A stretch of DNA of 39,328 nt from Tissierellia bacterium. GTDB taxonomy: Bacteria > Bacillota > Clostridia > Tissierellales > Tissierellaceae. The translations under genes and the position numbers were made by a program. The stretch lies in contig JAAYNS010000096.1 in the NCBI GenBank assembly GCA_012520755.1, forward strand, positions 1 to 39,328. Direction: 5' to 3'. Shown in pieces: positions 1-39,328 of this stretch. Below the pieces are notes generated by a model. The model was not told the DNA's origin, made no database searches, and saw only the letters and a list, made by a program, of their open reading frames with translations. Positions within the stretch are counted from its first letter, which is position 1; every line of letters begins with the position of its first letter.

Positions 1-573
1 CAGTCTAGTGTAGGAATAATTGTTGGTGCACTATGGGGATATGTAAAAGCTTTAGAAAAAATTATTACTGTAATCTATAATATACTTGATAATATACCAA
101 ATACAATCATTCTTGTTCTCTTAACTTATATAATGGACCCTAGTATATCTACATTGATATTTGCCATGTGTATTAGTGGATGGCTTCCTATGGCACGTTT
201 TGTACGTAATCAAATAGTAATCATTAGAGATCGAGAATATAATTTGGCTTCTAGAACATTGGGAACCCCAACTCATAGAATTATTACTAGGAACTTACTC
301 CCTTATTTAGTATCCGTTATTATGTTAAGACTTGCATTGGCAATACCTGGAGCTATTGGTTCTGAGGTTTTTTTAACCTATATTGGCTTAGGTTTACCTA
401 TTGATATTCCTTCATTAGGTAATATAATAAATGAAGGTAGAATAGTTATGATGGTAGAATCATTGAGATATCAATTGATTTTCCCAGCTACTATCCTTTC
501 ACTAATTACAATATCCTTCTATATAGTTGGAAATGCATTTGCTGATGCTGCAGATCCTAAAAATCATGTATAG
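1..573 (+). CDS. oppC: Oligopeptide ABC transporter permease, OppC-like (5' truncated)
   Basis: Inner-membrane permease of a peptide importer that would pair with OppB and the two ATPases encoded next. The frame is open from base 1, so this is the C-terminal ~190 residues of a longer protein; the ORF-track start at 133 is an internal ATG. Several hydrophobic segments are visible. The conserved EAA loop that contacts the ATPase is clear (EYNLASRTLGTPTHRI, then RNLLP), followed by the family-typical GLGLPIDIPSLGNIINEGR and a last membrane helix. The stop is 11 nt before the oppD start, so the genes are an operon. The substrate-binding protein and OppB are presumably upstream of the window. It could equally be called DppC or AppC; substrate cannot be read from the sequence. 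Confidence 0.9.
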   Translation, partial: QSSVGIIVGALWGYVKALEKIITVIYNILDNIPNTIILVLLTYIMDPSISTLIFAMCISGWLPMARFVRNQIVIIRDREYNLASRTLGTPTHRIITRNLLPYLVSVIMLRLALAIPGAIGSEVFLTYIGLGLPIDIPSLGNIINEGRIVMMVESLRYQLIFPATILSLITISFYIVGNAFADAADPKNHV

Positions 574-584
574 GAGGGTTAGCG

Positions 585-1625
585 GTGAAGGACGATGTAA
601 TTCTATCTGTAAAGGATTTAGTAATAAAATTTAACTTAAGAGGAAGAATTTTAACAGCAATTAGAGAAGTTTCATTGGATATATTTAGAGGTGAAAGTCT
701 TGCTATAGTTGGTGAATCGGGCTCTGGGAAATCAGTACTAGTTAAAAGTTTTATAGGACTTTTAGATGAGAATGGGTGGATAGATTCTGGAAAAATTATA
801 TATAAAGGCACAGATATAAGCCAGTATAAAAGTGAGCAGGATTGGCTTAAGATTAGGGGCAGGGAAATTGCTATGGTTTTTCAAGAGCCAATGACTTCCT
901 TAAATCCTCTTAAAACTATTGGCAGCCAAATAAAAGAAACAGTAATCCTTCACTCAAGATTAAGAAGCAAGGCTGCAAAGAGAAAATCTATAGAACTATT
1001 AGAGGACGTGGGAATATCACAGGCTGAAAAAAGATTTACTCAATATCCTCATGAATTTTCAGGTGGAATGAGACAAAGAGTAGTCATTGCTATTGCTATT
1101 GCTTGTAATCCTAGTATATTGATTTGTGATGAACCTACAACAGCTTTGGACGTAACAATACAAGCTCAAATTTTAGACTTGTTAAAATACTTAAAAGTGA
1201 AATATAATTTAACAATAATTTTTATAACCCATGATTTAGGAGTGGTTGCTAATATAGCTGACAGGGTGGCAGTAATGTATGCGGGAGACATAGTTGAAAT
1301 AGGGAAAAGTGAAGAAATCTTTTATAACTCTCAGCATCCATACACTTGGGCGCTGCTGTCATCATTGCCACAGTTTGCAGAAAAAGGTAAGTTCTTGTAT
1401 TCCATAGATGGAATGCCAACAAATCTCTTTAATGATATAGAGGGAGATGCTTTTGCACCAAGAAACAAAAATGCTTTGAAGATAGATTATGTAATTAGAC
1501 CACCCTATTTTTCAATAAGCCCAACTCATAAAGCTAGGACTTGGTTATTGGATAAGAGAGCGCCTAAAGTACATCCTCCAAATTCAATTAAGGAATTACA
1601 CAAGAATTGGAGGGGAAATCATTGA
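585..1625 (+). CDS. oppD: Oligopeptide ABC transporter ATP-binding protein OppD
   Basis: Cytoplasmic ATPase that powers peptide import with OppF. GTG start behind taggagggtt. It has Walker [10 protein letters not shown]-loop region [12 protein letters not shown], signature FSGGMRQRV, Walker [13 protein letters not shown] and the switch histidine in ITHDLG. The C-terminal extension shared by OppD/OppF proteins is present ([13 protein letters not shown]). The usual cysteine-rich segment is replaced by [14 protein letters not shown], without cysteines, a variant I recall from other Firmicute OppD proteins. Length 346 aa fits the family. The gene overlaps oppF by a few bases, implying translational coupling. 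The family is certain; the peptide specificity is not. Confidence 0.95.
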
Positions 1626-2557
1626 AAAAAGAAAGTTTATTAGAAGTCAAGAATATTAAAGTTGAGTTTGGTACTAATAGAAAAAATAAAATAGTTGCTG
1701 TTGATGGAGTGAGTTTTAAGATACTAAAAGGAGAAAGCTTTGGGCTTGTGGGAGAATCTGGTTCTGGGAAGAGTACAATTGGTAGAGCCATTATACGAAT
1801 ATATGATTTAGCAGATGGTGTAATACTATATAAGGGGCAAAGAATTTCAGGGAAAATCAGCAAGAGTTTAGATATTGATATAACAAAAAAAATACAAATG
1901 ATTTTTCAGGATCCAATAGCTTCGTTAAATGAAAGAGCAAAAATTGGTTATATTGTATCGGAAGGATTATATAATACTAAATATTACATATCAGATGAGG
2001 ATAGAAAAGAAAAAGTCATTAAAGCATTACTTGATGTTGGTTTGTTCCCTGAATTTGCTTCAAGATTTCCTCATGAGTTTTCAGGAGGTCAAAGGCAAAG
2101 AATAGGTATAGCCAGAGCACTGATAATGGAGCCAGAATTAGTCATTGCTGATGAACCAGTCTCTGCATTGGATGTTTCTGTTAGGGCTCAAGTATTAAAT
2201 CTCTTATTAGAATTACAAGATAAATTGGGGCTAACCTATCTTTTCATATCCCATGACTTATCTGTAGTAAGGTATATTACAGATAGGGTAGCAGTAATAT
2301 ACAAAGGAAAAATCCTTGAGCTTGCAAAGACAGAAGAACTTTTTGAAAAACCTTTACATCCCTATACTAGAGCATTATTATCAGCAATACCAGTACCTGA
2401 TCCTAGAAGAGAAAAAAATAAAAAAATAGAAATCTATAATCCCTCTTGTCATGATTATTCTATTGACAAAGCAGAATGGGTGGAAGTAGGTTCAGGGCAT
2501 TTCGTTTTAGCTAATAAAAAAGAAATAAAAGAGTATAGAAGAATCTTATTTTCATAG
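1622..2557 (+). CDS. oppF: Oligopeptide ABC transporter ATP-binding protein OppF
   Basis: Second ATPase of the importer. Walker [10 protein letters not shown]-loop [12 protein letters not shown], signature FSGGQRQRI, Walker [13 protein letters not shown], switch region ISHDLSVV and the C-terminal [18 protein letters not shown] block typical of OppF. The track starts at TTG 1607, but that codon lies in the Shine-Dalgarno run ggagggg (1609-1615). The TTG at 1622, six bases downstream of that run and overlapping the oppD stop (TTGA), is the better start and gives [11 protein letters not shown], 311 aa. The unusual start and the overlap suggest coupling to oppD translation. Last gene of the operon; a hairpin spans its stop codon. 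Confidence 0.93.
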
Positions 2558-2568
2558 GATTCTTTTTA
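2538..2568 (+). terminator. Rho-independent terminator of opp operon
   Basis: Inverted repeat AAGAATC / GATTCTT (2539-2545 and 2558-2564) followed by a short T run. The left arm lies inside the last oppF codons and the stop codon sits in the loop. The stem is short and AT-rich, so efficiency is uncertain. Confidence 0.55.
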
Positions 2569-2636
2569 TATGTAAAATAAGTTTATTCTAGTTATAGGAG
2601 ATTTTAATAATATTTCTTATTTCTTCAATAAAACTG

Positions 2637-2665
2637 TTGTCATATGGATACACTAGGGATGATAA
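2637..2665 (+). promoter_or_regulatory. Possible promoter of dodecin gene
   Basis: TTGTCA (2637-2642), 17 nt, TGATAA (2660-2665). The -35 is good and the -10 is weak. Placed 22 nt before the dodecin start, just upstream of the Shine-Dalgarno aaggagg. Confidence 0.35.
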
Positions 2666-2686
2666 GACAAAGCAAGGAGGTTGAAT

Positions 2687-2887
2687 ATGGCAGTAGTAAA
2701 AGTAATTGAAATTCTTTCAGAGTCTTCAAATGGATGGGAGGGAGCAGTACAGGAAGCAGTAAGCGAAGCTAGTAAAACAATTGATAATATACAAAGTGTA
2801 TATTTAGAAAATCTGCAAGCGATTGTTGAAAATGACAAAATAGTAAATTATCGAGTGAATTGTAAGATTTCATTTGTTGTTAAATAA
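2687..2887 (+). CDS. Dodecin (flavin-binding small protein)
   Basis: Dodecins form hollow dodecamers that bind riboflavin or FMN and are thought to buffer free flavin in the cytoplasm. The 66-aa product matches the family over its whole length: N-terminal strand AVVKVIEIL, the SSNGWEGAVQEAVSEASKTI helix with the flavin-stacking tryptophan, then strands IQSVYLENLQAIVE and YRVNCKISFVVK. The track uses TTG 2681; the ATG at 2687 is preferred because aaggagg ends at 2680, six bases before it. The gene is monocistronic, between the opp terminator and a strong terminator. Confident on family; the ligand is inferred. Confidence 0.9.
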   Translation: MAVVKVIEILSESSNGWEGAVQEAVSEASKTIDNIQSVYLENLQAIVENDKIVNYRVNCKISFVVK

Positions 2888-2915
2888 TTGTTAATTGATT
2901 GAAAAAGCAAAAGGA

Positions 2916-2966
2916 ACCAAGAGTTGAAGTATAAATGGATATTATATTTCAACTTTTGGTTTTTTA
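2916..2966 (+). terminator. Strong terminator after dodecin gene
   Basis: A 19-bp stem with two G-U pairs (ACCAAGAGTTGAAGTATAA against TTATATTTCAACTTTTGGT, 2916-2934 and 2942-2960) followed by T6. The -10 of the next transcription unit begins immediately downstream. Confidence 0.9.
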
Positions 2967-2968
2967 TA

Positions 2969-2977
2969 TGTTATAAT
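2969..2977 (+). promoter_or_regulatory. Extended -10 promoter of the aldolase/isomerase operon
   Basis: TGTTATAAT is a perfect extended -10 (TGnTATAAT). No good -35 is seen because the upstream sequence is the terminator stem. It shows that the ORF-track start at 2976, whose ATG overlaps this box, cannot be used. Confidence 0.65.
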
Positions 2978-3005
2978 GAAATCAAAATTACATAGGAGAT
3001 TGATT

Positions 3006-3632
3006 ATGGCGAATATAGATATTCTTAAAGAACAAGTTCTGGAAACATCAATATATTCATATGAACAAGGACTATTTGCTGGAACAAGTGGAAATTTAAG
3101 TGTTTATGATAAAGAATCAGGCCTGGTTATTATTACTCCAACATCTATTAGATACGACAAAATGAAGATAGATGATATAGTAGTTATAGATATAAGTGGA
3201 AATATAGTAGAAGGAAATCATAAGCCTTCATCTGAATGGCAAATGCATTGTGAAATATATAAGGCAAGAGATGATGTGCTCTCAGTATTTCATACACACT
3301 CTCCATATGCAACGGCATTCGCTGTTAATAGAAGGTCTATACCATTGATTTTAATTGAAATGGTTCCTTTTTTAGGTGGAGAAGTTCCAGTGGCAGAATT
3401 TGCTTTACCAGGAACTAAAGAAATGGCGATAGAAGCATTGAAGGTATTAGATAATAAACATGCATGCTTATTAAGTAATCATGGAGTTTTAACCATAGGT
3501 AATTCAATTGACCAGTCACATATAAGAGCTGAATATGTAGAAGATGCTGCAAAAATATTTCATTATGCTCTTAATGGTGGAGAGGTAAATGTTTTATCTA
3601 AAGAAATCGAAGTTAAGATGAAGGAAATGTAA
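3006..3632 (+). CDS. Class II aldolase, probable 5-deoxyribulose/methylthioribulose-1-phosphate aldolase
   Basis: Zinc-dependent class II aldolase of the L-fuculose-phosphate aldolase family, 208 aa. Motifs: phosphate-binding GTSGNLS and ITPTSIRY, catalytic glutamate in KPSSEWQMH, zinc histidines in HTHS and a third in LLSNHGVLTIG. The track start at 2976 overlaps the -10 box; ATG 3006 follows aggag by seven bases. The next gene, 23 nt downstream, is an MtnA-type isomerase. That pairing is the signature of the DHAP shunt (drdA/ald2 with drdI/mtnA), in which 5-deoxyribulose-1-phosphate or its methylthio analogue is split to dihydroxyacetone phosphate and an aldehyde. Alternatives: true fuculose-phosphate aldolase, or MtnB dehydratase of the same fold. 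The fold is certain; the substrate is inferred from context. Confidence 0.85.
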   Translation: MANIDILKEQVLETSIYSYEQGLFAGTSGNLSVYDKESGLVIITPTSIRYDKMKIDDIVVIDISGNIVEGNHKPSSEWQMHCEIYKARDDVLSVFHTHSPYATAFAVNRRSIPLILIEMVPFLGGEVPVAEFALPGTKEMAIEALKVLDNKHACLLSNHGVLTIGNSIDQSHIRAEYVEDAAKIFHYALNGGEVNVLSKEIEVKMKEM

Positions 3633-3655
3633 CAAGCAATGATAGGAGGTTTGTA

Positions 3656-4729
3656 ATGAAAAGAATGGATAAGGATTTAGCCTTTATGCTAAGATATGAA
3701 AATGTAGCATGGTATGAAAATGGAAAGGTTAAGATTTTGGATAGAAGAATATATCCAATAGAAGTTAACTTTGTTGAATGTTCCAATCATAAGGAGGTTG
3801 CACAGGCTATTGCTGACATGGTTACTCAAAGTGGCGGACCATATGTTGCTGCAGGCATGGGGATGGCTTTGGCAGCTTATGAAGCTAGAAACAAAAATGA
3901 AGATGATTTAATTACATATTTAGAAGATGCGGCATATACCTTATCACATGCAAGACCAACGACTACTGAAAATATGAAAAATGTGACAGAAGCTGCTTTA
4001 AAGACAGCCAGAGATGCTTTGAAAGAAGGAAAAAGAGTTGATGAAGCCATCTTTGAAGACGTTATAAACAATTCTAATAGAAAATATGAGAAAATCTCTC
4101 AAGTTGCAAGTTACCTGGTCAACAATTTTCCAAAGAATGGAATAGTAATGACTCAGTGTTTTGCTGAAACAATTGTGGGATTTATGGTATTAGAATCTAG
4201 AAATCAAAATAAGGATATTAAGTATATTTGTCCTGAGACAAGACCATATTTACAAGGAGCCAGATTAACCGCAAGCGTTATTAATGATATGGGAGCAGAT
4301 GTAACGGTAATAACAGACAATATGCCTGCTTATATAATTGGTAAGAAAAAGGTTGATCTATTTACTTCGGCAGCTGATGTTATTACTATGGATGGATATG
4401 TGGTAAATAAAGTTGGGACATTTCAGATTGCATTAGCAGCAAATTATTGGGGCATCCCTTATTTTGTTACTGGTGCGCCTAATCAAGGGCACCCTGATGT
4501 TAATTCTGTAACTATAGAAGAAAGGGATCCAGAACTAGTATTGTATTCTCTAGATACAAAACACACTATGGAAGGGGTTAAAGGACTTTATCCAGCTTTT
4601 GATATTACACCACCTCATCTGTGTAGTGGTGTTGTTACAGATAAGGGTGTATTCTCACCTTTTGACTTAAAGAACTATTATATGGATGCAAAAGGAAGGC
4701 ATATATCATCTGATGATATCTTAATCTAG
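3656..4729 (+). CDS. mtnA: MtnA-family aldose-1-phosphate isomerase (methylthioribose-1-P / 5-deoxyribose-1-P isomerase)
   Basis: Isomerises 5-methylthioribose-1-phosphate or 5-deoxyribose-1-phosphate to the ribulose form; distant relative of eIF2B subunits. Seen: SHARPTTTENM, MTQCFAE with Cys168, ETRPYLQGARLTA, and AADVITMDGYVVNKVGT with Asp241. The cysteine and aspartate fall where the catalytic pair Cys160/Asp240 of Bacillus MtnA is expected. The usual NGDVANK is DGYVVNK here, which may reflect a different substrate. 357 aa is normal. Start ATG 3656 behind aggagg. Co-directional with the aldolase. No MtnK/DrdK kinase or MTA nucleosidase is in the window, so the pathway's earlier steps must be elsewhere or use a phosphorylase. 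Confidence 0.88.
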   Translation: MKRMDKDLAFMLRYENVAWYENGKVKILDRRIYPIEVNFVECSNHKEVAQAIADMVTQSGGPYVAAGMGMALAAYEARNKNEDDLITYLEDAAYTLSHARPTTTENMKNVTEAALKTARDALKEGKRVDEAIFEDVINNSNRKYEKISQVASYLVNNFPKNGIVMTQCFAETIVGFMVLESRNQNKDIKYICPETRPYLQGARLTASVINDMGADVTVITDNMPAYIIGKKKVDLFTSAADVITMDGYVVNKVGTFQIALAANYWGIPYFVTGAPNQGHPDVNSVTIEERDPELVLYSLDTKHTMEGVKGLYPAFDITPPHLCSGVVTDKGVFSPFDLKNYYMDAKGRHISSDDILI

Positions 4730-4798
4730 TAATCTATTAAGTATGATAATCAATATATTTTGTTAAACTTCTATCTTATTGGAGGTAACTAAAATACT

Positions 4799-5683
4799 AT
4801 GTATAAAGAGATAATCTGCTCAGAAGCTTGTAATAAGTTAAAACGAAAAATTCCATACTCTTGGGATTTGAATATTTATCGGGGATGTAAGCATGGATGC
4901 AAATACTGTTATGCCATTTACTCCCACCAATATTTGGAGGCAGAAGAATATTTCGATGATATATATATAAAGACCAATATAGTTGAACAATTGGAAAGAC
5001 AATTAAACAGCCCTTCATGGAAAAGAGAAATAGTCAATATAGGAGGAATTACTGACAGCTATCAGCCCGTAGAGAAGGTTTATAAGTTAATGCCTGATAT
5101 TTTGCGTCTTATGATAAAATATAAAACTCCTTGCATTATTTCAACAAAATCAGACCTGATACTACGGGATTACGATTTAATTGATGAATTATCAAGGATT
5201 ACCTATGTTAATGTGGCTGCAACCATTACTTGTATCAACGAAAACATACGCAAAAAAATTGAACCAAATGCTGTGCCGACTATAGATAGATTTAAAATGC
5301 TTAAGGAGTTTAACAAAACTAACGCCTCTACAGGGCTTCATTTTATGCCGATAATACCTTACATAACCGATGGATTTGAAAATGTTGATTTGATTTATAA
5401 TCAAGCAGCTCATTGCAAAGTTGATTATGTTTTACCAGGTGTACTGTATTTAAGGGGAAAAACTAGAAAGGTATTTTTTGACTTCATAAGGCAAGAGTAC
5501 CCCAATTTATATGAACCATTACAAACCCTGTATAAAAAAGGAGGAGCTGGTAAAGAGTACAAGGATGAACTATATGCAATGGTAAATCAAATCAAGGAAA
5601 AATACAATCTATCCAGTAGTTATAGCAAACCCTTGAAAGAGAAATTACGAAACTACACTAATGAACAGTTAACTTTGTTCTAG
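4799..5683 (+). CDS. Radical SAM protein, SPL/Rv2578c-like family
   Basis: Radical SAM enzyme of unknown substrate. The iron-sulfur motif is at residues 30-38 (GCKHGCKYCYA, CxxxCxxC), followed by IGGITDSYQPVEKVYKLM, TKSDLILRDYDLI and VAATITCINENIRKKIEP, a layout shared with spore-photoproduct-lyase-like SPL radical SAM proteins. At 294 aa it is close to that family's length, but it should not be called spore photoproduct lyase. ATG 4799 is the first possible start (an in-frame TAA is at 4790); its Shine-Dalgarno ggagg is 13 nt away, unusually far. No terminator is seen between it and the isomerase gene 69 nt upstream, so read-through is possible. Radical SAM chemistry releases 5'-deoxyadenosine, the precursor of the upstream pair's likely substrate. 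Confidence 0.85.
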   Translation: MYKEIICSEACNKLKRKIPYSWDLNIYRGCKHGCKYCYAIYSHQYLEAEEYFDDIYIKTNIVEQLERQLNSPSWKREIVNIGGITDSYQPVEKVYKLMPDILRLMIKYKTPCIISTKSDLILRDYDLIDELSRITYVNVAATITCINENIRKKIEPNAVPTIDRFKMLKEFNKTNASTGLHFMPIIPYITDGFENVDLIYNQAAHCKVDYVLPGVLYLRGKTRKVFFDFIRQEYPNLYEPLQTLYKKGGAGKEYKDELYAMVNQIKEKYNLSSSYSKPLKEKLRNYTNEQLTLF

Positions 5684-5769
5684 TCTTTCATATCTTAATA
5701 ATTATTTCATATGCTAATAACTCTAGATGGAAGTGTATTTCATTTTTTTCTTCTTGTGGATTTTATGTA

Positions 5770-6138
5770 TCAATTATCTATGTTAGGGATCATCATGCGT
5801 GCAATAAAATTAAGTTCTTCTTTTAAAGCTATCATTCTATTTTTGTCAAGATAGTAGGTCCCATAAGGAGTAACAATGACAGCTTCGGAATTCAAGAGAA
5901 AATTCAATGCTAGAGCCCTATTATCTCTCTTTTTAAAGGCTCGTTCCACAACGCTTTGCTCTCGTATATTAAGTTCTCTAGCGGTTATTGATGTTTTTGC
6001 AGATATAGCATTTTTCTCTTCAAATATTTTAAACACTTTTTTAATATTTCTCTTCATAGTAAATATAAATACTATATTGTAGATAGCCATGCCTATAATT
6101 AGAACCCCAACAATAGAAATAATTTCACGTATTGACAT
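5770..6138 (-). CDS. Small membrane-anchored protein of unknown function
   Basis: 122 aa, one N-terminal membrane helix (about residues 7-28, IISIVGVLIIGMAIYNIVFIF), then a basic stretch KRNIKKVFKIF and a soluble helical domain with a strand-like VIVTPYGTYYLDKNR. The region SITARELNIREQSVVERAFKKRD resembles a helix-turn-helix-like segment, but I would not call it DNA-binding. ATG at 6138 follows ctggag on the minus strand. It is convergent with the radical SAM gene and has a recognisable promoter, so it looks real. Family not recognised. Confidence 0.7.
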   Translation of the reverse strand: MSIREIISIVGVLIIGMAIYNIVFIFTMKRNIKKVFKIFEEKNAISAKTSITARELNIREQSVVERAFKKRDNRALALNFLLNSEAVIVTPYGTYYLDKNRMIALKEELNFIARMMIPNIDN

Positions 6139-6177
6139 ATTATCACTCCAGATTATTTATAGATGATATTTTTTTCA

Positions 6178-6206
6178 GTTTATCATAGCAAAGTTCTCAA
6201 TGTCAA
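6178..6206 (-). promoter_or_regulatory. Promoter of the small membrane protein gene
   Basis: Minus strand: consensus TTGACA (6206-6201), 17 nt, ATAAAC (6183-6178), or GATAAA with 16 nt spacing. The -35 overlaps the left arm of the inverted repeat GTCAAA-cta-TTTGAC. Confidence 0.5.
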
Positions 6207-6216
6207 ACTATTTGAC
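6202..6216. promoter_or_regulatory. Inverted repeat, possible operator
   Basis: GTCAAA-cta-TTTGAC, perfect 6-bp arms, overlapping the -35 of the minus-strand gene. A related TTTGTCAAA lies at 6313-6321 upstream of the NagZ gene. No regulator gene is adjacent, so operator function is inferred from position only. Confidence 0.3.
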
Positions 6217-6356
6217 GGTTCTTACCTATATATTAACTTAGTTTAATTATTTAAATATACCTGGTCATACTAATAGCTACTTAACTATATAAAGGCATAG
6301 TAATGTTGTAAACTTTGTCAAATTATAATAAAATAGAAGAAAACTGAGGTTGAAAA

Positions 6357-7607
6357 ATGACTAACAAACTATATCTTGCTTTGATTATTATGATTTCTTT
6401 GCTCCTTACTGCATGTATTAATGAAAAGAAGCCTCCAACTGTAGAGGAACCTATAGAGCAGCCAATTACAGAGAACACTGTTAAACCTCCAATTGTTGAA
6501 CTCGAAATAGACTCAATAGAAATGCAAATAAATAGAATGACTTTAGAAGAAAAAGTTGGTCAATTAATGATTGTTGGGATAGAAGGTACAGAAATCAATG
6601 TCAAAGATGTAGAAAATATTAAGCAAAATAGAATAGGTGGTTTTATACTCTTTTCTAGAAATATAGAAAATCTAGAACAAACTTTACAGCTATTAAATTC
6701 ATTAAAAAACATTAATTCAACTTATGAAATTCCTTTGTTATTATCTGTTGATGAAGAAGGTGGAACAGTAAGCCGACTTTCAAAAATTTATAAAAATTTA
6801 CCTAGCCCTTTACTACTAGGACATAAGAATGACCTTAAACTATCATTTGAGTATGGGAAAAATCTTGGTATGAAAGCAAGGAGTTTAGGATTTAATATGA
6901 ATTTTGCTCCTGTATTAGATATAAATTCTAATCCAGAGAATACAGTAATAGGTAACAGAGCTTATGGAAAGAAGGCTGAATTAGTTTCTAGGGTAGGAGA
7001 AGAGGTAATAGAGGGAATAAGATCTCAAAATATCATAGCTGTTGCAAAACATTTTCCAGGTCATGGAGATACATTGGTGGATTCACATTTTCAATTACCA
7101 ATGGTGGATAAATCTATAGATGAACTTTACAATTTAGAGATTATACCCTTTAAGAAAGCAATTAATAAGGGCTTAAATGCCATAATGGTAGCACATGTTT
7201 TATACCCTCAAATAGACAATGAGTTTCCAGCTACTATGTCTGAGAAAATAATTAACGATATTTTGAGAGTAGAACTAGAATTTGATGGACTTATTATTTC
7301 AGATGATATGACAATGGGAGCAATTATTGATAACTATACTATAGAGGAAGCATCTGTTCAATTTTTAAAAAGTGGTGGAGATATTATTCTGATTTGTCAT
7401 GGAAATGAAAATGTTGACTTAGTTTATAATAAAATACTGGAAAGCGTCAATAAGGGAATTTTGACAGAAGATGAAATTGATGAAAAAGTATATAGGATTT
7501 TAGAAATAAAGAATAAATATAAAATAAGGGATAGCATTATTAATAATGTAAATATAGAGGAGATAAACTCCAATACAGAAAGGCTAATTAAGAATATTAA
7601 TAGTTAA
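6357..7607 (+). CDS. nagZ: Beta-N-acetylhexosaminidase NagZ-like, GH3 family lipoprotein
   Basis: Secreted lipoprotein glycosidase expected to remove N-acetylglucosamine from muropeptides. The signal peptide ends in lipobox LLTAC (Cys20), followed by a proline-rich linker to about residue 50. GH3 signatures: VGQLMIVGIEG, FAPVLDINSNP, VIGNRAYG, the KHFPGHGDTLVDSH block (residues ~231-244) whose Asp/His dyad acts as acid/base in Bacillus NagZ, and GLIISDDMTMGA with the nucleophile aspartate. 416 aa: the catalytic domain is complete, with no second GH3 domain. The stop is 11 nt before a ROK sugar kinase, suggesting one operon that releases and then phosphorylates an amino sugar. Confidence 0.92.
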   Translation: MTNKLYLALIIMISLLLTACINEKKPPTVEEPIEQPITENTVKPPIVELEIDSIEMQINRMTLEEKVGQLMIVGIEGTEINVKDVENIKQNRIGGFILFSRNIENLEQTLQLLNSLKNINSTYEIPLLLSVDEEGGTVSRLSKIYKNLPSPLLLGHKNDLKLSFEYGKNLGMKARSLGFNMNFAPVLDINSNPENTVIGNRAYGKKAELVSRVGEEVIEGIRSQNIIAVAKHFPGHGDTLVDSHFQLPMVDKSIDELYNLEIIPFKKAINKGLNAIMVAHVLYPQIDNEFPATMSEKIINDILRVELEFDGLIISDDMTMGAIIDNYTIEEASVQFLKSGGDIILICHGNENVDLVYNKILESVNKGILTEDEIDEKVYRILEIKNKYKIRDSIINNVNIEEINSNTERLIKNINS

Positions 7608-7618
7608 GGGGGGGTATC

Positions 7619-8527
7619 TTGAGAAAGGCAGTAGGTATTGATCTTGGAGGTACTAAAATATTTGGGGGCATTGTAAACTCCCAAGGAAGAATCATTACTA
7701 GGGTTGAGAAAGATACTGGAAAGAGTGTTGGTTCAACAGAAGTATTAAAAAGATTAGAATTGGTCATCAATGAGCTATTGGAAAAGGACAGAGATATTAT
7801 TGGTATTGGTGTTGGATCCCCTGGATTTATTGATACAAATGAAGGGAAGGTGCTTTCTGTTGGTGGAAATATATATGGGTGGGCTTTTACAGATATAAAA
7901 GGCAATCTATTAAATAGATTTCCAAATTATCAAATATTTGTAGGAAATGATGCCAATCTAGCAGGTTTGTGCGAAGGGTGGATAGGAGCTGGCAAAGATT
8001 TTGATAGTTTTTTAATGATGACTTTAGGGACAGGTGTGGGAGGCTGCATATACACAAAAGAGAAAGGCCTTTGGCATGGAAGGAATTATCAAGCTGGAGA
8101 ATTTGGACATGCAATACTGTATCCTAATGGTCGTAAATGCACTTGCGGTCAAGATGGATGTTTAGAACAATATATTTCTGGAACGGGAATCGAAAACTCC
8201 TATTATGAGCAAACGGGAGTCCACAAGAAGGGAGAAGATATATTCTTAAATTATAATGCAGATGAATACTCCAAAAAAGTTATAGATGATTTTGCCTTAG
8301 ATTTATCTGTTTTTATATCATCTATGAAAAATATATTTGATCCAGAGGGCTTGGTTATAGGTGGTGGGATAATAAATTCTAGGGAGATTTGGTGGGATTT
8401 AATGATGGAAAACTACAGAAAAAATGTAAATGATACAAAGGGTATGACTATCGTAGCAGCAGGCTATCTTAACGATGCTGGTATAATAGGTGCAAGTAAA
8501 TTAGTATTTGATAATATAAAGGACTAA
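7619..8527 (+). CDS. ROK family sugar kinase (glucokinase or N-acetyl-hexosamine kinase)
   Basis: Cytoplasmic ATP-dependent hexose kinase. N-terminal phosphate loop GIDLGGTKIFGG, GVGSPGFID, active-site GNDANLAG, GTGVGGCIY, and the ROK zinc motif CTCGQDGCLE after EFGHAILYPNGRKC; then VIGGGI near the C-terminus. 302 aa, with no N-terminal helix-turn-helix, so this is a kinase and not a repressor. TTG start at 7619, directly behind a run of seven G (7608-7614) serving as Shine-Dalgarno. Being 11 nt after nagZ makes N-acetylglucosamine or N-acetylmuramic acid a reasonable substrate. Homology alone would give glucokinase, and specificity cannot be read here. Confidence 0.88.
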   Translation: MRKAVGIDLGGTKIFGGIVNSQGRIITRVEKDTGKSVGSTEVLKRLELVINELLEKDRDIIGIGVGSPGFIDTNEGKVLSVGGNIYGWAFTDIKGNLLNRFPNYQIFVGNDANLAGLCEGWIGAGKDFDSFLMMTLGTGVGGCIYTKEKGLWHGRNYQAGEFGHAILYPNGRKCTCGQDGCLEQYISGTGIENSYYEQTGVHKKGEDIFLNYNADEYSKKVIDDFALDLSVFISSMKNIFDPEGLVIGGGIINSREIWWDLMMENYRKNVNDTKGMTIVAAGYLNDAGIIGASKLVFDNIKD

Positions 8528-8530
8528 TTA

Positions 8531-8648
8531 CGATTTCCTCCACTTCTATAAGTGGCGGGATCGATTAGCTAAACAGACGGGGAAAATATCTCCTGCCAAG
8601 TCGATAAGCTACAGGTAGGTTTTTGCAAAAATGCAAGAACCTTTTATT
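8531..8648 (+). ncRNA. Unassigned structured RNA leader ending in a terminator, upstream of addB
   Basis: The gap before addB is richer in G and C than its surroundings and is full of complementary segments: hairpin CCACTT-ctat-AAGTGG (8540-8555); GGCGGGA (8554-8560) against TCCTGCC (8591-8597); small hairpin GGGGA/TCTCC inside it; CCTGCC (8592-8597) against GGTAGG (8614-8619). The last pairing uses G8618-G8619, which also start the terminator stem, so terminator and antiterminator would be mutually exclusive, as in a riboswitch or attenuator. A repeated TCGATNAGCTA occurs at 8561 and 8601. I compared it by memory with common riboswitch cores, tRNA and SRP RNA and recognised none. It could also be just the 3' end of the nagZ/ROK transcript. 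Confidence 0.45.
8616..8648 (+). terminator. Terminator/attenuator upstream of addB
   Basis: GGTTTTTGC (8618-8626) pairs with GCAAGAACC (8633-8641) with one G-U pair and a 6-nt loop, followed by TTTTATTT. It lies 28 nt before the addB start, close enough to act as a leader attenuator, or it ends the upstream operon. Confidence 0.75.
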
Positions 8649-8675
8649 TAAATCTTGTTATAAGTAGGTGTTAGG

Positions 8676-11600
8676 ATGTCAAAAAAAATAGTATATTTAG
8701 GTCCATTTAACAATCAAAATAAAGAGAAACTAAAAAACAAGTGCATTTCTTATTTAAAAGACAATAAGGGTAAAAATTTCTATTATATTTTGCCTAATGG
8801 AGACTTATTAAAAAAGCATAGAAAAGAGTTCATTAAAGAAGTAGGTGCAGTTTTTGAATTAAATATATTTACATTTGATGATATAGTAAATAGCATTATT
8901 AATGACCATATACATAGAAGTATAGATGAACCTTTGAAAAAATTTATAGTCAGAAAGGTATTAAAATCTCTTAAGAATAAAGGAGCTTTATCTTATTATA
9001 ATGATTTCACTGATATGGAAGGATTTATAGAAGTATGTGTGGACATAATTAGAGAAATAAAAAGATCGCTTATTACACCAGATGAATTTATAAACAGATG
9101 TCCAAAGAGGCCTTATTATAAAGAAGTTGGTCTTATATACAAAGAATATGAAAAGCTTTTAATGAATAGAAACCTAACAGATAGGGAGAATGATTATTTT
9201 AATTGCATAAAGAAATTAAAAGATAATACAGACTATCTTTTAGATATTGATTTTGTTGTAATAGATGAGTTTTATGACTTTAGACCAATTGAAATGGAAA
9301 TTATTAAAGAACTATCTAATAAAGAAATAGATGTTTTTATAAATATACCATATAAGAGCTCTCAAAATAATCTAGTCTTAAATAATTGTATAGAAAAACT
9401 AAAGGATCTTGGTTTTGAAATAGAAAATATTGACTATAAGACAAGTAATGACATTGGCTTATTGGCTGATAAGCTTTTTAACAATGATAATAGCAAATTA
9501 ACTTATATGGATGAGGTTGAACTTCATAAATGCCCTTCCATATATATTGAGTTAAAAAAAGTATTTAGAGAAATAAAACGCCATCTTAGCAAAGGAGAAA
9601 ATTTAGATGATATGGCCATAGTTCTCCTAAATGATTCCTATAACAATAATCTATTTTTAATAGCTGAAGATGAAGAAATACCTCTTAAGAAAAGTAAAGA
9701 AATACCTATGAACAAAATTCCAATTATTAAAGAATTTTTGAATATTCTTAAGACTAAATTAACAGAAGGGGCAAAGGAAGATTTATTAAACAGGCTTAAG
9801 TCGGCTTATTTCCCAATAATAGATAATTCATTAAAGGATGAAATGGAGTATGCAATAAGGAAACTGAATTTTTCAAATTTATATGAACTAAAAAGTCTTA
9901 TAAATGACTCTAAAAGACTTGATATTGATAAGAGAATCATTGATAAGATACTTAGTCTGATACAAAAAGTGGAACTAGAATTTGCCTATCTTTTATTCGA
10001 GGACAAGATTTCTAACAGCAATGCAAAATTAATAGAATTAATCCACTACTATGATGCAGAGTCCATTATATTTAATAAATTCAGTAGGATTAAAGATAAT
10101 AATATCCTCTATAGAGACTTAATGGCTCTTCAAAAGCTTGAAGATATAATAAATAGATTAGAGGAAATAAATTTAATAGAAGAGTCAATTACACTAGAAG
10201 ATTATCTATTAGTTTTAGATGATTTTTGTAGGCAGGAAGAGATTATTGAAATGGATGAGGACTTAAATGGCTTGACTATCTTGAATCCAATAAATTCAAG
10301 AGGTTTAAAACATAAATTCCTCTTTGTTGTTGGTTTGTCCCAAGAGGAATATCCAAGACTAGACAATAGAAACTTTTTTTTGTCTGATGAAAACTATAAT
10401 GCCTTAAGGGAAATAGGTATAGATATTATGAATTATTATGAAAGATTCTCCAATGAAGCTTTAAAATTCTCGTCTCTAATATCATCTTGTACTCATTATC
10501 TATATCTCTCTTATAATGAAAACTCACTAGAAGAAGGTGAAAATATACCGTCTATGTTTTTAGACGAGATTTTGTCTAAAATAGACGGAGAAAAAGTCGA
10601 GGATAAGCTTAAATTTTCTACAATTGATTTAGACTATCTTATCAATAGTCCCCTAAACAGGATTACAAATAAAAAGGACCTTTTAAATACATTTTTGTAC
10701 AAATATTTTAATGATGAAATTGAAGAAAAGTATATTTCTCAATTCGTGAGTGCTTTTACAGATGAAATAAGGGAGATAAACACTATAGTTGATGTAGAGA
10801 TGGAAAGAATGACTGGAGATTTAAGCAAGTATAGTGGATTTTTAGATAATAATGAAATAAGAAGGATTTTAAGTGAAGAATTAAAAGATAAAGTATATTC
10901 TATTTCATATTTAGAAGGATATGCTAAGTGCCCATATTATTTTTTATTGCATAATTATTATAAAGTTGAGGAAATGGGAAGGGAAGCGGAAGATTATGAC
11001 AATCTAGATATTGGGTCCATTTACCATGAAGTCTTAAATCAATATTATAGAAAGTACAAACTGGATTTACTTAACAATAGGGACAACTTTGATATTGAAA
11101 AAACATTTGATTATATTAAAGAGTTAACACATAAGTATGCTTCTATGAAAGGATACAGTGTGGATAATATTAATGACAATCTACTAATAGAAAACATATA
11201 TAATAGGCTTAAAAACTTTATCATAATAGATATTACAAGAATCAAAGAATCTAAGGATAATATTTACCCATGGGAATTTGAAGTTGAATTTGGCAAAGAT
11301 AATCCTTTAATAATTCAAACTAATTATGGAGATGTGAAATTTAGAGGAAAAATTGATAGGGTTGATAAACTAGTAGATAAAGATAAATACGTAGTCATTG
11401 ACTATAAATCTTCTAGTTATGGGAAAAATGATTTAGAAAGTATAGAAAAAGGCTTGTCATTGCAATTGCCTGTTTATATTTTGTCTCAAGAAGACAGACA
11501 AGTAATAGCTGGAGTATATAGCATGATATCAAATGGAGAATACTATAATGCAGTGGGTGTTTTAGGTGAGGCTTCTTTTATAACCAAGAGACAAAAAGGA

Positions 11601-11777
11601 GCAGTGGAAAGTGAAGAGTGGAACAATATTTTGAAGAATACAAAGGATATTATAGGCAATATTGTTAGTGAAATAAACAATGGAAACTTTTCTGTAAGGC
11701 CATTGGAGTGCTCACCATATTGCCCTTATAAAGACATATGTAGGTATGAAAATATAGATGAGGAGGTGATGGGATAA
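8676..11777 (+). CDS. addB: ATP-dependent helicase/nuclease subunit B (AddB)
   Basis: Subunit of the AddAB double-strand-break resection machine that works with RecA. 1033 aa, a little shorter than Bacillus AddB (~1166). N-terminal UvrD-like region with a poorly conserved P-loop (VYLGPFNNQNKEKL) but Walker-B-like VVIDEFYDF near residue 196, a mid-protein NPINSRGLKHKFLFVVGLSQEEYP segment, and a C-terminal PD-(D/E)XK nuclease: GSIYHEVLNQYY (~778), KFRGKIDRVD and VIDYKSSSYG (~906). The iron-sulfur staple is complete: Cys752 in AKCPYYF and Cys1012, 1016 and 1022 in CSPYCPYKDIC. ATG follows aggtg. The stop overlaps the addA start by one base (TAATG). Confidence 0.93.
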   Translation: MSKKIVYLGPFNNQNKEKLKNKCISYLKDNKGKNFYYILPNGDLLKKHRKEFIKEVGAVFELNIFTFDDIVNSIINDHIHRSIDEPLKKFIVRKVLKSLKNKGALSYYNDFTDMEGFIEVCVDIIREIKRSLITPDEFINRCPKRPYYKEVGLIYKEYEKLLMNRNLTDRENDYFNCIKKLKDNTDYLLDIDFVVIDEFYDFRPIEMEIIKELSNKEIDVFINIPYKSSQNNLVLNNCIEKLKDLGFEIENIDYKTSNDIGLLADKLFNNDNSKLTYMDEVELHKCPSIYIELKKVFREIKRHLSKGENLDDMAIVLLNDSYNNNLFLIAEDEEIPLKKSKEIPMNKIPIIKEFLNILKTKLTEGAKEDLLNRLKSAYFPIIDNSLKDEMEYAIRKLNFSNLYELKSLINDSKRLDIDKRIIDKILSLIQKVELEFAYLLFEDKISNSNAKLIELIHYYDAESIIFNKFSRIKDNNILYRDLMALQKLEDIINRLEEINLIEESITLEDYLLVLDDFCRQEEIIEMDEDLNGLTILNPINSRGLKHKFLFVVGLSQEEYPRLDNRNFFLSDENYNALREIGIDIMNYYERFSNEALKFSSLISSCTHYLYLSYNENSLEEGENIPSMFLDEILSKIDGEKVEDKLKFSTIDLDYLINSPLNRITNKKDLLNTFLYKYFNDEIEEKYISQFVSAFTDEIREINTIVDVEMERMTGDLSKYSGFLDNNEIRRILSEELKDKVYSISYLEGYAKCPYYFLLHNYYKVEEMGREAEDYDNLDIGSIYHEVLNQYYRKYKLDLLNNRDNFDIEKTFDYIKELTHKYASMKGYSVDNINDNLLIENIYNRLKNFIIIDITRIKESKDNIYPWEFEVEFGKDNPLIIQTNYGDVKFRGKIDRVDKLVDKDKYVVIDYKSSSYGKNDLESIEKGLSLQLPVYILSQEDRQVIAGVYSMISNGEYYNAVGVLGEASFITKRQKGAVESEEWNNILKNTKDIIGNIVSEINNGNFSVRPLECSPYCPYKDICRYENIDEEVMG

Positions 11778-14700
11778 TGGATCCACAAATTGAAGCAATT
11801 GAGACAATAGACAGGTCTGTAGCAGTAAATGCTGGTGCGGGAACAGGTAAAACTAAGGTTTTGACAGAAAGATTTGTTTATATTTTGGAAAATGGAGACT
11901 TAGAAGAAGGAAAGGAAGTAGAATCCATTGTTGCCATTACTTTCACTAAGAAAGCTACCCAAGAGATGATTGAAAGAATTCGAGCTGAAATAAGGAAGAA
12001 CTTTTACAAGGGGAACAAGTGGACGAGATTCTATAGAGATATGGAAAAGGCTAACATTTCAACAATTCACTCCTTCTGTGGTAAAATTTTGAGAGAAAAT
12101 CCCATGGAGGCAAAAGTAGACCCATTATTTGATGTATTAGATGAATCAAAATCAATAGGGCTTCTAAATAATAGTATAGTTGAAGCTATAAATATAGGTT
12201 TAAATGATAAGAACTTATATGATTTTATCTTGTTATTAAATGAGTTTAAGATTGAAAATCTTACTAATGATATTTGTGATTTATATAATAATATTAGGAC
12301 TGTAGGTTTATCTTTTGAAGAAGTAAAGAAGCTAAGCTTGGACTATATTGACAGCCTAACAATTCAAAAAGAAGATTTGAAAATTATTAAGGACAATATT
12401 GTTTATTTACAGGGAAAACTTACAAAGAGAAGTAAAATAGTTAAGCTTGTCGATGATCCTATATGGGTTAAATTTAAGGATGATGAATATCAAGAAGAAG
12501 AAATATTTGAGATTCTTGAGTATTTAAAAAGCAATTTAGGAACCAGTAAAAATGAGGCTGATAGAATAGAAGTTATAGAAAATACTATAGCTAGAGTTTT
12601 ACTTTGCAAGGAAAAACTCTATAGATGGGCCTATATATGCTTACTAGATTTATTAATCGAAATAGACCAGGTATACACTAATAAGAAGAGTGAAATAAGC
12701 TCATTTGATTATGATGATTTGCAATTAAAGGTTTTGCGTCTATTAGATAATAAGGATATTAGAGAAAAATATCAAAATAAATTTAAATATATAATGATAG
12801 ATGAATTTCAGGATACTAATGAAGTGCAAAAAAGTATATTTTATAAACTTTCATCTAGGGATAGGATATTAGACTTAAACAATTTGTTTGTAGTTGGAGA
12901 CCCGAAACAGTCCATATATGGCTTTAGAGGTGCAGATATTGATGTGTTTTATCAGGTGCTTGATGATGTTGAAAAGACAACAGGGGAAAAATGTATAACA
13001 CTATCAAAGAATTATAGGACTGTAAATACAGTAATGGATTTTATTAATGATATTTTTGAAAAACTAATGCTTGGAAAATATGAACCATTAGATCCATTTC
13101 ACACTTCTGAAAATAAAATTGACATTGAAATATTAGAAAACCCTGAATTTGAGGCAGGAACCGAAGACTCTATTAAGTATGAAGCAAATCTAATTGCAAA
13201 AAGAATTAGAAAGCTTGTAGAGGATAAAGAGTATAGGTATGGGGATATTGCTTTGCTATTTAGGGCAACTACTAAAAATCATTACTATGAAGAAGCTATG
13301 AGAAAATATAATATTCCATATTATAATACAAGCAGCAGACAATTTTTTAAGAAACAAGAAATACTTGATATGATAAACGCTCTTAAGTCTATTAGCAATC
13401 CATATGATCTTATATCTACTATTGGATTTTTTAGGGGGCCAATGATAAATTTATCAGATGAGACTATATTTTTTATATTAAGAAACAAGAAGACAACTCT
13501 TTATAATGTCCTAGGAGATTATATAATGTCAGAATCAGATAATCTTGCTTATGAAGAATTAGAAAAAGTGAAGAATGCAAAGAAGATATTAGATTATTTT
13601 TATAGTATAAAGGATATATGCAATCCATCATACTTACTAAACAAATTAATTGAAAAGACTTATTTTATTGAGGGACAGCTCCTTAAAATTGATGGGAAAC
13701 AAGCAGTTGCAAATATATATAAGTTTGTTGATTTACTAGAAAAATTTGAGGGAGAGAATAGAGCTAGCTTAGAGGACTTTATAGATTATATAGATTTACT
13801 AAAGGATAAATTTGAATCAGAAGGGATAATAAACTCTGAGGATTCAAATGTAGTAAATTTGCTTACTATTCATAAATCAAAAGGCTTGCAATTTCCTGTA
13901 GTCATAATACCAGAAATGGCTAGGGACATAAGAAGCATATATCCTAGATTTCTATTTAGTAAGGATATGGGACTAGGAATTAAGACAGATGAAAACAGGG
14001 CAATATATGATTTAATAAGGTTGGATAAGGATAAGCGAGAAAAAGAAGAGTCCAAAAGAGTTCTTTATGTTGCTATGACGCGAGCTAAAGAAATGCTTAT
14101 AATTGCTGGACAAGGTAATAATAAAGGCTTTAAAGCAATGATTGGAGAAAAGTTAAATCCCGATTATTTTAGAGAAATAAGGGAAGTAGATATAAGTATA
14201 AAAGAAAGTCAAAAGATTAGAAAGGTTACGCATAGGTGTTCTAATGAAGATGATAAAGACTATATCCCTTTAATCCAGGTTAAAAAATTACCTACTCAAA
14301 AAATTGAGAGATTTAATATAAGTCAATACTTAGAGTTTAAAAAATGTAAACGTAGTTACTATTTGAATCATTATAAAAAGTTCAACTTAACTGAGACAAT
14401 TGAGGTTGATGCAATTCAATTTGATGAAGTTGATAATAATGATAAATCATATTTTTCATCTATAAACAAGGGGAATATTATTCACAAGTTCTGTGAACTT
14501 TATGAGTTCGATATGGACAAGAAAGAGATTTTAACTAAAATATCAAGAGATTACAATATATTATTAAATGATGAAGCTTATATTGAATTAGAACCTTATA
14601 TAAATAATTATACAAAATATATACAATCTAAGGAATATGATAAAGTATATAAAGAAAAACAGTTTTACATTTCATTAGATAATGGCTATATTTCTGGTAT

Positions 14701-15061
14701 AATCGACCGAATAAATATACTAAACAATAGGATAGAGATAGTCGATATTAAGACAAATAGACTAAAAGATAAGGAAGAATTAATAAAATACTATGAGCCA
14801 CAACTAATCTTTTATGCTTATGCAGTTGAAAAGGTATTAGGTCAAAGGGTAAATAAGGCTAGTATACTTTTCTTGGAAAATGGGGAAGAAGTTGATATTG
14901 ATTTATCGGAAGAATCAATGGATACCCTAATCACAGATGTAATAGAATTCATAAGGTTTGTGCAGGGAAATAGTGAAATTAAAGATTTCCTTCCAAGTAA
15001 AGAATGTTACAATAATTGCAAGAATAGAAATCTATGTAGAAAAATGAATGCTATATCTTAG
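11777..15061 (+). CDS. addA: ATP-dependent helicase/nuclease subunit A (AddA)
   Basis: UvrD-type 3'-5' helicase and nuclease, partner of AddB. Walker A GAGTGKT (residues 20-26), VAITFTKKATQEM, Walker B MIDEFQDTN (~340), VGDPKQSIYGFRGAD, LTIHKSKGLQFPVV, RVLYVAMTRAKEML, and a C-terminal RecB-like nuclease with ISGIIDRI and IEIVDIKTNR, then YEPQLIFYAYAVE. 1094 aa, short for AddA (~1230). The start cannot lie further upstream because of an in-frame TGA at 11759. Odd: the nuclease domain carries Cys857 (FKKCKRSYYL) and Cys1077, 1081 and 1087 (CYNNCKNRNLC), the same Cx3Cx5C pattern as in AddB, suggesting that this subunit also holds an iron-sulfur cluster. Its last codons form half of a terminator. 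Confidence 0.95.
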   Translation: MDPQIEAIETIDRSVAVNAGAGTGKTKVLTERFVYILENGDLEEGKEVESIVAITFTKKATQEMIERIRAEIRKNFYKGNKWTRFYRDMEKANISTIHSFCGKILRENPMEAKVDPLFDVLDESKSIGLLNNSIVEAINIGLNDKNLYDFILLLNEFKIENLTNDICDLYNNIRTVGLSFEEVKKLSLDYIDSLTIQKEDLKIIKDNIVYLQGKLTKRSKIVKLVDDPIWVKFKDDEYQEEEIFEILEYLKSNLGTSKNEADRIEVIENTIARVLLCKEKLYRWAYICLLDLLIEIDQVYTNKKSEISSFDYDDLQLKVLRLLDNKDIREKYQNKFKYIMIDEFQDTNEVQKSIFYKLSSRDRILDLNNLFVVGDPKQSIYGFRGADIDVFYQVLDDVEKTTGEKCITLSKNYRTVNTVMDFINDIFEKLMLGKYEPLDPFHTSENKIDIEILENPEFEAGTEDSIKYEANLIAKRIRKLVEDKEYRYGDIALLFRATTKNHYYEEAMRKYNIPYYNTSSRQFFKKQEILDMINALKSISNPYDLISTIGFFRGPMINLSDETIFFILRNKKTTLYNVLGDYIMSESDNLAYEELEKVKNAKKILDYFYSIKDICNPSYLLNKLIEKTYFIEGQLLKIDGKQAVANIYKFVDLLEKFEGENRASLEDFIDYIDLLKDKFESEGIINSEDSNVVNLLTIHKSKGLQFPVVIIPEMARDIRSIYPRFLFSKDMGLGIKTDENRAIYDLIRLDKDKREKEESKRVLYVAMTRAKEMLIIAGQGNNKGFKAMIGEKLNPDYFREIREVDISIKESQKIRKVTHRCSNEDDKDYIPLIQVKKLPTQKIERFNISQYLEFKKCKRSYYLNHYKKFNLTETIEVDAIQFDEVDNNDKSYFSSINKGNIIHKFCELYEFDMDKKEILTKISRDYNILLNDEAYIELEPYINNYTKYIQSKEYDKVYKEKQFYISLDNGYISGIIDRINILNNRIEIVDIKTNRLKDKEELIKYYEPQLIFYAYAVEKVLGQRVNKASILFLENGEEVDIDLSEESMDTLITDVIEFIRFVQGNSEIKDFLPSKECYNNCKNRNLCRKMNAIS

Positions 15062-15081
15062 TGGATATAGCATTCATTTTT
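15041..15081. terminator. Bidirectional terminator between addA and MFS gene
   Basis: Perfect 17-bp inverted repeat AAAATGAATGCTATATC / GATATAGCATTCATTTT with a 6-nt loop (ttagtg), T run on the + side and A run (T on the minus strand) on the other. It spans the addA stop (15059-15061) and the MFS stop (15074-15076), so both coding ends are part of the hairpin. Confidence 0.92.
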
Positions 15082-16228
15082 CTATTTCATTAAATCTAGA
15101 CAGACTACTTACAAGGAATAATCCAATTGCACAGGATATAGATGCAATTAATATTGCAAGTTTGAACCCACCAGCATTATATATTATAGAGCCAACAATT
15201 GAATAGAATGTAACTGTTAAGGCGTTTATCATATAAAAGATATTCATAAAAGCAGCTCGGTTATCAGGTGTAATTTCAGATGCATATGCTTGGTAGGTAG
15301 TCCAACCGCCATCTAAGCCTATAGTAAATAATGAAGCAAACAAAACTATAAATCCAAGTTTGTTTATGACTAATATTGAAGAAATTGATACAAGCATAAT
15401 AGCAAACAATATTTTAGCTAATTTAAGCTTGCCTATTCTATCAGAATATAATGCTGAAAAAGTTATACCTAGGATTGTACCAACATATATTGCCGTATAT
15501 ACAAGGCCTATCTTAGGTTGTGATAAAGAGAATTCATTAGACAAATACAAACTCAAGTAATTCAACAATAGAGTAGGCCCTGTTGAAATAAAGAATAAGG
15601 ATGCAAAGATCATCTTGTTTTTCTTCTCCTTAAGTATACTTACAAAGGCAGATTTATCAACCTTAGTGCTAGAATTAATCTGTGTTTCTGGAAGTTTAAA
15701 TAATAGTATTAAAGCTATTAATCCTAATATTGCTAATGGTAAGTATACACTATACAATTTATTTGTCTTACTAATTATGCTTGTTGCATAAATTGGTGCA
15801 ACAAAACACGCTAATCCAAATGCAATCCTTAGTATTCCTGAAGCTTTACCCCTATTAGTATAATCTATAAATTCGGATATATATGATAATGCTGTACCAC
15901 TTAGGGAATAATATCCAAGACCAATAAATATTCGACCAAATGCAAATGCTATTGGATTAGTGGAAAATCCAGCTACAAAACAACCAAGTAGAAAGACTAT
16001 TAATGCAAATTTTATTAATCTTTTTTTACCATGTCTATCAGCTAAAACTCCTAAATAAGGTACTAATATAGCCACTGCTGAATAACCAAGACTAAACCGT
16101 ATAACTAAACTTTCGTCAATACTAAAATGTTGGGATAAAAATGGTGCTAATATTCCAATCAAATTCATTTCTACAGATATAACAAATTGAATAATAAATG
16201 TTGTAATAAAAATAAGTAATTGATTCAT
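15074..16228 (-). CDS. Major facilitator superfamily transporter
   Basis: Twelve-helix secondary transporter of the cytoplasmic membrane, 384 aa from the ATG at 16228. The signature between helices 2 and 3 is visible (GVLADRHGKKRLIKF), with a related YSDRIGKLKLAK after helix 8 and the helix-4/5 GRIFIGLGYYSLSG. The track starts at a TTG (16252), but aggagg lies just upstream of ATG 16228 on the minus strand, giving MNQLLIFITTF. Substrate unknown; the general shape fits sugar, drug or metabolite exporters. Transcribed divergently from the ABC exporter and convergent with addA. Confidence 0.88.
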   Translation of the reverse strand: MNQLLIFITTFIIQFVISVEMNLIGILAPFLSQHFSIDESLVIRFSLGYSAVAILVPYLGVLADRHGKKRLIKFALIVFLLGCFVAGFSTNPIAFAFGRIFIGLGYYSLSGTALSYISEFIDYTNRGKASGILRIAFGLACFVAPIYATSIISKTNKLYSVYLPLAILGLIALILLFKLPETQINSSTKVDKSAFVSILKEKKNKMIFASLFFISTGPTLLLNYLSLYLSNEFSLSQPKIGLVYTAIYVGTILGITFSALYSDRIGKLKLAKILFAIMLVSISSILVINKLGFIVLFASLFTIGLDGGWTTYQAYASEITPDNRAAFMNIFYMINALTVTFYSIVGSIIYNAGGFKLAILIASISCAIGLFLVSSLSRFNEIEK

Positions 16229-16256
16229 AAGTCCTCCTATGTAAAAGTACAAATAA

Positions 16257-16285
16257 TTGTAAAAAAGTACTTTATTATGTATAAT
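16257..16285 (+). promoter_or_regulatory. Promoter of the ABC exporter gene
   Basis: TTGTAA (16257-16262), 17 nt, TATAAT (16280-16285). The -10 lies inside a near-palindrome TTATTATGTATAATAA. Confidence 0.65.
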
Positions 16286-16294
16286 AATCAGTTG

Positions 16295-16311
16295 TAAGCT
16301 ATCGAAGCTTA
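16295..16311. promoter_or_regulatory. Inverted repeat in the MFS/ABC divergent region, possible operator
   Basis: TAAGCT-atcga-AGCTTA, perfect 6-bp arms, 10 nt downstream of the -10 box and between two divergently transcribed transporter genes. It could bind a regulator or form a transcript hairpin; no regulator gene is adjacent. Confidence 0.3.
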
Positions 16312-16343
16312 TTATACCACAAAGGATAAAAAGGAGTGAGTAA

Positions 16344-18071
16344 ATGTTAAAAAGATTTATTGCTTATTATAAACCACATAAAAAGTTATTCTATATAGAT
16401 ATGTTTTTTGCGTTTTTAATGTCTGTATTAGATTTAATATTTCCGTTGTACTCTAGAAATATGATTAACCATGTTATACCTAATGGGCAAATGGATATAC
16501 TCTTTAAAGCTTCAATAACAATGGCTATCTTATTTATTATTAGATACATTAGTAACTATATAGTTGCATATTGGGGCCATGTGTTAGGGGTTAGAATAGA
16601 ACATGATATGAGGAAAGATATATTTAGCCATTTGCAAACTTTATCTCTTAGCTATTATGATAACACTAAAACAGGCCATATTATGTCAAGAATAGTAAAT
16701 GATTTAAGGGATATAACTGAGCTTGCCCATCATGGACCTGAAAACATATTTATATCTTTTACAATGCTAGTAGGTTCTTTTATAGTCTTATTTAAAATTG
16801 AATGGAGATTAACACTAATATTATTCACATTTATACCAATAATGGTAATATTCCTTTTGAAACGTAAAAATAGTATGGAAGACTCTTTTAGAGAAATTCG
16901 TAAAAAGATTGCAAACATAAATTCTCAACTGGAGAATAGTATATCAGGAGTCAGAGTTTCCAAATCTTTTACTAATGAGGATTATGAAATTGAGAAATTT
17001 GAAGATAGTAACCAAGAATACTCTGAAGCTAGAAGAGTGTCATATAAGATAATGGCTGAATATTTGGCTGGTATGGGGATAATAACAAATATGCTAAACT
17101 TAATTGTTATATCAGTAGGGGGCTATTTAGTTTATATTGATGCTATTACTGTAGGTGATTTGTTTGCATATACATTGTATGTAAATTATTTTATGCAACC
17201 AATTAGAAGATTAACTGAATTTCAACAACAATTACAGGATGGTAAATCTGGATTTGTAAGATTTGTAGAAGTTATGGAAATAAAACCAGACATAGTTGAC
17301 AAGAAAGAAGCCATTGAACTAAAAGAGATTGAGGGAAATATAGAGTTCAACAATGTAATATTCAGTTATAACGAGGGGGAAGATAAGGTTTTGTCAGATA
17401 TTAATTTTAAGATTGATGCTGGAAAAACCATTGCCTTAGTTGGACCTTCAGGAGCTGGAAAGACAACTCTTTGTCATTTAATTCCTCGTTTCTATGATAT
17501 AAGTAGTGGCAGTATTAAAATCGATGGTATTGATATAAGGGATGTAACATTAAAATCCTTAAGAGAAAACATAGGATTGGTGCAACAAGAAGTGTTTTTG
17601 TTTACTGGAACTGTTAAAGAGAATATCTTATATGGAAGACCTAATGCTAGTGATAAAGAAATAATTGAAGCTGCAAAAAATGCTAGTATTCATGATTTTA
17701 TTCTAACTTTACCATATGGTTATGAAACATATGTAGGAGAGAAAGGTGTAAAGCTATCAGGTGGTCAAAAGCAAAGGATATCAATAGCTAGGTTATTTCT
17801 TAAAAATCCACCTATCCTAATACTTGATGAAGCTACTTCTGCTTTAGATAACAAGACGGAAGTTGCCATACAAGCTTCCCTTGATGAGCTATCACAAGGT
17901 AGAACTTCATTAGTTATAGCCCATAGATTATCTACTATAAAGAATGCCGATGAGATATTGGTCCTCACTAATGAAGGAATTGTAGAAAGTGGGAATCATG
18001 AAACACTTATAGCTAATGGGAAAATTTACGCAAACTTGTATAATTCTCAGTTTGGTGATCTAAATAATTAA
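16344..18071 (+). CDS. ABC exporter, fused permease and ATPase (MsbA/LmrA-like half transporter)
   Basis: Half transporter expected to dimerise and export lipids, drugs or peptides. N-terminal six-helix membrane domain (about residues 1-310, with intracellular-loop segments SYYDNTKTGHIMSRIVNDL and FTNEDYEIEKFE), then an ATPase domain: Walker A GPSGAGKTTL (~367), Q-loop VQQEVFLFTGTVKENILYG, signature LSGGQKQRI, Walker B ILILDEATSALD and switch IAHRLSTIKNAD. 575 aa is standard for a homodimer. ATG 16344 follows aaggag. No partner half transporter is next to it, so a homodimer is likely. Substrate cannot be assigned. Confidence 0.93.
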   Translation: MLKRFIAYYKPHKKLFYIDMFFAFLMSVLDLIFPLYSRNMINHVIPNGQMDILFKASITMAILFIIRYISNYIVAYWGHVLGVRIEHDMRKDIFSHLQTLSLSYYDNTKTGHIMSRIVNDLRDITELAHHGPENIFISFTMLVGSFIVLFKIEWRLTLILFTFIPIMVIFLLKRKNSMEDSFREIRKKIANINSQLENSISGVRVSKSFTNEDYEIEKFEDSNQEYSEARRVSYKIMAEYLAGMGIITNMLNLIVISVGGYLVYIDAITVGDLFAYTLYVNYFMQPIRRLTEFQQQLQDGKSGFVRFVEVMEIKPDIVDKKEAIELKEIEGNIEFNNVIFSYNEGEDKVLSDINFKIDAGKTIALVGPSGAGKTTLCHLIPRFYDISSGSIKIDGIDIRDVTLKSLRENIGLVQQEVFLFTGTVKENILYGRPNASDKEIIEAAKNASIHDFILTLPYGYETYVGEKGVKLSGGQKQRISIARLFLKNPPILILDEATSALDNKTEVAIQASLDELSQGRTSLVIAHRLSTIKNADEILVLTNEGIVESGNHETLIANGKIYANLYNSQFGDLNN

Positions 18072-18146
18072 ATAGTGTCAGATTAATCCTTCTTCACATA
18101 TTATATTATGATATGAGTTGAACATGATTATATGGGAGGTTATATT

Positions 18147-18485
18147 ATGAATTGGGATTATCCTGAACTGTATTACAAAATCTATCCAAAATTATTAGAA
18201 TCTTTAGATGAACATTTAGGGCCTGACTGTTCTTTTGATAGCATATCAGAAGTAGAAGCTCAAATCATCGTTGATGATGTATATAAAAAACTAGCAAAAG
18301 AATGTCCAGAAATAAATACAGATCCCTTAGATAGAAGGAGAAAAGGCAGAAGTAATATTTCACAAACTTATTATGGGAGGAGCAGACTTGTTAGAGATTT
18401 AATATCGATTTTGTTGATTTCAGAGTTATTAAGAAGAAATAGAGGCAACAATATTTATCGAAATCCATATTTTTACCTTTATTAA
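18147..18485 (+). CDS. Small conserved-looking protein of unknown function
   Basis: 112 aa, acidic N-terminal half (YPKLLESLDEHLGPDCSFDS, VEAQIIVDDVYKKLAKECPEI), basic middle DRRRKGRSN and a hydrophobic helix LVRDLISILLISELLRRN near the C-terminus that could touch the membrane. The track start at 18132 overlaps the Shine-Dalgarno gggagg; ATG 18147 is correctly spaced (MNWDYPELYY). Followed at once by a terminator, so it ends its own transcript. No family recognised. Confidence 0.7.
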   Translation: MNWDYPELYYKIYPKLLESLDEHLGPDCSFDSISEVEAQIIVDDVYKKLAKECPEINTDPLDRRRKGRSNISQTYYGRSRLVRDLISILLISELLRRNRGNNIYRNPYFYLY

Positions 18486-18508
18486 TAGGCTTAGTAAGCC
18501 TATTTTTC
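18484..18508 (+). terminator. Terminator after the 112-aa gene
   Basis: AATAGGCTT-agt-AAGCCTATT followed by TTTT, overlapping the stop codon of the preceding gene. Confidence 0.88.
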
Positions 18509-18555
18509 TTATGATAAAATGTAAGCTATTGTAATTATATTGTAACTAATACTTA

Positions 18556-18586
18556 TTGTTGATATTATAATATATAGATATATAAT
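18556..18586 (+). promoter_or_regulatory. Possible promoter of the deacetylase gene
   Basis: TTGTTG (18556-18561) and TATAAT (18581-18586) with a long 19-nt spacer; TATATA two bases earlier would give 17 nt. Placed just before the Shine-Dalgarno aggaggg. Confidence 0.4.
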
Positions 18587-18606
18587 ACACCTAGGAGGGA
18601 CTTATA

Positions 18607-19512
18607 GTGAGAAATAAACAGAGGGTTAAAAAGAATAGACGAAGAATTGTTTTCTCTATAATAACAATTATTGTTTTTACTGCAATTGTATTTGGAAATT
18701 CAATAATAGATAATTATTTGCAAAAAAATACAGTGGAAGCAGTAAATATGGAAAAAACCCTGAACTTAATGTATAAAGAGAATCCTATAAATATAGAAAT
18801 AGATAAGGCAATTGAATCCTATGTAAAAGACAAAGCAGATATGTATCTAAGTGAACAGCGAGAAAAACAAGCAGCAGCGGAAGAAGAAAGAGTTGCGGAG
18901 GAAAATGGCAAAATTGCTTATCTAACATTTGATGATGGGCCTTCTTTGACAGTAACTCCTCAAATACTAGATATCTTAGATGAATATGATATAAAAGCCA
19001 CCTTCTTTCCTATTGGTTATATGGCTAAAAGACACCCGGGTATTCTGAAGATGACATATGACAAAGGACACAGCATAGGTAATCACACTTATTCTCACAA
19101 TTACGGTTATATTTATAGGAGTTCTAAAAATTTATTGAATGATTTGAAAAAAGCAGATGACCTGTATAATGAAATTCTTGGGAAAGACTTTAGTTCAAGA
19201 TTAATGAGATTTCCTGGGGGTTCCTTTGGCAAGGAACATTATATAAAGGCTGTAACAGAGGCAGGGTATTTGTACTTTGATTGGAATGCCTTAAATGGGG
19301 ATGCTGAGGGTTTAGATATTCCTAAAGAAAGACTTGTTTCCAGACTGAAACAAACTTCTAAAAACAAGGACGAGCTGATTGTGTTAATGCATGATACTGA
19401 TCAAAAGTCAACAACGGTAGATGCTCTAAGAGATATTATTGATTACTTGAAATCTGAAGGATACATTTTTAGAACATTAGATCATTATATTGAAGCAAAT
19501 TATGAAGAATAG
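18607..19512 (+). CDS. Polysaccharide deacetylase (NodB/CE4 family), probable peptidoglycan deacetylase
   Basis: Membrane-anchored, extracytoplasmic metal-dependent deacetylase of N-acetylated polysaccharide, most likely peptidoglycan GlcNAc. GTG start behind aggaggg. Basic N-terminus, one membrane helix (about residues 14-37), then a charged coiled-coil-like stalk (SEQREKQAAAEEERVAEENG), then the NodB domain from residue ~100: LTFDDGPS with the catalytic and metal aspartates, HSIGNHTYSH with the metal histidines, RFPGGSFG, and LMHDTD near the end. 301 aa, complete. It lies directly before a two-component system, but a promoter separates them, so co-regulation is only a suggestion. Confidence 0.92.
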   Translation: MRNKQRVKKNRRRIVFSIITIIVFTAIVFGNSIIDNYLQKNTVEAVNMEKTLNLMYKENPINIEIDKAIESYVKDKADMYLSEQREKQAAAEEERVAEENGKIAYLTFDDGPSLTVTPQILDILDEYDIKATFFPIGYMAKRHPGILKMTYDKGHSIGNHTYSHNYGYIYRSSKNLLNDLKKADDLYNEILGKDFSSRLMRFPGGSFGKEHYIKAVTEAGYLYFDWNALNGDAEGLDIPKERLVSRLKQTSKNKDELIVLMHDTDQKSTTVDALRDIIDYLKSEGYIFRTLDHYIEANYEE

Positions 19513-19541
19513 ATGACATTAGTAGTACAAAATGATATTAT
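19513..19541 (+). promoter_or_regulatory. Promoter of the two-component operon
   Basis: ATGACA (19513-19518), 17 nt, TATTAT (19536-19541): one mismatch in each box. The deduced start point falls at about 19548. Confidence 0.55.
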
Positions 19542-19545
19542 GATA

Positions 19546-19559
19546 ATGGTTAAAACCAT
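19546..19559. promoter_or_regulatory. Inverted repeat at the transcription start of the two-component operon
   Basis: ATGGTT-aa-AACCAT, perfect arms, placed over the predicted start point of the response-regulator gene. The position fits an operator for repression, possibly autoregulation. Confidence 0.35.
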
Positions 19560-19576
19560 AGATTGGAGTGAAGTAA

Positions 19577-20269
19577 GTGGCTAATACAGTATTAGTTGTT
19601 GAAGACGAAGAATCTATAAGAAAGTTTGTTAAAATTAACTTAGATAGGGCAGGATTTATAGTAGAAGAAGCCGCAACTGGGGAAGAAGCAATAGAAATTG
19701 CTAGAAGAGAAGAAATTGACATAGTTGTCTTAGACATTATGCTGCCAGGAATAGATGGCTTTCAAGTATGTAAGATATTAAGAAGCGAATTTCCAAGACT
19801 TGGTATTATCATGCTAACTGCTAAGAGTCAAGATATAGATAAAATAATGGGTTTGGAGTATGGAACAGATGACTATATGACTAAACCCTTTAATCCTATG
19901 GAATTAGTCTTAAGGGTAAAATCACTTTCAAGACGAATGGAAACTGACGATAATGAGTCTGAAGAGTTGATATACTATCCTCCATTTAAGGTGGATATTT
20001 ATTCTAGGAAGTTTTATAAAAACGATAAAGAAGTTGAATTAACACCTACAGAGTATTCAATTGCTAAGCTTTTTTTGGAGAACCCTGGAAAGGCATTTAA
20101 AAGGGATGAAATATTAAATATTGTGTGGGGTTATGATTTTATTGGAGATTCTAAGATAGTTGATGTTAATATAAGGAGATTAAGGTCAAAAATTGAGGAG
20201 GACCCTGGTAAGCCGTTCTATATAGAAACAGTTTGGGGGATTGGCTATAGGTGGAGAGATATAGATTAG
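19577..20269 (+). CDS. OmpR-family response regulator
   Basis: DNA-binding response regulator phosphorylated by the histidine kinase encoded nine bases downstream. Receiver domain residues 1-120 with acidic pocket VVEDEE, phospho-acceptor Asp53 (VVLDIMLPG), conserved threonine in IMLTAK and lysine in MTKPF. C-terminal winged helix from ~130 (VELTPTEYSIAKLFLENPG, DVNIRRLRSKIEEDP, ETVWGIGYRW). GTG start at 19577 behind ggag. 230 aa. Resembles PhoP/WalR/ResD-type regulators; the stimulus is unknown. Confidence 0.95.
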   Translation: MANTVLVVEDEESIRKFVKINLDRAGFIVEEAATGEEAIEIARREEIDIVVLDIMLPGIDGFQVCKILRSEFPRLGIIMLTAKSQDIDKIMGLEYGTDDYMTKPFNPMELVLRVKSLSRRMETDDNESEELIYYPPFKVDIYSRKFYKNDKEVELTPTEYSIAKLFLENPGKAFKRDEILNIVWGYDFIGDSKIVDVNIRRLRSKIEEDPGKPFYIETVWGIGYRWRDID

Positions 20270-20278
20270 GAGACTAAT

Positions 20279-21679
20279 ATGAAGAAAAGTATTAAAAACA
20301 GATTAGTAGGAAACTTTATGTTAATTATACTGATTACAGTAGTAATACTGGAGATAATGCTGATTAACGGAATTAAAGAATATTATTATAATAATCTAGA
20401 AACTATTATGACTAATCAGATTGAATTCTCAACTGACTTTTATTCTAGATACTTTTCTTCAAGCTCTATTGAAGATATAATCATTGATGATATTGATGTT
20501 TTTTGGCAGCATACTGATGCCCAAGTACAAATATTGACCTTAGACGGAAAACTCTTAATGGATTCTTTAGGAATAAGAAATGAAGAAAATTTGATTTACC
20601 CGGATATTGAATCTGCTATGGAAAACATGAAAGGAACCTGGACAGGTTATGTACCATATGATGATGAATCAGTAATGGCAGTATCTATGCCTCTAAAATA
20701 TCAAGGAACTCCAATAGGTATAATTAGATTTATTTCTTCTCTTGAGCAAACAAACAATAATATTTTTCAAATCAGCAGATTTTTAATTTTGATGGGGATT
20801 ATTGTTGTTTTATTTTCAGGACTTGTTAGTTTGTTTCTTGCTAATTCAATTGTAAAACCATTGGCAGAGGTTACTGCGGCAGCTGAAAAGATGGCTGATG
20901 GACAATTCAAAACTAGAAGCAGAGTAACTTTAAATGACGAAATTGGAAGATTATCAAATACACTTAACTATATGGCTGATGAAATATTAAAAAAGGAACA
21001 ATTGAAAAATGATTTTATTTCTTCTATTTCCCATGAACTGCGTACACCTTTAACATCCATAAAAGGTTGGGCTGTAACCCTAAAAGATTTAGAGGACCCT
21101 GATAGAAAATTATTAGAAGATGGTTTGGAAATAATTGAAAATGAAAGTGATAGATTAACTCTTATGGTTGAAGAATTATTAGATTTTTCGAGATTTACTT
21201 CTGGTAGAGTACAACTTGAAAAGGATTGCTTTAATATAAAAGATACTATTAGTATTATTGCAAAGCAATTAAAACCTAGAGCTAAAGATAACAAGATAAC
21301 ATTTACTGTTAGTATGGACGATGATTTAGAAAACTATATTGGAGATGAGAATAGAGTAAAACAAGTATTATTAAACATATTAGACAATGCCTTAAAATTT
21401 ACTGGAGAAGGTGGAAAGGTGTCTTTAATTACATATAGAGATGACAAAAATATTGTGATTGAAGTAAATGATACTGGAATTGGTATTCCAAAAAATGATC
21501 TACCTAATGTAAAACAGAAGTTTTACAAAGGGAAGAATAGTAATTCTCACACAGGGTTAGGTTTATCTATCTCTGATGAAATTGTAAGGCTTCATGGTGG
21601 AAGCTTAGATATAGATTCAAAGGAAGGAAAAGGCACAAAAGTAGTAGTAAAACTTCCTTTAGAGGAGGTTGTTCTATGA
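20279..21679 (+). CDS. Membrane sensor histidine kinase
   Basis: Sensor partner of the preceding regulator. First helix about residues 10-30, extracytoplasmic PAS-like sensor (~35-160; VQILTLDGKLLMDSLG, MAVSMPLKYQGTPIGII), second helix ~165-190, HAMP (IVKPLAEVTAAAEKMADGQF), H-box SISHELRTPL (His ~251), N-box QVLLNILDNALKF, G1 VNDTGIGIP, and GLGLSISDEIVRLHGG. 466 aa, PhoR/ResE-like architecture. ATG 20279 follows aggag. Its stop overlaps the lipoprotein start (ATGA), implying coupled synthesis of sensor and lipoprotein. Confidence 0.95.
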   Translation: MKKSIKNRLVGNFMLIILITVVILEIMLINGIKEYYYNNLETIMTNQIEFSTDFYSRYFSSSSIEDIIIDDIDVFWQHTDAQVQILTLDGKLLMDSLGIRNEENLIYPDIESAMENMKGTWTGYVPYDDESVMAVSMPLKYQGTPIGIIRFISSLEQTNNNIFQISRFLILMGIIVVLFSGLVSLFLANSIVKPLAEVTAAAEKMADGQFKTRSRVTLNDEIGRLSNTLNYMADEILKKEQLKNDFISSISHELRTPLTSIKGWAVTLKDLEDPDRKLLEDGLEIIENESDRLTLMVEELLDFSRFTSGRVQLEKDCFNIKDTISIIAKQLKPRAKDNKITFTVSMDDDLENYIGDENRVKQVLLNILDNALKFTGEGGKVSLITYRDDKNIVIEVNDTGIGIPKNDLPNVKQKFYKGKNSNSHTGLGLSISDEIVRLHGGSLDIDSKEGKGTKVVVKLPLEEVVL

Positions 21680-23181
21680 AAAAGCTAATACTGATTGCTA
21701 TACTAATTGTTTGTTTATTTTTATTAAGTTCATGTGAGATGGTTTCAGGCAATATAGAGGAAAACATAATTTCTCCTGAGAATAAATTTCCTCCTGTTTT
21801 AGGTAAATGGGTTATAGCGGAAGAATTGGAAGAAAAGCAAATTGCTTTAAAAAATGATGTGAACTCTAACATAGGAAAAGAAGCACTATTTCATAAGGAT
21901 GCAGTAGTTATAGGGGAGCATTTTACAACAAAGCCTTCTTTTAAGATAAAATATGTTAATGCACGTGATTACTTGTTATATAAATATAAAACTTTTCCAG
22001 GAAGCATAGGTGTTGAACAAGAAGAAATTGAAGTTATTACCTTATTAAATGATGATAAATTCTTCTATGAATTATTAAGAATCGATAAGGATACTATGAT
22101 TATAAATATTGAGGATAAATTTTATAGTATGGAAAAATCAGTTGAAGAAGTAAGCTTGGAAGAGATTAAAAGATATATTAATGTCGAAAGAACTAAGCTA
22201 AGAACCTTAGGAGAAGTTGAAGAAGAGAGTCTAGTGACAGGTATTTTACTTGGTGTGAAAACTCCATTTTATGATGAAAGCAATCAAAGGAATAGTTGGA
22301 AGTATAAGACCATTTGGATAAACAGTGAAAATCGAAAAATAGCTAGTATATATGAATTAGATGATTTACTCTTACCAAGGAAGAATGGTTTTTGGATAAT
22401 TGATGTGAAGAAAGATAAGGCTGGAAACTCTATTGATGGTGAAATAACTGCAACTCCACAATTCAGATTACCTGAGGAGAGTCCTTTAGATGGTGGCCTT
22501 AACTTAATTATGGAGCAATCCCTAAGTAGTCAAGATAGATATTCATCATCAGTAATTAGTAATATTTTATTTGTAGGAAATGATTATATATCGGTTGAAA
22601 ATATTGATTTAAACAGAGATTCAAGAAGAAGTTTACAGATTTATGCCATTGATAATATTGAAGAAAGAAAACCAATGACCTTATCTAATCTAATAGGTGA
22701 AAGTGGCAAAGAGATTTTTAATGAAGGGGCTAGAACTGTAATTCCAGCAGACTCTAGTGTCTTTCCTAATGAAACTAATATTGGCTTAAAAAGAAGGAAT
22801 GGATATTGGATATTTTATGGACGTGTTAATTACAAGGAAAATGAGGAAGAACTATATAAAGATTTCAATATAAAGGCTATTCCACCTAAGGAAATGGTTA
22901 GTTATGATGAGATTATAATTCCTTGGGATGCTATTAAACTAGCAATTCCTGATGCTGTAGATATATTTTCGTCACCAAATGATGAGTTTATTATTGTAAT
23001 TACTAGTTCCCATATGATAATTTATAGTATAGTTGATGGAGCTATTATAAATAATCCAGTTGCAAAAGTTAAAATTCCATATGGTTCATCAGTTATAATG
23101 TCAGAATGGGCATCTGGGCGATTTGTAAGCTTATGGGAGAATGTGGTAATTAAAAATGGTGGAGTTGAATTAGAATATTAA
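21676..23181 (+). CDS. Lipoprotein of unknown function, coupled to the sensor kinase
   Basis: 501 aa, signal peptide with lipobox LLSSC (Cys20), so anchored outside the cytoplasmic membrane. No family recognised. Two related segments occur: LLPRKNGFWIIDV (~235) and LKRRNGYWIFYGRV (~375), each followed by a strand-rich stretch containing ATPQF or KAIPP; an earlier PPVLGKWVIAEE may be a third copy. The C-terminal 70 residues (DEFIIVITSSHMIIYSIVDG) look like beta strands. ATG overlaps the histidine kinase stop by four bases, strongly suggesting that it works with that sensor, for example as a co-sensor or target. That role is inferred. Confidence 0.8.
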   Translation: MKKLILIAILIVCLFLLSSCEMVSGNIEENIISPENKFPPVLGKWVIAEELEEKQIALKNDVNSNIGKEALFHKDAVVIGEHFTTKPSFKIKYVNARDYLLYKYKTFPGSIGVEQEEIEVITLLNDDKFFYELLRIDKDTMIINIEDKFYSMEKSVEEVSLEEIKRYINVERTKLRTLGEVEEESLVTGILLGVKTPFYDESNQRNSWKYKTIWINSENRKIASIYELDDLLLPRKNGFWIIDVKKDKAGNSIDGEITATPQFRLPEESPLDGGLNLIMEQSLSSQDRYSSSVISNILFVGNDYISVENIDLNRDSRRSLQIYAIDNIEERKPMTLSNLIGESGKEIFNEGARTVIPADSSVFPNETNIGLKRRNGYWIFYGRVNYKENEEELYKDFNIKAIPPKEMVSYDEIIIPWDAIKLAIPDAVDIFSSPNDEFIIVITSSHMIIYSIVDGAIINNPVAKVKIPYGSSVIMSEWASGRFVSLWENVVIKNGGVELEY

Positions 23182-23215
23182 GCTATAGTATTGGACTAGA
23201 ATGGAGTTGAAAAAC

Positions 23216-23548
23216 ATGGATGAGTTACTCAAATATTTAGCTAATGGTAAAATAGTAGTTTATGTTTCATTAGCATGTATTGCGATAACAACAGTGATGC
23301 ATTTGATTTTTAGAAAGATTAGGTTTGTTAAGTATATACCAGGTTTTGTTTTTGTTTTGGTAGGCATATTTAATCTTTCATTGGCTTTTAGTTCTCTAGG
23401 CCAAACTATAAGTTTAAACTATTTTTCTTTATCTGTAGTTTTACTTGTAGGGGGACTTGTTGGAATGTTAAGTGCTTTAATAATAGGAGTCTATAATAAA
23501 CCAAAAAAAACTAAAAAGAAAGGTAAAGAAAATGTTAAGGAAAACTAA
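23216..23548 (+). CDS. Small membrane protein, three predicted helices
   Basis: 110 aa, helices around residues 12-30, 38-58 and 64-90, ending in a lysine-rich tail (KPKKTKKKGKENVKEN) on the cytoplasmic side by the positive-inside rule. The track start at 23201 has no ribosome site; ATG 23216 is preceded by ggag at 23203-23206. It follows the lipoprotein gene by 34 nt without a terminator, so it is likely the last gene of the two-component operon. Function unknown. Confidence 0.75.
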   Translation: MDELLKYLANGKIVVYVSLACIAITTVMHLIFRKIRFVKYIPGFVFVLVGIFNLSLAFSSLGQTISLNYFSLSVVLLVGGLVGMLSALIIGVYNKPKKTKKKGKENVKEN

Positions 23549-23572
23549 TACATGTACCATGTATTAGTTTTC
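23540..23572. terminator. Bidirectional terminator between the small membrane protein gene and glpP
   Basis: Perfect 15-bp stem GAAAACTAATACATG / CATGTATTAGTTTTC with a 3-nt loop; it covers the stop codons of both convergent genes. Confidence 0.88.
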
Positions 23573-24111
23573 GTTGATGATATTCCAAAAGCTCCCGATG
23601 CAAGGGCAAGCTCAATATCTTTTTTATCTTCTATAAGGCCACTGGCAATTATGGGGAACTTCGTTTTTTCGTATACCCTCTTAATTATTTTCGGCATAAT
23701 ACCTGGGCATATATTTATCATATTTGGTCTAAAGAGTTTAATCGAATTTAGACTTTCATTTAACTCCTCAGAATTATGTATAGGTATTCTTTGAATAGTA
23801 AATATACCCATATCCTTACATTGTTTTACGAGATTAGGTTTTTTTGTAATTATACCGTCTAGCTCAATGTTTTTTATGATATATTCTAGTCCCCAAGTGT
23901 CCTTAGAGAAGCCATCAATAGAATCAACTAAAATATAAAAGCCTTTATTTTTCATTTTGACTCTTTGTGAAAGCTCTTTCAAATTAAATATATTGCCTGA
24001 CAATAAAAATATATTTTCACATGGAGAATCAAGGGCTAGTTCCAGCTTATCCAATTCTTTTATTGCTGCAATAACAGGCATATTACTTAAACTCTCTATT
24101 AATGAATTCAT
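23545..24111 (-). CDS. glpP: Glycerol-3-phosphate responsive antiterminator GlpP
   Basis: RNA-binding antiterminator that, with glycerol-3-phosphate, lets transcription proceed through leader terminators of glp operons. 188 aa TIM-barrel-like protein with family hallmarks: PVIAAIKELDKLELALDS, NIFLLSGNIFNL, YILVDSIDGFSKD, LDGIITKKPNLVKQCKDMGIFTIQR (read as separate segments), PNMINICPGIMPKII and FPIIASGLIEDKKDIELALASGAFGISS. ATG 24111 behind aaaggtgag. Third gene of recX - GIY-YIG - glpP on the minus strand. No glycerol gene is in the window, so it must act in trans. Confidence 0.88.
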   Translation of the reverse strand: MNSLIESLSNMPVIAAIKELDKLELALDSPCENIFLLSGNIFNLKELSQRVKMKNKGFYILVDSIDGFSKDTWGLEYIIKNIELDGIITKKPNLVKQCKDMGIFTIQRIPIHNSEELNESLNSIKLFRPNMINICPGIMPKIIKRVYEKTKFPIIASGLIEDKKDIELALASGAFGISSTKTNTWYMY

Positions 24112-24114
24112 AAT

Positions 24115-24357
24115 TCACTCACCTTTTATTAGTTTCAATTTTTCTTGTCTAGTTAATTGCTTTATTTTGTATTCTCTTCTGCATGCATCAGCTTTATTGT
24201 CGTACTCTTCATAGTAACAGAGAGTTACGGGGAGTCTACCCCTAGTGTATTTACTAGCTTTTCCTCTGTTATGTTTTATTATCCTCTCTTCTATTGAATT
24301 AGTGTATCCAGTATATAAAGTATTGTCACTACACTTTACTATATAAACATAATGCAT
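24115..24357 (-). CDS. GIY-YIG domain protein (UPF0213/YhbQ-like)
   Basis: Single-domain GIY-YIG nuclease-fold protein of 80 aa. HYVYIVKCSDNTLYTGYTNSIEERIIKHN contains the YVYIV...LYTGYT core with the conserved arginine; then GKASKYTRGRLPVTLCYYEEY and the downstream glutamate in RREYKIKQLTRQEKLKLI. The cellular role of the family is not settled; DNA repair or damage response is suspected. ATG 24357 behind ggtgat; six bases after recX and three bases before glpP, so tightly co-transcribed. Confidence 0.92.
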   Translation of the reverse strand: MHYVYIVKCSDNTLYTGYTNSIEERIIKHNRGKASKYTRGRLPVTLCYYEEYDNKADACRREYKIKQLTRQEKLKLIKGE

Positions 24358-24363
24358 TATATA

Positions 24364-24984
24364 TCACCAATTTCCCAATAAGTTATCTAATATTTTAGTA
24401 ATTGTTTCATAGGAATAACCTTTTCTCTGTAAAAATCCACCTAATTTCCTATAGACGGCATGTTTATCCTCTTTTCTGTAGGATTTAAGTTTTTTTATAG
24501 ACAATTCATAAGCTACTCTATATTCTTCTTCTGAATCAGTATTAAGTGTTAATTCTATAATTTCTTTAGAAATTCCCTTTTTAATAAGTTCATATTTAAT
24601 CCTATTTGAACCATATTTATTAATATTCTGCTTATCTCTAATAAAAGATTTTGCATATTCTAAGTCATCAATATATTTGTTTTCTTTTAGGAAATCTAAT
24701 GTGTTATCGATAAAGTCTTCATCAAAGCCTTTCTTTTTAAGTGCATCATACATTCCTTTTTCTGTTTTGCGATTATAGGATAATAGTTTAAGGGCATAAT
24801 TAGTGGTTTTCATTTGTTCTTCAGATTTTAATATGTTTTCTATGAAATCTTTTTCAATACAATCATCTATAGTCAGGTCAAACTTATATTTTAGTTCTTC
24901 TGATATTCCAAATGCAAATTCACCATCAATATATATATTATACCTTTTTTTGTTCTTTTGTAATTCAATATTAGTAATTTTCAC
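24364..24984 (-). CDS. recX: Regulatory protein RecX
   Basis: Modulator of RecA filaments. 206 aa from the GTG at 24984, which follows gaggtgg; the track's TTG 24996 overlaps that ribosome site. Tandem three-helix repeats are visible: YALKLLSYNRKTEKGMYDALKKKGF, then FLKENKYIDDLEYAKSFIRDK, YGSNRIKYELIKKGI and YRKLGGFLQRKGYSYETITKIL. Heads the minus-strand operon and is divergent from the FHA gene. Length and repeat order fit Firmicute RecX. Confidence 0.88.
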   Translation of the reverse strand: MKITNIELQKNKKRYNIYIDGEFAFGISEELKYKFDLTIDDCIEKDFIENILKSEEQMKTTNYALKLLSYNRKTEKGMYDALKKKGFDEDFIDNTLDFLKENKYIDDLEYAKSFIRDKQNINKYGSNRIKYELIKKGISKEIIELTLNTDSEEEYRVAYELSIKKLKSYRKEDKHAVYRKLGGFLQRKGYSYETITKILDNLLGNW

Positions 24985-25129
24985 GATCCACCTCAAACAC
25001 TATGATTATTAAATTCATACTTATATACTATCAGATTGGATTTGAAATATGAATAGGGTATTAAAACAATTCCAATTGTAAAAACTTTATGATAAAATAG
25101 TTATCACAGAATTGAAGGAGGAAATTGGG

Positions 25130-25561
25130 ATGTATAACTTGATATCAATTCTTTTTAAGTATGTTTTTATTATAATAATATATTTGTTTATATTCTCTAT
25201 AATAAGACTAATTTATCTTGATATAAAAAGCATTAGCCCTGTAGCATTGGAAGCTAGTGCTTACTTAAAATTAATAAACAGAAGAGATTCTATTCCTTAT
25301 AAAATAGAGGAGTACTATTCTATTGATGGAGAACTAATTATAGGAAGGCGTTCAGATAATGATGTATATTTAAATGATCCATTTGTGTCTAAAAAGCATT
25401 TAAAAATAGTAGAAGATGAAGGAGAATACTATTTAGAGGATTTAGATAGTGCAAACGGTACTTTTATTAATAAAGAAAAAGTTGAGGATGTTGTAAAATT
25501 ATCCAATGGGGACATAATTAGAGTAGGCAGTATTGAATTTTTGTTTGTAGATAGAGGATAG
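25130..25561 (+). CDS. FHA domain protein with N-terminal membrane anchor
   Basis: 143 aa: one hydrophobic helix near the N-terminus (about residues 5-27), a linker, and a C-terminal forkhead-associated domain that binds phosphothreonine peptides (IIGRRSDNDVYLNDPFVSKKH, then LEDLDSANGTFINKEKV with the conserved SxxH and NG). The track uses TTG 25112; ATG 25130, eight bases after aaggagg, is preferred (MYNLISILFKYVF). Nine bases before a SEDS gene and then a PBP gene, so it probably recruits or regulates that wall-synthesis pair in response to Ser/Thr phosphorylation. The role is inferred from context. Confidence 0.9.
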   Translation: MYNLISILFKYVFIIIIYLFIFSIIRLIYLDIKSISPVALEASAYLKLINRRDSIPYKIEEYYSIDGELIIGRRSDNDVYLNDPFVSKKHLKIVEDEGEYYLEDLDSANGTFINKEKVEDVVKLSNGDIIRVGSIEFLFVDRG

Positions 25562-25570
25562 GAGAGGGTC

Positions 25571-26809
25571 ATGTTTAATAATGTAAGTAATAAGACTCCA
25601 AGAAATTTGCTTTTTATATTTGAAGTTTTAACCTTGTTTTTATTACTAGTAAATCAATGGGATAATATAGAAAAAACAGTTTACTATATTTGGATAGCCT
25701 TAATTTTAGTAATATATATATCAAATTATATTCTTAATAGGATATCAAATGGGGATAATTATATATTTCTACTTGTTACAATGCTTATGTCTATCGGAAT
25801 AATTATGATTTATAGGATAGATTCTAACCTAGGATTTAAACAATTATTATGGTTCATAGTAGCTATAATAGCTTTTTACTTTACATATTTTTTAATGAAG
25901 TATATAAGGGGATGGAAGAATTGGGGAAAGCTATATATTATTCTTTCTTATATACTTTTTTTATTAACTTTTTTATTGGGAACTAGAAAATATGGCGCTA
26001 TAAATTGGATATCTATAGGAGGTTTTAGTTTTCAGCTTGCTGAAATAACGAAGCTTCTATTAATCTTTATTTTAGCTTCTTATTATAGTAAACCTGACAT
26101 GTTTAAAGATAATAAATATTCGGATTATATTGTAATGGCTATAGTTTACTCATTTATAGGATTGTTGTTTTTACAGAGAGATTTGGGAACGGCAGTTATT
26201 TTTTTTGGTATATATGCAGTTATTCAGTTTATATACGAAGGAAAGAGGAAGAATATATTATACAATATTGGACTGTTCGCAGTTGGTGGAACAATAGGTT
26301 ATGCGTTATTTGATCATGTTAAAATTAGAGTACAAACTTGGATAAATCCATGGCTGTATATAGATAATAAAGGGTATCAGATTACACAATCCTTATTTGC
26401 TATTGCTGAAGGTGGTTTTTTTGGATCTGGTATTGGCCTTGGGTATCCTGAATATATTCCATTAGCTTATACAGATTTTATATTCTCTGCCATTTGTGAA
26501 GAGATGGGTGCATTTACGGGAATTGGCATTATTATGTTATTTATGATATTGGTTTACAGAGGTTTAAAAATTGCATTAAATCAAAACGATAAATTCTTTA
26601 GAATTTTAGCTATTGGTGTTAGTACATTATTTGGAATTCAATCAATAATTATTATTGGTGGAGTTATTAAGGTATTGCCCTTGACTGGTATCACATTACC
26701 TTTCGTTTCTTATGGAGGCAGCTCTATTTTATCTAGTTTTATCGCTTTAGGGATCCTTCAAATATCTTCTGAGGATATGGGCTTTAAGGAGGAAGAATAT
26801 AGTGAATGA
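25571..26809 (+). CDS. FtsW/RodA/SpoVE family (SEDS) peptidoglycan glycosyltransferase
   Basis: Polytopic membrane protein that polymerises lipid II. 412 aa with about ten hydrophobic helices. SEDS motifs: ISIGGFSFQLAEITKLLLI, LFLQRDLGTAVIFF, INPW...GYQITQSLFAIAEGGFFGSGIGLG, DFIFSAICEEMG, and LPLTGITLPFVSYGGSS near the end, with the last two blocks characteristic of the family. ATG 25571 behind ggagaggg. Overlaps the PBP start by eight bases, so the glycosyltransferase and its cognate transpeptidase are made together. Whether it serves division, elongation or sporulation cannot be told. Confidence 0.93.
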   Translation: MFNNVSNKTPRNLLFIFEVLTLFLLLVNQWDNIEKTVYYIWIALILVIYISNYILNRISNGDNYIFLLVTMLMSIGIIMIYRIDSNLGFKQLLWFIVAIIAFYFTYFLMKYIRGWKNWGKLYIILSYILFLLTFLLGTRKYGAINWISIGGFSFQLAEITKLLLIFILASYYSKPDMFKDNKYSDYIVMAIVYSFIGLLFLQRDLGTAVIFFGIYAVIQFIYEGKRKNILYNIGLFAVGGTIGYALFDHVKIRVQTWINPWLYIDNKGYQITQSLFAIAEGGFFGSGIGLGYPEYIPLAYTDFIFSAICEEMGAFTGIGIIMLFMILVYRGLKIALNQNDKFFRILAIGVSTLFGIQSIIIIGGVIKVLPLTGITLPFVSYGGSSILSSFIALGILQISSEDMGFKEEEYSE

Positions 26810-28205
26810 AGAAAATAGAAGGATAATAATTGTATTAGCAGGTTTATGTTTATGTTTTATTGGATTAATTGGTTTTATGAGTTATTTTCAAGTTTTTGAA
26901 GCCGAAACCATAAAAACTAATTCTTATAATAAAAGATTGTGGATTAATGAGGAGAAAATATTGCGTGGATCAATAATGGACAGAAATGGGACAGTACTAG
27001 CCTATAGCCAAGAAAATGATGGGAAAATCCAAAGATATTATAAATATGCTAATCTTTATAGCCATATTATTGGATATAGCCATAGAGCATATGGTAAATC
27101 TGGATTAGAGCTATCATATAATAATTATTTACTTGATTTAAGCGAGAGCTCTACCATTGAAGAATTAAAAAATATAGTGGCCCCATCAACTATCGGGAAT
27201 GATTTGGTATTAACAATAGATCATGGAAGTCAGGAAAAGGCCAGGACACTTTTACAAGGGAAAAAGGGAGCTTTAATTGCTTTGAATCCAAAAAGTGGTG
27301 AAATATATGCTATGGTTAGCTTACCTGATTTCAATGTTAATAGTATAGATGAAGAATGGGCTGTAATTTCTGAAGACACTAATAGTCCATTATTAAATAG
27401 GGCTACTCAGGGCTTATATCCCCCAGGTTCCGTATTTAAGGTTATTACTGCATCTGCAATTATTAATTCACCTAATGTTGCTACAAATTATACTTGTGAA
27501 GGAAGTACGAATATTGATGGTTATAATTTTAAGGACTATAGTAATACTGCACATGGTGAATTAGACTTAAGTGGAGCATTAACGGTGTCATGTAATACTT
27601 ATTTTACTGAAAAATCCTTAGAAATTGGGCATGATAGATTTAGGAATATGGCCCAAGCTTTTATGTTTAATAACAATATACCTTTTGATTTACCTGTAAA
27701 CACTTCTGTTTTTCCAAAAGGAAATCTTGGGGATACAGATTTAGCAGCATCTGGTATAGGACAGGGGAAAGTGCTTACAACTCCGTTGAATATGGCATTG
27801 ACAGCTGCAGCCATAGCGAATAATGGAGAAGTCGTAAAACCAATTTTAGTAAGTGATGTCGTTTCTACTAATGGCAAGCTAGTTAAATCAAATAAAAGAG
27901 AAGTTTTATCTGTAGCTATTGATAGTTTAGATGCTAATAGTATTAAGGAAATGATGGTTGCTGTTGTTAAATCAGGTACTGGTAGAAATGCTAGTATAAA
28001 GAATGTTAAAGTTGCAGGGAAAACCGGCACAGCTGAAAATGCTTCTGGAAAATCCCATGCATGGTTTATAGGATTTGCTCCTGCAGATGATCCTAAGATT
28101 GCAGTTGCGGTATTATTAGAAGAGGAAGGCTCTACTGGTGGAGCCAGTGCTGCCCCTATAGCAAGAGATTTTATCATTTATGGTTTAAATAATATCAAAT
28201 TCTAG
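26802..28205 (+). CDS. Class B penicillin-binding protein (transpeptidase)
   Basis: Peptidoglycan D,D-transpeptidase partner of the SEDS protein. GTG start nine bases after aaggagg. N-terminal membrane helix (~7-27), short pedestal RGSIMDRNGTVLAYS, then transpeptidase domain with all three active-site motifs: SxxK in PPGSVFKVI (Ser ~209), SxN in VSCNTYF (~262) and KTGTAEN (~406). 467 aa, shorter than elongation PBP2 or division PBP3, resembling actinobacterial PbpA and the small class B enzymes paired with RodA-type proteins. Confidence 0.93.
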   Translation: MNEENRRIIIVLAGLCLCFIGLIGFMSYFQVFEAETIKTNSYNKRLWINEEKILRGSIMDRNGTVLAYSQENDGKIQRYYKYANLYSHIIGYSHRAYGKSGLELSYNNYLLDLSESSTIEELKNIVAPSTIGNDLVLTIDHGSQEKARTLLQGKKGALIALNPKSGEIYAMVSLPDFNVNSIDEEWAVISEDTNSPLLNRATQGLYPPGSVFKVITASAIINSPNVATNYTCEGSTNIDGYNFKDYSNTAHGELDLSGALTVSCNTYFTEKSLEIGHDRFRNMAQAFMFNNNIPFDLPVNTSVFPKGNLGDTDLAASGIGQGKVLTTPLNMALTAAAIANNGEVVKPILVSDVVSTNGKLVKSNKREVLSVAIDSLDANSIKEMMVAVVKSGTGRNASIKNVKVAGKTGTAENASGKSHAWFIGFAPADDPKIAVAVLLEEEGSTGGASAAPIARDFIIYGLNNIKF

Positions 28206-28214
28206 GAGGAAAAT

Positions 28215-30014
28215 ATGTCAAAGTATGAAGTGCTTGAGAGAAATGAAATTCCTAATGAATTAAAATGGGATTTGGAATCTATGTATAAGAATATTGAAGA
28301 ATGGAATAGAGATTATGAAAAATGCCTTGAGTTAGCAAAAAGAATTGTATCCCATAAAGGTAAATTAACAAAGACCAGTGACAACTTGTACAATGCATTA
28401 AAAGATAAAGATGAACTCTATAGGCTAGTAGAGCATCTATATTCATATTCTCATCTTAGATTAGATGAAGATACTAGGATTGGTAGTTCTCAAGAATTAT
28501 CTAATAAAGGTATGAGCTTAATTATAGATGTAAATGATAAGACTTCATTTTTCATACCAGAAATATTGACTATTGAAGAGGCTACCATTAAAGAATTTTT
28601 AGCAGAGAATGAAAACTTAAAGCTCTATGAACATTATTTGCAAAACATATTAAGAGAAAGAGATCATGTTTTATCATCTAGAGAAGAATCAATATTAGCT
28701 CAATTTGGTGAAGTGGCTAATGCACCCCAAAAAATATATTCTATGTTAAATGATGCAGATCTTAAATTTCCAACAATTAAAGATGAAAATAGCAATGATA
28801 TAGAGATAACGTCTGGAAGTTTTATTCCATTAATGGAGTCCAAGAATCGGGAAGTTAGAGAGAGTGCATTTAAAGGATTGTATTCCACATATAATAGCTT
28901 TAAAAATACATTTGCAGCTGCTTTGGATGGCGATTTAAAAAGCAATGTTTTTAATGCGAAAATAAGAAATTATAAAAACACTAGAGAAGCTTCCTTAAGC
29001 TCCAATAATATTCCTTTGAGTGTATATGATAATCTAATTAAGACTATCCATGATAATTTAGGCACTATGTATAAATACATGGATGTTAGAAAAAGAGTAT
29101 TAAAGCTTGATGAGCTTCATATGTATGATTTATATGTACCTATAGTTGACGATGTGAATTTTTCAATTCCCTATGGCGATGCTGTTGAAACTGTTAAGAA
29201 AGCATTAATGCACTTAGAGGACGAATACCTAACAGTTATGAATGAAGGATTTAATTCTGGTTGGATTGATGTAATAGAGAATAGAGGAAAAAGATCAGGT
29301 GCATATTCAAGTGGTTCATATGATTCTAAACCATATATTTTATTAAATTACCACAATACTTTAGATAATGTTTTTACAATTGCTCATGAAATGGGCCATT
29401 CTATGCATAGCTATTTCACAAGGAAAAACCAAGAATATATATATGGTGATTATAGTATATTTGTTGCTGAAGTAGCTTCTACTACTAACGAACTATTACT
29501 TCTCAATTATATGATTAACAATGCAAATAACAAAAAAGAAAAATTATATTTGCTCAACCATTATATAGAATCTTTTAGAACAACGGTTTTTAGACAAACC
29601 ATGTTTGCAGAGTTTGAACAAATTATTCACGAACATTTGGAAAATGGAGGCTCATTAACTGCTGACTACTTATGTGAAGAATATCTTAAATTAAATAAGC
29701 TATATTATGGGCCAAATGTAGTAATTGATAATGAAATTTCTATTGAATGGGCTAGGATACCTCATTTTTACTACAATTATTATGTTTATCAATATGCAAC
29801 AGGATTTTCTGCAGCAGTTGCATTATCAGAAAAGATTCTTAAAGAAGGAGAGGCAGCAGTAGATTCATATTTAACTTTTTTAAAAAGTGGCAGTTCAGAT
29901 TATCCAATAAATGTCTTAAGGAAGGCTGGTGTTGATATGACAACAGAAGAACCAGTTAACAATGCAATGAATACATTTAGCAGATTGGTTGAAGAATTTA
30001 ATGAATTAATATAG
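28215..30014 (+). CDS. pepF: Oligoendopeptidase F (M3B metallopeptidase)
   Basis: Cytoplasmic zinc peptidase that cleaves short peptides, linking to the oligopeptide importer in function though not in position. HEMGH zinc site (TIAHEMGHSMHSYF, ~391) with the third ligand in FVAEVASTTNE; N-terminal NELKWDLESMYKN and C-terminal FYYNYYVYQYATGFSAAV are typical of PepF. 599 aa, normal. ATG nine bases after the PBP stop, behind taggagg; probably reads from the same transcript. Ends at a strong bidirectional terminator. Confidence 0.95.
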   Translation: MSKYEVLERNEIPNELKWDLESMYKNIEEWNRDYEKCLELAKRIVSHKGKLTKTSDNLYNALKDKDELYRLVEHLYSYSHLRLDEDTRIGSSQELSNKGMSLIIDVNDKTSFFIPEILTIEEATIKEFLAENENLKLYEHYLQNILRERDHVLSSREESILAQFGEVANAPQKIYSMLNDADLKFPTIKDENSNDIEITSGSFIPLMESKNREVRESAFKGLYSTYNSFKNTFAAALDGDLKSNVFNAKIRNYKNTREASLSSNNIPLSVYDNLIKTIHDNLGTMYKYMDVRKRVLKLDELHMYDLYVPIVDDVNFSIPYGDAVETVKKALMHLEDEYLTVMNEGFNSGWIDVIENRGKRSGAYSSGSYDSKPYILLNYHNTLDNVFTIAHEMGHSMHSYFTRKNQEYIYGDYSIFVAEVASTTNELLLLNYMINNANNKKEKLYLLNHYIESFRTTVFRQTMFAEFEQIIHEHLENGGSLTADYLCEEYLKLNKLYYGPNVVIDNEISIEWARIPHFYYNYYVYQYATGFSAAVALSEKILKEGEAAVDSYLTFLKSGSSDYPINVLRKAGVDMTTEEPVNNAMNTFSRLVEEFNELI

Positions 30015-30019
30015 ATTTA

Positions 30020-30050
30020 AAAAGGAAGTGGTCATTACCACTTCCTTTTA
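30020..30050. terminator. Bidirectional terminator between pepF and nadK
   Basis: Perfect 13-bp stem AAAAGGAAGTGGT / ACCACTTCCTTTT with loop CATT. T tract on both strands; the right arm overlaps the nadK stop. Confidence 0.92.
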
Positions 30051-30857
30051 CAAAAATTTATTCTTTAGATTTTCCCAGTAATAATCCTTACTGAATTTCA
30101 ATTGATAGATTTTTTTATTAGACATATTAAATGAAATATCAATTATATCGTCATACCAATACTCCATACCATCATTAACAATAAGGATTGAATTTTTATA
30201 ACGGTATTCTGGTTTAATAGATATATTAAGATCACCAGGTACTATGATGCTAGTAGGTAAAGACCTAAATGCTTTTGAACTTATTGGGGCCACTGGCGTT
30301 ACTTGTAAACAATTTATAGAGGGGTAGACAATGCTACCGCCACTTGAAAAATTATAAGCAGTACTACCTGCTGGAGTAGATACAATAATTCCATCGCCAC
30401 TGAATTTTTGGAGATGATTATCATCAATATACATAGTTAGGTGTACAACCTTGGATTTGCTTCCTTTAACAACAATTTCATTTATTGATGTTAAATTAAA
30501 ATTTTTCTTTTTTGTACGAACAAGAGTATTTAGTAATAGGATTTCTTCTACTGTATATTCCTTGCTTACATATTTCTTAACAAAATCTGAAATACTCGTT
30601 GGTGAGATTTCCTGAAAAAAACCCAAATGGCCAGTATTTATACCTATAAAAGGTATAGGTGGAAATTTATTTCTGTGGATAGCACGTAAAAATGAACCAT
30701 CACCACCGATGCATACATTTAGCTCTGCATTCTTATCGTAGTTTTCCGTTCCCATTAACCCATATTTGTCTAACTCTTCTATAAGCTTATACTTGGTTTT
30801 TTTAGATTCAATATTCCTATTTGAAATTATATTAATTGTTCTTTTGTTATTGTTCAA
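30048..30857 (-). CDS. nadK: NAD kinase
   Basis: Phosphorylates NAD to NADP. GGDGSFL (residues 51-57), NTGHLGFF and the NAD-binding GDGIIVSTPAGSTAYNFSSGG are diagnostic. 269 aa fits the bacterial family. Start is a TTG at 30857 on the minus strand behind gggggt; no ATG is in range. Divergent from the pseudouridine synthase gene and convergent with pepF. Confidence 0.95.
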   Translation of the reverse strand: MNNNKRTINIISNRNIESKKTKYKLIEELDKYGLMGTENYDKNAELNVCIGGDGSFLRAIHRNKFPPIPFIGINTGHLGFFQEISPTSISDFVKKYVSKEYTVEEILLLNTLVRTKKKNFNLTSINEIVVKGSKSKVVHLTMYIDDNHLQKFSGDGIIVSTPAGSTAYNFSSGGSIVYPSINCLQVTPVAPISSKAFRSLPTSIIVPGDLNISIKPEYRYKNSILIVNDGMEYWYDDIIDISFNMSNKKIYQLKFSKDYYWENLKNKFL

Positions 30858-30949
30858 TATTTTACCCCCGATAAGACAATTCTCGCTGTATATTTTTTAA
30901 TAATTTTGTATTATATTATATATTATAACAAATTAGTTAGGAGGTAAAT

Positions 30950-31849
30950 ATGAATTTTCTCAAAGATAGTAAAAATCTAATAAACTTTACCTGTAATAAT
31001 GATGATCTAGATCTACAAGAATTTCTTAAATACATTGACCTATCTGCAAGGATGTTTAGAAAATTATATAAGGAAAAGAAAATACTAGTGAATGGAAAAT
31101 TCCAAAGGAAGGGTATTAGCCTAAATAAAGGTGATATAGTTAGTTTAGTAATGGAGGATGAAACTGAAGACATTAAAGCTGAAAAGATGGATTTGGATAT
31201 TATATATGAAGATGATGATTTGCTAATTATTAATAAAGAGCCTAATATAGTCGTACACCCAACTAAATCTCATCAGACTAATACTCTGTCTAATGGCATA
31301 GCATATTATTTCAAAGAAAACAAAATAAATAGGAAAATTAGATTTGTAAATAGATTAGATATGGACACAAGTGGAATTGTAATTATTGCTAAGAACTCTT
31401 TTGCTCATCAACAGATGGCACTACAATTTGAAAATAACACAGTGGAGAAAAAGTATTTAGCAATAGTAGAAGGAATAATAAAGGAGGACACTGGGACAAT
31501 TGACTTACCTATAGGGCGTAAAGAAGATAAAAGCATAAAAAAAATAGTTACTGATAATGGACAAAATGCCTTAACAAAGTTTAGAGTTATTTCTAGATTA
31601 AAAGATGCTACTCTTGTGGAGGTAAGAATTTATACCGGTAGATCTCATCAGATTAGAGTTCATATGGATTATATTGGACATCCAATAATTGGGGATAGTT
31701 TATATAATAAAAAAAGCAATCTAATTAGTCGTCAAGCATTACATTCATACTATTTAAAAGCCAAACATCCTAGGACTAAGAAAGCAATAATCTTTGAAGC
31801 CCCTATTCCATTTGATATGGTTGAATTAATAAACCTAATGAAAGTTTAA
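30950..31849 (+). CDS. RluA-family 23S rRNA pseudouridine synthase (RluD-like)
   Basis: Converts uridine to pseudouridine in RNA. N-terminal S4 RNA-binding domain (LQEFLKYIDLSARMFRKLYKEKKILVNG), then catalytic domain with NRLDMDTSGIVI holding the catalytic aspartate (~138), KKYLAIVEG and YTGRSHQIRVHMDYIGHPIIGD. 299 aa. ATG behind aggagg. The exact target (RluD-type or other) is not clear. Overlaps the 3' end of a convergent gene by four bases. Confidence 0.93.
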   Translation: MNFLKDSKNLINFTCNNDDLDLQEFLKYIDLSARMFRKLYKEKKILVNGKFQRKGISLNKGDIVSLVMEDETEDIKAEKMDLDIIYEDDDLLIINKEPNIVVHPTKSHQTNTLSNGIAYYFKENKINRKIRFVNRLDMDTSGIVIIAKNSFAHQQMALQFENNTVEKKYLAIVEGIIKEDTGTIDLPIGRKEDKSIKKIVTDNGQNALTKFRVISRLKDATLVEVRIYTGRSHQIRVHMDYIGHPIIGDSLYNKKSNLISRQALHSYYLKAKHPRTKKAIIFEAPIPFDMVELINLMKV

Positions 31850-31865
31850 TCTTTATTAGGTTTAT
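31829..31865. terminator. Hairpin at the convergent junction of the pseudouridine synthase and 201-aa genes
   Basis: ATAAACCTAAT-g-AAAG / CTTT-ATTAGGTTTAT with loop TTTAAT, one bulged G; it spans both stop codons. There is no uninterrupted T tract on either side, so termination may be partial. Confidence 0.6.
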
Positions 31866-32451
31866 CATCATTATTATCGTCTTCATTCAATACTTTTAAC
31901 ATATCAAATACTTTTAACATATCATTTATTTTTTCTTTATCTTTAACAATACTGCTATCCATAAAAGTTTCCATAAGGATAGAAATCTTTTCTGAATCAG
32001 ACATAGATTTTTTACTAAGATTCGTGTAAGCATTTAGAAGTTTTTTATACTTATCCATATTAAATATTAAATCCAAGATCATTCCAAATTGATCTATGTC
32101 TGAGTTATTCATCTCATCTTGAATGGTATAAATAATTTTTTGAATTCTTACCTTAGGCTCTAAATCTAGAGGAGCAATAGCTGTTTCTTCATGTGAGTTA
32201 ATAAACTCAACTAATTCAATTATTCTAATAATCTTTTCTGTAATAGTGATAGATTTATTAACGGTTGATGAGTATTCTAAAGGCAACAGTGGTACTAGTT
32301 TTTTTCCGATTCTTATCTTTTCTTTTGTGTAATTTTTTTCTATTTCAATGCTTGAAAGATAATTTTTTATAGTATGTAAATTGTTTTGTGATGAAAAAAT
32401 AGTATTATTGTTTAATAAATAAAATAAAAGAAGCAAAATATGCATATCCAT
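31846..32451 (-). CDS. Hypothetical helical protein, 201 aa
   Basis: Hydrophobic N-terminus (MDMHILLLLFYLLNN) that could be a signal anchor, followed by a charged, mostly helical protein ending in an acidic tail NEDDNNDDKPNKD. No family recognised. ATG 32451 is seven bases after gggag. The C-terminus contains MLKVFDMLKVLN, produced by a perfect 18-bp tandem duplication (31889-31906 and 31907-31924). The clear ribosome site supports a real gene. Confidence 0.7.
   Translation of the reverse strand: MDMHILLLLFYLLNNNTIFSSQNNLHTIKNYLSSIEIEKNYTKEKIRIGKKLVPLLPLEYSSTVNKSITITEKIIRIIELVEFINSHEETAIAPLDLEPKVRIQKIIYTIQDEMNNSDIDQFGMILDLIFNMDKYKKLLNAYTNLSKKSMSDSEKISILMETFMDSSIVKDKEKINDMLKVFDMLKVLNEDDNNDDKPNKD
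31889..31924. repeat. Perfect 18-bp tandem duplication in coding sequence
   Basis: Two copies of AATACTTTTAACATATCA in direct tandem, in frame (six codons), giving DMLKVF-DMLKVL in the minus-strand protein. Typical of replication slippage. Confidence 0.95.
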
Positions 32452-32556
32452 AAAAACACTCCCTCTCCCTTATGCTAATCATTATATGCAAGAGTATTTA
32501 TAGGTTTCCTTTTATTTGTAATAAATTAAAACAAGTCTACATAAATTGTTAGTAAG

Positions 32557-32584
32557 TTGTAATTAGTTAATAATTAAATAATAT
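32557..32584 (+). promoter_or_regulatory. Possible promoter of the 97-aa gene
   Basis: TTGTAA (32557-32562), 16 nt, TAATAT (32579-32584), just before the Shine-Dalgarno. Confidence 0.35.
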
Positions 32585-32602
32585 ATTTTGGGAGGTAGTA
32601 TT

Positions 32603-32896
32603 TTGGATAAAGATAGAGAAGAGCTTATTAATAGTATAAGGGATAGATTACCAGATGATGAACAACTAGATATTGTTGAAAAGATGGCTGAAAAAATGAA
32701 AGGGAAAACAGATGAAGAGATATTTGCAGAGATTAAAAAGTTAAATAAAGAAATGGAAAGTCAATTACCATTAGAAAAATACAATGAGGTATTAGGGAAG
32801 TTAGAAAAAGTAAGACCTATGCTTTCAAAGTCTCAAAGTCAAAAATTAGATATGCTATTGGAATCTTTAAAAGAGGATAATAAAAAACAGGAGTAA
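32603..32896 (+). CDS. Small charged helical protein of unknown function
   Basis: 97 aa, no membrane segment, predominantly helical and highly charged (KDREELINSIRDRLPDDEQLDIVEKMAEKMKGKTDEEIFAEI as successive helices; LEKVRPMLSKSQSQKLDMLLESL at the C-terminus). The track starts at TTG 32588 inside the ribosome site gggagg; TTG 32603, eight bases later, is preferred. Own promoter and terminator, so monocistronic. Family not recognised. Confidence 0.7.
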   Translation: MDKDREELINSIRDRLPDDEQLDIVEKMAEKMKGKTDEEIFAEIKKLNKEMESQLPLEKYNEVLGKLEKVRPMLSKSQSQKLDMLLESLKEDNKKQE

Positions 32897-32905
32897 AACA
32901 GGAGT
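32884..32905. repeat. 11-bp tandem repeat at a terminator arm
   Basis: AAAACAGGAGT occurs twice in tandem; either copy can pair with the single ACTCCTGTTTT to form the terminator. Confidence 0.9.
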
Positions 32906-32923
32906 AACAACTCCTGTTTTTTT
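32895..32923 (+). terminator. Terminator after the 97-aa gene
   Basis: AAAACAGGAGT-aaca-ACTCCTGTTTT plus further T residues. The left arm is preceded by a second copy of itself (AAAACAGGAGT at 32884-32894), which covers the end of the coding region. Confidence 0.92.
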
Positions 32924-32977
32924 GGATTACTTATGAATTTATTCCATATGAAGGAATTAGACTTGGGTCCTAGTAGC

Positions 32978-32986
32978 TGTTATAAT
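32978..32986 (+). promoter_or_regulatory. Extended -10 promoter of the ftsH-like gene
   Basis: TGTTATAAT (TGnTATAAT), with a weak TTAGAC 18 nt upstream of the hexamer. Identical to the extended -10 before the aldolase gene. Confidence 0.6.
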
Positions 32987-33008
32987 TAAGTGAAGATATA
33001 CTTAGATT

Positions 33009-33016
33009 GGGGGAGG
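33009..33016 (+). promoter_or_regulatory. Shine-Dalgarno that defines an ATA start
   Basis: GGGGGAGG, the only strong ribosome site near the N-terminus of the FtsH-like ORF. Seven bases downstream lies ATA (33024), in frame and followed by AAAAAGAAG. The ORF-track GTG (33060) has no ribosome site. Confidence 0.75.
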
Positions 33017-33023
33017 AATTACT

Positions 33024-34769
33024 ATAAAAAAGAAGAATATTATAATTATACTTCTCATAGTGTCGATAACTCTTGTTTCTAGCATCTTTGTTTATAATAA
33101 AAATTACAATAAGGATAATATAATACCATATACATTGTTTTTAAAACACTTAAATAATGGACTCGTTAAGGAAGTATATTTAAATGATACTCCAAAGATT
33201 AAAATAGTCTTAGATAATAACAATGAATTATTAACAGACAATCCTAGAACTGAAGGATTTAAAGAAGCACTATTAATGCACGGCGTGGATGTAATAGAGA
33301 AAAATCAAATAGAAAATCAAATACTACCATTGTTAATATTAATATCACTTGCATTTACACTTGTTTACTTTAGAAAGAACATATCAAAACAAGCTGAGAA
33401 GGAAATGGCTAGTATGTCTGTTATAGAAAACAGTGATTATAGCACTCAAATAGGTTTTAAGGATGTGGCTGGAAACAAGGAGGCAAAAGCTTCACTTGGG
33501 GAGATAATTGACTACATTAAAAACCCAGAAATTTACAAAGAGTTTGGTGTAAGACTTCCTAGAGGAGTGCTACTTTATGGATCTCCAGGCACTGGAAAAA
33601 CACTACTAGCAAAGGCTGTTGCAGGGGAAGCAAATGTACCCTTTTATCCAGTGAGTGGGTCGGATTTTGTACAAGTTTATGCTGGACTTGGAGCTAGCAG
33701 AATAAGAGACTTGTTTAAAAAAGCCAAGGAAGCGGGAAAATCAGTTATATTTATTGATGAAATAGACTGCATTGGTAAAAAGAGAAGAAATAATGGAATA
33801 TCAGGCAGTGAAGAAGGAGATAGGACACTAAATGCTTTACTTGCCGAGATGTCCGGTTTTAAGGAAAATGAAGGAATTGTAGTAGTAGCTGCCACTAACA
33901 GAATTGATGTACTAGATGAAGCTCTGCTAAGACCAGGTCGATTCGATAGACAGGTAGAAGTTGAACTACCAGATATAAATGCTAGGTATGAAATACTAAA
34001 ACTTCATAGTAAGAATAAGCCATTAAGCAATGAAGTTGATTTAAAAAAGCTAGCAGCAGAAACTATATATTTTAGTGGGGCAAAGCTAGAGAACTTGTTG
34101 AATGAAGCTGCCATGTTTGCAATTAGAGTAAAAGCAAAGAGAATAACTAATGAACATATTAATAAAGCTTATTATAAGGTATTAGTAGGCGATGAAAAGC
34201 TGGATAGAAGCTATATTACTAATAAAGACAAGGAAATAACGGCATATCATGAAGCGGGACATGCTTTAATAGCTAAATTAATAGATAAAACAAACAGGGT
34301 TACTAAGGTAAGTATCATACCTAGTACTAGTGGTGTAGGTGGTTTTAGTTTAAATATACCTGAAGAAAAAATGTATAAGACTAAAAAAGATTTATATTCT
34401 AATATTATGATAGCATTAGGTGGTAGAGCAGCCGAAGAGATAGTATTTGGAAAAGATAATATAACCACAGGAGCATCCTCTGATTTAGAAAAGGCAACTG
34501 ATATAGCTTTATCATTAGTTGGGAATTTGGGGATGGATGATGATTTTGGTTTGATTAATCTAAATGTACTAATGTCTAAAGATATAAGAGAAAATAAAAA
34601 AATTGTAATGAGAACCAAGGAGATTTTAGAAGAATTATACGAAGAAACCATAGAGATTTTAATAAAATCAAGAGCTTTATTAGACAAGATGTCTAATGAA
34701 CTAATAATAAGAGAAACCTTATACGAGAATGATATAAATAGAATATGTAGTAGCTTTGAGGCTGCTTAA
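33024..34769 (+). CDS. ftsH: FtsH-type ATP-dependent zinc metalloprotease
   Basis: Membrane-anchored AAA+ protease. From ATA 33024 it is 581 aa: KKKNIIIILLIVSITLVSSIF forms a proper first membrane helix, a short extracytoplasmic domain follows (~30-105), a second helix (ILPLLILISLAFTLVYF), then AAA with Walker A GSPGTGKT, Walker B VIFIDEID, second region of homology AATNRIDVLDEALLRPGRFDR, and zinc site HEAGH (~408) with GRAAEEIVFG. If it began at the track's GTG 33060, the helix would be cut and no ribosome site would exist. It lacks the acidic C-terminal tail of many FtsH proteins and is slightly short, so it may be a paralogue of the housekeeping FtsH. Followed by the 6S RNA gene. Confidence 0.9.
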   Translation: MKKKNIIIILLIVSITLVSSIFVYNKNYNKDNIIPYTLFLKHLNNGLVKEVYLNDTPKIKIVLDNNNELLTDNPRTEGFKEALLMHGVDVIEKNQIENQILPLLILISLAFTLVYFRKNISKQAEKEMASMSVIENSDYSTQIGFKDVAGNKEAKASLGEIIDYIKNPEIYKEFGVRLPRGVLLYGSPGTGKTLLAKAVAGEANVPFYPVSGSDFVQVYAGLGASRIRDLFKKAKEAGKSVIFIDEIDCIGKKRRNNGISGSEEGDRTLNALLAEMSGFKENEGIVVVAATNRIDVLDEALLRPGRFDRQVEVELPDINARYEILKLHSKNKPLSNEVDLKKLAAETIYFSGAKLENLLNEAAMFAIRVKAKRITNEHINKAYYKVLVGDEKLDRSYITNKDKEITAYHEAGHALIAKLIDKTNRVTKVSIIPSTSGVGGFSLNIPEEKMYKTKKDLYSNIMIALGGRAAEEIVFGKDNITTGASSDLEKATDIALSLVGNLGMDDDFGLINLNVLMSKDIRENKKIVMRTKEILEELYEETIEILIKSRALLDKMSNELIIRETLYENDINRICSSFEAA

Positions 34770-34783
34770 TAGACTTGGAAACA

Positions 34784-34814
34784 AATAAAATCTTGATGAT
34801 TTGGAGATTTTATT
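34784..34814 (+). terminator. Weak hairpin after ftsH, overlapping the 6S promoter
   Basis: AATAAAATCT / AGATTTTATT (34784-34793 and 34805-34814), AT-rich, with no T tract. May contribute to termination of ftsH; overlaps the -35 of the 6S promoter. Confidence 0.35.
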
Positions 34815-34821
34815 ATATAAT
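34793..34821 (+). promoter_or_regulatory. Promoter of the 6S RNA gene
   Basis: TTGATG (34793-34798), 17 nt, TATAAT (34816-34821); start point expected near 34828. Confidence 0.75.
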
Positions 34822-34827
34822 GAACTT

Positions 34828-35034
34828 AGAAGAACATTCTGCGTTGTTCGATATCCCATTTAATTCAACCGACAAAAAGAACGCGGGTATCTGGCGTTTA
34901 GCATTTGATAACAAGCCCTCTTTGAAGGGACGTTAGAAATTGTTAACAAGAATCCCACCTGAATAAGGCGGGCGTGAATTAGTTGGGAGTAACGGCATCG
35001 CGGTATTAACCCCTTAGGAAACTAAGGGGTTTTT
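34828..35034 (+). ncRNA. ssrS: 6S RNA
   Basis: Small RNA that binds sigma-70-type RNA polymerase holoenzyme and mimics an open promoter. No ORF fits this gap. The ends form a 6S-like closing stem: CTGCGTTG (34839-34846) with CATCGCGG (34996-35003), then TTCG opposite CGG, then TCCCA (34854-34858) with TGGGA (34984-34988). The E. coli 6S RNA has the corresponding UGAGAUGUUCG and CGGCAUCUCGG. The interior contains hairpins such as CCCT/AGGG and an open central region. It has a good promoter upstream and a terminator downstream. Mature ends are approximate, and the 3' end may be processed before the terminator. Considered and rejected: tmRNA, SRP RNA, RNase P RNA. Confidence 0.82.
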
Positions 35035-35036
35035 CT
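35009..35036 (+). terminator. Terminator of the 6S RNA gene
   Basis: ACCCCTTAG-GAAA-CTAAGGGGT followed by TTTTC; nine pairs with a GNRA tetraloop. Confidence 0.93.
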
Positions 35037-35113
35037 TTGTAATTTGCCATTAATATGAATAATATTTTGTAATAGAGAGAATATAAATTATAAATGATAA
35101 TGGAGGTATAATT

Positions 35114-35305
35114 ATGGAAATGACAACTAAAGAAGTCTTAAAGAAGAAAATGCTAGATGCACAAGAGATGGTAAGAGATTATGAAGTGTATTCGAAAAAG
35201 GTAGATGATCCTGAAGTAGCAAACATGTTTAAGGAATATGCTGAAGAATGTGGTATGCAGGCTGCAAACTTGGGGAAAATAATTGAAAGAAAATTTGAAA
35301 GATAA
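35114..35305 (+). CDS. Small helical protein of unknown function, 63 aa
   Basis: All-helical, soluble and charged (KEVLKKKMLDAQEMVRDYEVYSKK, DPEVANMFKEYAEECGMQAANLGKII). The pattern of two helices with EYAEECG recalls short ferritin-like or spore-associated small proteins, but the metal ligands of a ferritin domain are not complete, so no function is given. ATG 35114 behind ggagg. Located between the 6S RNA and the YtxH gene. Confidence 0.72.
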   Translation: MEMTTKEVLKKKMLDAQEMVRDYEVYSKKVDDPEVANMFKEYAEECGMQAANLGKIIERKFER

Positions 35306-35395
35306 TACTTTTGTTAATAAACTGATTATTAACTATAGGAAATGGGTAAAATTATATATAGTTTATATTACTACTTTAAAAAGGGGTGTGCCTTA

Positions 35396-35809
35396 ATGAA
35401 ATTGAATAAAGTAATCGAAGAAAAGAGAAAACAAAAAGAAAGAGCTAGAAGAATTGAAGCAACAAAGAAACTTGCCGTAGGAACTGCTATTGGTACAGCT
35501 ATTGGTGCTGCTGCAGGGGTATTGTTGGCACCAAAGTCAGGCAAGGAGACTAGGGATGATATTGCCAATAAATCAAAAGAAATCACTGAAACTGTAAAGA
35601 AGACCGCTGCAGAGCAAATTGAAGCTACTAAAGAATGGTCAGCTAAAGTGAAAAGCGAACTAAAAAAAGGTGTAGATGAAAAGATTGAAGACCTTGCTGA
35701 AGATGCTAGTGAAATAGTTGAGGAAATAGTAGATGATGCTAATGAAGGCCTAGCTTCAGTAGAAGAAATATTATTAGAAAATAATGATGATGAGGAAGAA
35801 ATTAAGTAA
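35396..35809 (+). CDS. YtxH domain protein
   Basis: 137 aa from ATG 35396 (nine bases after aagggg); the track's start at 35342 adds 18 residues with no ribosome site. Basic N-terminus (KLNKVIEEKRKQKERARR), then the small-residue membrane segment AVGTAIGTAIGAAAGVLLAPKSGKETRDD that defines YtxH, then a long acidic helix. In Bacillus the ytxGH genes belong to the general stress response. Here it is followed 30 nt later by a DUF948-like gene, the same pairing. Molecular function unknown. Confidence 0.88.
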   Translation: MKLNKVIEEKRKQKERARRIEATKKLAVGTAIGTAIGAAAGVLLAPKSGKETRDDIANKSKEITETVKKTAAEQIEATKEWSAKVKSELKKGVDEKIEDLAEDASEIVEEIVDDANEGLASVEEILLENNDDEEEIK

Positions 35810-35839
35810 ATACAAATCTATTACAAAGGAGGAATAGTA

Positions 35840-36313
35840 ATGGATGCAATCCTTACTGTGCAGGATTTGTTTACGTTAATTTTGTTCTTACTGGGGATTG
35901 GAGCTTTAATCTATTTGGTTTTGGTGTTAAGCAAAATCAATAAGCTAGTAGGCTATGTTAAAGATATGGCTGATGCTAACTCTAAGGAGATAGATACAAC
36001 GATTAAACAATTACCTGAAATATCTAAAAATGTGAATGCTATTACTAAAGAAACTAAGGAAGCAATTGAAACTCTTCGACCAGATATAAGTGAAGTGGTA
36101 CATAATGTTAACTCTATAACAGATAAGGTAGAAGGTATAACAAGTGTAATTAATGATACTACACACAAAGTCGGAGACACTGTAGATATTGTATCAGACA
36201 GCATATCTGAAACAGCAGAAACATTACAGTTGAATGCAAGAAACATTACAGAATATATAGCTATCATCAGAGAAATCATAGAAACGATAAGAAATTATTT
36301 ACAAAAGAAATAA
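35840..36313 (+). CDS. DUF948/YtxG-like membrane protein with coiled coil
   Basis: 157 aa: N-terminal membrane helix (~10-30, LFTLILFLLGIGALIYLVLVL) followed by heptad-like repeats (IDTTIKQLPEISKNVNAIT, ISEVVHNVNSITDKVEGITSVI) predicted to form a long coiled coil in the cytoplasm, reminiscent of methyl-accepting-protein or DUF948 stalks. ATG 35840 behind aggagg. The pair with YtxH mirrors the Bacillus ytxG-ytxH arrangement. Ends at a terminator. Confidence 0.82.
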   Translation: MDAILTVQDLFTLILFLLGIGALIYLVLVLSKINKLVGYVKDMADANSKEIDTTIKQLPEISKNVNAITKETKEAIETLRPDISEVVHNVNSITDKVEGITSVINDTTHKVGDTVDIVSDSISETAETLQLNARNITEYIAIIREIIETIRNYLQKK

Positions 36314-36337
36314 GAACCCTTAATCTGGGTTCTTTTG
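36312..36337 (+). terminator. Terminator of the ytxH/DUF948 operon
   Basis: AAGAACCC-ttaatct-GGGTTCTT followed by TT, starting within the stop codon. Confidence 0.85.
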
Positions 36338-36357
36338 ACTTTTAAAGGAAATATTCT

Positions 36358-36386
36358 TTGATTACTCTTATTATTATTGATATACT
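36358..36386 (+). promoter_or_regulatory. Promoter of the lipid kinase gene
   Basis: TTGATT (36358-36363), 17 nt, TATACT (36381-36386). A second TATAAT lies at 36392. Confidence 0.6.
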
Positions 36387-36435
36387 AAGTATATAATCGA
36401 ATTATCATAATAATTATTATTAGGAGACAAGCATC

Positions 36436-37344
36436 ATGGAAATAAAGAGTATAAAATTTATAATAAATCCTTCATCTGGAAGGCAAACAATGGAAAGAAG
36501 AATTGATGTCTTAATCAAAATGTTATTGGACAATGGATATATAGTTGGAAAATCTTTTACCAAAGAAAAAAATGATGCAATGATTATGGCAAAGAAAGCT
36601 TGCAATTCCAATTTTGATTTAATAATTGCATGTGGTGGTGATGGAACTGTTAATGAAGTAGCAAAAGGGATAATGGAGAGTAGAAGGAAGTTACCTCTTG
36701 CAATTTTGTCAGGTGGAACCGTTAATGATTTTGCTAAATACTTAGCCTTACCAACCAATGCAAGGGAATTTTACAAGTTAATTAAAAGAGAAAGAATGAT
36801 AGAGGTAGATATTGGGAAAGTACATACAATTAACAAATCTGAACATGAATATTTTGTAAATGTTGCAGCGGCAGGCATGTTAACAAATGTGGCCTATCAA
36901 GTGCAAGCAGATATAAAAGCTGTTTTAGGTAGAATGGCTTATTACTTTGAGGGTATAAAGGAGTTAGGTAAACAAAAATTTGACCCCCTTCAAGTAAGAA
37001 TAAAGAGTGATGAATATGAAAATGAGGAAGACATCTTATTGTTTTTAGTTTCTAATAGTTCTTCAATTGGTGGATTTAAGAAGTTGGCACCAGAAGCAGA
37101 TATATTAGATGGATTATTAGATGTGGTCATAATTAAAAAATCTGCAATAACTGATTTAGCTAATATATTTATGAATATATTAACAGGAGATCATATTAAT
37201 CATCCAAATGTAATTTATTATAAAACAAAGTCCGTTTATATAGAATCTAGTAGTATAGTCCCTATAGACATAGATGGGGAATATGGTGGAGAGCTTCCTG
37301 CGAGATTTGAAGTGATTCCCAAAGCATTAAGAATACTAATATAA
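36436..37344 (+). CDS. Diacylglycerol kinase-type lipid kinase (YegS/BmrU/DagK family)
   Basis: Cytoplasmic lipid kinase that likely phosphorylates diacylglycerol to recycle it into phospholipid. N-terminal FIINPSSGR, nucleotide-binding CGGDGTVNEVAKGI (~66-79), LSGGTVNDFAKYL, and C-terminal beta-domain GGFKKLAPEADILDGLLDVVII and IDGEYGGELPARFEV are diagnostic. 302 aa is standard. ATG 36436 behind aggag, about ten bases away. The next gene starts 26 bases after its stop, so the signalling protein may be co-transcribed. Confidence 0.93.
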   Translation: MEIKSIKFIINPSSGRQTMERRIDVLIKMLLDNGYIVGKSFTKEKNDAMIMAKKACNSNFDLIIACGGDGTVNEVAKGIMESRRKLPLAILSGGTVNDFAKYLALPTNAREFYKLIKRERMIEVDIGKVHTINKSEHEYFVNVAAAGMLTNVAYQVQADIKAVLGRMAYYFEGIKELGKQKFDPLQVRIKSDEYENEEDILLFLVSNSSSIGGFKKLAPEADILDGLLDVVIIKKSAITDLANIFMNILTGDHINHPNVIYYKTKSVYIESSSIVPIDIDGEYGGELPARFEVIPKALRILI

Positions 37345-37369
37345 TTATTATATCAAAGGGGCAAGGAAT

Positions 37370-39328
37370 ATGAGGATCATTAATAATAGATATATTATTG
37401 ATAAAATGATACGAAAAGATCAAGTAGAGGAAACGTATACAATAAAAGACTCTTGGAGCAAGGATGCTATTTATCATATGAGAATGCTTGATTCTAACAA
37501 AGATAAAGAAACAATTGAGTATTATTTGGAAGAATTCATTCAAATTGCTCAAATAAAACATAAGAATCTTTTAAGCAGTAATGATTTTGGAATTGTAGAG
37601 ACAATCAATTTGAAAAAAACAGATAATACTAAGTACTATGTTGTATCAGAATATACAGACTGGACTTTATTAAAAATTCAGGATGTTACTAAAGATTTAA
37701 AGCATAGATTGCATTTGTTATTAGATATTATTAGTCTTATTGATTATTTACATTTTAGAGGAATAACCTATAGAGTTTTGTGTCCCTCACATATATTCTA
37801 TTCTAAAGAAAAAGGAATAAAATTAATGAATTTGTCTGTATCTTTAACAAAGCCAATTACTTCCTTCAATGATGGGTTTGATGAGAATTTTTTAGCGCCT
37901 GAAGTTTTAATGAATAATTCGGATTTTGAACTAAATTCAGATAAATATTCTATTGGGATGATAATAAAGTATCTTCTGCATGATTGCCCTTTATCAGATT
38001 CTGGTGATCATTATACATATATAGAAGACTTGAATTTAAGTAGCACACAAAAAGAATTTTTTGATGACATAATAAATGACCTAACTAAAAGTATGCCTGC
38101 CAACAGGAAACTATCTTTAAGAGAAATAATAAATGATATTATTAGAGTTTTCAATTTAAATTATTCATATGACCTTGTTAGAGAACGTGATACACTATTT
38201 TTTAATACTCCTATAGTTGGATTAAATAGAGAAATAAATGAAATCTTAGCAACAGATTGGAAAATTGGAAAGGACATAAATTATTATAAAGGAATTGTTA
38301 TCCGTGGTGGAAGTGGATTAGGGAAGACAAAACTATTACAAGAAGCTTCTTTTAGATTGAGGATGAGATGCAGAACAGTTTATAATATAAACTGCTCTAA
38401 GGTCTTTAATAAACAAAATATCACGAAATTTTTTAATAAGATAACAGAAAAAACACCAGATAATGTTATTGCAAAATATAAAGATGACTTATCTAGCTTA
38501 ATAGCATTAATGACAGATGATTACGATAATTATCAATTGAATGATAGATTAAGGTTCTTTAATAGAATTAGTAATTTTTTCAACGAGATTTCTAAGGATA
38601 ATAAGTTTTATATCATAATTGAAGACTTTGAAAAAACGAACTCTATATTCATACAGTTTTTTGATTTTCTAATTAGGAATATAGATAAGAACCAAATATT
38701 TTTCCTTTTATCTTATAATGAAATTAGTAGAAAATCTGATGAGGTTAGTGAGACTATCTATAATCTGGCTAAGAACTTATATATAACATTTATAGATTTA
38801 AAACCACTATCTTTAGATGATACAGGTAGATACATTAAAGATGTTTTGGGGATTCCTTTTATACCTTACAATTTTGTTACATCGATATATAATGAAAGCA
38901 AAGGGATACCAGGTTATATTAGTTTAATTATAAAAGATCTATATGATAGGGAACAATTGTATGTTGGTGAAAATGGACTATGGGAAATAAGAAATACTGA
39001 TAGATTAAAACTGAATATTCCATCAAATATTAATGATGCTTTGCTAAATCAATTAAAAAGATATGAAGATAGTTATCTTGAGGTTATTAAGTACTTATCA
39101 ATATTTAATATTAAGACAATAAAAGAAGTAATTTTGGATATGGTGGATTTTGATGAGAAAAAGCTTGATGCTATTTTAAAAGATTTAGTTAAGGAACGAT
39201 TTTTGGAAGAGAGCATAGGAGATTTAGGCTATTATTATAGTTTGACAAGTGAAGAATTGAAAAGGTATTTATATTTGAATATGCCTGAAGATATGAAGTT
39301 GGAATTTCATGCTAAAGCTGCTGATATC
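37370..39328 (+). CDS. Pseudokinase-ATPase signalling protein (3' truncated)
   Basis: Not in the ORF track because it runs off the window; 653 codons are open. ATG 37370 behind aaggggcaagg. Residues ~1-270 have the layout of a Ser/Thr protein kinase (IAQIKHKNLLSSNDFGI, YYVVSEYTDWTLL, LIDYLHFRGITYRVLCPSHIFY, FLAPEVL, DKYSIGMIIKYLL) but lack the glycine loop, the ATP lysine, the catalytic aspartate (YRVLCPSHIF in place of YRDLKPxNI) and DFG. This is a pseudokinase. Next comes an ATPase: P-loop GGSGLGKT (313-320) and Walker B FYIIIEDFE (~413), then helical and winged-helix-like repeats. The order recalls large kinase/AAA-ATPase signalling proteins that end in GAF, histidine kinase or GGDEF domains. 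The C-terminal output domain is outside the window. Confidence 0.85.
   Translation, partial: MRIINNRYIIDKMIRKDQVEETYTIKDSWSKDAIYHMRMLDSNKDKETIEYYLEEFIQIAQIKHKNLLSSNDFGIVETINLKKTDNTKYYVVSEYTDWTLLKIQDVTKDLKHRLHLLLDIISLIDYLHFRGITYRVLCPSHIFYSKEKGIKLMNLSVSLTKPITSFNDGFDENFLAPEVLMNNSDFELNSDKYSIGMIIKYLLHDCPLSDSGDHYTYIEDLNLSSTQKEFFDDIINDLTKSMPANRKLSLREIINDIIRVFNLNYSYDLVRERDTLFFNTPIVGLNREINEILATDWKIGKDINYYKGIVIRGGSGLGKTKLLQEASFRLRMRCRTVYNINCSKVFNKQNITKFFNKITEKTPDNVIAKYKDDLSSLIALMTDDYDNYQLNDRLRFFNRISNFFNEISKDNKFYIIIEDFEKTNSIFIQFFDFLIRNIDKNQIFFLLSYNEISRKSDEVSETIYNLAKNLYITFIDLKPLSLDDTGRYIKDVLGIPFIPYNFVTSIYNESKGIPGYISLIIKDLYDREQLYVGENGLWEIRNTDRLKLNIPSNINDALLNQLKRYEDSYLEVIKYLSIFNIKTIKEVILDMVDFDEKKLDAILKDLVKERFLEESIGDLGYYYSLTSEELKRYLYLNMPEDMKLEFHAKAADI

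Follow-up and report, generated by a model that had tools for sequence, protein, structure and literature searches.

Ser/Thr kinases linked to STAND-type ATPases are a recognised class of bacterial proteins (PMC6468293), and STAND proteins with a TPR sensor are described as closed with ADP and as multimerising once opened with ATP (PMC6468293). GGDEF domains need dimerisation for activity (PMC7825114). A C. thermocellum protein of 1826 aa (gi|23020879) was tabulated in 2005 with a kinase, six TPRs and a GGDEF domain (PMC1262709). Here we describe a gene of related design, whose kinase domain has lost its catalytic residues. A preliminary description of this DNA, made from the letters alone, had regarded a degenerate kinase in front of a STAND-like ATPase as an uncommon signalling design in bacteria; that appraisal is not supported, because STAND-linked kinases are a recognised class (PMC6468293) and several more, some of them degenerate, are present in the same phylum.

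The stretch of DNA analysed (the window, 39,328 bp) is the whole of contig C182 in a draft genome of 1.92 Mb and 209 contigs (G000). Its last gene starts at position 37370 of the plus strand and, as the preliminary description stated and our reading of the frame bears out, is open for 653 codons up to the window edge at 39328. There is no stop codon because the contig ends inside the gene, and the frame is missing from the ORF track because it is cut by the contig end and the track lists closed frames only. It is not a chance frame, since matches occur in 45 of 60 relatives, for the most part within ORFs of 1760-1820 aa; the start of the protein, MxIINNRY, is also conserved among homologues. 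The preliminary description considered the output unknown and proposed that the downstream sequence be obtained. A protein search with P0002, the closest homologue of full length (1781 aa), located it in the same genome, on contig C35 (L049:2023-5406, minus strand), where 1128 aa, in a frame open at the contig end, show 68% identity to residues 655-1780 of P0002. By comparison with homologues the two contigs are probably one gene with a single base missing between them, pointing to an assembly that broke at a variable position and not to a real gap. The ends themselves (window 39328 and L049:5408) are apparently one base apart within one gene. The full domain order, over about 1782 aa, is pseudokinase, STAND-type ATPase (NOD), TPR, GAF-like, GGDEF and GAF-like, with the window holding the 5' part, about the first third of the protein.

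The N-terminal domain (residues 1-265, positions 37370-38164, plus strand) belongs to the eukaryotic-like protein kinase fold and sequence family. Pfam Pkinase matches residues 34-222 with 42.2 bits against a cut-off of 31.7 (E=8.4e-11), and a profile of 27 homologues (A1) matches bacterial Ser/Thr kinases of the PknB/StkP type with E down to 2.6e-23. The AlphaFold2 model of residues 1-300 is a kinase fold (pLDDT 82.7, pTM 0.82), for which Foldseek returned M. tuberculosis PknB as the best PDB matches (E=2.4e-13, TM about 0.6-0.7). Both the profile search and the structure prediction that the preliminary description had put forward for this region thus came out in its favour.

Kinase residue positions were anchored on two intact kinases of the same superfamily, L090 and L091. 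In alignment to these, the glycines of the G-loop are replaced by R15, D17 and Q18, and the b3 strand, HMRML (37475-37489), has Arg38 at the position of the ATP lysine. The catalytic loop reads YRVLCPSH (37769-37792) at the HRDxKPxN position, with V136 for the HRD Asp, C138 for the catalytic Lys and H141 for the Asn, and the DFG region, MNLSV (37826-37840), has N154-L155-S156 for DFG. What is kept is structural, namely APE (residues 176-178) and DKYSIG with the aF Asp and Gly (residues 191-196), together at 37895-37957, as well as the aI Arg. With the G-loop, b3 Lys, HRD Asp and DFG Asp all absent, the window protein does not qualify as an active Ser/Thr kinase; this lowers the case for a kinase and leaves a regulatory module of kinase fold unaffected. 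Family residue counts are based on 48 deduplicated members, and a second alignment of 63 sequences, in which a few rows are apparently mis-framed, agrees with them. The preliminary description had listed the glycine loop, ATP lysine, HRD Asp and DFG as lost, and this stands for the window protein; the lysine, lost in the window lineage (Arg), is nevertheless kept in 33 of the 48 members. In 47/48 there is no HRD Asp, the sole exception, L054, being without the APE motif and having SYI in place of DFG. No member of either alignment has the Lys, HRD Asp and DFG Asp together, so that the pseudokinase reading stands after the comparison of homologues that had been proposed for it. In other kinase-STAND proteins of the phylum (L092 and L096, also L093 and L097) the HRD Asp is gone as well, with different replacements (HGGIKP, HGNLNP, HRNVSL; the degenerate motif in L092 and L096 is IIHGGIKP), and because of these different losses pseudokinase-STAND fusions may have originated more than once.

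Behind the pseudokinase lies a P-loop NTPase core of STAND/AAA_16 type (residues ~280-559, positions 38207-39046, plus strand, boundaries approximate). The ATPase that the preliminary description placed here is supported by an intact Walker A, GGSGLGKT (38306-38329), whose G316, G318 and K319 are invariant in alignment A2, by STAND-like motifs and by AAA_16 matches in relatives. In the window protein itself AAA_16 matches residues 308-438 (E=1.6e-5), which agrees with the family proposed, although the 25.9 bits lie below the cut-off of 32.6; the relatives P0005, P0006 and L088 score above it, with E up to 9.8e-20 in relatives. On inspection the remaining STAND motifs are recognisable, though variable in some members: an hhGRExE-like IVGLNREI (38213-38236; IIGREKEI in relatives), a Walker B YIIIEDF (38609-38629; YIIIDDI in relatives), in which Glu then Asp (IIIED) stand unlike the usual Asp-Asp/Glu, and a GxP-type GIPGYI (38903-38920; GNPRYIE in relatives), with TPR_12 following. 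A STAND-type NOD is the best label for this ATPase, as judged from motifs, homologues and domain order. The last part of the window (39047-39328, plus strand) is probably the start of a helical or winged-helix arm leading into the TPRs, cut at the contig end; in full-length homologues TPR_12 matches follow.

The missing half answers the question of output. It carries a GGDEF domain, found in homologues with E~1e-38 to 1e-47 (Pfam GGDEF E=2e-41 in the closest homologue), and in the organism's own C-terminal half the signature is GGEEY at residue 1523, with an inhibitory-site RxxD, RESD at residue 1514, five residues ahead of it. The diguanylate cyclase signature is accompanied by the metal-site Asp, the Asp columns D260, D262 and D269 being invariant in alignment A4. 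The C-terminal 560 aa match solved diguanylate cyclases by AlphaFold2 and Foldseek, with a model pTM of 0.47 that is too low to fix the domain arrangement; the first GAF-like domain is weak by sequence and visible in the model. Neither HisKA nor HATPase was found in homologues; the output is GGDEF and not that of an HstK-type dual kinase. From these apparently intact motifs the protein is predicted to be a diguanylate cyclase. The genome also holds other c-di-GMP components, with about nine GGDEF matches, nine EAL matches, two PilZ and one c-di-GMP-I riboswitch. About 290 nt upstream of the riboswitch (70.7 bits), and on its strand, is a stretch that codes for GGDEF (G000:C143:11009-12019, minus strand).

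Matches at E<=1e-25 were found in 62 of 249 Tissierellales genomes, about 60 of them strong to the kinase-NOD region, and copy number is nearly always one per carrying genome. Carriers named by a distant-relative scan with A3 are Tissierella, [Clostridium] ultunense, Tepidimicrobium, Alkaliphilus and Natronincola; C. thermocellum is not among the organisms named by that scan. Outside the order, a strict search of the phylum with the GAF-GGDEF-GAF module returned only one further family with the same architecture and a degenerate kinase, f63 (L088, L089), the other matches covering the GGDEF region only. In Tissierella simiarum (L029/L108) the gene is split into two ORFs of 985 and 723 aa, and in L055 into ORFs of about 334 and 1403 aa; either natural disruption or sequencing error would account for this. 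One bin, Tissierella sp. cluster2_bin.8 (G019), has three family copies (on C109, C45 and C60) and a contamination estimate of 7%.

Over much of the order the neighbourhood is conserved, running from a YtxH-like and a DUF948-like gene through a lipid kinase, usually a MarR gene, the pseudokinase gene and a LacI/CcpA-like regulator, where YtxH-like, DUF948-like and MarR are names that we take to fit these neighbours. In the window the lipid kinase (diacylglycerol/lipid kinase, DAGK_cat plus YegS_C by Pfam) occupies 36436-37344 on the plus strand, and the pseudokinase gene starts 25 nt past its stop (gap 37345-37369). From this spacing the preliminary description had drawn a possible membrane-related signal. 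The two genes do belong to a conserved neighbourhood, but their close spacing is a derived state, because relatives have marR in between: a MarR-type gene of 139-152 aa separates dagK from the pseudokinase gene in 11 of the 12 relatives read (L023, L024, L025, L028, L032, L034, L038, L039, L053, L057 and L109), and among these 12 its absence is shared by the window lineage with its closest relative, L022, only. The best match to that marR in the window's genome is weak (28% identity). Judging from these sequences, marR looks to have been lost in the window lineage, with a gap in the draft assembly as the possible alternative; the spacing would then reflect a recent loss and is weak evidence for a membrane signal. 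Membrane-lipid signalling via the adjacent lipid kinase was downgraded on this ground. At the other end, the ATG of the LacI-type gene lies 13 nt after the pseudokinase-gene stop in the window's genome, with its ribosome-binding site overlapping that stop. This LacI/CcpA-like regulator is found at about L049:2007-996 (minus strand), and its homologue P0003 scores 270 bits against a ccpA cut-off of 442.

Taken as a whole, we consider it rather probable that the gene encodes a cytosolic, ATP-gated and oligomerising diguanylate cyclase of ~1782 aa, in which the pseudokinase serves as a binding or gating module. This is the simplest union of the parts, because STAND proteins multimerise and GGDEF domains need to be dimers. 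Nucleotide switching, oligomerisation, enzyme activity, the role of the pseudokinase and the signal are what we infer, and biochemistry was found for none of the family members. At rest the NOD would be closed with ADP in place, kept in this state through contacts with the TPR array and, probably, the pseudokinase. Binding of a ligand or of a partner protein to the TPR, GAF or pseudokinase modules would lead the NOD to swap ADP for ATP, upon which it would open and multimerise, bringing the GGDEF domains into the dimer needed for c-di-GMP synthesis, and product feedback would act through the RxxD site. Throughout, the pseudokinase would not phosphorylate and would serve as a binding or allosteric module. 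A more specific suggestion, which we advance tentatively and hold to be possible but somewhat doubtful, is that Tissierellales have retained the pseudokinase as gatekeeper to the STAND switch that controls c-di-GMP synthesis, binding a ligand, a nucleotide or an active-kinase partner to decide whether the NOD opens. If so, it would be a bacterial counterpart of the eukaryotic regulatory pseudokinases, coupled to a second-messenger synthase.

The kinase domain could instead be an evolutionary leftover or a structural cap, adding no regulation of its own to a cyclase that is under the control of NOD, TPR and GAF. An active ancestor is plausible, as kinase-STAND proteins with an intact loop exist in the same phylum (L090, L091, L095), and residues of the ATP site vary within the family. 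However, the domain retains its full length and structural motifs, and the substituted positions of the catalytic loop are themselves conserved, with Tyr at the HRD-His in 45/48 members and Pro in 41/48. Compared domain by domain, its divergence is no quicker than that of the NOD or TPR (39% identity for the pseudokinase against 33% for the NOD to L025, and 68% against 63% to L022), as would be expected of a functional domain. We therefore regard a mere leftover as unlikely, though it deserves some weight. The same residues bear on the idea that the domain is still an enzyme, working alongside the cyclase by an unusual mechanism such as a WNK-like residue migration or an AMPylation-type reaction. 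Nucleotide binding is possible in some relatives, where the b3 Lys (33/48) or an Asp at the DFG position (34/48) is kept; against this, the HRD Asp is lost in 47/48 and the G-loop almost throughout, the aC Glu has become Asn in 34/48, the window protein is without Lys, HRD Asp and DFG Asp together, and no member has all three. Such an enzyme seems to us very improbable.

Some GGDEF domains are degenerate or function as receptors, and the domain here might likewise sense GTP or c-di-GMP, the output being protein-protein signalling via the STAND oligomer. That would sit poorly with the state of the site, since 23 members show little or no variation in the signature (GGEEF/GGEEY), the metal-site Asp and other catalytic positions, and in the wider set the signature and the RxxD at canonical spacing are near-universal (42 of the 43 deduplicated members with the GGDEF domain present in the data); we hold a pure sensor to be improbable. 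It also should be considered that STAND NTPases are common in defence, and that the kinase part matches the PADLOC models MkoA (E=9e-16) and PD-T4-6, as an anti-phage sensor of the Avs, bNACHT-like or kinase-bearing MkoA type might. These matches are confined essentially to the kinase domain, plus one weak TPR match in P0002, and none was found between the PADLOC models and the window protein's own C-terminal half. The gene is, moreover, usually single-copy in a conserved chromosomal neighbourhood, unlike mobile defence islands. With no match beyond the generic kinase domain the anti-phage reading was rejected, and we give it hardly any credence.

The predicted ATP-gated cyclase is of interest because little work has been done on pseudokinases in bacteria, and the literature searched yielded no description of a STAND protein whose output is c-di-GMP. 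The same searches, most subscription journals being outside their scope, returned nothing describing this family under pseudokinase with diguanylate cyclase or STAND with GGDEF, and an order-wide family with a conserved dead kinase and an intact-looking NOD and cyclase appears to be undescribed. It offers a compact test system, with usually one gene per genome and named relatives such as Tissierella and Alkaliphilus, in which two questions become testable: what a pseudokinase contributes once it is joined to a STAND switch, and whether GGDEF domains can be driven to dimerise by STAND oligomerisation. A further suggestion from this family is that, among bacterial STAND-module proteins annotated as Ser/Thr kinases, some are not kinases.

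Comparison with known systems places the family among several partial likenesses. The TOMM kinase/cyclase fusion TIGR03903 joins, by name, a kinase and a cyclase in one chain, and matches partially over the NOD/arm region, the window part reaching 45.6 bits where the cut-off is 705.75. The cyclase of the TOMM fusion is presumably of a different type. MalT and PH0952 share the NOD followed by a TPR array, and their ADP/ATP-controlled multimerisation served as our model (PMC6468293), but their output is DNA binding and they have neither kinase nor GGDEF. The HstK-type giants (Anabaena HstK; L090, L091) have the same Pkinase, AAA_16, TPR and GAF order over 1700-1770 aa, yet with intact kinase motifs and a HisKA_3/HATPase output instead of GGDEF. 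L095, from the same phylum, combines kinase, STAND-type ATPase, GAF and GGDEF in 1809 aa, and differs in its conserved catalytic loop (VIHKDIKPSN), an extra PAS and the lack of a second GAF behind the GGDEF. The 1826-aa C. thermocellum protein, compared here by its description only, is of the same size class and has the same order of N-terminal kinase, TPR and C-terminal GGDEF; the tabulated entry calls it a Ser/Thr kinase and remarks neither on catalytic residues nor on a NOD (PMC1262709). Since kinase-STAND fusions are recognised and this kinase-TPR-GGDEF giant was listed in 2005, the layout described here is not new but a variant of a known architecture.
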